Assembly (NCBI RefSeq): GCF_021029445.1
Contig: NZ_CP072610.1
Coordinates: 682,001 to 746,000, forward strand
Direction of reading: 5' to 3'
DNA: 64,000 bases
Source of the DNA: Pseudomonas wenzhouensis
Lineage (GTDB): Bacteria; Pseudomonadota; Gammaproteobacteria; Pseudomonadales; Pseudomonadaceae
Shown here in pieces: positions 1 to 64,000 of this stretch (position 1 is its first letter; the number at the start of each line of letters is the position of its first letter). The translations under genes were made by a program, and so were the position numbers. The notes beneath the pieces were generated by a model. It made no database searches and was not told the DNA's origin. It saw nothing but the letters and a program-made list of their open reading frames with translations.

Positions 1-1
1 C

Positions 2-724
2 GCCGAATTTCTCAGTGTGGCGCAGGAGCTCAATGTTGACATCGCCTTCCAGCGCGACTCGGTGTTCCGTCGCAACCGCCGCCTGGCCGTGTTCGACATG
101 GATTCGACGCTGATCGAGGCCGAGGTGATCGACGAGCTGGCCAAGGCGGCCGGCGTTGGCGAACAGGTGGCCGAGATTACCGAGCGCGCCATGCGCGGTG
201 AGCTGGACTTTCGCGCCAGCTTCAAGGAGCGCCTGGGCTTGCTGCAGGGGCTGTCGGAAGACGTACTGGAAGAGATTGGCGCGTCCCTGCGTCTGACCGA
301 AGGCGCCGAGGTGCTGTTCGCCGAACTCAAGCGCCTGGGCTACAAGACCGCGATCCTCTCTGGTGGCTTCACCTATTTCGCCAGGCAGCTGCAGGCCAAG
401 CTGGGCATCGACTACGTGTTCGCCAACGAACTGCAGATCGAGAACGGCAAGGTCACCGGGGTGGCCGTCGAGCCCATCGTCGATGCCCAGCGCAAGGCCG
501 ATCTGTTGCGCGAGCTGGCGCAGAAGGAGGGCTTGCAGCTGGAGCAGACCATCGCCGTTGGTGATGGCGCCAACGACCTGCCGATGCTTGGCCTGGCCGG
601 TCTCGGTGTGGCCTTCCGGGCCAAGCCGCTGGTCAAGCAATCGGCCAAGCAGGCGATCTCCACCCTGGGGCTGGATGGCATTCTTTATCTGCTGGGTTTT
701 CGCGACCGTGAGGGGCAGGAATAA
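2..724 (+). CDS. serB: Phosphoserine phosphatase SerB (5' truncated by window edge)
   Basis: Hydrolyses O-phospho-L-serine to L-serine, the last step of serine synthesis, in the cytoplasm. The reading frame is already open at base 2, so the N-terminal (ACT-like) part lies outside the window. A GTG at 17 is internal, not a real start. The HAD-phosphatase core is complete: motif I FDMDSTLI with the nucleophile Asp, motif II Ser in LSGGFTYFA, and motif III GDGANDLPML. The C-terminus is a normal SerB end. The gene converges on fimX; the gap between them holds the MITE-like element at 767-918. Identification is secure from the motifs and from the fimX neighbourhood. Confidence 0.96.
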   Translation, partial: AEFLSVAQELNVDIAFQRDSVFRRNRRLAVFDMDSTLIEAEVIDELAKAAGVGEQVAEITERAMRGELDFRASFKERLGLLQGLSEDVLEEIGASLRLTEGAEVLFAELKRLGYKTAILSGGFTYFARQLQAKLGIDYVFANELQIENGKVTGVAVEPIVDAQRKADLLRELAQKEGLQLEQTIAVGDGANDLPMLGLAGLGVAFRAKPLVKQSAKQAISTLGLDGILYLLGFRDREGQE

Positions 725-754
725 GCACCGGCGCCGTCTCGGATATAAAAAGTC

Positions 755-930
755 ACCTGTTCAGGTTAATGCCAGCCAGTTAAGCCTCGACGCAGCCAAT
801 GTGTAGGAGCGGCGCCCCGCCGCGAACCAGGGTGACGTGCCATCGAAAAACTTCGCCCCGAGGCGGGGCTCCTACGAAAAGCCGCTTTGGCCACGGCCAC
901 CTTATCGGATCGGCATTAACCTGTTCAGGT
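755..930. mobile_element. IS4-type MITE (767-918) with 12-bp target duplication, inserted in a terminator
   Basis: The element spans 767-918 (152 bp) between the directly repeated 12-mers ACCTGTTCAGGT at 755-766 and 919-930. Its ends are inverted: left TAATGCCAGCCAGTTAAG, right (read inward on the minus strand) TAATGCCGATCCGATAAGG. Both resemble the IS4 terminus as I recall it (TAATGCCGATCAGTTAAG), and IS4 makes 11-13 bp duplications. There is no ORF inside. The interior is a facing pair of Pseudomonas REP-like sequences at 803-826 and 852-875. The target 12-mer is itself a dyad. Without the element it sits in a hairpin with a flanking A-run, a plausible bidirectional terminator for serB and fimX. 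Confidence 0.72.
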
Positions 931-950
931 GGCTTCTTCGTCGGCGGGAT

Positions 951-3020
951 TTATTCGTCGCCGGCCGAGAAGTCGTAGTCCATCGACTGGCTTGGGCCCT
1001 GCAGGTAGTAACCCTGAATGAAGTTGACGCCGGCCTGCCATAGCGTGGCCAGCACGCTGGCACTTTCGACGAAGGGTACGATGGTCAGCTTGGCCTGGGC
1101 ATGCAGGCTGCTGAGCAGGGTTTTCAGCGCTTCCTGGTTCTCTGCATTGCTCAGATCCTGGGAGAACGAGCCGTCGACTTTGACGAAGTCCACGTGCAGG
1201 TGCTTGAGCGTGTTGAACGGGTTCAGTGCGCAGCCGAACTGGCTCAGAGCGACCTTGCAATGCAGCTGCGCCAACCCCTGGGTCAATGCCTTGGCCTGTT
1301 TCAGGTAGGCGATGGCGTCCGGTTCGCTGAACTGGAACACCAGTGAGTCCGACGGCAGCCGTGCAGCCTTGAGTGCCACGCTGAGCCAGGGCAGCAGGGT
1401 CTGATCCTGCAGACTGGCGCTGGACAGGTGCACGAACAGACGGGTGTGATGCCCTTTGGCGCGGTGGTCAGCCAGCAGTTTGATCGAATTGAGGATCACC
1501 CAGCGGTCGATCTTCTCGCCGAGTCCTGCCTCCTTGGCGGCGGCGAGGAAGTCCTTCGGCGAGACCTCCTGCCCCTGCGGGCTGAGCAGGCGCAACAGGA
1601 CTTCGTAGTGTTCGTTGGCGTCGCCGCGCAGGCTGATGATCGGCTGGAACAGCAGGCGGAAGCTGTTGTTCTCCAGTGCCTGCTGCACCATGGCCAGCAG
1701 GTTGCCGCGGTTGGCGGCGGCGGCCAGCTCGTCGGCCGGGTTGAACAGCTTGAGCGCATTGCCGTCGTTGAGTTCATCAGCGCAGCGGAGTGCGCGGTCG
1801 ATGACTTCCTGGGCCTTGGCGGTCTTCTCGCTGAGCCCCGCGACACCAATCGACAGCGTGGTCTGCACGGTGCGTCCGCTGACGTCGAACAGATGGCTTT
1901 CGACTTTCTTCAGCAGGCTCTGCAGGCTGGCCTGGCAATGCTCGGGTGTCTGGCCTGGCAGCAGGGCGGTGAATACGTCGTCACCGAAACGCGCCAACTG
2001 ACTGTCGGCGGGGAAGTGGTCGCGCAACAGTCCTGCCAGATCGGTCAGCAGCAGGTCGATGCTGGCCAGGCCGATTTCGCCCTGCAGGGCGGCGTAGCGG
2101 TCGACGCGGATATATGCCAGGGTCGAGGGTTGGCCGCTGTTGATGGCGCGCTCGGCTGCGCTGTCCATCAGCTCGAGGAAATGACTGCGGTTGAACAGGC
2201 CGGTGACCAGGTCCTGACTACTGATCTCGCGCAGCTTTTCTTCCAGTTCGGCATTGGAGGTTTCCGCGCGGATCACCACCTGGATGCAGGGTTCGCCGTC
2301 ATAGGTGGCCGGAGAGAAACTCATTTGCGCGGCGAAGCTGCTGCCGTCGGCGCGTACGCCCTGGCAATTGAGCTCAGCATTACCTTCGGCGCTCTGGTAG
2401 TTCTTCAAAAAATCCTTGAACGCTGCATGATCGCTGCTGGCGATCAGGTCGATCATCGGCATGCCTTCGAGCTCTTCGCTATCTTCGTAGCGGAACAGCT
2501 CAAGGTAGGCGCGGTTGGCGTAAATATGCATGCCGTCATGCACGTAGGTGATGGCGTCCACCGAGCTTTCCAGCAGCAACTGGCAGCGCTTTTCCGCCTC
2601 GCGCAGGGCCACTTCAGCCGCGCGCCGGGCACGCCGCTCTTCCAGATTGCTCAGCTCACGTTTGGCCACCAACACCAGGCGTTCGTCCTCGCCCTGTGGC
2701 AATGCATCCTGGGCGCCGAACAACAGCGCTTCGGTAATGATTTCCGGGTCGTTGTCATCGACCAGCTGAATGACGGGAATATCCTTGGCCTGCCGGCGGA
2801 TGGCGTTGATAGCCTCGCCAGGTTCCAGGTACTCGCTGCTCGGGGCGCAGATCAAAAGATCCCAGGTGTGCTGCAGGGTCTCGGCGAGATCCTCGCTGGA
2901 GGTCAGCCGGTGCACACGGGTGGCATGCCCGGCGTTGCGGAACAGACTGACCAGGCGCTCAGCTTCGTTCTGCGAATCTTCGAGAAGCAGCAGGCGGATG
3001 GTTTTTTTTTCGATGGCCAT
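951..3020 (-). CDS. fimX: FimX: c-di-GMP-binding REC-PAS-GGDEF-EAL protein for type IV pilus/twitching
   Basis: Polar regulator of type IV pilus assembly in P. aeruginosa, acting as a high-affinity c-di-GMP receptor rather than an active enzyme. The 689 residues show a receiver-like domain (about 9-128), a PAS domain (about 145-260), a degenerate GGDEF domain reading GDDVF, and a degenerate EAL domain reading EVL in HYEVLLRL near residue 475. These match the known degeneracy of FimX. The start ATG at 3020 is followed by nine consecutive A (codons 4-7, Glu-Lys-Lys-Thr). The gene lies 61 bp downstream of a PilZ-domain gene on the same strand and is probably co-transcribed with it. Length and motifs fit the P. 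aeruginosa protein closely. Confidence 0.93.
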   Translation of the reverse strand: MAIEKKTIRLLLLEDSQNEAERLVSLFRNAGHATRVHRLTSSEDLAETLQHTWDLLICAPSSEYLEPGEAINAIRRQAKDIPVIQLVDDNDPEIITEALLFGAQDALPQGEDERLVLVAKRELSNLEERRARRAAEVALREAEKRCQLLLESSVDAITYVHDGMHIYANRAYLELFRYEDSEELEGMPMIDLIASSDHAAFKDFLKNYQSAEGNAELNCQGVRADGSSFAAQMSFSPATYDGEPCIQVVIRAETSNAELEEKLREISSQDLVTGLFNRSHFLELMDSAAERAINSGQPSTLAYIRVDRYAALQGEIGLASIDLLLTDLAGLLRDHFPADSQLARFGDDVFTALLPGQTPEHCQASLQSLLKKVESHLFDVSGRTVQTTLSIGVAGLSEKTAKAQEVIDRALRCADELNDGNALKLFNPADELAAAANRGNLLAMVQQALENNSFRLLFQPIISLRGDANEHYEVLLRLLSPQGQEVSPKDFLAAAKEAGLGEKIDRWVILNSIKLLADHRAKGHHTRLFVHLSSASLQDQTLLPWLSVALKAARLPSDSLVFQFSEPDAIAYLKQAKALTQGLAQLHCKVALSQFGCALNPFNTLKHLHVDFVKVDGSFSQDLSNAENQEALKTLLSSLHAQAKLTIVPFVESASVLATLWQAGVNFIQGYYLQGPSQSMDYDFSAGDE

Positions 3021-3081
3021 AGAGGGTCAATGCAGCGCCGAATGGACGCGAAAAGGCGACAAATGGTGAATCTTCCGGAGC

Positions 3082-4884
3082 CTACAGAGACTTCCAGAGC
3101 GAGTCAAAATCTTCCTCCCCGGCAGGCTTGTGGCTTTGCGAGGCTGTGACCGGCGTCCCGGCAGGGGGCTCTTGTTCGCCTACGCGGTGATATTCGAACT
3201 GACTGAAGCTGCCGGTACTGACCTGGCGTCGGCTGAGTACGGCGCGGTGTTCTTCACCGCGGTCGTTGATCAGTACCTTGCTGCCTTCCTGAAAGGGCAG
3301 GCGCGGTGTGATCAGGCTGGCAGGGCGAGAAATGGCGCTGATTTCCGGCAGTAGCAGGGCGCGCAGGTACTGGCTGTTCTGATCGGCCTTGCGCAGCAGT
3401 TGCAGGCCGCAGGGGCGTGCATGCGGAGCGATCAGCTCGATACCCATCTGCGTGCCGCCACCACGCACCTGGCGAATCCAGCGTACGATGGCCACGCTCC
3501 AGCCCTGGCTGGGGCTGTCCTGCACACCGAGCAGCTCGCCCGCCTGTAGCTGGCTGGGCACTTCCTTGGGCCAGGACAGGCAGTAGCCGCCCGGGCTGTG
3601 GTTGACGATGGCCAGCTTGAAGGTCGGATAGTCCTCGGCGCTGTTCGTCGTCGGCGTCTGCTCGCCCGGGGTGACCTTGGTGTACTGAATCTCTTCGAAG
3701 TGGATCTCGTCGGCTGCGCTGCGTTGCGCATCGAAGGCATTGGACCAGATATCCGGCTCACCGGTATTCGGCTTGAAGACGGCCGCGCCGATTTCCACCG
3801 GGCGCTTGAGCACCTCGCCGAACGAGCGACGCCCGGAGAGGAAGAAATGCAGCGCGGTCATGCCAATGCACAGGGTCAGGCTGCCTTGCCCCGGCGTGCG
3901 CTGGAAGGTGCGCTCGGCGATGTCGCCCCAGGCTGCGGCAACATGTTGCAGCAGGTCGAGGCTGATGCCTTCGGGGATCATCAGGCGCGATTTGCTGCGA
4001 TCTTCTTCGGGCAGTTCGAGGTATTCCTTGATCGCATCGACCAGTGGCTGCGTATCGATGCCCAGCAGATTGTGCAGGTCGCTGCTCTGATACAGCGACT
4101 TGTAGCGCGGTGGGCCATCGATTTGTGGGGCGAGGACGAACAGGCTGTCCGGATGATCGCCCGGCTGCAATTTGATCAGTGCGCTCCACGGCTCCAGGGC
4201 CTCGGCCAGGCGTGCAATACCGTTCTGGCGCATCTGGTTGGTGCGCGCGCAGCCCAGCAGCAGCGCGGTGATATAGCTTTGCTCGGTGCTCAGGCCCGGC
4301 GTATGGCGGGCCAGAGGGTCACGAATGACCTGGCGTTGCAGGCGTTGCTCGCAGGCGATCTGGTAGAGCTGGTGCAGTTCCAGCCAGAGTCCTTCAGGCA
4401 CCGGGCAATACAGCTGGCTGGCGCGCACCAGCGGGCTGCACAGGCTGTTGCTGGCACGCTGCAGGGCGATTGCGAGCAGTTGGTCGCGGTCTTTGCCGCT
4501 GAGCGGGATGACCTTGGCAATGATCAGCTTGTAGCCGACAGCCAGATGGTTCTGCAGCGCCTGGCAGAGGTTGGCCACCTTGCGCGGGCGTTCATCGAGG
4601 ACGATCGCCTGATTGAGAAAGTGGCGTTCCAGATGTTGGCAAACGAAGCTGACTTCCGGGCGCAGCAACTCCAGCAACTGCAGGCGATTGTCGGCGGGGG
4701 TGAGAAACTGGTTGAGTTCCACCAGGCTCTGGTACAGCTGTCGTGCGGTTTCGCCGATGTTCGCCTTGGGCAGGGCCGCGATCCAGCGTTTCAGATCGCG
4801 GGGGCTGCCATTGCAGAAACTGAGGCTCTGCTGGCTTGGCGTGGGCACACGCAACAGTTGCAGGTGGGTACTCTGTTTATCCAT
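3082..4884 (-). CDS. PilZ-domain c-di-GMP-binding protein (PA4958-like)
   Basis: A 600-residue protein of the family that sits just upstream of fimX in pseudomonads. The first roughly 400 residues are alpha-helical and of unknown function. The C-terminal part carries a PilZ-like domain with NHSPGG (the N/DxSxxG element), followed by basic residues in IVRWIRQVRGGG. PilZ domains bind c-di-GMP, so this protein and FimX are likely to respond to the same messenger. The ATG at 4884 is preferred over the in-frame TTG at 4887 because a GGAG lies at normal distance upstream. The 165 bp to psd upstream leaves room for a promoter. The family is clear; the cellular role is not established here. Confidence 0.8.
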   Translation of the reverse strand: MDKQSTHLQLLRVPTPSQQSLSFCNGSPRDLKRWIAALPKANIGETARQLYQSLVELNQFLTPADNRLQLLELLRPEVSFVCQHLERHFLNQAIVLDERPRKVANLCQALQNHLAVGYKLIIAKVIPLSGKDRDQLLAIALQRASNSLCSPLVRASQLYCPVPEGLWLELHQLYQIACEQRLQRQVIRDPLARHTPGLSTEQSYITALLLGCARTNQMRQNGIARLAEALEPWSALIKLQPGDHPDSLFVLAPQIDGPPRYKSLYQSSDLHNLLGIDTQPLVDAIKEYLELPEEDRSKSRLMIPEGISLDLLQHVAAAWGDIAERTFQRTPGQGSLTLCIGMTALHFFLSGRRSFGEVLKRPVEIGAAVFKPNTGEPDIWSNAFDAQRSAADEIHFEEIQYTKVTPGEQTPTTNSAEDYPTFKLAIVNHSPGGYCLSWPKEVPSQLQAGELLGVQDSPSQGWSVAIVRWIRQVRGGGTQMGIELIAPHARPCGLQLLRKADQNSQYLRALLLPEISAISRPASLITPRLPFQEGSKVLINDRGEEHRAVLSRRQVSTGSFSQFEYHRVGEQEPPAGTPVTASQSHKPAGEEDFDSLWKSL

Positions 4885-5049
4885 CAAACTCGGATACTCC
4901 GGCCACGCACTATCAAGCGGCTCTAGTAGTAGTCTTTCGAACTCTAGCAGTATCTGACTGCGCTGGCAGCCCGCTTACCTGCTGGGCTGCCTGGCCAGGG
5001 TGCACATCTATAACCAGATGGTCGGGGGGCGGTTCCTTGTCTCGCCCGC

Positions 5050-5910
5050 TCAGGCCTGGGCATTGCCCAGTCGTTGGCCCATACGCACCGGGCTGCCGGC
5101 CGCCAGTTCCTCGGCCCATTGCACCTGGTTCGGGCCGAACAGCACGATGGCCGTAGAGCCCAGCTTGAAGCGGCCCATCTCGGCGCCCTTGGCCAACTCG
5201 ATGGGGCCGCGCGCTGCTGCGTCGTAACGCGTGCTCTTGAGTTCGCGCCTGGGCGGTGTGACCAGACCGGCCCATACCGTTTCAACGCTGGCGACGATCA
5301 TTGCGCCTACCAGCACCACGGCCATGGGGCCACGCTCGGTATCGAACAGGCAGACCACGCGCTCGTTGCGGGCGAACAGTTCCGGCACATTTTCCGCGGT
5401 GGTCTGGTTGACCGAAAACAGCCGGCCGGGCACGTAGACCATTTCCTTCAGGGTGCCGCCCAGCGGCATATGGACGCGATGGTAATCCTTCGGCGAGAGG
5501 TACACGGTGGCGAACTGGCCGCCCATGAACGGCGCGGCACGCTCAGCGTCGCCACCCAGGAGTTCGACGGCGCTGAAACTGTGGCCCTTGGCCTGGAAGA
5601 TACGGCCGTGTTCGATGGCGCCGAGTTGGCTGATCGCGCCATCGGCGGGGCTGAGAATGGCGCCAGGGGTTTCATCCAGCGGGCGCGCGCCGTCTTTCAG
5701 AGCGCGGGTGAAGAACGCGTTGAAGTGTTCGAAGGCGCGCAGGTCTTCGACCTGAGCTTCGCTCATGTTGACCTGGTACTGCTTGGCGAACCAGGCAATC
5801 AGCGGGTTCTTCAGCCAGCCGATGCGGCATTCGGCCACGCAGCCGACCAGACGTGACAGCAGGTGATGCGGCAGCAGGTACTGGCTGAGGATAAAAAGAC
5901 GTTGTTTCAT
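5050..5910 (-). CDS. psd: Phosphatidylserine decarboxylase proenzyme
   Basis: Converts phosphatidylserine to phosphatidylethanolamine at the inner membrane. The 286-residue proenzyme has the diagnostic self-cleavage motif LGST (in [15 protein letters not shown]), where cleavage before Ser yields the pyruvoyl alpha chain and the beta chain. The catalytic His regions are present ([16 protein letters not shown]). The ATG at 5910 follows an AAGGAAA ribosome-binding site. It lies 66 bp downstream of rhdA on the same strand, the same order as in P. aeruginosa. Confidence 0.96.
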
Positions 5911-5976
5911 CGTGTTTCCTTGAGGGTTTGAGCCGGCGCTGGCACGGCCAGGTCGGGGTAACTGATGGCCGTTCGC

Positions 5977-6792
5977 TCAGCGCTCGATGGGGGTGTCGGG
6001 CCGATTGCCCCATTCTGACCAGGAGCCGGCATAGGCCTTCACGCGCGGATAGCCGAGCGCCTTGGCCACCACGTAACTGAGGCCGGAGCGGCGATGCGTC
6101 TGGCAATGCGTGATCACTTCCTTGTCCGGCGTGATGCCCAGACCTTGCAGGATGTCGTCGATATCACTGCGGATGCGCATGCCGCGCTGCGGATCCATGG
6201 CGGCTGTCCATTCGAAATGGACGGCGCCGGGGATATGCCCACCTCGCGCTGAATTGAGTTTCGCGCCCGTGTATTCGTCCGCGCTGCGCACGTCCCAGAT
6301 GGCCAGGTCATCATCGCCCAGACGCGCTTGCAGGTAATCGCAGGTCGCGGTGGGGGTATCGCTCAGTGTGAGTGATACCTCGGTGCGGGTTACTGCAGGC
6401 TCTGCCTGGCTCAGTTCGAGGCCGTCGGCGACCCAGGCCTGCAGGCCACCATTGAGGAAGTGATGACGCGGGTGACCGATCACATCGAGCAGCCAGATGA
6501 AGCGGCCCGCCCAGGGGCCGCCTTCGTCGTCGTAGACAACATAGGTGGCGTCAGCACGGTGGCCGATATCGGCGAACAGCGCCTCGAGCTGGGCCGGCTC
6601 CGGCAGCAGGCCCGGCGCTGGCGGTTGACCCCGTTGCGTGCGCTTGGCATCGACCCAGCGTGCGCCGGCAATGTGGCCGTCGGCATAGCGTGCGGCGCTG
6701 CTCAGATCGAGCAGGATCAGGTCGTCGGCGTTCAGGCGTGCGGCCAGTTCGGCAGGCTCTATCACCAGCGGCAGGTTGTCGAAGGCGGACAT
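5977..6792 (-). CDS. rhdA: Thiosulfate:cyanide sulfurtransferase (rhodanese) RhdA
   Basis: Tandem-domain rhodanese that transfers sulfane sulfur from thiosulfate to a thiophilic acceptor through a cysteine persulfide. The C-terminal domain carries the active-site loop CQTHRR with the nucleophile at Cys230, the same number as in Azotobacter vinelandii RhdA. The N-terminal domain is the catalytically inactive copy. Length is 271 aa. A GGGAGG ribosome-binding site precedes the ATG at 6792. It probably belongs to the leftward run HDOD protein-rhdA-psd, with 51 bp to the upstream gene. A cytoplasmic role in sulfur delivery or redox protection is known for the family but not visible in the sequence. 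Confidence 0.94.
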   Translation of the reverse strand: MSAFDNLPLVIEPAELAARLNADDLILLDLSSAARYADGHIAGARWVDAKRTQRGQPPAPGLLPEPAQLEALFADIGHRADATYVVYDDEGGPWAGRFIWLLDVIGHPRHHFLNGGLQAWVADGLELSQAEPAVTRTEVSLTLSDTPTATCDYLQARLGDDDLAIWDVRSADEYTGAKLNSARGGHIPGAVHFEWTAAMDPQRGMRIRSDIDDILQGLGITPDKEVITHCQTHRRSGLSYVVAKALGYPRVKAYAGSWSEWGNRPDTPIER

Positions 6793-6843
6793 GAAGGCCT
6801 CCCTGAAGTTAAGAACGGACGATTGTAGCGGAAATGGGCTGCT

Positions 6844-8367
6844 TCAGCGTCCGCGCCTGGAGAAGCTGCCCAGCGCGCGTTCGATGCACTGCGCGGTCTT
6901 GCCGACAGCCTGCAGGCTGACGTCGTTGAGCGGCTGGCCACTCTGGTCGGCCACGAGCAGCAGCACCACACGACCGTTATTGGCCAGTGAGCGCAGCAGC
7001 AGATGCTCGCTGGGGAACAGCGCCTTGAGGTGACCCGGCAGCAAGGCAGAAAACTGCGCCACGTTGCCTGGCGTCAGGCGCAATTGCCCAGGTGCGTCGA
7101 GCAAGCGCCGGAGCACCTGACTTTGTGTCGGATCGAGGCTCAGGCTCGCTGCGCTGGCATCCAGGCCGGCCGCTTGCTGCACCTGCAGGCGGGTGTGCGT
7201 GCGGTCGGCGAGTAGCACGAGGATGCGTTGCATGCCGCAGGCTTGCAGGGCATCGCGGGCACATGCGGTCAGCTGTAGCACATTGGCAAAGCTGCTGGGC
7301 TCGGCCAGCAGGCGTGCGCAGTGCTGTCGCCACAAGGCGAGCGCGTCACGCTTTGGTGGCGGTGGGGCGCTGACGGCAGGTTTCAGTCGGTGGACATGCC
7401 ACGGCCAGATCAAGGCCTGGGCGGGATGCCACAGCGCAGCGTCATGGCTCAGGCGGGCGCTGCTGACGGCATGCTGGTGCACTTCCTGCTGCAATTCGCT
7501 CAACGGGATCTGCAGGTACAGGCCGGTGAGGCGCTGCCAGCGCAGGCTGTGCGCGGTATCCCAGGCATGGTGAGCCGACACCGCCAGACCGTTGGCCAGC
7601 AGCACGCAATTGCTGGGGTGGGTAAGCCAGTGGCGCAGGGGAATGTCGGCATCGAGCATCTGCTGTTGATGCAGTGGGTGCTCGTTATCGCGGGCGATAT
7701 GCAGGGCCTTGACCAACTGGCGACGATCTCGTTCGAGCAGGCGGTAGCCGCGTACGATCCACTCCGGCAGACGCCAGCGCTCGGCCAGCTTGATGCACAG
7801 TTGAATCAGGGGGACGCCGAGCAGCTCCTGCTCCACTGCTGCCGGACGTTCGCCTTTGAGCAGCACGCGTTGTTCCCAGGCGTCGAACAGTTCGGGGTGG
7901 GCATACAGCAGCGGCCAGACCGGCGCCAGAAACAGCAGGCTGCAGCCATGCAGTTCATTCCACAGGCGTGCCAGGCGCGCACCGAACAGCCCCCGGGCCT
8001 GCTGGCTGGCGTGCTGACTGATGAGCAGGATTTGCCTGAAGGCCAGCGGTATATCCTGTTCGGGCAGTGCGGGGGCCAGGTTGAGCAGGGCTTCGCAGCG
8101 GGTCAGACCCAGGCGCGACAATGCCGTCTCGACGCTTTCTGCAGGGGCGCTGAGGCTGTTGCCCGATTGATTGACCTCGCGCAGCACTTGCAGGGCAAAG
8201 GAGGGGCTCGCTTCTATCGCCTCGGCGATTTCACGCCAGTTGAGACGGCTATCGGCGAGAATGCGCCGCAGGCGCACATGCTGCTGCTGCTCGATCGGCA
8301 GGGGCAGTTTGCCCAGTTGTTGTAACCAGGTGTCCAGCGTACGCGGTAGAGACTTTGACGTCGGCAT
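6844..8367 (-). CDS. HDOD-domain signal transduction protein (PA4955-like)
   Basis: A 507-residue cytoplasmic protein. Residues about 20-215 have the HDOD fold pattern (SPSFALQVLREVNQSG, VETALSRLGLTRCEALL), related to HD hydrolases but lacking a conventional HD metal dyad. Residues about 340-500 look like a GAF-type sensor (ILVLLADRTHTRLQVQQAAG). HDOD proteins are non-catalytic signalling scaffolds in many proteobacteria; no specific partner can be read here. It is divergent from motA (121 bp) and leads the leftward rhdA-psd-PilZ-fimX run. The ATG at 8367 has only a weak ribosome-binding site. Confidence 0.78.
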   Translation of the reverse strand: MPTSKSLPRTLDTWLQQLGKLPLPIEQQQHVRLRRILADSRLNWREIAEAIEASPSFALQVLREVNQSGNSLSAPAESVETALSRLGLTRCEALLNLAPALPEQDIPLAFRQILLISQHASQQARGLFGARLARLWNELHGCSLLFLAPVWPLLYAHPELFDAWEQRVLLKGERPAAVEQELLGVPLIQLCIKLAERWRLPEWIVRGYRLLERDRRQLVKALHIARDNEHPLHQQQMLDADIPLRHWLTHPSNCVLLANGLAVSAHHAWDTAHSLRWQRLTGLYLQIPLSELQQEVHQHAVSSARLSHDAALWHPAQALIWPWHVHRLKPAVSAPPPPKRDALALWRQHCARLLAEPSSFANVLQLTACARDALQACGMQRILVLLADRTHTRLQVQQAAGLDASAASLSLDPTQSQVLRRLLDAPGQLRLTPGNVAQFSALLPGHLKALFPSEHLLLRSLANNGRVVLLLVADQSGQPLNDVSLQAVGKTAQCIERALGSFSRRGR

Positions 8368-8406
8368 ATTGGCTCGAGTCGAAACTGGCTTTTGACCATA
8401 ACTGGC

Positions 8407-8433
8407 TATAGTCTGGCGTATAAGTTCCGATAA
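8407..8433 (+). promoter_or_regulatory. FliA (sigma28)-type promoter upstream of motA
   Basis: TATA at 8407-8410, 15 bp, then TCCGATAA at 8426-8433. The sigma28 pattern is TAAA-N15-GCCGATAA, so this matches 10 of 12 positions with exact spacing. Transcription would begin near 8441, about 47 bp before the motA ATG. Flagellar stator genes are often in the FliA class. By eye only. Confidence 0.5.
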
Positions 8434-8487
8434 TTAGAAGGGTTGTTTTCAATAACCCATTCACTAGGCTCTGCAAGCGTTTATTTC

Positions 8488-9339
8488 ATGGTAAGAATCA
8501 TTGGCATCATCGTTGTTTTCGGCTGCGTACTCGGCGGATTCATCCTCTCGGGCGGGCAGTTCATGGCTCTGGTTCACCCCTTCGAGGTGCTGATCATCGG
8601 CGGTGCGGCGCTGGGGGCATTTTTGCAGGCCAACCCGGGCAGCATGTTCATGACCGTGTTCAAGAAGTCCTTGAGCATGTTCGGTACGCGCTTTACCCAT
8701 ACCTACTACCTGGAAGTTCTCAAGCTTCTCTACGAGATTCTCAACAAGAGTCGCCGCGAGGGCATGATGGCTATCGAGGCCGACGTCGAGGATCCCAACG
8801 CCAGTCCGATCTTCAGCAAGTACCCTGGCGTGCTCAGGGATGCGCGGATGACCGCCTTCATCTGCGACTACCTGCGCATCATGTCCTCCGGCAACATGGC
8901 ACCGCATGAGCTGGAAGGCCTGTTCGACATGGAGCTGGCCAGCCTCAAGGAAGAAGTGGAACACCCGGCGCATGCCGTGGCCAAGGTCGCCGACGGCATG
9001 CCGGCCATGGGGATCGTTGCGGCGGTGTTGGGTATCGTGATCACCATGTCGATCCTGGCCGAGGCGGACAACGCGCAAATCGGCGAAAAGGTGGGTACTG
9101 CCCTGGTCGGTACCTTCCTCGGCATTCTCGCTTCCTACGGTTTCTTCGGCCCACTGTCGAACGCCCTTGAGCACGATGCCAAGGAAGAGCTGAATCTCTA
9201 CGAAGCGATCAAGGCGACCCTGGTTGCATCGGCGTCCGGCATGCCGCCGACCCTGGCCGTGGAGTTCGGGCGCAAGGTCTTGTATCCGGCGCACCGTCCG
9301 AGCTTCAGTGAGCTCGAACAGGCCATGCGCGGCAGCTAA
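8488..9339 (+). CDS. motA: Flagellar motor stator protein MotA
   Basis: Proton-channel subunit of the flagellar stator, embedded in the inner membrane with MotB. The 283-residue product has four hydrophobic segments and the two conserved prolines in DGMPAMGIV and YGFFGPLSN, between which the stator-rotor cycle is transmitted. The start is placed at 8488 (MVRIIGIIVVFGCVLGG), aligning with known MotA N-termini; the open frame extends further upstream but there is no recognisable MotA sequence there. It is followed after 3 bp by motB. This is the MotAB pair (Pseudomonas also has MotCD elsewhere). Confidence 0.96.
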   Translation: MVRIIGIIVVFGCVLGGFILSGGQFMALVHPFEVLIIGGAALGAFLQANPGSMFMTVFKKSLSMFGTRFTHTYYLEVLKLLYEILNKSRREGMMAIEADVEDPNASPIFSKYPGVLRDARMTAFICDYLRIMSSGNMAPHELEGLFDMELASLKEEVEHPAHAVAKVADGMPAMGIVAAVLGIVITMSILAEADNAQIGEKVGTALVGTFLGILASYGFFGPLSNALEHDAKEELNLYEAIKATLVASASGMPPTLAVEFGRKVLYPAHRPSFSELEQAMRGS

Positions 9340-9342
9340 GCC

Positions 9343-10347
9343 ATGGAAAATAACCAACCCATCATCGTCAAGCGGGTCAAGAAGGTCGCGGGCGGGCACC
9401 ATGGCGGTGCCTGGAAGATTGCCTTCGCCGACTTCGCAACCGCCATGATGGCGTTCTTTCTGGTGATGTGGCTGATGACATCGGCCACGCCGGAGCAGAA
9501 GAAGGCCATTTCCGGTTATTTCCAGGACCCCATTGGCTTCACCGAAAGCGCCAGCCCCTACGTCATCGACCTGGGCGGCACGCCGACGCCGGCCCCTGAG
9601 CGCACGCTCAATCCGGATATCTCCGAGACCCCCGAGAGCCAGCCGGACGAGACGGGGATCAGCACCGATCAGATCGAGACCCTGGCCGACAAGATGGAGC
9701 AGGAGCGTCTCGAGCTGCTGTTGCAGGAGTTGCAGAACAAGGTCGAGGACAACCCCGAGTTGCAGCGCTTCAAGGACCAGATCCTGTTCGAGATCACCCA
9801 GGATGGCTTGCGCATCCAGATCATGGACGCCGAGAACCGGCCGATGTTCGCCCTGGGTAGCGCCAACCTGCAGCCTTATTTCGAAGACATCCTGCTGGTC
9901 ATGGCCGATACCATCCGTGCGGTGCCGAACAAGATCAGCATCAGTGGCCATACCGATGCCAAGCCCTTCGTCGGGCGGGGTGATTTCGGCAACTGGGAGT
10001 TGTCATCCAATCGCGCCAATGCCGCCCGGCGGGTGCTGATCGCTGGCGGCTATCCGGACGAGCAGGTGGCGCGGGTGGTCGGCTATGCGTCGTCGGCACT
10101 ATTCGATCGTGAGGATCCGTTCAATCCGGTCAACCGGCGCATCGATATCGTCGTGCTGACCAAGAAGGCGCAGCGTGCGATCGAGGGTGAGCAGGGCGCG
10201 AACGGTGACGCGCCTGCGCCAGACCAGGCGCCTGCGACAACCCCTTCAGATGCCCCGGCAGAGGCATTGCCCGAGGATCAGTTGCGCGAGCGTCTGAATA
10301 TCTTCGAGGGTGGCGGCAGCCCGCTCGATCAACTGAACAATCAGTAA
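9343..10347 (+). CDS. motB: Flagellar motor stator protein MotB
   Basis: Anchors the stator to peptidoglycan and supplies the proton-binding aspartate. The single membrane helix near residues 28-50 contains the conserved Asp in [12 protein letters not shown] linker rich in Pro, Glu and Asp follows, then an OmpA-like peptidoglycan-binding domain (about 175-280; [19 protein letters not shown]). Length is 334 aa. It lies 3 bp after motA and is clearly co-transcribed. Its last 7 bp overlap the 3' end of the convergent rsgA gene. Confidence 0.96.
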
Positions 10348-11372
10348 TCGTCCTGCGGCAGGCTGGCGATGATGTGTCGGTAGCTGGCCATGCGCTGAGG
10401 TTGCACGCGGCCGTCCTCGAGCGCCTTGAGCAGTGCGCAGCCTGGCTCGCGGTCATGTTTGCAGTCACGGAAGCGGCAGCGCCCGAGCAACTCGTGAAAT
10501 TCGATGAAGCCTGCCTCAACGTCATCACGGCTGACATGGCCCAGGCCGAATTCGCGAATGCCGGGTGAGTCGATCAACTGGCCGCCACCGGGGAAATGGA
10601 ATAGCCGTGCGGTGGTGGTGGTGTGCGTGCCTTTGCCGGTCAGCTCCGACAATGCCCCAACGCGCGTATCGATGCCGGGCAGTAGGCTGTTGACCAGGGA
10701 TGATTTGCCCACGCCTGATTGGCCGACGAATACGCTGATGTTTCCGTTCAGGCGATGTTTCAGCTGCTCCATGCCATCGCCCTGATGGGCCGAGACTTCC
10801 AGCAGCGGGTACTCGAGCTCACGATAGACCTTGAGCAATGCGTCCAGCGCCACCTGATTCTGTTCGTCGATCAGGTCGGCCTTGTTCAGCAGCAGCAGCG
10901 GGCGAATGCCCGCGTGCTCGGCGGCCACCAGGTAACGGTCGATCAGGTTGGCGTGCGGCTCGGGTAGTGGTGCGAAGACGATGACGATCTGATCGACGTT
11001 GGCTGCCACCGGCTTGAGTTGGCCGCGCATGTCGGGGCGACACAGTTCGCTGTTTCTCGGCAGTTGCGCGACGATTACGCCGTCACCCTGATTGCCGGGG
11101 CGCCAGACCACCTGATCACCGGTGACCAGTGCCGGCAGGTTGGCGCGCAGGTGGCAGCGAAACACCTGGCCGGCCAGCTCGCCCTGCAAGCCCTCGATTT
11201 CCACCTGGACGCCGAAGTGGGCGATGACCAGACCGGTCTGCTCCGGCCCCAGGTCGCCGCCTTCGAGGGCTTCCACGGCCTTCGATTCACGTTTGGCAGC
11301 GCGGGCAGCGCGTTCGCCCTGAATCTTTTCGATGCGCCAGTTCTGGCGGCGGTTGAGTTGGCGTTTGGCCAT
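10341..11372 (-). CDS. rsgA: Ribosome small-subunit GTPase RsgA (YjeQ)
   Basis: Circularly permuted GTPase that checks late 30S subunit maturation. Motif order is permuted as expected: NKADL (G4) comes before GQSGVGKSS (G1) and DSPGIREF (G3). An OB-fold lies N-terminal and a zinc-binding Cys/His cluster ([14 protein letters not shown]) near the C-terminus. Length is 343 aa. The convergent 7-bp overlap with motB leaves no room for a terminator between them. The gene is divergent from the methyltransferase-like gene at 11460. Confidence 0.96.
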
Positions 11373-11459
11373 GGAGCATCCGGGTAGTGGAGTGTTGATC
11401 GCGGCGAGTTTAGCATGAGCGCTCGGTGGCCATTCGGCTGTCAGGAACAGAGGTCGGGA

Positions 11460-12254
11460 ATGACGGCAGGCGAGGAACGAGCGGTGCTGCGGCTACCGTT
11501 ATTGCGCGCTCTTTTGGCGCAGGGTCTGGCCTTGGCGCTGGTGGTGGTGCTGGTCTATCTGCTGGCGTTGCTGCCCTGGCGCATGTCGTTGTTTTCGGTG
11601 GCGCTGCTGCAAGGTGTTGTGGCCGCCGGGATCGGCTGGCGCCTGGGTCTGTCACGCTGGTGGTTGTGGATCAATCTGGCGTTTCTGCCCGCGCTGCTGG
11701 TGATGCAGCGCGCCGATTTACCGGCCTGGTTGTTCCTGCTGGGCTTCGTCCTGCTGCTACTGGTCAACTGGAACAGTCTGCGCGAACAGGTGCCGCTCTA
11801 CCTGAGTGGGCGCAAGGCGCAGCGACGCCTGCAGCAGTGCTTGAGCGAGCGTGAGCCGCCGCTGCGCTTCGTCGACCTGGGCTGTGGTACTGCTGGTACG
11901 GTGCTGCAGATGGCCAGACGGTTTCCGCGCGGGCAGTTCGTTGGTGTCGAGACGGCGCCGCTGCTCTTCGCTTTCGCCTGGCTACGCTGCCTGCTGCAGG
12001 AGAACTGCAGCATTCGTTATCAAAGCCTATGGCAGGTCGAGTTGCGTGAGTTCGATGTCGTCTACTGCTTCCTGTCGCCGGTGCCGATGCCGCGACTGTG
12101 GGCCAAGGCGCAGGTCGAGATGCGCGCCGGCAGCTGGCTGATCAGCAACACCTTCGAGATACCGGGTGTGCCGGCTGATCGCAAGCTTGAGATCAACGAA
12201 GGGCGGCAAACGGCGCTGTTGCTCTGGCGTATGAAGGGTGCCGAGATCCGCTAG
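11460..12254 (+). CDS. Membrane-anchored class I SAM-dependent methyltransferase-like protein
   Basis: A 264-residue protein with three or four hydrophobic helices in the first 115 residues and a cytoplasmic Rossmann-like domain after about residue 135. Motif I is recognisable ([16 protein letters not shown]), followed by an acidic beta2 end (FVGVETAP), as in class I methyltransferases. The substrate is unknown. The ATG at 11460 is chosen because GAGGT precedes it at suitable distance; an upstream in-frame ATG at 11415 has no ribosome-binding site. It ends 29 bp before orn. I do not recall a counterpart between rsgA and orn in P. aeruginosa. Family is moderately sure, function unknown. Confidence 0.72.
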
Positions 12255-12283
12255 ACTGGGTGCCTGAGCCAAGGAGCCTAACC

Positions 12284-12826
12284 ATGCAAAACCCCAATAA
12301 CCTGATCTGGATCGACCTGGAAATGACCGGCCTGGAGCCGGAGCGCGACGTGATCATCGAGATGGCCACCGTCGTCACCGACAGCGAGCTGAACGTGCTG
12401 GCCGAAGGCCCGGTGATCGCCGTTCACCAGAGCGACGAAGCGCTGGCCGCTATGGACGAATGGAACACCCGCACCCATGGCCAGAGCGGTCTGACCCAGC
12501 GCGTACGTGAAAGCAAGATCGACACGGCGTCGGCCGAAGCGCAGACCATCGCCTTCCTCGAGCAATGGGTGCCCAAGGGCAAGTCGCCGATCTGCGGCAA
12601 CAGCATTGGCCAGGATCGTCGTTTCCTCTACAAGTACATGCCCGCGCTGGAAGCCTACTTCCACTATCGCTACCTGGACGTGTCGACGCTGAAGATCCTC
12701 GCCGGCATGTGGGCGCCCGAGGTCAAGGACAGCTTCCAGAAAACCGCGACCCACCAGGCGCTGGATGACATTCGCGAGTCCATTGCCGAGCTGCGCCACT
12801 ACCGTGAGCATTTCCTCAAGGTGTAA
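12284..12826 (+). CDS. orn: Oligoribonuclease
   Basis: 3'-5' exonuclease of the DEDDh family that degrades di- to penta-ribonucleotides and is essential for clearing pGpG, the product of c-di-GMP breakdown, in Pseudomonas. The DEDDh residues are visible: DLEMTGLE (first D, E), [10 protein letters not shown] (second D), and H plus D in THQALDDI near the C-terminus. Length of 180 aa equals the family norm. The ATG at 12284 follows AAGGAG. Functionally it links to the c-di-GMP proteins elsewhere in this window. Confidence 0.97.
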
Positions 12827-12866
12827 ATGAGCCACTCCGGCGCGTCCCGCGTGCCGTGCGAGTAGC

Positions 12867-12926
12867 GTAGCCCGGATGCAATCCGGGGAAACGGGCGGCG
12901 CCATTCCCGGATTTCATCCGGACTAC
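12867..12926. repeat. REP-type inverted repeat overlapping the queG stop codon
   Basis: Facing arms GTAGCCCGGATGCAATCC (from 12867) and its near-complement ending CATCCGGACTAC at 12926. The same family recurs at 36853-36912. It occupies the convergent orn-queG gap, and its final CTAC supplies the TAG stop of queG (12923-12925 on the minus strand). Confidence 0.8.
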
Positions 12927-13987
12927 AAGGCGCCGTGCTGCTCCAGGGCCCACGCCACATGCTCGCGTACCAGCTCCGACGGGTGTTCGCGGCGCGCCTG
13001 TAGCGCCTCCAACACCGGGATGGTGGAGGGCGCATTGCCCAGGCCGACCGCCAGGTTGCGCAACCAGCGTTCGTAGCCGGCGCGGCGCAGCGGCGAGCCT
13101 TCAGTGCGGCCGAGAAATTCCTCTTCCGTCCACAGGAACAGCTCGGCCAGGCTGCTGTTGTCCAGGCCGTGGCGCGGCTGGAAGTCGCCCTGTTCGGTGG
13201 GCCGGGCGAAGCGATTCCAGGGGCAGACGATCTGGCAGTCATCGCAGCCGAATACCCGGTTACCGATGGGCGCGCGCAATTCTTCGGGAATTGAGCCCTT
13301 CAGCTCGATGGTCAGGTAGGAGATACAGCGCCGCGCGTCCAGTACATAAGGGCCGGCGAAGGCTGCAGTGGGGCAGATATCCATGCACGCGCTGCAGCGT
13401 CCGCAATGCTCGCTGGCGTGTGGGGCATCCACCGGCAGTGGCAGGTCGACGAACAGCTCGCCGAGAAAGAAATAGCTGCCGGCCTTGCGGTTGAGCACCA
13501 GGGTGTTCTTGCCGATCCAGCCCAGGCCGGCTTTTTCGGCGATGGCTTTCTCCAGTACCGGTGCACTGTCGACGAAGGCGCGGTAGCCGAACGGGCCGAT
13601 TTGTTGCTGGATACGTTCGGCCAGTTGTTGCAGGCGCTTGCGGATCAGCTTGTGGTAGTCGCGGCCCAGGGCGTAGCGCGATACGTAGGCCTGTTCCGGC
13701 TCTTTGAGGCGCTGGGCCATCTGCGTGTCGCCGGGCAGATAGTCCATGCGCAGCGACACCACGCGCAGGGTGCCAGGTACCAGTTCGTCCGGGTGTGAGC
13801 GCTTGCTGCCATGGGCGGCCATGTAGTCCATTTCGCCCTGGTAGCCGGCCTCCAGCCAGCGTTGCAGGTGCGCTTCGTGCTCGCCCAGCTCGACATCGCT
13901 GATGCCAACCTGCTGGAAGCCCAGCTCGCGCCCCCAGTCCTTGATGGATTGGGCGAGAAGGTCGAGGTCGAGATGCTGTTCGGACAT
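12923..13987 (-). CDS. queG: Epoxyqueuosine reductase QueG
   Basis: Cobalamin- and Fe-S-dependent enzyme that reduces epoxyqueuosine to queuosine in tRNA. Two 4Fe-4S clusters are evident from CGRCSACMDICP and GCDDCQIVCPWNRF. Length is 354 aa from the ATG at 13987 (MSEQHLDLD); the open frame extends to 14053 but the extra residues are not QueG-like. It is divergent from nnrD, 60 bp apart, as in P. aeruginosa. The stop codon is contributed by a REP repeat. Confidence 0.94.
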   Translation of the reverse strand: MSEQHLDLDLLAQSIKDWGRELGFQQVGISDVELGEHEAHLQRWLEAGYQGEMDYMAAHGSKRSHPDELVPGTLRVVSLRMDYLPGDTQMAQRLKEPEQAYVSRYALGRDYHKLIRKRLQQLAERIQQQIGPFGYRAFVDSAPVLEKAIAEKAGLGWIGKNTLVLNRKAGSYFFLGELFVDLPLPVDAPHASEHCGRCSACMDICPTAAFAGPYVLDARRCISYLTIELKGSIPEELRAPIGNRVFGCDDCQIVCPWNRFARPTEQGDFQPRHGLDNSSLAELFLWTEEEFLGRTEGSPLRRAGYERWLRNLAVGLGNAPSTIPVLEALQARREHPSELVREHVAWALEQHGAL

Positions 13988-14047
13988 GGGCGGGCGCAGG
14001 CGATGGACGTGGGTATAATTCTGCCAGACATCCGTGGTGAGCGAGCC

Positions 14048-15547
14048 ATGCATTCATTTTCCGCTTCTTTGCCGTTTAGCCTGCACAGTGCCGCACAGGT
14101 GCGTGCGCTGGATGCGCAGTTGATTGCAGCCGGTACGTCCGGATTCGCGCTGATGCAGCGCGCTGCCCATGCCGCCTGGCGCGCCCTGCGCCGGCGCTGG
14201 CCGGAGGCTGGCGAAATCACCGTGCTGGCCGGGCGTGGCAACAATGCTGGCGATGGTTATCTGATTGCTGCCCTGGCTCAGCGTGCCGGCTGGCGTGTGC
14301 GGGTCTTGGCCGTTGGCGATCCCGCCGCGTTGAGTGGCGATGCTGCCCAGGCTCGTGCTGAGGCCAGGGATGCCGGGGTGGCGATTCTGCCCTGGAGCGA
14401 ATGCGCGCCATTGGCCGGTGTCGTGGTCGATGCCTTGCTCGGCACGGGCCTGACTGGCGATGTGCGTGAGCCTTGTGCCCAGGCGATTCGTCTGCTCAAC
14501 CAGAGCAGGTTGCCGGTGCTGGCGGTGGATATTCCATCTGGCTTGCAGGCCGACACGGGCGCGCGCCTGGGGGTGGCAGTGCGCGCCGACCTGACGGTGA
14601 CCTTTATCGCGCTCAAGCTCGGTCTGTTCACGGGTGTCGGCCCGCAGTTGTGCGGCGAGCTACAGTTCGACGATCTACAGGGCGACGCTGAGCTATTGGC
14701 TCGGGCGCCCAGCGTGGCGCAGCGTCTCGATCCAGCTAACCTGCCGCGTCTGGCCGCCCGCTCGCCAGTGGCACACAAGGGGCAGTTCGGTCACCTGCTG
14801 GTAGTAGGGGGTGACCTGGGTATGGGCGGCGCTGCGTTGCTGTGCGCCGATAGCGCGTTGCGTGCCGGTGCCGGGCTGGTGTCGTTGGCCACGCGCGCTG
14901 AACATGTTGCGGCCGCCCTGGTGCGCCGACCAGAAATCATGTGTGCTGCGGTAGCCTCGGCCAATCAGTTGCTGAGTCTGGTCGAGCGTGCCGATGTCTG
15001 TGTGGTCGGGCCGGGACTGGGCCAGGGGGCCTGGAGCCGCAGTCTGCTGTCTGGCGTGGCGGGTAGCGATCAGCCGCAGGTATGGGATGCCGATGCATTG
15101 AATCTGCTTGCGGCTGGGCAGGTCAGTGCGCCGCGTCATGGTGTGCTGACGCCGCATCCGGGTGAAGCGGCGCGTATGCTGGGTATCGAAACGGCGGTGC
15201 TGCAGACGGACCGACCCGCAGCGGCGCGAGCGCTGGCGCAGCGTTTTGGTCTGGTGGTAGTGCTCAAAGGCGCCGGTAGTCTGGTCGCCGCGCCGGATGG
15301 ACGTCTGGCGCTGTGTGATCGTGGCCATCCGGCGATGGCGGGGGCGGGGCTGGGAGATGTGCTGGCTGGCCTGATCGGCGCGCTGCTGGCGCAGGGCATG
15401 GCCGCGTATGATGCGGCCTGCCTGGCCGTCTGGCTGCATGCACGGGCCGGCGAGGTGCTTGCCGTGCAGGGGCGTGGGCTGGCGGCCGGTGATCTGCCCT
15501 GTACCATTCGTCAGTTATTGGAGGAGGTGTGTCCTTGTACGAAGTGA
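14048..15547 (+). CDS. nnrD: Bifunctional NAD(P)H-hydrate epimerase / ADP-dependent dehydratase
   Basis: Repairs hydrated NAD(P)H: the N-terminal domain (about 10-220) epimerises NAD(P)HX and the C-terminal domain (about 235-495) dehydrates it with ADP. Visible motifs are AGRGNNAGDGYL in the epimerase domain, and HKGQFGHLLVVGG, LTPHPGEAARML and AGAGLGDVLAGLIG in the ribokinase-like domain. The start is set at ATG 14048 (MHSFSASLPFSLHSAAQ), giving 499 aa; the frame is open upstream but overlaps the divergent queG. The last 19 bases overlap tsaE, indicating translational coupling. First gene of the tsaE-amiB-mutL-miaA-hfq operon. Confidence 0.94.
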   Translation: MHSFSASLPFSLHSAAQVRALDAQLIAAGTSGFALMQRAAHAAWRALRRRWPEAGEITVLAGRGNNAGDGYLIAALAQRAGWRVRVLAVGDPAALSGDAAQARAEARDAGVAILPWSECAPLAGVVVDALLGTGLTGDVREPCAQAIRLLNQSRLPVLAVDIPSGLQADTGARLGVAVRADLTVTFIALKLGLFTGVGPQLCGELQFDDLQGDAELLARAPSVAQRLDPANLPRLAARSPVAHKGQFGHLLVVGGDLGMGGAALLCADSALRAGAGLVSLATRAEHVAAALVRRPEIMCAAVASANQLLSLVERADVCVVGPGLGQGAWSRSLLSGVAGSDQPQVWDADALNLLAAGQVSAPRHGVLTPHPGEAARMLGIETAVLQTDRPAAARALAQRFGLVVVLKGAGSLVAAPDGRLALCDRGHPAMAGAGLGDVLAGLIGALLAQGMAAYDAACLAVWLHARAGEVLAVQGRGLAAGDLPCTIRQLLEEVCPCTK

Positions 15548-16002
15548 GATTCGAGGCGGCCGACGAGGCTGCGATGCTGGCGTTGGGTGCGTCGATTGCC
15601 GAGGTCAGTGGAGGTGTCGGCACGATTTATCTGCATGGTGATCTGGGGGCCGGCAAGACCACCCTGTCGCGCGGTATTCTGCGCGGGCTGGGCCATGTCG
15701 GGGCGGTCAAGAGCCCGACCTTCACCCTGGTCGAACCCTATGAGATTGGTGGCGTACGCGCCTTCCACTTCGACCTGTATCGCCTGGTCGATCCTGAGGA
15801 GCTGGAGTTTCTCGGGATCCGCGATTACTTCGAAGGCGCCGCTCTGTGCCTGATCGAGTGGCCGCAGCGTGGCGCAGGCGTTTTGCCAAAGCCAGACCTG
15901 GACATTACCATTAGCCCCCAGGCGAGCGGCCGCTCGCTGTTGCTGCAAGGGCATGGGACTCGAGGGGAGGCCTGGTGCAAGGCGCTTGGCAGCAAGCAAT
16001 GA
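15529..16002 (+). CDS. tsaE: tRNA threonylcarbamoyladenosine biosynthesis ATPase TsaE
   Basis: ATPase partner of TsaB/TsaD in making the t6A modification at position 37 of ANN-decoding tRNAs. P-loop GDLGAGKTTLSRGIL and the switch-like SPTFTLVEPY are clear. Length is 157 aa from the GTG at 15529. GGAGGAGG lies only about 4 nt before that GTG, so the TTG at 15535 (about 10 nt away) is a real alternative start. It overlaps nnrD by 19 bp and is followed 10 bp later by amiB. Confidence 0.94.
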   Translation: MSLYEVRFEAADEAAMLALGASIAEVSGGVGTIYLHGDLGAGKTTLSRGILRGLGHVGAVKSPTFTLVEPYEIGGVRAFHFDLYRLVDPEELEFLGIRDYFEGAALCLIEWPQRGAGVLPKPDLDITISPQASGRSLLLQGHGTRGEAWCKALGSKQ

Positions 16003-16012
16003 ATAAGACGCG

Positions 16013-17440
16013 ATGGGGTTGGTTATGCGCATAGGCGCGCTGGTTACCGCTGTGGGGGTGTTGTTGGCGGCCCTGGCTGCCGAGGTGCTGGCTGCCTCCG
16101 ATGTGCGTAGCGTGCGTCTGTGGCGTGCACCGGACAATACCCGCCTGGTCTTCGATCTGTCCGGCCCGGTGCAGCACAGTGTCTTCACGCTGGCGGCTCC
16201 TGACCGTATCGTCATCGATGTCAAGGGTGCCAGGCTGGCCACCAATCTCGAGCAGCTCTCGCTCGCCAATACCCCGATCACCGGTGTGCGCTCGGCGCAG
16301 CGCAGCGCCGAAGAGTTGCGCGTGGTCATCGATCTGTCGGCGCCGGTTTCGCCGAAGAGCTTTACCCTGGCGCCCAATCAGCAGTACGGCCATCGCCTGG
16401 TTGTCGACCTGTTCGATCAGGGCAGTGCGCCGCCCTCTGCGCCGACCTCCAGCGTTGCGGCCAGCGCGCCGCCCGTGCCGGTCACGCCGACCCAGCCGCC
16501 ACCCAAGCTGACGCCTGTGCCCAATGGCAAGCGCGATATCGTTATCGCCATCGATGCCGGCCATGGTGGCGAAGACCCTGGCGCGCTGTCGCCGGTCAAA
16601 GGGCAGTACGAGAAGAACGTGACCTTGGCCATTTCCAGGGAATTGCAGCGACAGATCAATGCCGAGAAAGGCTTTCGCGGCGAGTTGGTGCGCACGGGGG
16701 ATTACTTCATTCCACTGCGCAAGCGCACCGAGATTGCGCGCAAGAAGGGCGCGGATCTGTTCGTCTCCATTCATGCCGATGCAGCGCCGCGCGCTTCGGC
16801 CTTCGGTGCGTCGGTCTATGCCTTGTCCGAGCGCGGAGCAACCTCCGAGACCGCCCGCTGGCTGGCCGATGCCGAGAATCAGTCTGACCTGATCGGCGGT
16901 GCCGGCAACGTCAGTCTCGACGACAAGGACAAGATGCTCGCTGGCGTGCTGCTGGACCTGTCGATGACGGCGTCGCTGTCATCCAGCCTGAATGTCGGGC
17001 AGAAGGTGTTGTCGAACATGGGCAGCATCACCCCGCTGCACAAGCGGCGCGTCGAACAAGCAGGGTTCATGGTGCTGAAGTCGCCGGATATTCCTTCGAT
17101 CCTGGTGGAAACCGGGTTCATCTCCAATCCCAACGAGGCGAAGAAGCTGCACACTGTCAGTCATCAACAGGCACTGGCGCGCTCCATTACCACCGGGGTC
17201 AAGCAGTTCTTCCACGAGAATCCGCCGCCCGGCACCTACGTAGCCTGGCTGCGTGACGAAGGCAAGATCGTCGCCGGCCCGCGCGAACATGTGGTGGCGC
17301 GCGGCGAAAGCCTGGCGCTGATCGCTCAGCGTTATCAGATCAGCCTGGCGGCCTTGCGCAGTGCCAACAAGCTCAGGGGCGACGTGATCAAGGTCGGCCA
17401 GACATTGCAGATACCCGCCACAGCGCTGGCAGCCCAGTAG
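16013..17440 (+). CDS. amiB: N-acetylmuramoyl-L-alanine amidase AmiB (AMIN, amidase_3, LysM)
   Basis: Periplasmic zinc amidase that splits septal peptidoglycan during daughter-cell separation. Domains in order: signal peptide ending near VLAASD, AMIN targeting domain (about 30-130), Pro-rich linker, amidase_3 catalytic domain (about 175-400; [30 protein letters not shown] with the catalytic Glu), and a C-terminal LysM ([18 protein letters not shown]). It is 475 aa from ATG 16013, or 471 from ATG 16025, which gives a more typical signal peptide start (MRIGALVT). The stop overlaps the mutL GTG by one base. Confidence 0.95.
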
Positions 17441-19320
17441 TGAGTGTCATGTCCCGTATTCATTTGCTCAGCCCGCGCCTGGCCAACCAGATCGCTGCGG
17501 GCGAGGTGGTCGAGCGTCCGGCTTCGGTCGCCAAGGAGCTGCTGGAAAACAGCCTGGATTCCGGTGCCCGGCGTATCGATGTCGAGGTCGAGCAGGGCGG
17601 CGTCAAGCTGCTCAAGGTGCGCGACGACGGCAGTGGCATCGCCCCGGACGACCTGCCGCTGGCCCTGGCTCGCCATGCCACCAGCAAGATTCGCGAGCTG
17701 GAAGACCTCGAAGCCGTACTCAGCATGGGCTTTCGCGGCGAGGCGCTGGCTTCGATCAGCTCGGTATCGCGCCTGACCCTGACTTCGCGTACCGCCGACG
17801 CCGACCAGGCCTGGCAGGTGGAAACCGAAGGACGCGACATGGCGCCACGGGTGCAGCCAGCTGCGCACCCGGTGGGCACCTCGGTGGAAGTGCGAGATCT
17901 GTTCTTCAACACCCCGGCACGGCGCAAGTTCCTGCGCGCCGAGAAAACCGAATTTGATCACCTGCAGGAAGTGATCAAGCGCCTGGCGCTAGCTCGCTTC
18001 GATGTCGGCTTTCACCTGCGCCATAACGGCAAGACCGTGCTCAGCCTGCACGAGGCGGGTGACGAGATCAGTCGTGCGCGGCGTGTGGCCTCGGTTTGCG
18101 GCCCGGCCTTCCTCGAGCAGGCGCTGCCGATCGAGATCGAGCGCGGTGGTCTGCGCTTGTGGGGCTGGGTTGGCTTGCCTACCTTCTCGCGCAGCCAGGC
18201 GGACCTGCAGTGCTTCTATGTCAACGGCCGCATGGTCCGCGACAAGCTGGTTGCCCATGCGGTGCGCCAGGCCTATCGTGATGTGCTGTTCAACGGCCGT
18301 CACCCGACCTTTGTGCTGTTTCTGGAAATCGACCCGAGCACGGTGGACGTCAACGTTCACCCGACCAAGCACGAAGTGCGCTTCCGTGACAGCCGCATGG
18401 TGCATGACTTCCTTTACGGTACGCTGCATCGGGCCTTGGCCGATGTACGACCGGAAGATCAGGTGGCGGCTCCGGCGGCCATCTCCCCCATGTCGCGTGC
18501 AAGCGGGCTGGCCGCCGGAGAATTTGGCCCGCAGGGCGAAATGGGCCTGGCCGCCAGCGTGCTGGAAACCCCGGTGGCCAATGCGCAGCCGGCCTGGCGT
18601 GGTGCAGGTGCCGGTTATCAGCAGCCGGCCGGCAACCCCGGCGTACCGGCTGCCGAAACGCAGGCCGCCTATCGCGAGTATTTCGCCCCGCTGCCCGCTG
18701 CGTCGCCCGCAGCGCTGCCGCAGGAACAGGGCGACATTCCGCCGCTCGGCTATGCCGTGGCGCAGCTCAAGGGCGTCTACATCCTCGCCGAGAATGCTCA
18801 GGGCATGGTTGTGGTGGACATGCACGCCGCGCATGAGCGCATCACCTACGAGCGCCTGAAGCATGCGATGGCCAGCGAGGGGCTGCGCGGCCAGCCGTTG
18901 CTGGTACCGGAGTCCATCGCTCTCAGTCAGCGTGAAGCCGACTGCGCCGAGGAACATGGCGAGTGGTTCCAGCGTCTGGGCTTCGAATTGCAGCGCCTGG
19001 GAGAGGAAACGCTGGCGATCCGCCAGATTCCGGCGCTGCTCAAGCAGGCCGAAGCGACCCAGTTGGTGCGCGACGTACTGGCCGATCTGCTCGAATATGG
19101 CACCAGCGACCGTATCCAGGCGCACCTCAATGAACTGCTGGCGACCATGGCCTGCCATGGCGCGGTGCGCGCCAACCGGCGCCTAACCATTCCCGAGATG
19201 AACGCCCTGCTGCGTGACATGGAACAGACCGAGCGCAGTGGCCAGTGCAACCATGGGCGACCGACCTGGACGCAATTGAGCATGGATCAGCTCGACAAGC
19301 TGTTCATGCGTGGTCAGTAA
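17440..19320 (+). CDS. mutL: DNA mismatch repair protein MutL
   Basis: Matchmaker ATPase between MutS and downstream repair factors. The N-terminal GHKL ATPase carries [27 protein letters not shown] and [10 protein letters not shown]; the transducer domain contains [11 protein letters not shown]; a variable linker (about 340-430) is followed by the C-terminal dimerisation domain (about 440-626). GTG at 17440 overlaps the amiB stop; an ATG at 17449 is an equally plausible start. The C-terminal domain shows no DQHAxxExxxE metal motif (it reads [14 protein letters not shown] near residue 460, partly resembling it), so I do not claim endonuclease activity. Length is normal. Confidence 0.96.
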
Positions 19321-19370
19321 TTGAGCAATGCCCCGCCGAGGGCTCCCGTCTTTGTTGCCGAGTCATATCG

Positions 19371-20342
19371 ATGCCTGCGCTTCCTCCTGCAATCTTCCTG
19401 ATGGGCCCGACTGCCGCCGGCAAGACCGACCTGGCCCTGGAGCTGGCGCGCGTCTTGCCGTGTGACCTGATCAGCGTTGATTCGGCGCTGATCTATCGTG
19501 GCATGGACATCGGCACGGCTAAGCCTGATCGTGCCATTCTCGACGCGTTTCCTCACGCCCTGATCGATATCCGTGATCCTGCTGAGAGCTATTCGGCGGC
19601 GGAGTTTCGCGCCGATGCCCTGGCCGCCATGGCCGAGAGCACGGCGCGTGGCCGTATTCCGCTGTTGGTCGGCGGCACCATGCTCTATTACAAGGCGCTG
19701 CTGGAGGGCCTGGCCGACATGCCCAGTGCCGATCCGGCGATACGCGCCGAGCTGGAAGCGCGCGCACTGGTCGAAGGTTGGGACGCGCTGCACCGTGAGT
19801 TGGCGGAGGTCGATCCGGAGTCCGCGGCGCGCATCCACCCCAACGACCCGCAGCGTCTGACCCGGGCCCTGGAGGTCTATCGCCTGAGCGGCCTGAGCAT
19901 GACCGAGCATCGCCGGCGCCAGGCGGCAGGAAATCCCGATGCGGGCACATCAGGTACCGGGCAATTACCCTATACTGTTGCTCAGCTTGCTATCGCACCA
20001 GCGCAGCGTCAGGTTTTGCATGACCGCATCGCTCAACGATTTCGGGCGATGGTGGAGCAGGGCTTTGTGCAAGAGGTCGAAGCCCTGCGTAGCCGAAGTG
20101 ACTTGCACGCGGGATTGCCGTCTATACGGGCGGTGGGTTATCGCCAGGTATGGGAATACCTCGATGGCGAGCTGTCCCGGGACGATATGGTCGAGCGGGG
20201 CATCATCGCCACTCGCCAGTTGGCCAAGCGGCAGTTCACCTGGCTACGCGGTTGGGAGAACTTGCATTGGCTCGATAGCCTGGCCTGCGACAATCTGTCT
20301 CGCGTCTTGAAATACCTGGAAAGCGTCTCCATATTGAAATGA
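19371..20342 (+). CDS. miaA: tRNA dimethylallyltransferase MiaA
   Basis: Adds a dimethylallyl group from DMAPP to N6 of A37 in tRNAs reading UNN codons. P-loop [36 protein letters not shown] and FPHALIDI are family signatures. Length is 323 aa from ATG 19371 (MPALPPAIF); the open frame upstream overlaps mutL and is not MiaA-like. It precedes hfq, the usual enterobacterial and pseudomonad order. In E. coli, hfq promoters lie within miaA; I did not identify one here. Confidence 0.96.
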
Positions 20343-20420
20343 GACCTTGCCGCTGGTCGTCTATCCTTGGGGGTGGGACGGCCTGAAGCCATTGTTTACC
20401 TACTAAAATTATTGAATTGA

Positions 20421-20702
<282 letters not shown>

Positions 20703-20718
20703 CCTATAGGGGGCTGCA

Positions 20719-22020
20719 TTGTTCTTCGAGCGTCATGAGGGCGGTGAGCGGGCCATCCTGGTTCATCTGGAAGGCCAAGACTCCGAGGCGAGCGAAGACC
20801 CCCAGGAGTTCCAGGAATTGGCCATGTCGGCAGGCGCCGACATGGTCGCTTTCTTCAGTGTGCCCAGCAGTCGTCTGACGGCCAAGTTCCTGATCGGCAG
20901 CGGTAAGGTCGAGGAACTGCGCGACCAGGTCAAGGCCGCCGAGGCCGATCTGGTCATCTTCAATCACACCCTGACACCCAGCCAGGAGCGCAATCTTGAG
21001 CGCGCCTTCGAATGCCGTGTGCTCGACCGTACCGGCCTGATCCTCGATATATTCGCTCAGCGCGCGCGTACTCATGAAGGCAAGCTGCAGGTCGAACTGG
21101 CTCAGCTCGACCACATGAGTACGCGCCTGGTGCGCGGCTGGACTCACCTTGAGCGGCAAAAGGGCGGTATCGGTCTGCGTGGCCCGGGTGAAACCCAGCT
21201 GGAAACCGACCGCCGCTTGCTGCGTGTGCGCATCCGGCAGATCAAGCAGAAGTTGGACAAGGTGCGCAGTCAGCGTGAGCAGGCGCGTCGCGGGCGCAGG
21301 CGTGCGGATATTCCATCGGTCTCCCTGGTGGGGTACACCAACGCCGGCAAGTCCACCTTGTTCAATGCCCTGACCACCTCCGAGGTGTATGCGGCCGATC
21401 AACTGTTCGCCACACTCGATCCGACCCTGCGCCGTCTGCAACTCGACGACCTGGGCCCCGTGGTGCTGGCCGATACCGTGGGTTTCATTCGCCATCTGCC
21501 GCACAAGCTGGTCGAGGCTTTCCGCGCTACGCTTGAAGAATCGAGCAATTCCGACCTGCTGCTGCATGTGATCGACGCCCATGAGCCTGAGCGCATGGCC
21601 CAGATCGAGCAGGTGCAGAACGTGCTCCGGGAGATCGGTGCGCACGAATTGCCGATGCTGGAGGTATACAACAAGCTGGATTTGTTGGAAGGTGTCGAGC
21701 CGCAGATCCAGCGTGATGGTGACGGTAAACCGCTTCGCGTGTGGTTGTCGGCGCGAGATGGGCGTGGTCTGGAGCTGTTACGCCAGGCCGTGGCGGAATT
21801 GCTGGGCGAGGATTTGTTCGTTGCCACGCTGCAGTTGTCGCAGCGTCTCGGAAGGCTGCGGGCGCAATTGTTCGCCCTGGGGGCCGTGCAAAGTGAAGTG
21901 CATGATGAGCTGGGCAACAGCCTGCTGTCGGTACGCTTGCCGCGCGTCGAGCTCAATCGCCTGGTGAGTCGTGAAGGTTTGGAGCCTCAGGCCTTTATCG
22001 AGCAACATACTTTGCAATAA
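20719..22020 (+). CDS. hflX: Ribosome-splitting GTPase HflX
   Basis: GTPase that splits stalled 70S ribosomes under stress. An N-terminal HflX domain (about 15-200; RTGLILDIFAQRARTHEGKL) precedes the G domain with G1 VGYTNAGKST, G3 DTVGFI and G4 NKLDLL. The start is TTG at 20719 (MFFERHEGGERAILVHLEG by initiator reading), the usual annotation for Pseudomonas HflX; a gggggc stretch lies upstream. It lies 16 bp after hfq and is co-transcribed. Confidence 0.95.
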   Translation: MFFERHEGGERAILVHLEGQDSEASEDPQEFQELAMSAGADMVAFFSVPSSRLTAKFLIGSGKVEELRDQVKAAEADLVIFNHTLTPSQERNLERAFECRVLDRTGLILDIFAQRARTHEGKLQVELAQLDHMSTRLVRGWTHLERQKGGIGLRGPGETQLETDRRLLRVRIRQIKQKLDKVRSQREQARRGRRRADIPSVSLVGYTNAGKSTLFNALTTSEVYAADQLFATLDPTLRRLQLDDLGPVVLADTVGFIRHLPHKLVEAFRATLEESSNSDLLLHVIDAHEPERMAQIEQVQNVLREIGAHELPMLEVYNKLDLLEGVEPQIQRDGDGKPLRVWLSARDGRGLELLRQAVAELLGEDLFVATLQLSQRLGRLRAQLFALGAVQSEVHDELGNSLLSVRLPRVELNRLVSREGLEPQAFIEQHTLQ

Positions 22021-22072
22021 AGCCTGGGGCGGCGGCTTTGCTGTCACCGTGGGGCTTTGGGTAGCATTAGCC

Positions 22073-22091
22073 GGCGCGCCGTGGGCGCGCC
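22073..22091 (+). other. Strong hairpin between hflX and hflK
   Basis: GGCGCGCC at 22073-22080, loop GTG, GGCGCGCC at 22084-22091. It is followed by TTCGCTTT rather than a clean T-run, so it may be a processing or attenuation stem rather than a full terminator. The 97-bp gap also contains the hflK ribosome-binding site. Confidence 0.45.
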
Positions 22092-22117
22092 TTCGCTTTA
22101 TCAGTACGGAGAACGCT

Positions 22118-23287
22118 ATGGCTTGGAATGAGCCGGGTGGCAACTCGAACAATCAAGACCCTTGGGGCGGCCGCAAAGGCGGTGGCCGGCAGGGCCCGCC
22201 GGATCTCGACGAGGCGTTTCGCAAGCTGCAGGAAAGCCTCAATGGCATTTTCGGTGGCGGCAAGAAGCGCGGCGATGACGACTCCGGGCGCAGCGGTAGC
22301 GGCGGTGGCTTCGGTCTGCTGTTCGTAGGCCTCGGCCTGTTGGCGGCGGTCTGGCTGTACAGCGCGATCTATGTGGTGGACGAGCAGGAGCAGGCTGTCG
22401 TGCTGCGCTTCGGCAAGTACCATGAGACCGTCGGTCCTGGCCTGAACATCTACTTCCCGCCGATCGATCGCAAGTTCCAGGAAAACGTCACCCGTGAGCG
22501 CGCCTACAGCAAGCAGGGCGCCATGCTGACCGAAGACGAGAACATCATCGAGGTACCGCTGACCGTGCAGTACCGCGTCAGCAACCTGCAGGACTTCGTG
22601 CTCAACGTCGACCAGCCGGAAGTCAGCCTGCAGCACGCCACCGACAGCGCCGTGCGCCATGTCGTGGGCTCCACCGAGATGGATCAGGTGCTGACCGAGG
22701 GCCGTGAACTGATGGCGACCGAGGTGCGTGAGCGTCTGCAGCGCTTCCTCGACAACTATCGCACCGGTATCACCATCACTCAGGTGAACATCCAGAGCGC
22801 TGCTGCGCCGCGTGAAGTTCAGGAAGCCTTCGATGACGTGATTCGCGCCCGTGAAGACGAGCAGCGTGAGAAGAACCAGGCCGAGTCCTACGCCAACGGC
22901 GTAATCCCGGAAGCCCGTGGTCAGGCCCAGCGTATGCTGGAAGAGGCCAATGGTTACCGTGATGAAGTCATTGCGCGTGCCCGAGGCGAGGCCGACCGCT
23001 TCACCAAGCTGGTGGCCGAGTACCGCAAGGCACCCGAGATCACTCGCGAGCGTCTGTATATCGACACCATGCAGGAAGTCATGAGCAACACCAGCAAGGT
23101 TCTGGTCACCGGCGACAAGGGGCAGAACAACCTGCTCTATCTGCCGCTGGACAAGATGATCGACAGCCGTGGCGGTGCTTCTTCCTCCAGTTCTGCCAAC
23201 AGCAGCAACACGACAACGCGTGATCCAGCGGTGCCGCTGAGCAGCGATCTGTCGCAGCGTAACCTGCGTACCCGGGAGGGCCGTTGA
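22118..23287 (+). CDS. hflK: FtsH protease modulator HflK
   Basis: Membrane SPFH/stomatin-type protein that with HflC forms a cage around FtsH. A Gly/Arg-rich cytoplasmic N-terminus (residues 1-60) precedes one membrane helix (about 65-85, FGLLFVGLGLLAAVWLY) and the periplasmic SPFH domain, with a long coiled coil (EEANGYRDEVIARARGEADR) after it. Length is 389 aa. The start is at ATG 22118 (MAWNEPGG). The TGA stop overlaps the hflC ATG, so the two are translationally coupled. Confidence 0.95.
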   Translation: MAWNEPGGNSNNQDPWGGRKGGGRQGPPDLDEAFRKLQESLNGIFGGGKKRGDDDSGRSGSGGGFGLLFVGLGLLAAVWLYSAIYVVDEQEQAVVLRFGKYHETVGPGLNIYFPPIDRKFQENVTRERAYSKQGAMLTEDENIIEVPLTVQYRVSNLQDFVLNVDQPEVSLQHATDSAVRHVVGSTEMDQVLTEGRELMATEVRERLQRFLDNYRTGITITQVNIQSAAAPREVQEAFDDVIRAREDEQREKNQAESYANGVIPEARGQAQRMLEEANGYRDEVIARARGEADRFTKLVAEYRKAPEITRERLYIDTMQEVMSNTSKVLVTGDKGQNNLLYLPLDKMIDSRGGASSSSSANSSNTTTRDPAVPLSSDLSQRNLRTREGR

Positions 23288-24156
23288 TGAGCAACAAGTC
23301 CCTGATCGGCCTGATCGTGGCCGTGGTTCTGGCCCTGGTGGCATGGAATAGCTTCTATATCGTGGCGCAGACTGAGCGTGCGGTGCTGTTGCAGTTCGGG
23401 CGAGTGGTTCAGCCTGATGTGCAACCCGGTCTGCATGTGAAGATTCCTTACGTCAACCAGGTGCGTATTTTCGATGGGCGTCTGCTGACACTGGATTCGA
23501 CCTCGTCGCGCTTCCTGACGCTGGAGAAGAAGGCGCTCATGGTCGACGCCTATGCCAAATGGCGGGTAAAGGATGCCGAGCGCTTCTATCAGGCTACCTC
23601 CGGCATGAAGCAGGTTGCCGACGAGCGTCTGGCGCGTCGACTGGAAGCTTCGCTGCGTGACCAGTTCGGTAAGCGTACGCTGCATGAGTCGGTATCCGGT
23701 GAGCGTGATGCGCTGATGGCCGACGTGACCGCGACCCTCAACCGCGCCGCCGAGCGTGAGTTGGGTATCGAAGTGGTTGACGTTCGGGTCAAGGCCATCG
23801 ACCTGCCGCGTGAAGTCAACCGCAGTGTATTCGAGCGGATGAGCACCGAGCGTGAGCGTGAAGCGCGCGAACACCGTGCCAAGGGTCGCGAGCTGGCCGA
23901 GGGTATTCGTGCCGACGCTGATCGTCAGCGCCGCGTACTGCTGGCAGAGGCCTATCGCGAGGCTGAAGAGCTGCGCGGTGATGGTGACGCACAGGCTGCT
24001 GCGATCTATGCCAATGCCTTCGGTCAAGACCAGGAGTTCTACTCCTTCTACCGTAGCTTGCAGGCGTACCGCGAAAGCTTCGCCGACAAGCGTGATGTGC
24101 TGGTGTTGGATCCGGGCAGTGACTTCTTCCGTTATCTGGAGAACTCAAAGCCTTGA
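23287..24156 (+). CDS. hflC: FtsH protease modulator HflC
   Basis: Partner of HflK in the FtsH-associated SPFH complex. A single N-terminal membrane helix (SLIGLIVAVVLALVAWNSFY) is followed by the SPFH domain and a Glu/Arg-rich coiled coil (about 175-240, STEREREAREHRAKGREL). It is 289 aa from ATG 23287; an in-frame TTG directly before it is less likely. It ends the hfq-hflX-hflK-hflC group and is followed by an inverted repeat and an intrinsic terminator. Confidence 0.95.
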   Translation: MSNKSLIGLIVAVVLALVAWNSFYIVAQTERAVLLQFGRVVQPDVQPGLHVKIPYVNQVRIFDGRLLTLDSTSSRFLTLEKKALMVDAYAKWRVKDAERFYQATSGMKQVADERLARRLEASLRDQFGKRTLHESVSGERDALMADVTATLNRAAERELGIEVVDVRVKAIDLPREVNRSVFERMSTEREREAREHRAKGRELAEGIRADADRQRRVLLAEAYREAEELRGDGDAQAAAIYANAFGQDQEFYSFYRSLQAYRESFADKRDVLVLDPGSDFFRYLENSKP

Positions 24157-24180
24157 AAAAGTGGCTTCAGGCTGCACGCT

Positions 24181-24225
24181 ACAGGCCTCAGGCGAACATC
24201 TGTTTGCCTGTCGCCTGAAGCCTGT
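24181..24225. repeat. 15-bp intergenic inverted repeat after hflC
   Basis: ACAGGCCTCAGGCGA at 24181-24195 and TCGCCTGAAGCCTGT at 24211-24225, one mismatch, separated by 15 bp. The flanking GCTGCACGCT and GGCTTGTCGC resemble the degenerate AGCTTGAAGCTTGC-type intergenic repeats seen in several pseudomonads. It sits 24 bp after the hflC stop and upstream of a separate terminator. Confidence 0.6.
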
Positions 24226-24257
24226 GGCTTGTCGCCCTGACCGTGTTATCATGCGGC

Positions 24258-24281
24258 AGCCGGGGAAATCCCGGCTTTTTT
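24258..24281 (+). terminator. Intrinsic terminator after hflC
   Basis: Stem AGCCGGG (24258-24264), loop GAAAT, CCCGGCT (24270-24276), then a run of six T. Oriented to end the nnrD-hflC transcription unit. Confidence 0.85.
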
Positions 24282-24296
24282 GCGTCTGTGGGAATC

Positions 24297-24482
24297 ATGT
24301 GGCAGGAACTCGGCATCGCACTGTGTCTGGTATTGGTGCTGGAAGGCATCCTGCCCTTCCTCTATCCGCGCCATTGGCGCGGAGCGGTCATGCAGGCAGC
24401 GCGTCTGTCCGACCGCCGACTGCGTCTTATGGGGCTGGCCAGCATGCTGCTGGGTACGGCCCTTCTATATCTGCTTCACTGA
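24297..24482 (+). CDS. DUF2065 small membrane protein (YjeT-like)
   Basis: A 61-residue protein of two predicted membrane helices (about 5-22, [18 protein letters not shown], and about 42-60, [19 protein letters not shown]) joined by a short basic loop with YPRHWR. This matches the DUF2065/YjeT family found between hflC and hisZ or purA in gammaproteobacteria. Function is unknown. The start is at ATG 24297; it begins only 15 bp after the terminator T-run, so it may depend on read-through or on a promoter within the hairpin region. It ends 37 bp before hisZ. Confidence 0.85.
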
Positions 24483-24519
24483 AGGCTTGTGCCGCCCGGA
24501 TCGAGAGGGGAATGGCGAA

Positions 24520-27059
<2,540 letters not shown>

Positions 27060-27084
27060 TGGGGCGCTGCTGACGCGTCACGAG

Positions 27085-27106
27085 AGCCGCCTTCGGGCGG
27101 CTTTTT
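27085..27106 (+). terminator. Intrinsic terminator after purA
   Basis: AGCCGCC, loop TTCG, GGCGGCT, TTTTT: a UUCG tetraloop terminator 25 bp past the purA stop. Confidence 0.92.
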
Positions 27107-27159
27107 CGTGGGCGCTGACGGAGCGGTTCCAGTGTTTCGGGCATGTGCTTTGCTTGTAT

Positions 27160-27186
27160 TAAACAAATCCCGGAAGTCGCCGTTAT
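27160..27186 (+). promoter_or_regulatory. FliA (sigma28)-type promoter of the chemoreceptor gene
   Basis: TAAA at 27160-27163, exactly 15 bp, then GCCGTTAT at 27179-27186 (consensus GCCGATAA). The expected start of transcription near 27194 gives a leader of about 23 nt before the GTG at 27217. Chemoreceptor genes are classic members of the FliA class. Confidence 0.6.
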
Positions 27187-27216
27187 AGTCGTTACGGTCG
27201 TTGAGGAGTGTCGCCA

Positions 27217-29151
27217 GTGTTTGCCATCGTGTCCATGTTGCGTAGTCGTTTGCTGCGCCCGGTTTTCGTCGCGCTTGGTCTGGCCATGCTGGTGCAGGTC
27301 GGTTTGGCGGTTTGGCTGATGCGTGCCTCGGTCGATGGCATGGTCGAAGACCTGGTGCAGCGCCTGGGAGGCGAGAGTCGCCGTCTTGGCGAGGAATTGA
27401 GCCTGGCTGAGCGTGAGATGACCCAGGGCCTGGCGGCGTTGTCGAGCAGTACGCGGTCGCGCCTGGGGGAGGGGCTTTCCAGTCAGCTGAAGGACGAGCA
27501 GGCGCAGCTGCGGGTGGTGCTGGAAAACAACCTGAAGCAGTCTGGTCAGGCGCTGGCGCAGTTGCTGGCCGGGGTTGCACCGAAGTCGATCTGGGATCTG
27601 GACATTCCGGCGCTCACCTCGCTCACGCGCATTGCCCAGCAGGATCCGGCGGTGTTGTTCGCCATCATCTATGACGCCGAAGGCAAGCGCCTGACCCGCA
27701 ATTTCAATCGCAGCAATGCGCAGGTACGTGAGCTGGTCGCTGCTGGTCAGGGTGACTCGCCATTGGAAAAACTGGTCGATGCAGCCTCGCGTGATCCGCG
27801 CGTATACGTGGTCGAGGCGCAAATCAGCCCGATGGGGGCGTCGATCGGCAAGGTGCAGATGGGTTTGTCGCTGGATGTGGTGGAGAAGGAGCTGGCAGCG
27901 CTGGATGGCCGTTTTGCCACATTGGTCGAAGGGGCGGGTGTGCTGGTCGACAGCAGCCTGGCCGGTGCCTCCGAAGAAGCCGCTGGTGCGCTGCGTGAGC
28001 GTCTGCAGTCGGCCGAGCGCTATACCCAGGAAATGGCCCGTAACGGTGGCGAGTCGGTGCGTGTAGCGGCTGATTCGCTGCGGTGGAACATTGCCATGGG
28101 GCTGTTGGTCGTGGGGGCGTTGGCAATGCTGGTGGTCGCCCTTGTGTTGGGATGGCGGGTGCTCAGCCGGCTGCGTTTGCTCAGTGCCGCGCTCAACGAC
28201 CTGGCAGCGGGTGAGGGGGATCTGACGCGACGCGTCAGTATCGACAGCCGTGATGAAGTCGGCGAGATGGCGGATGCGGTCAATCGTTTCATCGCCAAGC
28301 TGCAGCCCATCGTGCGTGAGTCCGGTGAAGTGGCGCTGCGCACCGGTGAGCAGATCCGCAGCCTGACTCAGCGTGGCGTTGCGGCCGAGGCCGCAGCCGG
28401 TCGTCAGCGCGATGAGGTGGCGGGCAGTCTGCAGGCGTTGGAGCAGATGGCCGATGAGGCGCAGGCAGAAAGCCAGGCCATGCAGGAGGCGCTGCAGCGT
28501 GTCGATACCATCCGTCAGGCCGCGCACGAAAATGCGGCGATTGCTCAGCGTCTGTCCGCGCTGATCGAAGGTCTGGTGGCTCGGGTGGCTGATGGTTCGG
28601 CGGTGATCGAGCGGCTGGCCAAGCAGAGCGAGCAGATCGAAGTGGTGCTGACGGTGATTCAGTCCATCGCCGAGCAGACCAACCTGCTCGCGCTCAATGC
28701 GGCCATCGAGGCGGCGCGCGCGGGCGAGAGTGGGCGTGGCTTCGCCGTGGTGGCCGACGAGGTGCGGGCGCTGGCAAGCAAGACCCAGCAGTCCACGGGC
28801 GATATCCAGACGCATATCGCGGCATTGCAGCGTGGCGCGCAGGAGGCGGTTGCTGCCATCGCTCAGGCAGGTGCGCAGGGCAGCGAGGGGTTGGAGGTGC
28901 TGCGTGACAGTGCGCGCCTGCAGCAGTCGGTGCAGCAATCGGTGGATGATGTGCACGGCGCCATCAATGCGGCGACTCAGGCGGCGGCGCATCAGGCAGA
29001 AGGTGCAGGCGCTGTGCGTGGGCGTGTCGAGATCATTCATGCCGAGGCGCAGCATGCGGCGGAGGCGGTGGCGGCGATTGCCGGCAATGCGCGCGCGCTG
29101 GACGAACTGGCGGCGCAGCTCAAGGCCAGCCTGGGTCAGTTCAAGGTGTAG
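27217..29151 (+). CDS. Methyl-accepting chemotaxis protein
   Basis: Inner-membrane chemoreceptor signalling to CheA/CheW. TM1 lies at about residues 11-31 ([20 protein letters not shown]), a periplasmic sensor of about 250 residues follows, then TM2 near 286-310, a HAMP domain, and the cytoplasmic signalling coiled coil with the conserved hairpin tip [18 protein letters not shown] near residues 485-502. Ligand unknown; the sensor looks helical at its start and then mixed (possibly CACHE-like; not certain). GTG 27217 is preferred because GAGGAG precedes it by 8 nt; GTG 27208 and ATG 27235 are alternatives. It is not in this position in P. aeruginosa PAO1 as I recall it. Confidence 0.9.
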
Positions 29152-29198
29152 GGTGCGCTGGGCGCACCTTGCGTGCGGGCCACTTTTGCGCAGGCAAT

Positions 29199-29228
29199 AA
29201 AAAACCGAGTCATAAGACTCGGTTTTTT
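29199..29228. terminator. Bidirectional terminator between mcp and the tRNA-Leu genes
   Basis: AAAAAACCGAGTC (29199-29211), loop ATAA, GACTCGGTTTTTT (29216-29228): a perfect stem flanked by A and T runs. It serves the chemoreceptor gene from the left and the tRNA genes from the right. Confidence 0.9.
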
Positions 29229-29234
29229 GAATTT

Positions 29235-29321
29235 TGGTGCCCAGGAGAAGACTCGAACTTCCACGGCCGTTAAGCCACTGATACCTGAAACCAGCGCGTC
29301 TACCAATTCCGCCACCTGGGC
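29235..29321 (-). tRNA. tRNA-Leu(CAG), copy 2 of the transcript
   Basis: 87-nt class II tRNA with encoded CCA. Acceptor GCCCAGG pairs with CCTGGGC; the anticodon stem CTGGT/ATCAG closes loop TTCAGGT with anticodon CAG; the long variable arm and GTTCGAGTC T-arm are present. It is identical to the gene at 29405-29491 and probably lies on the same transcript. Confidence 0.96.
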
Positions 29322-29404
29322 ACTGCAGCAATGTTCGTCGTTACCGACACGGAGCGTTGCATCCGTTATTTGCAAAATGGCTTATCAGACCATTTCACGA
29401 AATT

Positions 29405-29491
29405 TGGTGCCCAGGAGAAGACTCGAACTTCCACGGCCGTTAAGCCACTGATACCTGAAACCAGCGCGTCTACCAATTCCGCCACCTGGGC
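29405..29491 (-). tRNA. tRNA-Leu(CAG), copy 1 of the transcript
   Basis: Same 87-nt sequence as the gene at 29235-29321, promoter-proximal. CUG is the main leucine codon in GC-rich Pseudomonas genes, so a duplicated CAG-anticodon tRNA is consistent with codon demand. Confidence 0.96.
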
Positions 29492-29554
29492 ACTGAAACT
29501 GATGAATCATCATCTGCTTCGTGTTACAACGTCCGCTCGACGCTGTGGGCGCGA

Positions 29555-29583
29555 ACTATACGGGCGGGCATTTACCTTGTAAA
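29555..29583 (-). promoter_or_regulatory. Sigma70 promoter of the tRNA-Leu pair
   Basis: On the minus strand TTTACA, 17 bp, TATAGT, followed by a GC-rich discriminator (TCGCGCCC) typical of stringently controlled stable-RNA promoters. Start of transcription would be near 29548, about 57 nt before the first tRNA. Confidence 0.75.
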
Positions 29584-29698
29584 CCCCTGACCGCAAAAAA
29601 ATTATTGTCGCCGGAAAAGCTGCCGCGAATGACGTTTTCGCGCTTCAATAGGCAGATGGCATACACCTTTATACATAAGCATAGGTAATCCTTCCTAC

Positions 29699-32191
29699 AT
29701 GGCCGATTGGCAATCCCTCGATCCCGAGGCCGCCCGCGAGGCGGAAAAATACGACAACCCCATCCCCAGCCGCGAACTGATTCTGGCCCATCTGGCCGAG
29801 CGTGGTTCGCCTGCCAGCCGTGAGCAACTGGTCGAAGAGTTCGGTCTCGATACCGACGACCAGCTCGAAGCGCTGCGTCGCCGTCTGCGTGCCATGGAGC
29901 GCGACGGCCAGCTCATCTATACCCGTCGCGGCACCTACGCGCCGGTGGACAAGCTCGATCTGATCTGCGGGCGTATCAGTGGTCACCGCGATGGCTTTGG
30001 CTTCCTCGTGCCCGATGACGGCAGTGACGATCTGTTCCTTAGCCCGGCGCAGATGCGCCTGGTGTTCGATCGTGATCGTGCGCTGGTGCGTGTCGCCGGG
30101 TTCGACCGCCGTGGTCGCCGTGAAGGTGGCATCGTCGAAGTGATCGAGCGCGCCCATGAAAGTATCGTCGGGCGCTATTACGAAGAAAATGGTATTGGCT
30201 TTGTTGTCGCCGACAACCCGAAGATCCAGCAGGAAGTGCTGGTCACGCCGGGGCGCACGGCCGGTGCACGCATCGGCCAGTTCGTCGAGATCAAGATCAC
30301 GCACTGGCCGACCTCACGTTTTCAGCCACAGGGCGATATCGTCGAGGTGATCGGCAACTACATGGCGCCGGGCATGGAGATCGACGTCGCGCTGCGTAGC
30401 TACGACATTCCGCACGTCTGGCCCGAGGCGGTGGTCAAGGAAGCGCGCAAGCTCAAGCCTGAAGTGGACGAGAAGGACAAGGAGAAGCGCATCGATCTGC
30501 GTCACCTGCCGTTCGTCACCATCGATGGTGAAGATGCGCGCGACTTCGACGATGCGGTGTACTGCGAGAAGAACAGCAGCCGCTGGAAGCTGTTCTCCGG
30601 TGGCTGGAAGCTCTACGTGGCCATCGCCGACGTGTCGCACTACGTCAAGGTCGGTTCGGCACTGGATGCCGAGGCGGTCGAGCGTGGCAACTCGGTGTAC
30701 TTCCCCGAGCGCGTCGTGCCGATGCTGCCGGAGGAGTTGTCCAACGGTCTGTGCTCGCTCAACCCGCATGTCGATCGTTTGGCCATGGTCTGCGAAATGA
30801 CCATGTCCAAGAGCGGCCAGATGGTCGACTACAAGTTCTACGAAGCGGTGATCCACTCCCATGCGCGCCTGACCTACAACAAGGTCAGCCTGATGCTGGA
30901 AGACCCCAAGAGCAGCGAGGGCAAGTCCCTGCGCAGCGAGTACAAGGACGTCCTGCCGCACCTCAATCAGCTCTATGCGCTGTATCAGGTGCTGGTGGCG
31001 GCGCGACACGAGCGCGGCGCCATCGATTTCGAGACGCAGGAAACGCGCATCATCTTCGGCACCGACCGCAAGATCGACGAGATCCGCCCGACCCAGCGCA
31101 ACGATGCGCACAAGCTGATCGAGGAGTGTATGCTGGCCGCCAACGTGGCCACCGCGCGCTTCATGCAGGATCACGAGATCCCGTCGTTGTACCGCGTGCA
31201 CGACGGCCCGCCGCTGGAGCGCCTGGAGAAGCTCAAGGCGTTCCTCGGCGAGCTGGGTCTGTCGCTGCAACGCGGCAAGTCCAAGGACGGCCCGTCGCCC
31301 AAGGACTATCAGCGCCTGCTGGAAAGCATCCGCGAGCGCCCGGACTATCACCTGATCCAGACCGTGATGCTGCGTTCGCTCAGCCAGGCGGTATACAGCG
31401 CGCAGAACGAAGGGCACTTCGGTCTCAATTACGAGGCATATACCCACTTCACCTCGCCGATTCGCCGCTACCCCGACCTGCTGGTGCACCGCGCCATTCG
31501 CAGCGTGATCCGCTCCAAACGCGACACTAAGCACGTCGAGCGTGCCGGGGCCGCGATCATGCCCAAGGCGCGTATCTATCCGTACGACGAGGCCACGCTG
31601 GAGAAGCTCGGCGAGCAGTGCTCGATGACCGAGCGGCGTGCCGACGAAGCGACCCGCGACGTGGTCAACTGGCTCAAGTGCGAGTTCATGCAGGATCGTG
31701 TCGGCGAGACCTTCGCCGGTGTGATCACGGCGGTGACCGGTTTCGGCATTTTCGTCGAGTTGCGCGACATCTACGTCGAAGGTCTGGTGCACGTGACCGC
31801 GCTGCCGGCCGACTACTACCACTTCGACCCGGTTCACCATCGCCTGTCCGGCGAGCGCAGCGGCCGCAGCTTCCGCCTCGGCGACAGCGTCGAGGTCAAG
31901 GTGATGCGCGTCGATCTGGACGAGCGCAAGATCGACTTCGAGCTAAGCCAGGATAAGGCCGCCAAGGGTGACGATGCGCGGCGCGGCAAGCCCGACGGCA
32001 TGGGCAATACCGATGTGCAGAAGAGTCGTGACGTGAAGAAGGCGTTGCTGGCGGGTGCCAAAGCAGGCAAGGGCGGTAGCGGCAAAAGTGCTGCCGGCAA
32101 GTCGGCGAGCACTGCACGCAAAGGTGCCGGGCGTGGCGACAGTGCCCCGCCAGCGGGCAGCAAGCCGCGTAAGCGTAAGGCCAAGTCATGA
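29699..32191 (+). CDS. rnr: Ribonuclease R
   Basis: Processive 3'-5' exoribonuclease able to degrade structured RNA and involved in rRNA and tmRNA quality control. Domains in order: N-terminal winged helix (about 25-85), two cold-shock OB folds (about 90-245), the RNB catalytic domain with metal-binding Asp cluster GEDARDFDDAVY near residue 280, an S1 domain near 655-740, and a Lys/Gly/Ser-rich tail (about 745-830). Length is 830 aa. The ATG at 29699 has only a weak AGGT-type site. It is divergent from the tRNA-Leu genes and overlaps rlmB by 4 bp (ATGA). Confidence 0.96.
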   Translation: MADWQSLDPEAAREAEKYDNPIPSRELILAHLAERGSPASREQLVEEFGLDTDDQLEALRRRLRAMERDGQLIYTRRGTYAPVDKLDLICGRISGHRDGFGFLVPDDGSDDLFLSPAQMRLVFDRDRALVRVAGFDRRGRREGGIVEVIERAHESIVGRYYEENGIGFVVADNPKIQQEVLVTPGRTAGARIGQFVEIKITHWPTSRFQPQGDIVEVIGNYMAPGMEIDVALRSYDIPHVWPEAVVKEARKLKPEVDEKDKEKRIDLRHLPFVTIDGEDARDFDDAVYCEKNSSRWKLFSGGWKLYVAIADVSHYVKVGSALDAEAVERGNSVYFPERVVPMLPEELSNGLCSLNPHVDRLAMVCEMTMSKSGQMVDYKFYEAVIHSHARLTYNKVSLMLEDPKSSEGKSLRSEYKDVLPHLNQLYALYQVLVAARHERGAIDFETQETRIIFGTDRKIDEIRPTQRNDAHKLIEECMLAANVATARFMQDHEIPSLYRVHDGPPLERLEKLKAFLGELGLSLQRGKSKDGPSPKDYQRLLESIRERPDYHLIQTVMLRSLSQAVYSAQNEGHFGLNYEAYTHFTSPIRRYPDLLVHRAIRSVIRSKRDTKHVERAGAAIMPKARIYPYDEATLEKLGEQCSMTERRADEATRDVVNWLKCEFMQDRVGETFAGVITAVTGFGIFVELRDIYVEGLVHVTALPADYYHFDPVHHRLSGERSGRSFRLGDSVEVKVMRVDLDERKIDFELSQDKAAKGDDARRGKPDGMGNTDVQKSRDVKKALLAGAKAGKGGSGKSAAGKSASTARKGAGRGDSAPPAGSKPRKRKAKS

Positions 32192-32940
32192 GTGATCTGG
32201 AAAAGATCTACGGCGTACATGCCGTGGAAGCCTTGCTGCGTCATCACCCCAAGCGGGTGAAGCAGGTCTGGCTGGCTGATGGTCGCAGTGATCCGCGGGT
32301 GCAGCCGTTGCTGGAGCTGGCTGCGCAGTCTCGGGTAAAAGTGGGGCAGTGCGAGCGCCGTGAAATGGATGCCTGGGTCGAGGGTGTGCACCAGGGTGTG
32401 ATTGCGGATGTCAGCCCCAGCCAGGTCTGGGGCGAGGCGATGCTCGAAGAGTTGCTCGATCGTTGCGAAGGCCCGCCTTTGCTGCTGGTGCTCGATGGCG
32501 TGACCGATCCGCACAACCTGGGGGCTTGCCTGCGTACGGCAGATGCCGCCGGCGCGTTGGCGGTGATCGTGCCCAAGGACAAATCGGCCACCCTCAATGC
32601 CACGGTGCGCAAGGTTGCTTGTGGCGCTGCCGAGGTGATTCCGCTGGTGGCGGTGACCAACCTGGCGCGCAGTCTGGAGAAGTTGCAGCAGCGTGGCCTG
32701 TGGGTGGTCGGTACGGCCGGCGAGGCCGAGCAGGAAGTCTATGAGCAGGACATGACCGGCCCGACGGTGCTGGTCATGGGTGCCGAGGGCAAGGGCATGC
32801 GCCGCCTGACCCGTGAGCATTGCGATTACCTGGTCAAACTGCCCATGGCCGGCAGTGTCAGCAGTCTCAACGTCTCGGTGGCCACCGGCGTCTGCCTGTT
32901 CGAGGCGGTGCGCCAGCGTCAGGCCAAGCACAAGGGCTGA
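32188..32940 (+). CDS. rlmB: 23S rRNA (Gm2251) 2'-O-methyltransferase RlmB
   Basis: SPOUT-class methyltransferase modifying G2251 in the peptidyl-transferase loop. An N-terminal substrate-binding domain (IYGVHAVEALL) precedes the knotted domain with VLDGVTDPHNLGACLRTADA, VLVMGAEGKGMRRLT and PMAGSVSSLNVSVATGV. Length is 250 aa. The ATG overlaps the rnr stop (ATGA), so the two genes are translationally coupled, as in other gammaproteobacteria. Confidence 0.96.
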   Translation: MSDLEKIYGVHAVEALLRHHPKRVKQVWLADGRSDPRVQPLLELAAQSRVKVGQCERREMDAWVEGVHQGVIADVSPSQVWGEAMLEELLDRCEGPPLLLVLDGVTDPHNLGACLRTADAAGALAVIVPKDKSATLNATVRKVACGAAEVIPLVAVTNLARSLEKLQQRGLWVVGTAGEAEQEVYEQDMTGPTVLVMGAEGKGMRRLTREHCDYLVKLPMAGSVSSLNVSVATGVCLFEAVRQRQAKHKG

Positions 32941-32965
32941 CTGCTCAAATAATCGCCAATTCGTC

Positions 32966-32994
32966 TTGCGTGCGGCAGGGGGCTTCTCTAGAAT
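32966..32994 (+). promoter_or_regulatory. Sigma70 promoter of the rpsF operon
   Basis: TTGCGT at 32966-32971, 17 bp, TAGAAT at 32989-32994, then GC-rich GGCGCC. It predicts a leader of about 115 nt before rpsF. Many bacteria carry an S6:S18-binding autoregulatory RNA here; a bulged stem (GCCT...AGGC, about 33074-33097) is visible, but I cannot verify the motif. Confidence 0.7.
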
Positions 32995-33115
32995 GGCGCC
33001 CCTTGCTGTGACGGCAGGCCTTTTTGCGCCTACCGCCTGGCAAGCTCATCACGAGAAAAACCCACTCCTTGCCTGACCACCTGAGTTGGCAGGCTACAAC
33101 CCGTAAGGAGCATTT

Positions 33116-33538
33116 ATGCGTCATTACGAAATCATCTTTCTGGTTCACCCGGACCAGAGCGAGCAAGTCGGCGGCATGGTCGAGCGTTACACCAAGCTGA
33201 TCGAAGAAGACGGTGGCAAGATTCACCGCCTGGAAGATTGGGGCCGTCGTCAGCTGGCTTACGCCATCAACAACGTCCACAAAGCCCACTACGTGATGCT
33301 CAACGTAGAGTGCACCGGCAAGGCCCTGGCCGAGCTGGAAGACAACTTCCGCTACAACGACGCCGTGATCCGTAACCTGGTCATCCGTCGCGACGAGGCC
33401 GTCACTGGCCAGTCCGAGATGCTGAAGGCCGAAGAAAACCGCAGTGAGCGCCGCGAGCGTCGTGAACGTCCTGAAAACGCCGATTCCAACGATGGCGATG
33501 ACAGCGACAGCAACGACAGCGACAACGCTGACGAGTAA
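33116..33538 (+). CDS. rpsF: 30S ribosomal protein S6
   Basis: Binds S18 on the platform of the 30S subunit. The core of about 100 residues is typical ([29 protein letters not shown]). It is followed by a charged tail: a basic stretch ([12 protein letters not shown]) and then Asp/Ser/Asn-rich sequence ending ADE. In E. coli and Pseudomonas, RimK adds glutamates to the S6 C-terminus; the acidic end is compatible with that. Length is 140 aa. TAAGGAG precedes the ATG. Confidence 0.98.
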
Positions 33539-33566
33539 TCCACGGATCTATTGAGGAGCCAATCAC

Positions 33567-33797
33567 ATGGCACGTTTCTTCCGTCGTCGTAAATTCTGCC
33601 GCTTCACCGCTGAAGACGTGAAAGAGATCGATTTCAAAGATCTCAACACCCTGAAGGCCTACATCTCGGAAACCGGCAAGATCGTTCCGAGCCGTATCAC
33701 CGGTACCAAGGCTCGTTATCAGCGTCAGCTGGCCACCGCTATCAAGCGCGCCCGCTTCCTGGCCCTGCTGCCCTACACCGACAGCCACGGCCGCTGA
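33567..33797 (+). CDS. rpsR: 30S ribosomal protein S18
   Basis: 76-residue platform protein that forms a heterodimer with S6. Typical sequence: an N-terminal basic [11 protein letters not shown] and the conserved [19 protein letters not shown]. It lies 28 bp after rpsF with its own TGAGGAG site. Member of the rpsF-rpsR-(DUF2232)-rplI operon. Confidence 0.98.
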
Positions 33798-33833
33798 GAC
33801 CGGACAGTCGACAAGCGTTAAGGAATAGATCGC

Positions 33834-34727
33834 ATGCGCGCCCTGGCTGAATACATCATGCGCGGCCGTATGCAGGCCACCCTCGTGGTGGTGGGATCGG
33901 CAGCGATGCCGCTGTTGTTCTGGTTGAGTGCCGCCGCTGGCAGCCTTGTGCTGTTGCGGCGTGGAGCCAGTGATGCCATGGGCATCCTGGCCTGGGCCAT
34001 GCTGCCGGCGATTGCCTGGTGGTATTTCGGCGAACCGCGCACCTTGCTGGTGCTGGTGGGGGCGTTGAGCCTGGCGTTGTTGTTGCGCGCCAGTTGGACC
34101 TGGAACCGCATACTGCTGTGCAGTGTGGCACTGGGCCTGGTGTATGGATTGGTTCTTGGGGCAGTGTTCCGCGAACCCATCGCGGCCATGGCCGGCGAGC
34201 TGCAGAAGCTTTTGCCAACCATGTTCGATGGGGCTCACCAGCAATTGTCGGTGAGCGAACGCGAGCGTCTCGAGGCGTTGATCGCACCGGTGCTGACCGG
34301 ATTGCTGGCGGCCTTGCTGCAGATCCTGAGCTTGCTGAGCCTGATTCTTGGGCGTTACTGGCAGGCCGTGCTGTACAACCCTGGCGGTTTCGGTCGCGAG
34401 TTTCGCGCCCTGAGACTGCCGCTGCCGCAGGCGCTGTTGCTGTTGGCGGGCATGGTGCTAGGTCCCAATCTGGGGCCGCAGTTGGCCATGCTCACGCCGC
34501 TGTGCAGTGTGCCGCTGCTGTTCGCCGGGATCGCCCTGGTGCACGGCCTGGTGGAGAAGGGTGGGCTCGCTCGCTTCTGGCTGGTGGGCATGTACATCAC
34601 GCTCCTGCTGTTCATGCAGCTGATCTATCCGTTGCTGGTGGTCTTGGCCATCGTCGACAGTCTGTTTGATTTTCGCGGTCGCCTGGCGCGCAAGAACGGC
34701 CCGGGCTCTGCGAACGGTGAAGGTTAA
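33834..34727 (+). CDS. Polytopic membrane protein, DUF2232/YybS-like, inside the rpsF operon
   Basis: 297 residues with about seven or eight hydrophobic helices and few charged residues. It corresponds in position to PA4933, between rpsR and rplI, and resembles the DUF2232 (YybS-like) family, which is also found next to ribosomal protein L9 in Firmicutes. Function is unknown. ATG 33834 follows TAAGGAA. It ends 21 bp before rplI and must be co-transcribed with ribosomal protein genes. Family assignment rests on context and hydropathy only. Confidence 0.72.
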   Translation: MRALAEYIMRGRMQATLVVVGSAAMPLLFWLSAAAGSLVLLRRGASDAMGILAWAMLPAIAWWYFGEPRTLLVLVGALSLALLLRASWTWNRILLCSVALGLVYGLVLGAVFREPIAAMAGELQKLLPTMFDGAHQQLSVSERERLEALIAPVLTGLLAALLQILSLLSLILGRYWQAVLYNPGGFGREFRALRLPLPQALLLLAGMVLGPNLGPQLAMLTPLCSVPLLFAGIALVHGLVEKGGLARFWLVGMYITLLLFMQLIYPLLVVLAIVDSLFDFRGRLARKNGPGSANGEG

Positions 34728-34748
34728 AAGTTAAGAGGTAAGACCCAA

Positions 34749-35195
34749 ATGGAAGTCATCCTGCTGGAAAAAATCGCCAACCTGGGCAACCTGGGCGACA
34801 AAGTGAACGTTAAAGCCGGTTACGGCCGTAACTTCCTGCTGCCGCAAGGCAAAGCCACTGCTGCCACCGAAGCCAACGTTGCTGCTTTCGAAGCACGTCG
34901 CGCCGAGCTGGAAAAACTGGCTGCCGAGAAGAAAGCGTCTGCTGAAACTCGCGCTGCTCAACTGGCTGAGCTGGAAGTCACCATCACCGCCACCGCTGGC
35001 GATGAAGGCAAGCTGTTCGGTTCCATCGGCACCCACGACATCGCTGACGCCCTGACCGCCTCCGGCGTTGAAGTGGCCAAAGCTGAAGTGCGCCTGCCGA
35101 ACGGCACCATTCGCCAGGTTGGCGAATACGACGTAGCTGTGCACCTGCACACCGACGTCGAAGCCACCGTCAAGGTGATCGTGGTCGCTGCTTAA
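34749..35195 (+). CDS. rplI: 50S ribosomal protein L9
   Basis: 148-residue protein with two domains joined by a long helix. The N-terminal signature [19 protein letters not shown] and [13 protein letters not shown] is present; the connecting helix is Ala/Glu/Lys-rich (about 40-75). GAGGTAA precedes the ATG at good spacing. Last gene of the rpsF operon, followed by a terminator. Confidence 0.98.
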
Positions 35196-35246
35196 TCAAG
35201 TAGCCGCCAAGCGGGCTTGCGCTGTAGCGCAGGTCTGCTGACAATC

Positions 35247-35286
35247 GGGCACGGCATCGCTTCGGCGATCCGTGCCCTTTGTTTTT
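35247..35286 (+). terminator. Intrinsic terminator after rplI
   Basis: GGGCACGG plus ATCGC (one-base bulge), TTCG loop, GCGAT plus CCGTGCCC, then TTTGTTTTT. Ends the rpsF-rplI operon. Confidence 0.9.
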
Positions 35287-35315
35287 CTATGGTCATGTCC
35301 CTGTCGGCGTTTTCT

Positions 35316-35367
35316 CGTAGGGTGGGCTTCAGCCCACGCGGGCTGGTGGGCTGAAGCCCACCCTACG
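35316..35367. repeat. Perfect 22-bp inverted repeat (REP-like) between rplI and dnaB
   Basis: Arms at 35316-35337 (CGTAGGGTGGGCTTCAGCCC...) and 35346-35367 are exact complements, separated by GCGGGCTG. This GTAGGGTGGGCT-type palindrome is a different family from the GTAGCCCGGATG repeats elsewhere in the window. Confidence 0.85.
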
Positions 35368-35423
35368 GCTCCTGCGCCTGATGCAGACATGGTCTTCTAT
35401 CGCAGTGTTTCCGTCCCGAGCCT

Positions 35424-36818
35424 ATGAACGACATCAGCATTCCCGAACAGTACGACCTGCAAACTGCCGCCCTGAAAGTGCCACCGCACTCCATCGAGGC
35501 GGAACAGGCGGTGCTCGGCGGCCTGATGCTCGACAACAATGCCTGGGAGCGTGTGCTCGATGGTGTGTCGGACGTCGATTTCTATCGCCACGACCACCGC
35601 CTGATCTTCCGCGCCATCTTCAAGCTGGCCGAGCGAAACGAACCTTTTGACGTGGTGACTCTGTCCGAGCAGTTGGACAAGGAAGGGCAGCTATCGCAGG
35701 TCGGTGGCCTGGCTTATCTCGCCGAGCTGGCGAAGAACACGCCGTCGGTGGCCAACATCAAGGCCTATGCGCAGATCATTCGTGAGCGCGCCACGCTGCG
35801 CAAACTTATCAGCATCAGCAACGAGATTGCCGACAGGGCTTACGCCCCGGAAGGCCGCACTGGCGAGGAAATTCTCGACGAAGCGGAGCGCCTGATCTTC
35901 CAGATCGCCGAAGACCGCCCCAAGACCGGTGGGCCGGTGGGTATCAACGACATTCTGGTCAAGGCCATTGACCGCATCGACACGCTGTTCAACAACGGTG
36001 ACGCGATCACCGGCCTGTCCACCGGTTTCGACGATCTGGATAACCTGACCAGTGGCCTGCAGCCTGCTGACATGATCATCGTCGCCGGCCGTCCGTCGAT
36101 GGGTAAGACCACCTTCGCCATGAACCTGGTGGAAAACGCGCTGATGCGTAGCGACAAGGCGATTCTCGTCTACTCGCTGGAGATGCCGTCGGAATCCATC
36201 GTGATTCGTATGCTCGCCTCGCTGGGGCGTATCGACCAGACCAAGGTACGTGCCGGTCAGCTCGATGACGATGACTGGCCACGCCTGACCAGTGCGGTCA
36301 ACCTGCTCAATGATCGCAAGCTATTCATCGACGATACCGCCGGTATTTCCCCGAGCGAGATGCGTGCGCGCACGCGACGTCTGGCGCGCGAGCACGGCGA
36401 GATCGGCCTGATCATGGTCGACTACCTGCAGCTGATGCAGATCCCGGGCTCCAGCGGCGACAGCCGGGTCAACGAGATTTCCGAGATTTCGCGCTCGCTC
36501 AAGGGGCTGGCCAAGGAATTCAATTGCCCGGTCATCGCCCTGTCGCAGCTCAACCGTGGTCTGGAACAGCGCCCTAACAAGCGCCCGATCAACTCCGACT
36601 TGCGTGAGTCCGGTGCAATCGAGCAGGACGCCGACATCATCCTGTTCGTCTACCGCGATGAGGTGTATCACCCCGAGACCGAGTACAAGGGCGTGGCCGA
36701 GATCATCATCGGCAAGCAGCGTAACGGCCCGCTGGGCACCGCGCGCCTGGCCTTCCTCGGCAAGTATTCGCGCTTCGAGAACCTGGCGCCGGGTAGCTAC
36801 CAGTTCGACGACGAATGA
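35424..36818 (+). CDS. dnaB: Replicative DNA helicase DnaB
   Basis: Hexameric 5'-3' helicase of the replication fork. The N-terminal collar domain (about 20-125, PPHSIEAEQAVLGGLML) precedes the RecA-like domain with Walker A AGRPSMGKTTFAMNL, Walker B-like MVDYLQLM and the arginine-finger region LRESGAIEQDAD. Length of 464 aa is normal and there is no intein. The ribosome-binding site is weak. It is preceded by a REP-type palindrome and followed by a REP pair and a terminator. Confidence 0.97.
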   Translation: MNDISIPEQYDLQTAALKVPPHSIEAEQAVLGGLMLDNNAWERVLDGVSDVDFYRHDHRLIFRAIFKLAERNEPFDVVTLSEQLDKEGQLSQVGGLAYLAELAKNTPSVANIKAYAQIIRERATLRKLISISNEIADRAYAPEGRTGEEILDEAERLIFQIAEDRPKTGGPVGINDILVKAIDRIDTLFNNGDAITGLSTGFDDLDNLTSGLQPADMIIVAGRPSMGKTTFAMNLVENALMRSDKAILVYSLEMPSESIVIRMLASLGRIDQTKVRAGQLDDDDWPRLTSAVNLLNDRKLFIDDTAGISPSEMRARTRRLAREHGEIGLIMVDYLQLMQIPGSSGDSRVNEISEISRSLKGLAKEFNCPVIALSQLNRGLEQRPNKRPINSDLRESGAIEQDADIILFVYRDEVYHPETEYKGVAEIIIGKQRNGPLGTARLAFLGKYSRFENLAPGSYQFDDE

Positions 36819-36852
36819 GATTCTCAGCACGGGCGTCGTAGGGGCGAGCTCT

Positions 36853-36912
36853 GTAGCCCGGATGAAATCCAGGGCTCTCGGCGCAGAAGCCCCCGGATTG
36901 CATCCGGGCTAC
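36853..36912. repeat. REP-type inverted repeat downstream of dnaB
   Basis: GTAGCCCGGATGAAATCC at 36853-36870 faces GGATTGCATCCGGGCTAC at 36895-36912 (one mismatch). Same family as 12867-12926. Confidence 0.85.
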
Positions 36913-36926
36913 GCTCTAGATCAATG

Positions 36927-36965
36927 AAAACGGGCGCCCAGCGGTTAAGATGGGCGCCCGTTTTT
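36927..36965 (+). terminator. Intrinsic terminator between dnaB and alr
   Basis: AAAA, CGGGCGCCCA, loop of 10 nt, TGGGCGCCCG, TTTTT: a perfect 10-bp stem. The alr ATG is only 18 bp further on, so alr needs its own promoter within or before this stem, or read-through. Confidence 0.85.
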
Positions 36966-36982
36966 CGTTCAGGCCTTCTGTC

Positions 36983-38059
36983 ATGCGTCCGCTTGCCGCC
37001 ATCGTCGACCTTTCCGCCATCGCTCATAACTACGCCGTCGCCAAGCGCTGCGCGCCCGGGCGTCAGGCCTTCGCCGTGGTCAAGGCCAATGCCTACGGGC
37101 ATGGCGTGCGTGAGGTGGTGACGGCGCTGCACGAGGTTGCCGATGGCTTTGCCGTGGCCTGCCTGGAGGAGGCGGCCGAGGTGCGCGCCATGCATGGTGA
37201 GGCGCGCATCCTGCTGCTCGAGGGCTGCTTCGAGGCCAGTGAATACGCCATCGCCGCGCAGCTTGGACTGGATGTGGTGGTGCAGAGCGCGGCGCAGGCA
37301 GAGGCGCTGATTGCTGCTGAGTTGGCGCGTCCGCTCAATGTCTGGCTCAAGCTCGACTCCGGCATGCATCGCCTGGGTTTCGACGCCGCCAGCCTGCGTC
37401 AGTGGCATGCGCGGCTGGAAGACGCTGAGCAGGTCGCCGAGCTCAACCTGCTCAGCCACTTCGCCTGCGCCGACGAGCGCGGTCATCCGCTGACCGAACA
37501 GCAGGTCGAGCGTTTTCTCGATCTGCTGGATCTGGATTTCAATCATCGCTCACTGGCCAACTCGGCGGCCGTGCTGACCATTCCTGCCGCGCATATGGAC
37601 TGGCTGCGCCCCGGCATCATGCTCTATGGCGCCACACCATTCGCCGAGCTGAGCGCACGCGAACTGGGGCTGAAATCGGCCATGACCCTGGCTGCGCGGG
37701 TGATCGCCGTGCGTGAAGTTGCAGCCGGTGAGAGCGTTGGTTATGGCGCGACCTGGGTGGCCGAGCGGCCTTCGCGTATCGCCACGGTCAGCTGCGGTTA
37801 TGCCGATGGTTATCCGCGCCATGCGCCCAGCGGTACGCCGGTGTTGGTCGAGGGGCAGCGTGCTGTGCTGGCGGGCCGGGTGTCGATGGACATGCTGGCG
37901 GTGGATATCACGGATCTGCCCGAGGCCGATATCGATTCGCCGGTGGAGCTGTGGGGCAGTCAGTTGCCAGTGGATGAGGTGGCCGCGGCGTGTGGCACCA
38001 TTGGCTACGAGTTACTGACCAAGGTTACCGCGCGGGTGCCGCGACGCTATATCGGCTAA
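36983..38059 (+). CDS. alr: Alanine racemase
   Basis: PLP-dependent interconversion of L- and D-alanine for peptidoglycan. The PLP-binding Lys lies in VVKANAYGHG near residue 36 and the catalytic Tyr in ESVGYGATW near residue 254. Length is 358 aa from ATG 36983 (MRPLAAIVDLSAIAHNYAV); open frame upstream lies in the terminator and is not coding. Same dnaB-alr order as P. aeruginosa. Confidence 0.95.
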   Translation: MRPLAAIVDLSAIAHNYAVAKRCAPGRQAFAVVKANAYGHGVREVVTALHEVADGFAVACLEEAAEVRAMHGEARILLLEGCFEASEYAIAAQLGLDVVVQSAAQAEALIAAELARPLNVWLKLDSGMHRLGFDAASLRQWHARLEDAEQVAELNLLSHFACADERGHPLTEQQVERFLDLLDLDFNHRSLANSAAVLTIPAAHMDWLRPGIMLYGATPFAELSARELGLKSAMTLAARVIAVREVAAGESVGYGATWVAERPSRIATVSCGYADGYPRHAPSGTPVLVEGQRAVLAGRVSMDMLAVDITDLPEADIDSPVELWGSQLPVDEVAAACGTIGYELLTKVTARVPRRYIG

Positions 38060-38078
38060 CGCTAGCCCTGCCGTGTGC

Positions 38079-39986
38079 TCAGGCCAGGCCACTGGATACT
38101 TTCAGTACATCCAGCTGTAGGCAGGCCTGCTCGCTCAGCTCACCATCGTCGCCATGCACGCGTAGGCCCGAACGCCCTTGCTCCTTGACCCGGTAAAGAG
38201 CTGTATCGGCTGCTTTGTAAATGCCAGTGAAGTTCTTCGCATGGCGCGGATAGAGCGCCACGCCGATGCTGATGGTCACCTGCAGACGTTCGGCGCCGTA
38301 GTGCACGGGGGCCGCCAGCTCAGCCAGCAGGCGCTCGGCAATTTCCCGGGCCTGGCTTTCGGCATCGCTGCCACAGATCAGCGCGGCGAATTCATCGCCG
38401 CCCAGGCGGGCCACCGCATCACCGGCGCGCACATGTTCACGCAGGCGCCTGGCAATTACCTGCAGCATCAGATCACCAGCCGCGTGGCCAAAACGGTCAT
38501 TGATCGGCTTGAAGTGATCCAGATCAATCAGCAGCAGCGCGATGCTTTCCTTGTGCCGCTCGGCGTGCGCCAGGGCTGATTCACAGCGCTCGACCAGGTA
38601 GCGGCGGTTGGGTAGTTCGGTGAGCGAGTCGTGGAAGGCGGCGTATTGCAGTTCGCGCTCGCGATCACGCAGCTGCTCGTTGGTTGCGGCCAGTTCGGCG
38701 GTACGCATGGTCACTGCCGCCTGAAGTTCGTCGGCGCTGGCCTGCAGTTGGGCTAGGCGCGCGGTCTTCTCGCGGTCCGCCTGCTGCAGCGCGACAGCGC
38801 GTTCCTGCTTGAGTATCTGGATGCGGTAAGCCAGGGCAAAGGAGAACAGGATGGATTCGGCGGCCACGGCCAGCGGGAAGATGTAAGCGTTCCACTCGGC
38901 TGGTTGCAGCACGCCGGTGGTGCGCAGCAGGAGGATGCTGACGCTGCCCAGGACCAGACCGTAGCCGTAGAGATACAGCTGCGCCGGGAAGAAGCCCTGG
39001 CGCCAGCGTATCAGGGCGCTGCCCAACGCAGCGGGGATGCTGGTCAGAGACAGCAGGGCGATGGCCCATGCGGCCAGGTAACGCTGCTCGAACAGGTTCA
39101 GGACGATGGCGATGAGGTAGATCACGCAGGCCATGTTCAGCAGGTGATGCGCCCAGCGCACGTAGACACGCGTTTGCAGCAGGGCCTGGGTGAAGCGGCT
39201 GGCGAACAGCCCCCACAGCGATGGCAGGGTAATGCGGTCGAGCCATGGCGGTACCGCATAATTCGGCCACAGGTACTGCGCGCCGTGACCGGTCATGCTC
39301 ATGATGAACAGCAGGGCGAAGGCGGTGGTCAGCACATACCAGAAATAGGCCTTGTCGCGCAGCGAGATGAGGATGAACAGGTTGTACAGCAGCAGTGCGA
39401 AGACCACGCCGTAGATGACGCCGAGTGCCAGATTCTCGCGGGTGGCCAGTTGCGTGAGGTCGTCGAGCTGCCAGATGCGCAGCGGGAAGGAGTTGCCCGC
39501 CGGGTCGAAGGCACGCAGGTAGAAGGTCGTTGGCTGTTCACCCAGGGCTGGCAGGTCGAACACCATGCGTCGGTAGGGGTGGTCGCGGTTCTCGCTGAAG
39601 GCGACGCGCTCGCCGGCTTGACGCACCAGCCAGCCGCCCTGGCCGTCGGGTTGATGGAGCTGCAGGTCGAGTTGGGTCACCGAGCCCACTTCCAGTACCC
39701 AGTGGGCGGGTGCCTGCTCATCACGCTGCAGGGCGAGTTTGACCCACCAGGGGTTCAGACTTTGGCCAACGCTGGCGCGGCCATTGGCGGGCTGAAAGCG
39801 TGCCTGCTGTTCGGGGGCGGTAATGTTGTCGATGCTCAGTGTGCCCTGAGTATCCTCCAGTAGCTCGATATGGGCATTGAGCGGCATGCCGCTACTGGCG
39901 TCGGTGAGCACCATGGATGCGTGTGCCAGGCCGCAAGCGGACAAGCCCAGCAGAACAACGAGCAGGAGAATATGGCGCTGCAGCAT
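38079..39986 (-). CDS. 7TM-DISM sensor diguanylate cyclase
   Basis: Inner-membrane protein predicted to make c-di-GMP. Layout of 635 residues: signal peptide (1-23), periplasmic 7TMR-DISMED2 carbohydrate-binding-like domain (about 30-165), seven membrane helices (about 185-390), a coiled coil (about 400-450) and a GGDEF domain (about 455-620). The catalytic motif is intact (ARLGGDEFAAL), and RxxD (RAGD) lies five residues before it as an inhibitory I-site, so product feedback is expected. It corresponds to PA4929. Convergent with alr (19 bp between stops). It complements FimX, the PilZ protein and Orn as window genes tied to c-di-GMP. Confidence 0.92.
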   Translation of the reverse strand: MLQRHILLLVVLLGLSACGLAHASMVLTDASSGMPLNAHIELLEDTQGTLSIDNITAPEQQARFQPANGRASVGQSLNPWWVKLALQRDEQAPAHWVLEVGSVTQLDLQLHQPDGQGGWLVRQAGERVAFSENRDHPYRRMVFDLPALGEQPTTFYLRAFDPAGNSFPLRIWQLDDLTQLATRENLALGVIYGVVFALLLYNLFILISLRDKAYFWYVLTTAFALLFIMSMTGHGAQYLWPNYAVPPWLDRITLPSLWGLFASRFTQALLQTRVYVRWAHHLLNMACVIYLIAIVLNLFEQRYLAAWAIALLSLTSIPAALGSALIRWRQGFFPAQLYLYGYGLVLGSVSILLLRTTGVLQPAEWNAYIFPLAVAAESILFSFALAYRIQILKQERAVALQQADREKTARLAQLQASADELQAAVTMRTAELAATNEQLRDRERELQYAAFHDSLTELPNRRYLVERCESALAHAERHKESIALLLIDLDHFKPINDRFGHAAGDLMLQVIARRLREHVRAGDAVARLGGDEFAALICGSDAESQAREIAERLLAELAAPVHYGAERLQVTISIGVALYPRHAKNFTGIYKAADTALYRVKEQGRSGLRVHGDDGELSEQACLQLDVLKVSSGLA

Positions 39987-40261
39987 AGGTTTCCCGAAAA
40001 CAGCTGGCCGACTTTCTGAGTATATGCTCAGGATTGTTATCCGACGTAAACAAATATGGCATTAGGCTATTGCGCAAGCATGACGGCCACTTTCATCCTT
40101 CTTGTTAGCTGGATGGCGTCATGGCTAGCCCTGTGTGGGAGGGAGCGGCGCCCATCTTTTCGTGGCTTGCGCGGTATCATTAAACCCAGTGCAGTAGTCT
40201 GGTTTGGTCAATTTTTGTGCTATCATCCGCGCCCCTCGTGATAGCCCGCTGATCAAAAATT

Positions 40262-42541
<2,280 letters not shown>

Positions 42542-42546
42542 ACAAG

Positions 42547-42570
42547 ACGCCAGCCTCGAGCTGGCGTTTT
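42547..42570 (+). terminator. Intrinsic terminator after the YgiQ gene
   Basis: ACGCCAGC, loop CTCGA, GCTGGCGT, TTTT, 6 bp past the stop codon. Confidence 0.85.
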
Positions 42571-42716
42571 GCTGTTTGCAATGTCGAATGAGTTAGAGTG
42601 CTGCTGCTGTCAGTTGGGTCTGCTCTATCGTTGTGCGTCCATTCGCTGCTGGTGCGGGTGATGCACTGTTGTGGGGCTTGCCGCGGCGCGCGCCCTTGAA
42701 AACCGGTGTTGCGTCT

Positions 42717-42733
42717 CTGGCATAAGTCTTGCG
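42717..42733 (+). promoter_or_regulatory. Sigma54-type promoter of the transglutaminase operon
   Basis: CTGGCATAAGTCTTGCG has GG and GC separated by 10 bp and matches CTGGCA-N6-TTGC of the -24/-12 consensus YTGGCACGNNNNTTGCW (differing at three positions). Expected start of transcription about 42744, with 26 nt to the GTG start at 42771. No activator site was identified by eye. Confidence 0.45.
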
Positions 42734-42770
42734 CTGTTCAGCACATCGCCCAGGCTAGCAGGAGGCCGCC

Positions 42771-45700
42771 GTGTCGATTCATGTCGCGCTGCACCATGTC
42801 ACCCACTACCGCTACGACCGTGCGGTCAATCTCGGGCCGCAGGTCGTACGCTTGCGCCCGGCACCGCACAGTCGCACGCGTATCCTTTCCTACGCATTGA
42901 AGGTTGAGCCGGGCGAGCACTTCATCAATTGGCAGCAGGACCCGCAGGGCAACTACCTGGCGCGCCTGGTGTTTCCGGAGAAGACCCGCGAGTTCAAGGT
43001 CGAGGTAGACCTGGTCGCCGAGATGGCGGTGTTCAACCCCTTCGACTTCTTCCTCGAGCCTTACGCCGAACGTATTCCCTTCGCCTATACCGAGGGCGAG
43101 CAGCGCGAGCTGGCGCCTTACCTGATCAAGTTGCCGGCGACGCCGCTATTCGCCAAGTACCTGGCCGGCATTTCCCGCGAGCCGGTGCCCAGCATCGACT
43201 TTCTGGTCGGGCTGAATCAGCGCCTGTCGGCTGACATCCGTTACCTGATTCGCATGGAGCCGGGCGTGCAGACGCCGGAGCAGTCGCTGGAGCTGGCTTC
43301 CGGCTCCTGCCGCGACTCGGCCTGGCTGCTGGTGCAGCTGCTGCGGCACCTGGGGCTGGCGACGCGTTTCGTTTCCGGCTACCTGATCCAGCTCACCGCC
43401 GACGTCAAAGCCCTCGACGGCCCCAGCGGCACTGACAAGGACTTCACCGACCTGCACGCCTGGAGCGAGGTGTACCTGCCCGGCGCTGGCTGGATCGGCC
43501 TCGACCCGACTTCCGGCCTGTTTGCTGGCGAAGGTCATATTCCGCTGGCCTGCAGCCCGGAGCCGTCCTCGGCGGCGCCGATCACCGGCGGGCTGGACGA
43601 GTGTGAGGTGGAATTCGAGCACCTGATGAGCGTGGAGCGGGTGTGGGAGGCGCCGCGCGTCACCAAACCCTACAGCGAGGCGCAATGGCAGGCGATCCAG
43701 GCGCTGGGCCAGCAGATCGACGATGACCTGCACAAGCACGACGTGCGCCTGACCATGGGCGGCGAGCCGACCTTCGTCGCTCTCGATTATCCCGATGACG
43801 ACGAGTGGAACACCGCCGCGCTCGGGCCGAACAAGCGCCGCTTGGCCGCCGATCTGTTCTACCGCCTGCGCAGTCACTATGCGCCCAAGGCGCTGGTGCA
43901 CTTCGGCCAGGGCAAGTGGTACCCCGGCGAGCAGTTGCCGCGCTGGTCGCTGAACTGTTTCTGGCGCCGCGATGGTGAGCCGCTGTGGCACGACCCCAAG
44001 CTGCTGGCCGATGAGAAGCGCGGTTATGGCGCTACGGCAGAAACGGCCTCGCGTTTTCTCGCCACCCTGGCGGCGCATCTGGGTGTAGATGGCGGCAACG
44101 TTTTCCCGGCCTATGAGGACTGGTTCTACTACCTGTGGCGCGAGCGCAAGCTGCCGGACAACGTCACTCCGGACGATCCGCGCCTGAGCGACCCGCTGGA
44201 GCGCGAGCGCCTGCGCAAGGTGTTCGACCAGGGCCTCGACGCCGTGGTCGGTCACGTGCTGCCGCTGGCGCGCCAGGTAGTGGGCAACGGCTGGCAGAGC
44301 GGGCGCTGGTTCCTGCGCGACGAGCATTGCCGTCTGTTGCCGGGCGACTCGGCGCTGGGCTATCGGCTGCCGCTGGATTCCATGCCCTGGGTCAGTCAGG
44401 CCGACTACCCTTACGTCAATCCGGTCGACCCCAGCCAGGCGTTGCCGCCGTTGCCCAGTCCGGCGCAGATCCAGCGTCAGCTGCGCGGTGTCTGGCGCGG
44501 CGCCAGTGCCGGCCCGCAGAGCGCGCGCCCGGCCAACGGGCAATCGGCTGCCGGCATCGTCCGTACCGCGCTGTGCGCCGAGCCCCGCGATGGCCGTCTG
44601 TATCTGTTCATGCCGCCGCTGAGCCATCTCGAAGACTATCTGGAGTTGGTCGCGGCCATCGAGGCCGTGGCTGCCGAGCTCAAATGCCCGGTGCTACTGG
44701 AGGGCTACGAGCCGCCGCTGGACCCGCGCCTGCAGTATTTCCGCGTTACCCCCGACCCGGGCGTGATCGAGGTCAACATCCACCCGGCCGCCAGTTGGGA
44801 TGAGCTGGTCGAGCGCTGCGAATTTCTTTACGAGGCCGCGCGGCAGTCGCGTCTGTCCAGCGAGAAATTCATGATCGACGGACGCCACACCGGCACCGGC
44901 GGTGGCAACCACTTCGTCCTCGGCGGGGCGACGCCGGGGGATTCGCCCTTCCTGCGCCGTCCCGACCTGCTGCGTAGCCTGATCAGCTATTGGCACAACC
45001 ACCCGTCGCTGTCCTATCTGTTCAGCGGGCTGTTCATCGGCCCGACGTCACAGGCGCCGCGTGTCGATGAGGCGCGCAACGATGCTCTGTACGAGCTGGA
45101 GATCGCCTTCGCGCAGATGCCCGAACCGGGGCGCGACTGCCCGCCGTGGCTGGTCGATCGGCTGTTGCGCAACCTGCTGGTGGACGTCACCGGCAACACT
45201 CACCGCGCCGAGTTCTGCATCGACAAGCTGTACTCGCCGGACTCGGCCACTGGTCGCCTGGGTCTGCTCGAACTGCGCGCCTTCGAGATGCCGCCGCATG
45301 CGCAGATGAGCCTGGCTCAACAACTGTTGCTGCGTGCGCTGATCGCGCGCTTCTGGCAGGAGCCCTATCGGCCGGCGAAGCTGGTGCGTTGGGGCACCGA
45401 GTTGCACGACCGTTACCTGCTACCGCATTTCATCGAGCAGGACTTCGCCGATGTGCTGCAGGAACTGGGTGCCTTTGGCTATCGCCTACGCAGCGAATGG
45501 TTCGCCCCGCATCTGGAGTTCCGCTTTCCCAAGGCCGGCGACTTCATGGTCAAGGGTATCGACCTGGAAGTGCGTCAGGCGCTGGAGCCTTGGCACGTGC
45601 TGGGTGAGGAGGGGGCGGTCGGTGGCACCGTACGCTACGTCGACTCGTCCCTGGAGCGGCTGCAGGTGAAGGTGAACGGCATGGCCCCGGATCGCTATGT

Positions 45701-46064
45701 GTTGACCTGCAACGGCGTGCCGGTGCCGCTGCGGCCGACTGGCAAGGTTGGCGAGTTCGTTGGTGGTGTGCGTTTCCGCGCCTGGCAGCCGGCCAGTTGC
45801 CTGCAACCGACCATCGGTGTGCACGCGCCGCTGGTGTTTGACCTGATCGACACCTGGATGCAGCGCTCGCTGGGTGGTTGCCAGTACCATGTCGCGCATC
45901 CGGGCGGTCGTAACTACGACAGCCTGCCGGTCAACGCCTACGAGGCCGAGAGCCGGCGCCTGGCGCGCTTCTTCCGCCTGGGCCATAGCCCGGGCAAGCG
46001 CCCTGTCATGCAGCCGATAGACAATAATGAACTGCCGATGACCCTGGATCTGCGTCGCGTCTGA
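42771..46064 (+). CDS. Transglutaminase-like / DUF2126 putative amidoligase fusion protein
   Basis: A 1097-residue protein without signal peptide. Residues about 1-290 are a bacterial transglutaminase-like domain: an N-terminal beta region (VTHYRYDRAV), catalytic Cys near 180 (ASGSCRDSAWLL), His near 228 (DLHAWSEVYLPG) and Asp near 243 (IGLDPT). Residues about 310-1090 are DUF2126, described as a putative amidoligase. Candidate active-site elements are RLTMGGEPTFVA, VNIHPAASWDEL and GRHTGTGGGNHFVLGG. The GTG at 42771 follows GGAGG. First gene of a three-gene unit. The substrate is unknown; comparative genomics (Iyer, Aravind and colleagues) predicted peptide ligation or tagging chemistry for such clusters. 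Confidence 0.88.
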   Translation: MSIHVALHHVTHYRYDRAVNLGPQVVRLRPAPHSRTRILSYALKVEPGEHFINWQQDPQGNYLARLVFPEKTREFKVEVDLVAEMAVFNPFDFFLEPYAERIPFAYTEGEQRELAPYLIKLPATPLFAKYLAGISREPVPSIDFLVGLNQRLSADIRYLIRMEPGVQTPEQSLELASGSCRDSAWLLVQLLRHLGLATRFVSGYLIQLTADVKALDGPSGTDKDFTDLHAWSEVYLPGAGWIGLDPTSGLFAGEGHIPLACSPEPSSAAPITGGLDECEVEFEHLMSVERVWEAPRVTKPYSEAQWQAIQALGQQIDDDLHKHDVRLTMGGEPTFVALDYPDDDEWNTAALGPNKRRLAADLFYRLRSHYAPKALVHFGQGKWYPGEQLPRWSLNCFWRRDGEPLWHDPKLLADEKRGYGATAETASRFLATLAAHLGVDGGNVFPAYEDWFYYLWRERKLPDNVTPDDPRLSDPLERERLRKVFDQGLDAVVGHVLPLARQVVGNGWQSGRWFLRDEHCRLLPGDSALGYRLPLDSMPWVSQADYPYVNPVDPSQALPPLPSPAQIQRQLRGVWRGASAGPQSARPANGQSAAGIVRTALCAEPRDGRLYLFMPPLSHLEDYLELVAAIEAVAAELKCPVLLEGYEPPLDPRLQYFRVTPDPGVIEVNIHPAASWDELVERCEFLYEAARQSRLSSEKFMIDGRHTGTGGGNHFVLGGATPGDSPFLRRPDLLRSLISYWHNHPSLSYLFSGLFIGPTSQAPRVDEARNDALYELEIAFAQMPEPGRDCPPWLVDRLLRNLLVDVTGNTHRAEFCIDKLYSPDSATGRLGLLELRAFEMPPHAQMSLAQQLLLRALIARFWQEPYRPAKLVRWGTELHDRYLLPHFIEQDFADVLQELGAFGYRLRSEWFAPHLEFRFPKAGDFMVKGIDLEVRQALEPWHVLGEEGAVGGTVRYVDSSLERLQVKVNGMAPDRYVLTCNGVPVPLRPTGKVGEFVGGVRFRAWQPASCLQPTIGVHAPLVFDLIDTWMQRSLGGCQYHVAHPGGRNYDSLPVNAYEAESRRLARFFRLGHSPGKRPVMQPIDNNELPMTLDLRRV

Positions 46065-46076
46065 CGTCGATTCCGT

Positions 46077-46128
46077 CTGTGGGAGGGGCTTTAGCCGCGA
46101 ACCGTCGCCGCTGAAGCGCCTCCCACGG
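46077..46128. repeat. REP-type inverted repeat inside the transglutaminase operon
   Basis: CTGTGGGAGGGGCTTTAGC from 46077 faces GCTGAAGCGCCTCCCACGG ending at 46128 (imperfect). It lies in the 117-bp gap between the first and second genes and could attenuate or stabilise the polycistronic mRNA. A third REP family in this window. Confidence 0.7.
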
Positions 46129-46181
46129 ATACAGCATCAACCTGCATCACGCTGCACCGCCTTGCCACTGCCGAGCCTGCC

Positions 46182-48668
46182 ATGCACGACCTGCTAGACG
46201 ATTATCCGCCCCCTGCCGGGGCCTACCACGAACTGCTCGACGCCAAGGGCAACGTGCGCCCGCACTGGCGCCGCCTTTACGAGCAACTGGCACGCAGCCG
46301 CCCGGAACACCTGGCGCAGCGCGAGGCGATGCTGGCGCGGCAGATTCAGGAAAACGGCGTTACCTACAACGTCTACGCCGACCCGGACGGCGCCGACCGC
46401 CCGTGGGAACTCGACCTGCTGCCCAATCTGATCCCCGCTGACGAGTGGCAGCAGATCGCCGCTGGCGTGGCGCAGCGCGCGACCTTGCTCAACCGCGTGC
46501 TGGCCGATCTGTATGGCCCGCAGAAGCTGATCGCCGAGGGCTTGCTGCCGACCGAGCTGGTGTTCGGCCACAACAATTTCCTCTGGCCGTGCCAGGGCAT
46601 GCAGGCGCCGGGCGGTACCTGGCTGCACCTGTATGCAGTGGATCTGGCCCGGGCGCCGGACGGGCGCTGGTGGGTCACCGCCGACCGCACCCAGGCGCCA
46701 TCCGGTGCCGGTTATGCGCTGGAGAACCGGCAGATCGTCTCGCGTGCCTTCCCCGAGCTGTACCGCGACCTGCGCGTGCAGTACCTGGCCGGTTTCTTCC
46801 GTACCCTGCAGGACACCCTGGCACGTCAGGCGCCAAGTGGCGGCGAGACACCGCTGGTGGTGCTGCTGACGCCGGGGCGCTTCAACGAGAGCTACTTCGA
46901 ACACCTGTACCTGGCGCGCCAGCTAGGTTATCCACTGGTCGAAGGCAGCGACCTGACCGTGCGCGACGCAACCCTCTACCTCAAGACTCTGGCCGGCCTG
47001 CGCCGCGTGCATGCGGTGCTGCGCCGTCTCGACGACGACTACTGCGACCCGCTGGAGCTGCGTACCGATTCCGCCCTTGGCGTACCTGGCCTGCTCGAGG
47101 CCGTGCGCCGTGGCCGCGTGCTGGTGGCCAATGCCTTGGGCAGCGGCGTGCTGGAATCCCCCGGCCTGCCCGGCTTTTTGCCGGCGATCAGCGAGCACCT
47201 GTTGGGCGAAGAACTGCTGCTGCCATCCATCGCCAGCTGGTGGTGCGGCGAGCCGCCGGTACTGGACGAGGCGCTGGAGAAACTCGATCAGCTGCTGGTA
47301 CGTCCGGCCTTCCCCTCGCAGAGCTTCAATCCGGTATTCGGCCGTGATCTGGACGAGGCGCAGCGCGCCAAGCTGGCTGAGCGCCTGCAGGCACGTCCCT
47401 ACGCCTATGTCGCGCAAGCGAGGGCCAAGCTGTCGCAGGCACCAGTGTGGGACGGCAGCGGTTTGCAGCCGCGGGCCATCGGCATGCGCGTGTTCGCCGT
47501 GGCCAGCGCCGATGGCTATCGGGTGATGCCGGGTGGCCTGACGCGTGTGGCCGCCGAGGCCGATGCCGAGGTCGTGTCGATGCAGCGCGGCGGGGCGAGC
47601 AAGGATACCTGGGTGCTCGGCACGCGGCAGAGTGGCGGCGAGCCCTGGCAGACGCAGCGTACGCTCGGCACCGCCGACCTGGTCCGTAGCGACCCCTTCC
47701 TGCCTTCACGCGTGGTGGAGAACCTGTACTGGTTCGGTCGTTACGCCGAGCGCTGCGAGGGCAATGCGCGCCTGCTGCGCATCATGCTGGCGCGCTACGT
47801 CGATGACGATGACGACCCGCAGGCGCTGCAGAGCGCGCTGGCGCTGGCGCAGGAATTGGGCCTGCTGGCAGATCCCGACGAGGGTGAACTGGCGGAGCGT
47901 CTGCTGCAAGCGCTGCTCGGCAGCGACTGGCCGGCCAGTCTGCGCGCCAACCTGCAGCGTCTGCAATGGGCTGCCGGCAGTGTGCGCGGCAAGCTGTCCC
48001 AGGCTAACTGGCAGGCGCTGGTGGAATTGCAGCGCGAGGCGCAGCTGCTTGAAGGCCAACCGGCCGACTTCGGTGAACTGCTGGATTTTCTCAACCGCCT
48101 ACTGATGTCGTTGGCGGCGCTGTCGGGCTTCGCCCTCGACGACATGACCCGCGATGACGGCTGGCGCTTTCTCATGCTCGGCCGCTACATCGAGCGCCTG
48201 CAGTTTCTCTGCGACAGCTTCGCCGGCTTCCTGCGCAGCGGTTCATCCACCGATCAATCAGCGCTGGAGTGGCTGTTGGAACTGGGTAACAGCAGCATCA
48301 CTTACCGCACCCGCTACCTGGCTTCGGCGCAGTTGATCCCGGTGCTCGACTTGCTGCTGCTGGACGAGCAGAACCCGCACGCGGTGATCTTCCAGATGCG
48401 CACCCTGCTGCGTTCGCTGGAAGGGCTCAATGAGCGCTTCGAGCTGCCGGCCGAGCGCTACCTGGCGTATCTGGAGGAGCAGCTTGCCGCGTTCAGCCTC
48501 GCCAGTTTGGAAAACCCGCTGTTCGGCCCCGGCAGCACCCGCGCGGTGCTCGAAGGCCTGGCCGATCTGCTGGTGGCCATCAGCGAGGCCGCCGGCGCGG
48601 TATCCGATCATCTTGGCCTGCGCTTCTTCGCTCATGTCGATGTCAGCCAACGGACGCAATCCTCATGA
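46182..48668 (+). CDS. Circularly permuted ATP-grasp / Alpha-E domain fusion protein
   Basis: 828 residues. The N-terminal two thirds (about 60-480) are a circularly permuted type 2 ATP-grasp domain: FGHNNFLWPCQGMQ, TADRTQAPSGAGYALENR, TPGRFNESYFEH, VANALGSGVLESPG, SASWWCGEP-like SIASWWCGEP. The C-terminal third begins with LPSRVVENLYWFGRYAERCE near residue 507 and is an Alpha-E domain (all-helical, formerly DUF403). In many bacteria these are two genes; here they are one. ATP-grasp enzymes form amide or peptide bonds through acyl phosphates. The stop overlaps the next ATG (ATGA). Substrate unknown. Confidence 0.88.
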   Translation: MHDLLDDYPPPAGAYHELLDAKGNVRPHWRRLYEQLARSRPEHLAQREAMLARQIQENGVTYNVYADPDGADRPWELDLLPNLIPADEWQQIAAGVAQRATLLNRVLADLYGPQKLIAEGLLPTELVFGHNNFLWPCQGMQAPGGTWLHLYAVDLARAPDGRWWVTADRTQAPSGAGYALENRQIVSRAFPELYRDLRVQYLAGFFRTLQDTLARQAPSGGETPLVVLLTPGRFNESYFEHLYLARQLGYPLVEGSDLTVRDATLYLKTLAGLRRVHAVLRRLDDDYCDPLELRTDSALGVPGLLEAVRRGRVLVANALGSGVLESPGLPGFLPAISEHLLGEELLLPSIASWWCGEPPVLDEALEKLDQLLVRPAFPSQSFNPVFGRDLDEAQRAKLAERLQARPYAYVAQARAKLSQAPVWDGSGLQPRAIGMRVFAVASADGYRVMPGGLTRVAAEADAEVVSMQRGGASKDTWVLGTRQSGGEPWQTQRTLGTADLVRSDPFLPSRVVENLYWFGRYAERCEGNARLLRIMLARYVDDDDDPQALQSALALAQELGLLADPDEGELAERLLQALLGSDWPASLRANLQRLQWAAGSVRGKLSQANWQALVELQREAQLLEGQPADFGELLDFLNRLLMSLAALSGFALDDMTRDDGWRFLMLGRYIERLQFLCDSFAGFLRSGSSTDQSALEWLLELGNSSITYRTRYLASAQLIPVLDLLLLDEQNPHAVIFQMRTLLRSLEGLNERFELPAERYLAYLEEQLAAFSLASLENPLFGPGSTRAVLEGLADLLVAISEAAGAVSDHLGLRFFAHVDVSQRTQSS

Positions 48669-49558
48669 GCAGCGCCTTTTATCAAGTTCTGCACGACACT
48701 CACTATCGCTATTCGGCGCCGGTTTCCCTGGCCCAGCAACTGGCGCACCTGTGGCCGCGCGAATGCCCCTGGCAGCGCTGCCAGGAAAAGGAGCTGCGTA
48801 TCGACCCGCAGCCCTGCCAGCGCCGTGACGGTCTGGACGTGTTTGGCAACCCGCTGACGCGGCTGGTGTTCGAGCGCCCGCATGAGGCGCTCAGCGTCAG
48901 TGCGCGGCTGCGTGTCGAGGTGCTGGCACGCCCTGCGCTCGACCTCGACGATTCGCCGAATTGGGAGGCGGCCTGCGCGGCGCTCAGCTATAGCGGCAAG
49001 CCGATGGAGCCGGCATTGCTGGAAGCGGCACGCTATCGCTTCGAGTCACCCTACGTACGCCTCAAGCAGGTCTTTGCCGACTTCGCTGACGACTGCTTCA
49101 CGCCAGGGCGCCCGTTGCTGCAGGCCGGCCAGGCACTGATGCAGAAGATTTTCGAGGAGTTCAGTTTCGATGCTGGCGCCACTCAGGTGACCACGCCACT
49201 GCTGCAGGTGCTGGAAGAAAAACGCGGCGTCTGCCAGGACTTCGCCCACCTGATGCTCGCCTGCCTGCGTTCGCGCGGCCTGGCGGCCCGCTATGTCAGC
49301 GGCTACCTGCTGACCCAGCCGCCACCCGGCCAACCACGGCTGATCGGCGCCGATGCCTCGCACGCCTGGATCTCGCTGTATTGTCCGCGTCAGGGTTGGG
49401 TGGATTTTGATCCGACCAACAACCTACGTCCGGCGCTGGAGCACATCACCCTGGCCTGGGGCCGGGATTTCTCCGATGTGTCGCCGCTGCGTGGGGTGAT
49501 CCTGGGGGGCGGCAGCCACGATCCGGACGTGCAGGTCACGGTGCTGCCGTTGGGGTAG
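48665..49558 (+). CDS. Stand-alone transglutaminase family protein
   Basis: 297 residues with the same fold as the N-terminal domain of the 42771 gene: N-terminal beta region (LHDTHYRYSAPV), catalytic Cys near 190 (EKRGVCQDFAHLML), His near 233 (DASHAWISLYCP) and Asp in VDFDPTNN. No signal peptide, so presumably cytoplasmic. Such proteins may act as proteases or transamidases on isopeptide-like bonds. Third gene of the unit, coupled to the ATP-grasp gene by a 4-bp overlap. It converges on azurin 50 bp away. Confidence 0.9.
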   Translation: MSSAFYQVLHDTHYRYSAPVSLAQQLAHLWPRECPWQRCQEKELRIDPQPCQRRDGLDVFGNPLTRLVFERPHEALSVSARLRVEVLARPALDLDDSPNWEAACAALSYSGKPMEPALLEAARYRFESPYVRLKQVFADFADDCFTPGRPLLQAGQALMQKIFEEFSFDAGATQVTTPLLQVLEEKRGVCQDFAHLMLACLRSRGLAARYVSGYLLTQPPPGQPRLIGADASHAWISLYCPRQGWVDFDPTNNLRPALEHITLAWGRDFSDVSPLRGVILGGGSHDPDVQVTVLPLG

Positions 49559-49563
49559 GAGGC

Positions 49564-49592
49564 GTGGGAGGGCGCACTGGCGCTGCTCCCAC
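49564..49592. terminator. Hairpin between the convergent transglutaminase and azurin genes
   Basis: GTGGGAG (49564-49570) and CTCCCAC (49586-49592) with further pairing inside. No long T-run follows, but its place 5 bp after one stop and 16 bp from the other suggests a bidirectional terminator or REP-derived stem. Confidence 0.4.
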
Positions 49593-49608
49593 GATCATCG
49601 CAGGCCTT

Positions 49609-50058
49609 TTAGTCGACCAAGTTCAGGCTGCCTTTCATCAGCGAGTAGTGGCCGGGGAAGGAGCAGAAGAAGCTGTAGTCTTCGCCCGCTGCCAGCTTGC
49701 TGACGTCGAAGGTGACCGAGGTGCTTTCGCCGCCGCCGATCAGGTCGGTGTGGGCGATCACGCGCTCGTCACCGGCTTTTACGTAGCTGGCGTCCGGGCC
49801 GGCGGGAATGCCGTCGGTGGCCACGCCGGGCATGTCGGCGGTCTTGCTCAGTACCCAGTTGTGGCCCATGGCGGTCTTGGGCAACGAACCTACGTGCTTG
49901 AGGTTGACGGTGAAGGTCTTGCAGCTCTTGCTGACGGAGATGGCCTGGGTGTTGAAGGTCATCTGGTCGGTCGATTCGACATCCACCGAGCATTCGGCAG
50001 CAAGAAGCGGGGTGCTGGCCAGGCCAAGCAGTGCCATCAGAGCAACGTTACGTAACAT
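49609..50058 (-). CDS. azu: Azurin (periplasmic blue copper protein)
   Basis: Small electron carrier of the periplasm, typically linked to denitrification or redox stress. Signal peptide [20 protein letters not shown] is followed by mature [16 protein letters not shown]. Copper ligands are all visible: His in GHNW, and Cys, His and Met in [12 protein letters not shown]; the disulfide cysteines are also present. Length is 149 aa. GGAGG precedes the ATG at 50058. It corresponds to PA4922 next to a LOG gene at PA4923, though here a YedI gene intervenes. Confidence 0.97.
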
Positions 50059-50445
50059 CGTGAAGCCTCCAGATTCTGAGTTTCCGGTCAGGTCCAGTGA
50101 AGGTTCGCACAGCTACCGCTGCTCATGGGTGCGACCGAACGCCACGGCGGTTATCCAGAAAAGCTGTGGATAGTTCTGTGGGGAAGCTCTGCAAGATCCG
50201 CCAGAGGCTCTGCCATGCGGACTTGGCAAGGCGCTGTGCAGCTTTTGTCCAGATGCTCGTGGCGTTGCGAGAAAATGCTTTGTAATGAATTGCTTGAGTG
50301 AGCAGGCAAGGCTCTGCCCGACGTTGCAGAGGGGGCTGAGAGGTTATCCCCGAAAACGGTGGAGCAAGCTGTGGATAAGCCTGGGGCAAGTCGCTTCGGG
50401 CAGCGCCCCGCAAGGGGCGCAGGCAACTGCCGAGAAAGTGAGCGC
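50059..50445. other. Non-coding gap upstream of azurin
   Basis: 387 bp between the azurin start and the yedI stop, both on the minus strand, so it must hold the azu promoter. I found no confident -10/-35 or ANR box by eye. It contains one perfect DnaA-box sequence (TGTGGATAA, 50370-50378) and near matches around 50140-50180. A GC stem (GCGCCCC GCAA GGGGCGC, about 50403-50420) lacks a T-run. No convincing ORF. Confidence 0.5.
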
Positions 50446-51387
50446 CTAACGCCTCGGCGTTTTGCGCAGTGCCCGCCACAGACCACTCGCCGCGCTGACC
50501 AGCGGTACGCTGAGCAATCCGGCGATGATGCCGAACAGGGCGTTGAGCAGTGTCGGCACCAGGGCCGAAAGCAGGGCGCCTGCATCCTCGGCCACCCATT
50601 CGGCAGCCAGGTGCACGGCGCTTTCCACAGGCGGCAGGCCGTGGCTGAGGATGCCACCGCCGACCATGAACATGGCTGCGGTGCCCACAACCGAAAGCGT
50701 CTTCATCAGCCAGGGGGCCAGGCGCAGGATGCCGCGCCCACAGGCCTGGGCGAAGGCGCTGGCGCGCTGGCTGAGATAGAGTCCGGCGTCGTCCAGTTTG
50801 ACGATGCCGGCGACCAGCCCATACACGCCGACGGTCATCACCAGGGCGATGCCGCTGAGCACCAGCACCTGATTGAGAAAACTGGCGGTGGCGACGGTAC
50901 CGAGGGTGATGGCGATGATCTCGGCCGACAGCACGAAGTCGGTGCGTACCGCACCGCGAATCTTCTCGCGCTCGAATGCCAGCAGGTCGATGGCCGGATC
51001 GGCGACGGCCTGCAGATGCGCCTGCTGCGGCTCATGCTGATGCTGATGCCGGTGCAGGAGCTTGTGCAGCAGCTTTTCCGCGCCTTCATAGCAGAGAAAC
51101 AGACCGCCAAGCATCAGCAGCGGCACCACCAGCCAGGGCGCCACTGCGCTGATCAGCAGCGCGGCCGGCACCAGGATCGCCTTGTTCACCAGCGAACCCT
51201 TGGCCACGGCCCAGACCACTGGCAGCTCGCGATCCGCCTTGACCCCGGTGACCTGCTGGGCGTTGAGCGCGAGGTCATCGCCCAGTACGCCGGCAGTCTT
51301 GCGCGCGGCGACCTTGGTCATGGTGGCGACGTCATCGAGTACCGTACTGATATCGTCGATCAGGGCGAGCAGGCTGCTTGCGGCCAT
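50446..51387 (-). CDS. YedI/DUF808 family inner-membrane protein
   Basis: 313-residue polytopic membrane protein. The conserved N-terminus ([39 protein letters not shown]) is diagnostic of the YedI (DUF808) family. Several membrane segments follow, with a His/Gln-rich cytoplasmic loop ([13 protein letters not shown] near residue 115). Function unknown. It lies between azurin and a LOG gene, where P. aeruginosa PAO1 has no gene as I recall, so it may be a local insertion. About 65 bp to the LOG gene upstream. Confidence 0.88.
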
Positions 51388-51452
51388 GGTGCGGCTTCCA
51401 TAGGGAGTGAAGCCGCAGAGCGTAGCATTGTGTTACATCTCTGCGTACTGGC

Positions 51453-52040
51453 TCAGACGGGCGCGCGAACTACCCACTTCGGCGCCGCGCTCGGGCGCCA
51501 TTCGACCAGCGCATCGATCAGGTCTTGGGGGGTACCGGCAATCTGCAGCATCTCGCGGTGCTGCGGGCGCACGAAGCGCTCGGCGACCAGGTGATCGAGG
51601 AAGTCGCCGAGTTTGCTGTAAAAACCGTTCACCTCCAGCAGCCCCAGCGGTTTGGCGTGGTAGCCGAGTTGGCCCCAGGTCCACACCTCGAACAGCTCTT
51701 CCAGAGTGCCGAGGCCGCCGGGCAGGGCGATGAAGGCATCGGCCAGCTCGGCCATGCGCGCCTTGCGTGCATGCATGCCATCCACCACTTCCAGGCAGGT
51801 CAGGTTGCGATGGCCGATCTCGGCACGTTCCAGGCTTTGCGGAATGATGCCGATCACCTCGCCACCGGCGTTCAGCGCCGCATCGGCGACCACGCCCATC
51901 AGGCCGACGGCGCCGCCGCCATAGATCAGGCGAATGCCGCGCTTGGCCAGGTGCTGACCGAGGGCTTCGGCCGCTTCGCGGTAGATGGGACTGGCACCAG
52001 GGCTGGCACCACAGAAGACGCAGACGCTACGCAGGGACAT
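51453..52040 (-). CDS. LOG family protein (cytokinin riboside 5'-monophosphate phosphoribohydrolase-like)
   Basis: 195-residue Rossmann-fold protein with the family motif [12 protein letters not shown] and [12 protein letters not shown] enzymes cleave the N-glycosidic bond of cytokinin ribotides or AMP-like nucleotides; the bacterial substrate is often unclear. AAGGAG precedes the ATG at 52040. It corresponds to PA4923. A possible 25-codon ORF lies 59 bp upstream on the same strand. Confidence 0.93.
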
Positions 52041-52099
52041 GAGCAGGCTCCTTGGCTGAAGGCGCCAAGGGTAACCAGCCGCAGCCCAGCCACCAAGGG

Positions 52100-52177
52100 T
52101 CAGTGGCGCGTATCGATGCCGCAGGTGGCGCAGGCGTAACTGGCGAGCAGTTGCTTGAGCAGGTCGTTGAGGGGCAT
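52100..52177 (-). CDS. Possible 25-residue small protein with CxxC
   Basis: Reads [20 protein letters not shown] and five more residues to TGA. It has a good ribosome-binding site (AGGAAG, 7 nt before ATG) and Pseudomonas-like codon use. An amphipathic Leu-rich start is followed by CATC. It lies 59 bp upstream of the LOG gene on the same strand, so it could be an unannotated microprotein or a leader ORF. Not recognised; needs conservation evidence. Confidence 0.4.
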
Positions 52178-52276
52178 GGCGCGGCTTCCTGACGCAGGGG
52201 TATGTGTTTGAGCCTAGTCCTGCCTGGGATGCTGCGCCCTTAGATTATTTCGATGATGGCGATAGCTGCCCGTCGA

Positions 52277-52891
52277 TCAGACCAGTTCCATTGCGCTCAT
52301 GCCGGCCAGCCCCAGCAGCACCACGCCGCAGGCTGCGTAGGTCAGGCGGTGCCAGAGCAGCGAGGCCGCGCGGCGAAACCAGTCCACCAGCCCGGCACAG
52401 ATGAAGCACCAGAGCAGCGACGAGACCATGAAGCCGGCGAAGAACACCGCCAGGTGAGCTGGCGTTGGCTGAGCGACGCCGATGGCCGCCATCGCGCCGC
52501 CCATGGCCGCCCAATAAACGATGTTTTGCGGGTTGGTCAGCGACAGCGCAGCGCCTGCGGCGAAGGCACCACCAGCGGCGCCCTGACTGTCGTTGCTGGG
52601 TAGCGGCGGGCGATGAGCGTCGCGCAATGACTGATAACCGAGCCAGGCCAGATACAGCGCACTGGCCAGGGTCAACGGGTAGCGGATCTGTGCGCTGTCG
52701 AGCAGCAGTGCCAGGCCGGTCAGGCCCACGGCGGCCCAGGTGGCATCGCCCACCAGCGAGCCGATCTGCACCATCAGCGCCGGTTTGTAACCGTCGCGCA
52801 GGCCCCGGCGCAGGGTTTCACTGAATACGGCGCCGGGCGCCGCGTTGAAGACGAAGCCAAGGAGCATGGCGGCGAGGAAGAAACTGAACAT
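52277..52891 (-). CDS. LysE/RhtB family amino-acid exporter
   Basis: 204-residue inner-membrane protein with six hydrophobic segments. The N-terminus (MFSFFLAAMLLGFVFNAAPG, with the GxxPGP-like element NAAPGAVF) and LTNPQNIVYWAA are typical of the family. Substrate not predictable. The start is set at ATG 52891; the frame extends to 52939 but the extra 16 residues are polar and unlike the family N-terminus. Confidence 0.88.
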   Translation of the reverse strand: MFSFFLAAMLLGFVFNAAPGAVFSETLRRGLRDGYKPALMVQIGSLVGDATWAAVGLTGLALLLDSAQIRYPLTLASALYLAWLGYQSLRDAHRPPLPSNDSQGAAGGAFAAGAALSLTNPQNIVYWAAMGGAMAAIGVAQPTPAHLAVFFAGFMVSSLLWCFICAGLVDWFRRAASLLWHRLTYAACGVVLLGLAGMSAMELV

Positions 52892-53449
52892 GAAACATCC
52901 CAGGATGAACTTGGCGGCTTGATGCGCCTGCAAGACCACTGAAAGCGACTCCGGCTGCAGCCGCTAGCGTCGCGTTGGTGCCTGTATCGATGCAAGGGCC
53001 TTGTGTATCCGGACAACGGCAATAAAGTTTTCCACGAAGGCTGTGGACATTTTTGTGGATAAGCTGGTGGCGTTTGCCTGCGATGCCTGAAATACCGTGT
53101 TTACAGCCTGTTGGTGAAGAATTGAACAGCGTTATTTTTCCTTTTTACACAAGGACTTGACAGTTTTTGGGAAAGCTCGAAGCGTGCTTTTTGGTTTTCC
53201 ACGATTGCTGTGGGTGATGCTGTGGGTAACTGTTGTAATTGTTGCTGTATGGCCTGATATGACTGGTTCTCAGCGTATTGGCCAAGCTTTGATCAGTGCT
53301 GTTCAGCGGATGCTGGACACACCGTTGTCCAGTCTTTTTTATACCTTGGCAGGCAGGCCGAACAATTATCCCCTGGGTATGTGAAGAAAACTGTGGATAA
53401 GCTGGTGGTCGATCACGCTAGCGCCCGTCACGTCGGCTCTGGACGCCAA
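52892..53449. other. AT-rich non-coding region with a cluster of DnaA-box sequences
   Basis: About 560 bp with composition clearly poorer in GC than its surroundings. It holds TTWTNCACA-type sequences: TTTTCCACG (53028-53036), TGTGGATAA (53054-53062), TTTTACACA (53143-53151), TTTTCCACG (53195-53203), TGTGGGTAA (53221-53229) and TGTGGATAA (53392-53400). Three match the DnaA-box consensus fully. An open frame at 53157-53384 has no usable start site and atypical codons. Its right part adjoins the 3' end of hupE; the left part must contain the lysE-type gene promoter. Confidence 0.55.
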
Positions 53450-53477
53450 CAGGCAGGGTGCGTGTACACCCTGCCTG
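53450..53477 (-). terminator. Hairpin downstream of hupE
   Basis: CAGGCAGGGTG, loop CGTGTA, CACCCTGCCTG: perfect 11-bp stem starting 10 bp after the hupE stop. No T-run on the minus-strand side, so either a Rho-assisted end or an mRNA 3' stabiliser. Confidence 0.5.
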
Positions 53478-53487
53478 CAGCGGATGC

Positions 53488-54060
53488 TCAGCTGAGCAGC
53501 AACCAGGCACCCGTCGCTGCCGAGGCGCCACCCGCGATACGTACCAAGGGGGCTGCGGCCTGGGGCAGAAAACGCACCAATGCAAAGCCAATGGCATGCA
53601 GTGCGGCAGTGGCGACGATGAAGCCGATGGCGTAGCCGAAGGGGCTGGCCAGTTCCGGCAACTCCAGGCCGTGAGCGACGCCGTGGGTGAGGGCGAAGAA
53701 GGCGGTCAGGGCTACGGATACCGCCATCGGCAGGCGCGCGGCGACGGCTACCAGCAGGCCGAACGCCAGTACCGAGCCGGCGATGCCGGTTTCCATCAGC
53801 GGGATTTCCACGCCGGAGAAGCCGAGCAGGCCGCCGACCAGCATGCTGCCGACGAAAGTCAGCGGCAGCGCCCAGCGCGCCGCGCCGCTCTGTTGGGCGG
53901 CCCACAGGCCAACGGCGAACATCGCCAGCAGGTGATCCAGGCCAAACACCGGGTGGGCCAGGCCGGCCATCAGGCCGGAATCACCATGCCCAGGGTGAGC
54001 GAAGGCCAGTGCCGGGGTGCAGAGCAGGGCGATGGCGGAAAGGGTCTTGCGCAGGTTCAT
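53488..54060 (-). CDS. ureJ: HupE/UreJ family nickel permease
   Basis: 190-residue membrane protein predicted to bring nickel into the cell or periplasm for urease. A cleavable-looking N-terminus ends in ALAFAHPGHGDSG, followed by HPVFGLDHLLAMF, the HPxxGxDHxxxM motif of the family, and six hydrophobic helices. It is last in ureE-ureF-ureG-ureJ, 22 bp after ureG. hupE is an equivalent name. No hydrogenase genes are in view, and the context favours urease. Confidence 0.93.
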   Translation of the reverse strand: MNLRKTLSAIALLCTPALAFAHPGHGDSGLMAGLAHPVFGLDHLLAMFAVGLWAAQQSGAARWALPLTFVGSMLVGGLLGFSGVEIPLMETGIAGSVLAFGLLVAVAARLPMAVSVALTAFFALTHGVAHGLELPELASPFGYAIGFIVATAALHAIGFALVRFLPQAAAPLVRIAGGASAATGAWLLLS

Positions 54061-54082
54061 AGGGATCTCCTTGAAGGTGGAA

Positions 54083-54697
54083 TCAGGCTGCCGTGAGCAT
54101 GCCCTGGCGTTCGATGAAGGCGATGATCTCGTCGAGACCCTGGCCGACTTTCTGGTTGCTGAAGACGAAGGGCTTGTCGCCGCGCATCTTCAGGGTGTCG
54201 CGCTCCATCACTTCCAGTGAGGCGCCGACCATCGGCGCCAGGTCGACCTTGTTGATCACCAGCAGGTCGGATTTGCAGATACCGGGGCCGCCCTTACGCG
54301 GCAGCTTGTCGCCGGCTGACACGTCGATCACGTACAGGGTCAGGTCGGACAGCTCGGGGCTGAAGGTGGCCGACAGGTTGTCGCCGCCGGATTCGACGAT
54401 GATCAGATCCAGGCCGGGAAAGCGGCGGTTGAGTTGCTCCACGGCCTCCAGGTTGATCGAGGCGTCCTCGCGAATCGCGGTGTGCGGGCAGCCGCCGGTT
54501 TCCACGCCGATGATGCGCTCGGGCTCCAGCGCCTCGTTGCGCACCAGAAACTGGGCGTCTTCCTGGGTGTAGATGTCGTTGGTGACCACGGCGATGTTGT
54601 AGCGCTCGCGCAGGGCGCGGCACAGGGCCAGGGTGAGGGCAGTCTTGCCGGAACCGACCGGGCCGCCGATGCCGACACGCAGGGGTTGGCTGTTCAT
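54083..54697 (-). CDS. ureG: Urease accessory GTPase UreG
   Basis: GTPase that delivers nickel to apo-urease with UreF/UreD. P-loop [19 protein letters not shown], nickel-related [13 protein letters not shown] (CPH), [15 protein letters not shown] and NKVDLAP are all intact. Length is 204 aa. It lies 16 bp after ureF. Confidence 0.97.
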
Positions 54698-54713
54698 GGG
54701 GTGTTGTTCCTCA

Positions 54714-55388
54714 TCAGGAGCGGAAAAGACGCGAGTACTGGCGCTCGTGCGCCATGCTCGTCAGGGCCAGGCCGAAAGCGGCGCTGCCCCAGTGTTCGGG
54801 GGAAAGGCTGGCGGCTTGCTGTTGCGCGGCCTCGAGCTGCGGCAGCAGGCGGCTGGTCAGGCGCTGGGCGGCCTGCTGGCCGAGCGGCAGCACCTTCATC
54901 AAGACGGCGAGCTGGTTTTCCAGCCAGCCCCAGAGCCAGGCGGCCAGGGCATCGTCCGCGGTGATGTGCCAGGCGCGTGCCGCCAGTGCCCAGGCCAGAG
55001 CCAGGCCGGGCTCCTCCTGGGTTGCGAGGAGTTCACGCGCGGCCTCATCCAGCTCCGGCAGGCCTTCGAGCAGTTGCCGCAGCGAATAACCCATCTGCCG
55101 GCTTTCCAGGGCCAGCTCGCGGGTTTCGCGGCTGGCGCGGTGTTGTTCGGCCAGTAGCTGAAGCTGTGCCCAGTCAGCCTGTGCGGCTGCGCGGCAGTGG
55201 GCCAGCAGCAGCGGCGCTTCGAAGCGGGCGAGATTGAGCAAGAGCTGATCGGCCAGCCAACGCTCGGCGCTCTCGGCATCGCTGACCAGGCCGCTGTCGA
55301 TGGCCCATTCCAGGCCTTGCGAGTAGCTGTAACCGCCAATGGGCAGCTGTGGGCTGGCCAGGCGCAACAGTGCCCAGGCCGGTTTCAT
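54714..55388 (-). CDS. ureF: Urease accessory protein UreF
   Basis: Helical scaffold linking UreG to UreD and apo-urease. Typical N-terminus ([21 protein letters not shown]) and C-terminus ([14 protein letters not shown]). It is 224 aa from ATG 55388 (MKPAWALL); the open frame upstream overlaps ureE and is not UreF. It lies 37 bp after ureE. Confidence 0.95.
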
Positions 55389-55425
55389 GGGCTGACCCCG
55401 GTGCGCGCGGGCGATATGGCTCGAC

Positions 55426-55926
55426 TCACTTGCGTACCCCGAACTGGTGCAGGCGCGGACCATAGTTGAACTCTTCGTCGCCATGATGGGAGTGATGATG
55501 GCCGCCGCCATAGGCGCCCTGCTCGGGCTGATAGGGTGCTTCGATGGCTTCGACCGTAGCGCCGAGCTGTTCCAGCATGGCCTTGAGTACATAGTCGTCG
55601 GGCAGGCGCAGCCAGCCGTCACCCAGTTGCAGGGCGACATGGCGGTTACCGAGGTGATAGGCGGCGCGCATCAGCTCGAACGGGCTGGCGCAGGTGACAT
55701 GCAGCAGCGGCTCGGCCTTGGCGCGCACGCGCACGACACGTCCGTCCTTGGCCTGCAGAAACTCGCCATCGGCCAGTGCCGGTTGGCCGCGTTCGAGGAA
55801 CAGGCCGACCTCTTCACCGGCAGTGGTAAAGCAGCGCAGGCGGCTCTTGCTGCGGGCTTCGAAGGTCAGTTCCAGTTCGGCGTCGTAGGCTCTCTGCGGC
55901 GCGATTCGGGCGTGGATCACCAGCAT
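55426..55926 (-). CDS. ureE: Urease accessory nickel metallochaperone UreE
   Basis: Dimeric nickel carrier for urease maturation. 166 residues: an N-terminal peptide-binding domain, a C-terminal metal-binding domain (HVTCASPFELMRAAYHLGNRHV), and a His-rich tail (GGGHHHSHHGDEEF) for nickel storage. The start at ATG 55926 matches UreE N-termini (MLVIHARI). First gene of ureE-F-G-J. The urease structural genes and ureD are not in the window; in P. aeruginosa they lie at a separate nearby locus. Confidence 0.95.
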   Translation of the reverse strand: MLVIHARIAPQRAYDAELELTFEARSKSRLRCFTTAGEEVGLFLERGQPALADGEFLQAKDGRVVRVRAKAEPLLHVTCASPFELMRAAYHLGNRHVALQLGDGWLRLPDDYVLKAMLEQLGATVEAIEAPYQPEQGAYGGGHHHSHHGDEEFNYGPRLHQFGVRK

Positions 55927-55961
55927 GTGTATCGATTCCGGGGCAGTGTGCCCGGAAATAG

Positions 55962-55978
55962 TGCAAGTGCCTTGCCAA
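55962..55978 (-). promoter_or_regulatory. Sigma54 promoter of the ureE operon
   Basis: On the minus strand TTGGCAAGGCACTTGCA: GG-N10-GC with TTGGCA and TTGCA matching the -24/-12 consensus at every fixed position except one. The start of transcription would be about 55951, some 25 nt before the ureE ATG. Nitrogen (NtrC-RpoN) control of urease is known in related bacteria, which fits. Confidence 0.7.
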
Positions 55979-56089
55979 GGCCGAAGAATGGCGCAGGGCG
56001 CGAGGTTCAGGCGAGCTGTGGATAACTCGACGAAGCGGTCGGAATTTATTTGGTGCGTTTTTTTCAGGCTTGCGCGTTTTTGGTGCGGG

Positions 56090-56725
56090 CTACTCGGATG
56101 GCTTGCCCAGCCCCAGCCAGTGTTTGCCACCGACCATGATGAAGCGCAGTTGCTGGATGACCTTGGCCTCTGCGGTGAGGTGCGCCGGCAGGGTTTCGGC
56201 GGGCGGATCGATCAGCTCGGGCAGGGTGGCGAAGACGGTCTTGACCACCAGATCCGAGACCACGTCGAGCGCTGCATCGTCGAGGTGCGGCATGCGGTTC
56301 ATCAGCTTGAGGTCGGCGGCCAGGTCGCTGGTGATTCGCTCGCGCAGGGCGGCAATGGCCTGGCGCACAGGTTGTGAGCCGCCGTACTGCTCGCGGGCGA
56401 GAAATAGGAACTGAGCGTGGTTGGCCGCCACTTCAGCGAGGAAGATGCGCACCGAGGCATCGATCATGCCGCGCATCTCGAATTCATGGCGGCGTACCTG
56501 GCGGATCGCCGCGCGGAAGGTCTCGCCGACTTCCGCCACCAGTGCCAGGCCGAGTTCGTCCATGTCGGCGAAATGGCGGTAGAAGCCGGTGGGCACGATA
56601 CCGGCGACACGCGTCACTTCGCGCAGGCTCAGGCTGCCAAAGCCGCGGCCGCTTTCCATCAGCGTGAGGGCTGCGTCCATCAGGGATTGGCGGGTCTGCT
56701 GCTTTTGTTCGGCGCGTGGCGTCAT
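56090..56725 (-). CDS. desT: TetR-family regulator DesT
   Basis: Acyl-CoA-responsive repressor of the desCB aerobic desaturase operon in P. aeruginosa. 211 residues: N-terminal helix-turn-helix (SLSLREVTRVAGIVPTGFYR) and a ligand-binding helical domain (FLFLAREQYGG, VVKTVFATLPELIDPP). The start ATG at 56725 (MTPRAEQKQQTRQSL) matches my recollection of DesT. The protein appears complete, while the desCB genes divergent from it are truncated. In P. aeruginosa DesT also influences fabAB, so it may still have targets. Confidence 0.93.
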   Translation of the reverse strand: MTPRAEQKQQTRQSLMDAALTLMESGRGFGSLSLREVTRVAGIVPTGFYRHFADMDELGLALVAEVGETFRAAIRQVRRHEFEMRGMIDASVRIFLAEVAANHAQFLFLAREQYGGSQPVRQAIAALRERITSDLAADLKLMNRMPHLDDAALDVVSDLVVKTVFATLPELIDPPAETLPAHLTAEAKVIQQLRFIMVGGKHWLGLGKPSE

Positions 56726-56844
56726 GCGAAACCGGATCATTGGGCGATGCCGCACTCTAGCAAAAGCAGCGGGGCAGCGTCGAACCGCGCGGCGCCTTTC
56801 GGTGTACAAGTGTTGTCTGGAATATGGGCTTTCTGCCAGTGTCG

Positions 56845-56858
56845 TGAACAAATGTTTA
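56845..56858. promoter_or_regulatory. DesT operator-like palindrome
   Basis: TGAACA-AA-TGTTTA between desT and the desC remnant, just before the remnant ATG at 56875. The DesT site in P. aeruginosa is, as I recall, a TGAAC/GTTnA-type palindrome at the same place, so this is likely the surviving operator. Confidence 0.55.
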
Positions 56859-56874
56859 ATGGATAATTACGGAT

Positions 56875-57089
56875 GCCCCTGATTCCCCTGTCATTGGCGC
56901 GCTGCTTGTCGCCTGCTCTGCAGCCGCTGCGCCGGCTCTGTGCTGGTGGCTGGCGGCCGGCAGCGGCATCACGCCGTTGCTCGGGTTGTTGCGTGAGGCG
57001 CTGGCGCGAGGTTTTTCTGCGCCGGTGACACTGCTGCATCAGGTGCGCCGTCAGGGGCAACAGGCCTTTGCCGAAGAGCTGCAGGCATT
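56875..57089 (+). pseudogene. desC: Remnant of desC (NADPH-dependent oxidoreductase partner of DesB)
   Basis: DesC would pass electrons to the DesB desaturase. Two pieces survive in different frames. From ATG 56875 there are about 23 plausible N-terminal residues (MPLIPLSLARCLSPALQPLR...). Then, from about 56941 in another frame, comes the NAD-binding core of a ferredoxin reductase-like domain (WLAAGSGITPLLGLLREALA, LLHQVRRQGQQAFAEELQAL). The FAD domain, most of the NAD domain and the 2Fe-2S ferredoxin end are missing. The remnant runs directly into desB sequence at about 57085-57090. Not functional as read. Confidence 0.75.
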
Positions 57090-57758
57090 GTCGGCTACGG
57101 CGTGGTGCGGCTGTTCCCCGAGCAGCGCTGGAAGCCCTTTTACCGCTGGCAGCCTTTGTGGGTGACGATCCAGGCGCTGCTGTTCCAGTACGCCGTGGCC
57201 ATCCAGCACCTGCGCCTGGACAAGCTGATCAAGGGGCGCATCAGCCAGGACGAGGTAAAACCGCTGGCGCGTCAGTTCGGCGCCAAGCTGGCACGGCAGT
57301 GGGGCAAGGATTATCTGGTTTTTCCGCTGCTGGCGCTGCTGCTTGGCGCCAATGCCCTGGCCGTGCTGGCGGGCAACCTGGTGGCCAATCTACTGCGTAA
57401 CCTGTGGACCTTTCTGGTGATCTTCTGCGGCCATTTCACCGAGAAGGCAGCGGTGTTTGCACCCGAAGTATTGCAAGGGGAAACCCGTGGCCATTGGTAC
57501 CTGCGCCGACTGCGTGGTTCCAGCAACCTGTCCGGTGGGCCGCTGCTGCATATTCTGACCGGCAACCTCTGCCATCAGATCGAGCATCACCTGTTTCCGG
57601 ATCTGCCGGCGCGGCGCTATGCCGCGTTGGCACGTGAGGTGCGCCTGATCGCTGAGCGTTATGGCCAGCACTACAACAGCGGAACCCTATGGGGACAGTT
57701 CGCGACCGTTCTGCGGCGCATCTGGATCTACCGTTTGCCCACTGCCGGGGTGGCGTGA
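57090..57758 (+). pseudogene. desB: Remnant of desB (fatty acyl-CoA desaturase), N-terminal half deleted
   Basis: Encodes only the C-terminal part of a membrane fatty acid desaturase, from VGYGVVRLFPEQRWKPFYRW to a normal stop. The third histidine box is present (HQIEHHLFPD), but the first two boxes (HxxxH, HxxHH) and the first membrane hairpins are absent, so the di-iron centre cannot form. The frame is otherwise open and well preserved, suggesting a fairly recent deletion joining desC to desB. Confidence 0.85.
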
Positions 57759-57794
57759 GTGACTCGGTTGAGCCAGCCACGGGTATGAAAAAGC

Positions 57795-58011
57795 CCGGCT
57801 TGGGCCGTAATGCTGTTCACATAAGAAATGGTCGGACGCGATGAGTCCTCTCGCCCCTTTGGGGAGAGGGTTAGGGCGGGCCGCGTTCGGAGAGGGGAAA
57901 ACTGGCAGGTTTGCGGTGTTTTCAGCCCTCTCCCCCAGCCCCTCTCCCATAAATGGGAGAGGGGAGCCAAACGTGTGCAACCTTAAGTGAACAGCATTCC
58001 GGCTTGGGCCG
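57795..58011. mobile_element. IS4-type MITE (57808-57998) with 13-bp target duplication, inserted in a terminator
   Basis: The element is 191 bp between direct repeats CCGGCTTGGGCCG at 57795-57807 and 57999-58011. Its ends are inverted: left TAATGCTGTTCACATAAG, right (minus strand) AATGCTGTTCACTTAAG, sharing 12 perfect terminal bases. There is no ORF. The interior carries facing CTCTCCCC/GGGGAGAG-rich arms. Deleting the element and one duplication leaves AAGCCCGGC-TTGG-GCCGGGCTT, a perfect terminator-like hairpin, as in the element at 767-918. The two elements differ in interior and in part of the ends. Confidence 0.75.
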
Positions 58012-58035
58012 GGCTTGTGGGTGTTGCAACAGCAC

Positions 58036-58563
58036 TCAAACCGTACGGCCGCGCTGCTCGATCAGACGATCGGAGCCGCCTTCGGCCAACTGAACACGTT
58101 GGGCGCCCGGGGTGCGCTCATAGCCGCCTTCGGCCAACTGCACACGCTGAGCTCCGGGAGTACGCTCATAGCCGCCCTCGGCCAGTTGAACACGCTGGGC
58201 ACCCGGGGTGCGCTCATAGCCGCCTTCGGCCAACTGCACGCGCTGAGCACCGGGAGTACGCTCATAGCCGCCCTCGGCCAGTTGAACACGCTGGGCACCC
58301 GGAGTGCGCTCATAGCCGCCTTCAGCCAGCTGAACGCGCTGTGCACCCGGCGTACGCTCATAACCACCTTCTACCAGCTGAACGCGCTGGGCACCGGGGG
58401 TGCGGTCGGCGCCGTCTTCGGCCAGCGGTGCGACGGGTTGCTGTTGGACCTGGCTGTCCTTGGTTTCACCCACCAGAGGGAAGGGGGCGCTGCTAGAGGC
58501 GGCGAATACACTGGTGGTCATCAGGCTCAGGGCCAGGGCTGCAAGGCTAAGTTGAGTTTTCAT
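58036..58563 (-). CDS. Secreted protein made of seven 16-residue tandem repeats
   Basis: 175 residues: signal peptide (MKTQLSLAALALSLMTTSVFA, cleavage near residue 21-22), a 30-residue spacer, then seven repeats with consensus YERTPGAQRVQLAEGG (residues 52-163; the first reads ADRTPGAQRVQLVEGG), and a short tail ending in SDRLIEQRGRTV. Probably periplasmic or extracellular. Small pseudomonad exported proteins with AEGGxDR-type repeats exist, but I know no function. The repeats are exact at protein level while the DNA differs. Both antisense frames are open through the repeat, an artefact of the 48-bp period. Confidence 0.82.
   Translation of the reverse strand: MKTQLSLAALALSLMTTSVFAASSSAPFPLVGETKDSQVQQQPVAPLAEDGADRTPGAQRVQLVEGGYERTPGAQRVQLAEGGYERTPGAQRVQLAEGGYERTPGAQRVQLAEGGYERTPGAQRVQLAEGGYERTPGAQRVQLAEGGYERTPGAQRVQLAEGGSDRLIEQRGRTV
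58075..58410. repeat. 7 x 48-bp coding tandem repeat with 96-bp super-period
   Basis: Seven 48-bp units encode the 16-residue repeat. Neighbouring units alternate between two synonymous versions (for example GAACACGCTGGGCACCCGG versus CACGCGCTGAGCACCGGGA on the plus strand), so the array seems to have grown partly by duplicating 96-bp pairs. Confidence 0.85.
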
Positions 58564-58836
58564 GTCGTTCTCTCCGTTGGGGAGTAATAAGTGGCTTCGG
58601 AGCTAATTCTTGAGGACATGAGCGAAGATAAGAACTTGACTGACCTGATAGTGAACATCGATCCCCTCAATACTTGATTGGGGCTCTCTATCTCGGTACT
58701 TCTGGCTGAGTGTCAAACCTGGCGGCGGATGTTTCGCAAGGCGTCGCGCTGAGCGTTCGGCACGCGTATGCTTGGCGGCCCTCGCGGGTCGAGCTCGATC
58801 CGTCCTCTTCAGCAGTCCCAGGAGGCCGCTTCAGCC

Positions 58837-59736
58837 ATGCTCGCCGCACAGGCCATTTTGCCGATCTTCGCGCTGATCGTTCTCGGCTATCTGCTCGGCT
58901 GGCGCCAGTGGCTCACCACCGAGTCGGCGGCCGGTCTGGCCAACATCACCTTCAAGCTGTTCATGCCGACGCTGCTGTTCGCCGGTATCGCCAAGGCCTC
59001 GCTGGCCGAAGGGCTGTCGCCGGTATTGCTGCTGGCCTACTACCTGCCCGTGCTGCTGGTGTTCGGTATGGTCAACGCGCTGGCACACTGGCGGCGCGGG
59101 ACGGCGACACCACTGGGGCTGGTGGCGGCGTTCTCCAACAACGTGCTGGTGGGCATTCCGCTGATCGCCAGCCTGTTGGGCAATGACGGGCTGCTCTATG
59201 TGTTTGCCATCCTGGTGTTCCACAGCCTCACGCTGTTTTCCCTGCACAGTTTCTACGCCGCCTTCGGCAGCCAGGAGCGTGTCGACGGTCGCGCGCTGCT
59301 GAAGAACCTGGCCAACCCGATGATCATTGGCCTGGGGCTGGGCGCGCTGCTCAACCTCTCCGAGCTGCAGGTGCCGGAGAGTCTGTGGCGCGCCGTTACC
59401 TGGCTGGGGCAGGCCGCCTTGCCCTGTGCGCTGATCGTGCTCGGCGCCAGCCTGTCGCGTTATCGCCTGCGCCCAACGGGCGAGGCCTGGGGCGTGGCGC
59501 TGGTCAAACTGCTGGTATTCCCGGCGCTGGTCTGGTGGCTCAGCGGCCTGCTCCCCGGCCTCAACGACACCGCGCGCAGTGTGCTGGTATTGCTCGCGGC
59601 CTGCCCCAGCGGGGTCAATGTAATGGCCTTCGCCCGCACCGCTGAGGATAGCCGCAGCGTCAGCGCGGCGATTTCCCTGTCCACGCTGCTGGCGGCGATG
59701 ACCTTGCCGGGGTGGATGCTGCTGGTGGGATTCTGA
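58837..59736 (+). CDS. AEC-family (auxin efflux carrier-like) transporter
   Basis: 299-residue inner-membrane protein with about ten helices in two halves, family features FSNNVLVGIPLIASLLG and ACPSGVNVMAFA. AEC members export malate or other organic acids, or malonate; the substrate here is unknown. The start is at ATG 58837 after AGGAGG (58820-58825); the upstream open frame is not membrane-like. Confidence 0.88.
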   Translation: MLAAQAILPIFALIVLGYLLGWRQWLTTESAAGLANITFKLFMPTLLFAGIAKASLAEGLSPVLLLAYYLPVLLVFGMVNALAHWRRGTATPLGLVAAFSNNVLVGIPLIASLLGNDGLLYVFAILVFHSLTLFSLHSFYAAFGSQERVDGRALLKNLANPMIIGLGLGALLNLSELQVPESLWRAVTWLGQAALPCALIVLGASLSRYRLRPTGEAWGVALVKLLVFPALVWWLSGLLPGLNDTARSVLVLLAACPSGVNVMAFARTAEDSRSVSAAISLSTLLAAMTLPGWMLLVGF

Positions 59737-59772
59737 GCCTGGCCGGTGTATCGAACCGCGCGCGGCGGTGGC

Positions 59773-60303
59773 TCAGTCTTGCGCCTGTTCTTGCAGGGCT
59801 TGTAGCGCTGGTGCGGCGTAGATGCCCACCTCCACCGCCAGTTCCAGTACCCGTGGCAGGTCGCTGGCGTACACCAGTACGGCCTGCAGTTCGTCGTCCA
59901 GCGACTCGCTGAAGTCCACCAGCACGTAACCGTCGGTCTCTGGCGACAACGCCGAGAGTTGTACCTGGATGCGGTTGAGTGCTTTCAGCGGCTCGGTCTT
60001 GGCCAGTTGCTTGGCCTTGAGCACGAACTGCACCTGCGGGCCGAAGGATTCGGTGATGCGCTGGAACAGCTCTTCATAGCTGTCGGCCTGGAACAGCACG
60101 GTCTCCGGCAGGCTGCCGACCACCACCCACTCGCCCAGCGGGATGGGGAAGTCATCGTCGTAGTTGACGTCCGGGTTGGCCGCGAGGAAGGCAGCCGGGT
60201 CGGCATAGGCCTGCGCGGCCTCGTCGGCGATGCGGGCGATCTCGTCCTCGGCCAGGCAGCCGGAGCTTATCTTGGCGATCAGTTCTTCCAGCTCGGTTTT
60301 CAT
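59773..60303 (-). CDS. Conserved hypothetical protein upstream of yegD
   Basis: 176-residue acidic cytoplasmic protein (many Glu/Asp, pI clearly low), no membrane segments. ATG 60303 is preceded by GAGGAAAT. It follows the Hsp70-like yegD gene in the opposite-to-genome-plus direction with 92 bp between, an association I recall for pseudomonads (PA4873 region), which suggests it could be a client or cofactor; this is inference. No domain recognised. Confidence 0.7.
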   Translation of the reverse strand: MKTELEELIAKISSGCLAEDEIARIADEAAQAYADPAAFLAANPDVNYDDDFPIPLGEWVVVGSLPETVLFQADSYEELFQRITESFGPQVQFVLKAKQLAKTEPLKALNRIQVQLSALSPETDGYVLVDFSESLDDELQAVLVYASDLPRVLELAVEVGIYAAPALQALQEQAQD

Positions 60304-60395
60304 CGGACATTTCCTCAGCAGATCAAAAGGTGGGGAGTCTATCACCAGGCCGATTGCTTACCGCTGCTCTGGCCGGGCCAACGCGCAGCAGATCG

Positions 60396-61661
60396 TTAGC
60401 CGTAGCGTTTCTTGGCTTCGATGGCCAGGCCACTGCCAATGCTGCCGAAGGTGTTGCCTTCCACGCTGCGCGCATTCGGCAGTATCGCCGCCACGCTCTG
60501 GCGCAGCGCCGGCACGCCGCTGGAACCACCGGTGAAGAACAGCGTGTCGACCTGATCGGCGCTGATGCCGGCATCGGCCAGCAACTGCGTAAGGCTGGCG
60601 CGGATGCGTTCGAGCAATGGCTCGATGGCATTCTCGAACAACGGTCGAGTCAGCTCGGCGACCAGGCCCGGCTCGACGCGCGACAGGTCGATGGGCCGTG
60701 CGTCCTGTTCGCTCAGGGCGATCTTGCTGTCTTCCACCTGCATCGCCAGCCAGTGTCCGGCGCGCTGTTCGATCAGGCCGAACAGGCGGTCAATGCCGGT
60801 GGCGTCGACGATGTCGTAGCGCATGTTCTGCAGGGCAAGCTGGGTCTTCTGCGCGTACAGCGCATTGATGGTGTGCCAGGTGGCCAGGTTGAGGTGGTAG
60901 CTGGTGGGCATGAAGGCGTCGCTTTTCATCCGGCTGCCATAGCCGAACAGCGGCATCACCCCGGCCAGCGACAGCTGTTTGTCGAAGTCGGTCCCGCCGA
61001 TGTGCACGCCGCCGGTGGCGAGGATATCGCCCTGGCGCTCGGCCAGATGATGGCGCTCAGGGGCCAGACGCACCAGAGAGAAGTCCGAGGTACCGCCGCC
61101 GATATCGACGATCAGTACCAGCTCCTCGCGGTCGAGGTTCGACTCGTAGTCGAAGGCTGCAGCGATGGGCTCGTACTGGAAGGACACCTCCTTGAAGCCA
61201 AGCTTGTGCGCCACGGCCACCAGGTTGTTCTGCGCTTCCTGGTCGGCGGCCGGGTCGTCGTCGACGAAGAACACCGGGCGTCCCAGCACGACTTCCTCGA
61301 AGGGGCGCCCGGCCTGGGCTTCGGCGCGCTTTTTCAGCTCGCCGATGAAGAAGCCGAGCAGGTCCTTGAACGGCAGGGCGCTGCCCAGCACGGTGGTTTC
61401 GCTCTTCAGCAGCTTGGAGCCGAGCAGGCTCTTCAGCGAGCGCATCAGCCGGCCTTCGTAGCCTTCCAGGTATTCGTGCAGGGCCAGGCGGCCATAGACC
61501 GGGCGACGCTCTTCGGTGTTGAAGAAAATCACCGAGGGCAGGGTGATCTTGCCGTCTTCCAGGGGCAGCAGGCTGTCCTGGCCGGGACGTAGCCAGCCGA
61601 CGGTGGAGTTGGAGGTGCCGAAGTCGATGCCGCAGGCGCGGGCGGGAGTGCTGAAGGACAT
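60396..61661 (-). CDS. yegD: Hsp70-family chaperone-like protein YegD
   Basis: 421 residues covering only the actin-like ATPase domain of Hsp70: phosphate-1 GIDFGTSNSTVGW, phosphate-2 VLIVDIGGGTSDFSLV, adenosine motif FFTGGSSGVPALR. No substrate-binding domain and no EEVD tail, as expected for YegD. Role not well established. The start is at ATG 61661 (MSFSTPARACGIDFG). Follows the UPF0104 membrane protein gene on the same strand (64 bp). Confidence 0.9.
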   Translation of the reverse strand: MSFSTPARACGIDFGTSNSTVGWLRPGQDSLLPLEDGKITLPSVIFFNTEERRPVYGRLALHEYLEGYEGRLMRSLKSLLGSKLLKSETTVLGSALPFKDLLGFFIGELKKRAEAQAGRPFEEVVLGRPVFFVDDDPAADQEAQNNLVAVAHKLGFKEVSFQYEPIAAAFDYESNLDREELVLIVDIGGGTSDFSLVRLAPERHHLAERQGDILATGGVHIGGTDFDKQLSLAGVMPLFGYGSRMKSDAFMPTSYHLNLATWHTINALYAQKTQLALQNMRYDIVDATGIDRLFGLIEQRAGHWLAMQVEDSKIALSEQDARPIDLSRVEPGLVAELTRPLFENAIEPLLERIRASLTQLLADAGISADQVDTLFFTGGSSGVPALRQSVAAILPNARSVEGNTFGSIGSGLAIEAKKRYG

Positions 61662-61725
61662 GACAGAACGCAGGGCCGCAAAATGGCCGCGCATTCTATG
61701 TCAGCGAAGCGGTGGCGGCGAGCCG

Positions 61726-62700
61726 TCAGGACGGCAAGTTGTTGCCCAGTTGCTTTTCCTTCCACTGGCTCCACTCGAAGCCCAGCACCACCAACAGCGA
61801 CAGGGCGAAGGGCAGCAGCAGGTAGAACATGCGGAATACGATCAGCGCGGCCAGTACATCGGCGGCGGGGATTTCCGGCAGGGCGGCGAGGAAGGTCACC
61901 TCCAGCACGCCCAGGCCGCCTGGTGCATGGGACAGCAGCGCCAGCGAGAAAGAGGCGAGGAACACGCCGAGTACCACCAGATAGCCGGGATGGTTATCGG
62001 CCGGCAGGGCGAAGTAGATGATTGCCGCCGCGCACAACAGCTCCAGCGGGCCGGCCAGCAACTGGCGGCTGACGATGGGCAGGCGTGGGTATTCCACATG
62101 CAGCTTGCCCAGGGTCCAGGGCTTGAACTGGCGCCAGGAACCGAGCACGTAGAGGCCGACCAGGCCGAGCAGGACGCCGCCGATGGCGATGGACACCAGC
62201 GGCGTGACGTCGACGACGCGGTGGATCAGATCCGGTTGGGCGATCAGCACACAGCCGCTGGCCAGAAGTGTGCCAAGGGCGAAGGTGAAGGAGCAGAAGA
62301 CGATGAGGATGCCGATTTCATGTGGCGTCAGCCCCTTGCTGCGATAGGCGCGGTAACGCACCACCGCCCCGGAAAACACCGAGGCGCCGATATTGTGGGC
62401 CAGGGCATAGGTGGTGAAGGAGCAGAGGGTGATGAAGCGCCAGGGAATCTTCTTGCCCAGGTGGGCGACGGCAATGCGGTCGTACCAGGCCAGCGCCCAG
62501 TAAGCGCCGAGTGTCGCGGCAGCGGCGAGCAGCCAGTTGATGTGGGAGATCGCTTCGAGGCTGCCCTTGATTTCGTCGAGGGAAATAGTGCGCAGTTCGC
62601 GGTAGAGCAGAAAGCCAGAGAAGACCACGGCACCGAGTCCGATCAGCGTCCAGATCAGGTCGCTGCGCTTCAGTTTGGGTTTGGCTTCTACGACAGACAC
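61726..62700 (-). CDS. UPF0104/LPG-synthase-type transmembrane protein
   Basis: 324-residue protein with about eight membrane helices resembling the flippase-like domain of lysylphosphatidylglycerol synthases (YbhN-type), with HNIGASVFSGAVVRYRAYRS and SHAPGGLGVLEVTFL as family signatures. It lacks the catalytic synthase domain. GTG 62700 (MSVVEAKPKLK) is preferred over upstream starts because GAGGAA lies at correct distance. Lipid-related function is inferred from the family only. Confidence 0.85.
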   Translation of the reverse strand: MSVVEAKPKLKRSDLIWTLIGLGAVVFSGFLLYRELRTISLDEIKGSLEAISHINWLLAAAATLGAYWALAWYDRIAVAHLGKKIPWRFITLCSFTTYALAHNIGASVFSGAVVRYRAYRSKGLTPHEIGILIVFCSFTFALGTLLASGCVLIAQPDLIHRVVDVTPLVSIAIGGVLLGLVGLYVLGSWRQFKPWTLGKLHVEYPRLPIVSRQLLAGPLELLCAAAIIYFALPADNHPGYLVVLGVFLASFSLALLSHAPGGLGVLEVTFLAALPEIPAADVLAALIVFRMFYLLLPFALSLLVVLGFEWSQWKEKQLGNNLPS

Positions 62701-62911
62701 TGCAATTCCTCGCTCGCTTGGCCCCGAGGTAGCGGGGCCGCATGCCTCCATCCGAGGCCGCTATTCATCGGCCTTGAGACCGTTTGGCAATGGCCGTTGG
62801 CGGATCGTGCCCGCGCGGCGCGCTGCGCAGTATCTGCGAGGCGCCGTTTGTACTCAACTGCCAGACCTTTTGCGGCTTGTCGGAGTTGTGTCAACGATTG
62901 TCCCCCAACGC

Positions 62912-63349
62912 TCATGTCCAGTTCAGCGTCAGCGCCGCCAGTACCGCGTAGCGGCCGGTTTTGGCCAGGGTGACGATGAGCAGAAATACCCACAGGCGCT
63001 CACGCATCACACCCGCCACCAGCGTCAATGGATCGCCGATCACCGGCATCCAGCTGAGCAGCAATGACCAGCGCCCATAGCGTGCATACCAGGCTTGCGC
63101 CTGCTCCAACCGCGCCGGGCTGACCGGAAACCAGCGTCGCTCGCGATAGCGCTCGAGGGAGCGGCCCAGCAGCCAGTTGATCCAGGAGCCCAGCACGTTG
63201 CCCAGCGTGGCGACCAGCAGCAAGGCCCAGAGCGGATGCTGGCGGGCCAGGAGCAGGGCGACCAGTAGCGCTTCGGACTGCAGCGGCAACAGCGTCGCCG
63301 CGCCCAGGGCGGAGAGAAACAGCGCCAGATAGGCGGACAGACTCAGCAT
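62912..63349 (-). CDS. YqaA family (DedA-related) inner-membrane protein
   Basis: 145 residues with four hydrophobic segments and family features SEALLVALLLARQHPLWALL, GNVLGSWINWLLGR and MPVIGDPLTLVAGVMR. YqaA is a short relative of DedA membrane proteins; function not known. Separated by 34 bp from the partial VC0807-like gene upstream. A gap of about 210 bp follows before the UPF0104 gene. Confidence 0.88.
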   Translation of the reverse strand: MLSLSAYLALFLSALGAATLLPLQSEALLVALLLARQHPLWALLLVATLGNVLGSWINWLLGRSLERYRERRWFPVSPARLEQAQAWYARYGRWSLLLSWMPVIGDPLTLVAGVMRERLWVFLLIVTLAKTGRYAVLAALTLNWT

Positions 63350-63383
63350 GACTGCAGCACGCCGGCCGTTGGGCCGGCGGGGA

Positions 63384-64000
63384 TCAGGACTGCGATTCCT
63401 GGCCGCTGTTGGCCATGATCTCTTCCAGGCTCAGCCCGGTCAGGCCGTGGATGGTCTTCCACAGGTAGTAGAAGATGGCCATCAGCATGATCATCGAGGG
63501 AATGGCGATCATCGGGTAGCTGAGCAGGGTCATGCGCCCCAGCTCGTCATTGAAGGCCTCGGTGCCGGCCGGGCTGACCACGATCCACTTGGCCAGCACA
63601 TAGTTCATCAGCGAGGAGAAGAAAAAGGTGCCACTGAGCCAGTAGGTGGCGCGCAGCAGGCGCGTTTCGAAGTGCTCGACATGACCGCCCTGTTCCAGGC
63701 GCTCATGGATCTTGTCGATATTGAGCACGGTCTTGTTGAACAGCAGGGTACGAATCAGCGGGTAACGGGTGCGGGTGGAGACCAGTACTGCGATGCCGAT
63801 CAGCCCGGGAATCAGCGCTTCCTTGACCGCCAGCCACTGGGTATCGAGCTTGAGCAGGCCGATACCGCCGGTCAGCGCGACGCTGATCAGGCCGAGCAGG
63901 GCGATGAAATTGAATTTGCGGTACTTGATCAGCTCGAACGCGCCCCAGCCCAGCGGGAAGGCCAGGGCCAGAATCAGCGCACCATCGGCGCCGAGGCGCT
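63384..64000 (-). CDS. VC0807-like membrane protein (5' end beyond window)
   Basis: The frame is open from the stop at 63384 to the window edge (about 205 codons), so the start lies outside. Visible sequence includes membrane segments (LALAFPLGWGAFELI, FIALLGLISVALTGGIGLL, LIPGLIGIAVLVSTRTRYPL) and the family-like stretch LLFNKTVLNIDKIHERLEQ. It resembles the VC0807 family of uncharacterised membrane proteins. A GTG at about 63728 is internal, because the conserved frame continues upstream of it. Confidence 0.75.
   Translation of the reverse strand, partial: RLGADGALILALAFPLGWGAFELIKYRKFNFIALLGLISVALTGGIGLLKLDTQWLAVKEALIPGLIGIAVLVSTRTRYPLIRTLLFNKTVLNIDKIHERLEQGGHVEHFETRLLRATYWLSGTFFFSSLMNYVLAKWIVVSPAGTEAFNDELGRMTLLSYPMIAIPSMIMLMAIFYYLWKTIHGLTGLSLEEIMANSGQESQS

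Follow-up and report, generated by a model that had tools for sequence, protein, structure and literature searches.

Several mobile elements with structured landing sites resemble the one reported here. Group IIC introns also land on the intrinsic-terminator motif, but they move by retrotransposition and have no DDE transposase. The IS4 family is a major family of transposases with IS4 as its type element, and subgroup IS4, as described by De Palmenaer (2008), has ends of the form -AATR--------WTW, a target duplication of 10 to 13 bp, and a YREK motif. Strong arm specificity was noted for the subgroup in the same work, and the word "terminator" is absent from its main text as far as that text is accessible. 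Targeting of the REP axis by the IS4 family is already published: in the available part of Tobes and Pareja (2006), ISRm22 occupies the palindromy axis of S. meliloti REPs in all 10 of the 10 cases tabulated. ISRm22 differs from the elements described here, however, in that its duplication is 6 bp, it belongs to subgroup IS4Sa, and the accessible text discusses REPs and not terminators. Pseudomonas REPs are targets, as here, of ISPsy8, ISPpu9/10, and ISPa11, and ISPsy8 lies at the hairpin axis, but the accessible descriptions place these elements in the IS3 and IS110 families and give ISPsy8 a duplication of 3 bp. Finally, the available part of Silby (2009) describes the R0, R2, and IR1_g repeats of Pseudomonas as intergenic inverted repeats with a tail-to-tail bias, whereas the REP pair described below lies inside IS4 ends, with duplications on both sides. 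In the open literature searched, which leaves most subscription journals outside its coverage, we found no report of terminator-axis targeting by subgroup IS4, and the open literature searched likewise returned no report of IS4-ended REP doublets.

Here, we analyze a 64,000-nucleotide stretch (the window) of the 4.45-Mb genome of Pseudomonas wenzhouensis. At a probability of roughly three in four, we think that the element at 755-930, whose insertion point is the axis of a terminator predicted to be bidirectional, was mobilized by a transposase of subgroup IS4 that takes GC-rich hairpin palindromes as its targets. The element (element 1) lies between two convergent genes (Table 1). Its 12-bp target duplication, ACCTGTTCAGGT, is present in two identical copies, each of them a dyad, and its ends read TAATGCCAGCCAGTTAAG and CTTATCGGATCGGCATTA on the plus strand. 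An earlier note on this DNA had called these ends IS4-like, and the same ends indeed occur on PF13006-bearing IS4 elements of relatives. The note had also named the neighbors serB and fimX; the first name is borne out by TIGR00338, and the second, given by no search, was that reader's own label for a convergent gene encoding a PAS-GGDEF-EAL protein.

Table 1. Positions in the window of the two IS4-ended miniature elements, their target sites, and the neighbors of element 1
Feature	Position	Strand	Basis
Host left arm of predicted terminator, A-run plus GTC	747..754		Sequence, fold of rejoined site
Element 1 target duplication, left copy ACCTGTTCAGGT, palindrome	755..766		Sequence; axis offset 0.0
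Element 1, IS4-ended miniature, 152 bp, non-autonomous	767..918	+	Sequence, genome copies
Element 1 left IS4-type end TAATGCCAGCCAGTTAAG, resembling locus L092 TAATGCCAGTCAGTTAAG	767..784	+	End comparison
Element 1 REP palindrome, half 1 of REP doublet	803..827	+	Matches in own genome
Element 1 REP palindrome, half 2, inverted	852..875	-	Sequence, own-genome matches
Element 1 right IS4-type end, reverse complement TAATGCCGATCCGATAAG, resembling L092 right end	901..918	-	Sequence
Element 1 target duplication, right copy	919..930		Sequence
Host right arm with T-rich tract GGCTTCTT	931..938		Sequence, fold
serB 3' part, convergent neighbor	17..724	+	TIGR00338, 1.4e-80
PAS-GGDEF-EAL protein gene, convergent neighbor	951..3020	-	Pfam
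Element 2 target duplication, left copy CCGGCTTGGGCCG	57795..57807		Sequence, axis score
Element 2, IS4-ended miniature, 191 bp, TGTTCAC-type ends, CCCTCTCCC-type repeat core	57808..57998	+	Sequence, genome copies
Element 2 repeat core, CCCTCTCCC / GGGAGAGGGG palindrome	57927..57965, approximate limits		Sequence
Element 2 target duplication, right copy	57999..58011		Sequence, axis score

The empty site of element 1 was built by script, keeping one copy of the duplication and leaving the element out. As the earlier note had foreseen, the rejoined site, AAAAAGTCACCTGTTCAGGTGGCTTCTT, folds as a hairpin bordered by an A-run and, opposite it, a T-rich tract, so that removal of the element restores the predicted bidirectional terminator of the convergent genes. 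A GC-rich hairpin followed by a T-tract, here interrupted by a C (CTTCTT), is the pattern of an intrinsic terminator; the terminator is thus predicted from sequence and folds. The dyad axis coincides with the center of the duplication (offset, 0.0 bp), and 11 of 14 positions pair. The exact predicted rejoined sequence, which related strains had been expected to carry, was not found in the relatives: the serB gap carries other sequence in the three relatives examined (L122, L124, and L125), and in relative G012 it holds a different, strong bidirectional terminator, as predicted by fold.

The element had been described as an ORF-less MITE. Its MITE-like nature holds, and its interior proved to be a REP doublet, two GTAGGAGC-type REPs in inverted orientation. 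The sequence has 53 matches in the 4.45-Mb genome, the majority spanning the REP core only. Such an inverted pair is the mark of a REPIN; we take the core to be REPIN-like and presume that the R0 and R2 repeats are likewise REPINs.

Element 2, toward the far end of the window, is flanked by a perfect 13-bp duplication whose center lies 0.5 bp from the axis of a hairpin, with 10 of 14 positions paired. Both elements thus combine IS4-type terminal inverted repeats with duplications of 12 and 13 bp, and the claim that two of two sites agree is correct within the window. Genome-wide it weakens. Searches by similarity and with a degenerate end pattern yielded ten copies with both ends nameable; scoring covers these two-ended copies and leaves out copies with one eroded end (e.g., L005, L006, L033, L035, and L082). 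Six of the ten are centered within 0.5 bp (elements 1 and 2, L002, L034, L036, and L038). The other four are off axis or lack a duplication: L003 and L070 are off axis, L004 has no duplication, and L032 has a perfect duplication in a terminator-like hairpin but lies 5.5 bp off its axis. Several REP families supply the cores. No source of transposase was found in the same genome, which has 0 matches to PF13006 (Nterm_IS4) and 22 other DDE_Tnp_1 matches. Elements 1 and 2 would therefore have been mobilized in trans by an enzyme since lost or supplied from outside.

A full-length IS4-family transposase with matching ends was thus not found in the P. wenzhouensis genome but is present in relatives: of 199 same-genus genomes, 18 carry PF13006. 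The full-length insertion sequences are about 1.4 kb and have ends like those of element 1 (TAATGCCAGTCAGTTAAG) or element 2 (TAATGCTGTTCACTTAAG). The two proteins tested, from L102 and L099, match PF13006, PF01609, and NF033592, and residues Y307, R310, E314, and K321 of the YREK motif are invariant in 25 sequences. A sequence search of the PDB gave no match; a structural model of a transposase (pLDDT, 82) found Tn5 transposase as its best solved match (E value, 1.3e-10). Ends, duplication size, and YREK motif are common to these elements and to subgroup IS4 as far as De Palmenaer (2008) is accessible. PF13006 together with PF01609 marks the relatives here, hairpin axes and terminators are added to the description, and the copies in the window carry no transposase.

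Insertion at the axis is shared by the transposase-bearing elements. Thirty loci came from 39 PF13006 matches in the same-genus search, and a scan of named genomes kept 80 of 129 (from Pseudomonas, Xanthomonas, Azotobacter, Reinekea, Marinomonas, Pokkaliibacter, and others), for a total of 110. The site finder required inverted ends and a duplication and did not require a hairpin. Fifty loci passed a filter that demanded a length above 400, no mismatch between the duplication copies, and 15 or more matches among 18 end positions, and removal of four duplicates left 46 distinct sites, 39 with elements of about 1.4 kb and 7 with internally shortened ones. Those left out were L105, L114, and L119 (negative-length artifacts), L091, L104, L187, and L207, and the remainder, which lacked paired ends; L091 and L207 each failed by one mismatch in the duplication, and both sites look hairpin-like by eye. 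The dyad axis lies within 0.5 bp of the duplication center at 44 of the 46 sites and within 1.5 bp at 45 (offset 0 at 31 sites, 0.5 bp at 13, 1.5 at L112, and 15 at L201). Of 13,800 random placements in these loci, 172 had an axis no more than 0.5 bp away and 9 or more of 14 pairs, a background that serves for element 1 as well. Moreover, complementarity between half-sites was 0.764, against 0.452 +/- 0.025 in 2000 shuffles among sites (maximum, 0.538), and therefore the two halves of a site covary. Duplications were 10 to 13 bp at 42 of 46 sites, with two of 9 and two of 14. Most of the dyads, here and at the E. coli IS4 sites described below, resemble intrinsic terminators. At the site orthologous to L099, a clear hairpin and T-tract follow the same gene in 6 of the 11 relatives compared (L235-L239 and L245); L242 has a weaker hairpin, L240 was left unaligned, and none has identical letters.

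The type element behaves similarly. E. coli IS4 is 52 to 56% identical to one subtype of the relatives. We took 26 of the 60 matches listed among 2739 records, plus the MG1655 copy; this sample is non-random, and its first 16 members were picked for multicopy genomes and varied contexts. The 27 copies occupy 12 distinct sites, 8 of them hairpin-centered within 0.5 bp (glgP, crr-pdxK, bamD, gnsA/cspG, tdk-adhE, glcA, a site by a TerD-family gene, and metK). The fumB site is 1.5 bp off axis, and the three non-hairpin sites are nan, which holds the K-12 copy (4 of 14 pairs), paaE (8 of 14), and yicI (8 of 14). MG1655 carries uninterrupted crr-pdxK and bamD sites with letters exactly as predicted. 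The tdk-adhE terminator has IS4 in both orientations in different strains (L255, L257, and L258) and has thus probably been hit more than once. A Proteus plasmid copy sits between hairpin arms with A- and T-runs, and an IS4 insertion in the pheST attenuator was reportedly described in 1984.

Targets are not restricted to terminators. A strict paired-end MITE pattern occurs in 44 of 398 genomes. Because the search for this long form fixes the core at 105 to 135 bp, other forms may be missed; shorter forms were seen in 18 of the 398, most of them having one REP or a collapsed one and a few having none. Outside one genome (G237), the 74 MITEs examined among the matches listed represent 72 distinct sites. 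Twenty-eight of these are hairpin-centered, 25 of them with A/T arms; 25 duplicate a REP core (e.g., GGGCTTGCCC) without paired A/T arms, and 12 of these 25 are centered within 0.5 bp by the 14-bp score; 19 fall in neither class. G237 has 45 nearly identical MITEs (L332-L376; mean identity, 99.3%), and all 45 duplicate the REP core AGGCTTGCCC or a near variant, again without paired A/T arms. The REP class was assigned from the letters of the duplicated 10 bp and not from the axis score, by which only 3 of the 45 are centered within 0.5 bp; on our reading, the score is low because the outer arms of the REP pair only with a bulge, and the duplicated 10 bp is a small dyad in itself. The usual REP flank is missing on one side at L341, L347, L353, and L364. 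All four relative orientations are represented among the G237 MITEs, which favors independent insertions over one spreading unit; no IS4 transposase was detected in that genome. Thus, the targets take in REP cores, and for these a palindromic core seems to suffice; the A/T arms go with the terminator class. At L261, L269, L292, L295, and E. coli L258, one copy of the duplication is the exact reverse complement of the other or differs from it by an inverted loop (e.g., GGGCTTGCCC / GGGCAAGCCC), which looks like the flipping of one palindrome once the element was in place.

The earlier note had proposed that the element itself recognizes terminator hairpins. Insertion at the axis stands and extends to transposase-bearing IS4 elements, but the preference seems to belong to the IS4-subgroup transposases and not to element 1, and it takes in REP cores. 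Likely, the IS4 enzyme picks its targets by hairpin symmetry. A Tn5-like transposase would act as a symmetric dimer, with its two strand transfers placed to the left and right of the dyad and separated by about one helical turn. The palindrome, or a hairpin extruded from it, would dock in linear or cruciform form so that the axis falls between the active sites. The A/T arms that stand 5 to 7 bases outside the duplication may assist, as the insertion sequence sites nearly always have them.

The same arms sustain the most serious alternative, that the transposase reads a linear consensus only, AAA and TTT arms at a fixed distance, and that terminators are struck because they bear such arms. A stands at -5, -6, and -7 in 45, 43, and 44 of the 46 sites, with T-runs likewise 5 to 7 bases outside at nearly all; in 32 of 46 both exact AAA and exact TTT occur there. 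Arms but no hairpin are seen at L201 and at the E. coli nan site, the commonest in the sample (8 of 27 copies), and the arm specificity noted in the accessible text of De Palmenaer (2008) points the same way. We nevertheless consider this alternative unlikely. In the intergenic parts of the same loci and of the window, an inner dyad accompanies only 6 of 74 AAA-N17-22-TTT stretches (some overlapping), compared with 42 of 46 targets (Fisher, 3e-21), and the REP-core sites lack paired arms.

Insertion might instead be nearly random, with copies at terminator axes surviving as the least harmful since the terminator can still fold. Indeed, at 35 of 36 hairpin-centered MITE sites the host arms still pair when either strand is folded. 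This explanation strikes us as very improbable. In X. arboricola, 10 of the 12 loci of that genome have paired ends, and the ten copies, probably recent because they are 99.97% identical, are already all within 0.5 bp of the axis. Copies of 1.4 kb are centered likewise. Moreover, simulated off-center insertion keeps the arm before the T-tract paired in 14 to 15 of 16 cases on one side and 9 to 12 of 16 on the other, compared with all 16 for centered insertion; a need to remain foldable is thus too weak to explain 44 of 46 sites within 0.5 bp.

We give scarcely any credence to the view that the MITEs are plain REPIN units mobilized by a RAYT (Y1) transposase, their IS4-like ends being incidental, for although the REP-doublet cores fit it, as do MITE-rich genomes without PF13006, the duplications of about 10 to 14 bp, which Y1 enzymes are not known to leave, the 18-bp ends resembling IS4 ends, and the reversed end pattern used as a control (0 of 398 genomes) all speak against it.

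PF13006 was found in none of the nine MITE-rich genomes searched, which suggests that the transposases are transient or lost; PF01609 has no match in G142 and one in G237, in a 199-amino-acid frame. An inverted-repeat core of at least 10 bp is present in 119 of 119 related MITEs tested and in 2 of 450 control stretches. The presence of REP cores in IS4 ends suggests how REP doublets could pass from one carrier to another. More tentatively, the founding IS4 subgroup may consist of shape-reading transposases whose docking sites are extruded hairpins or cruciforms, intrinsic terminators and REPs above all, and which thereby spread while sparing genes. In Pseudomonas their ends might repeatedly have captured REP doublets of different families, and the composite elements might form the apical part of a giant terminator hairpin that can still fold.

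If targeting by hairpin symmetry is true, IS4 could spread while sparing genes, its arm specificity would be explained, and its landing would follow a simple, testable rule. Terminators would then count among the sequence-flexible sites where bacterial transposons are known to land, and they would be a meeting place of transcription readthrough and genome rearrangement.

Other features of the window may be recorded. A fatty-acid desaturase ORF of 218 amino acids (57102-57758) is matched by its profile only from position 86, and perhaps its start lies elsewhere or the gene is truncated. A 48-bp tandem repeat of 7.4 copies (58074-58426) lies within a minus-strand ORF of 175 amino acids that has no Pfam family. 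Finally, an Rfam scan of the window at the gathering threshold returned two tRNAs and nothing else; two neighboring minus-strand tRNA genes, at 29238-29321 and 29408-29491, have equal scores.
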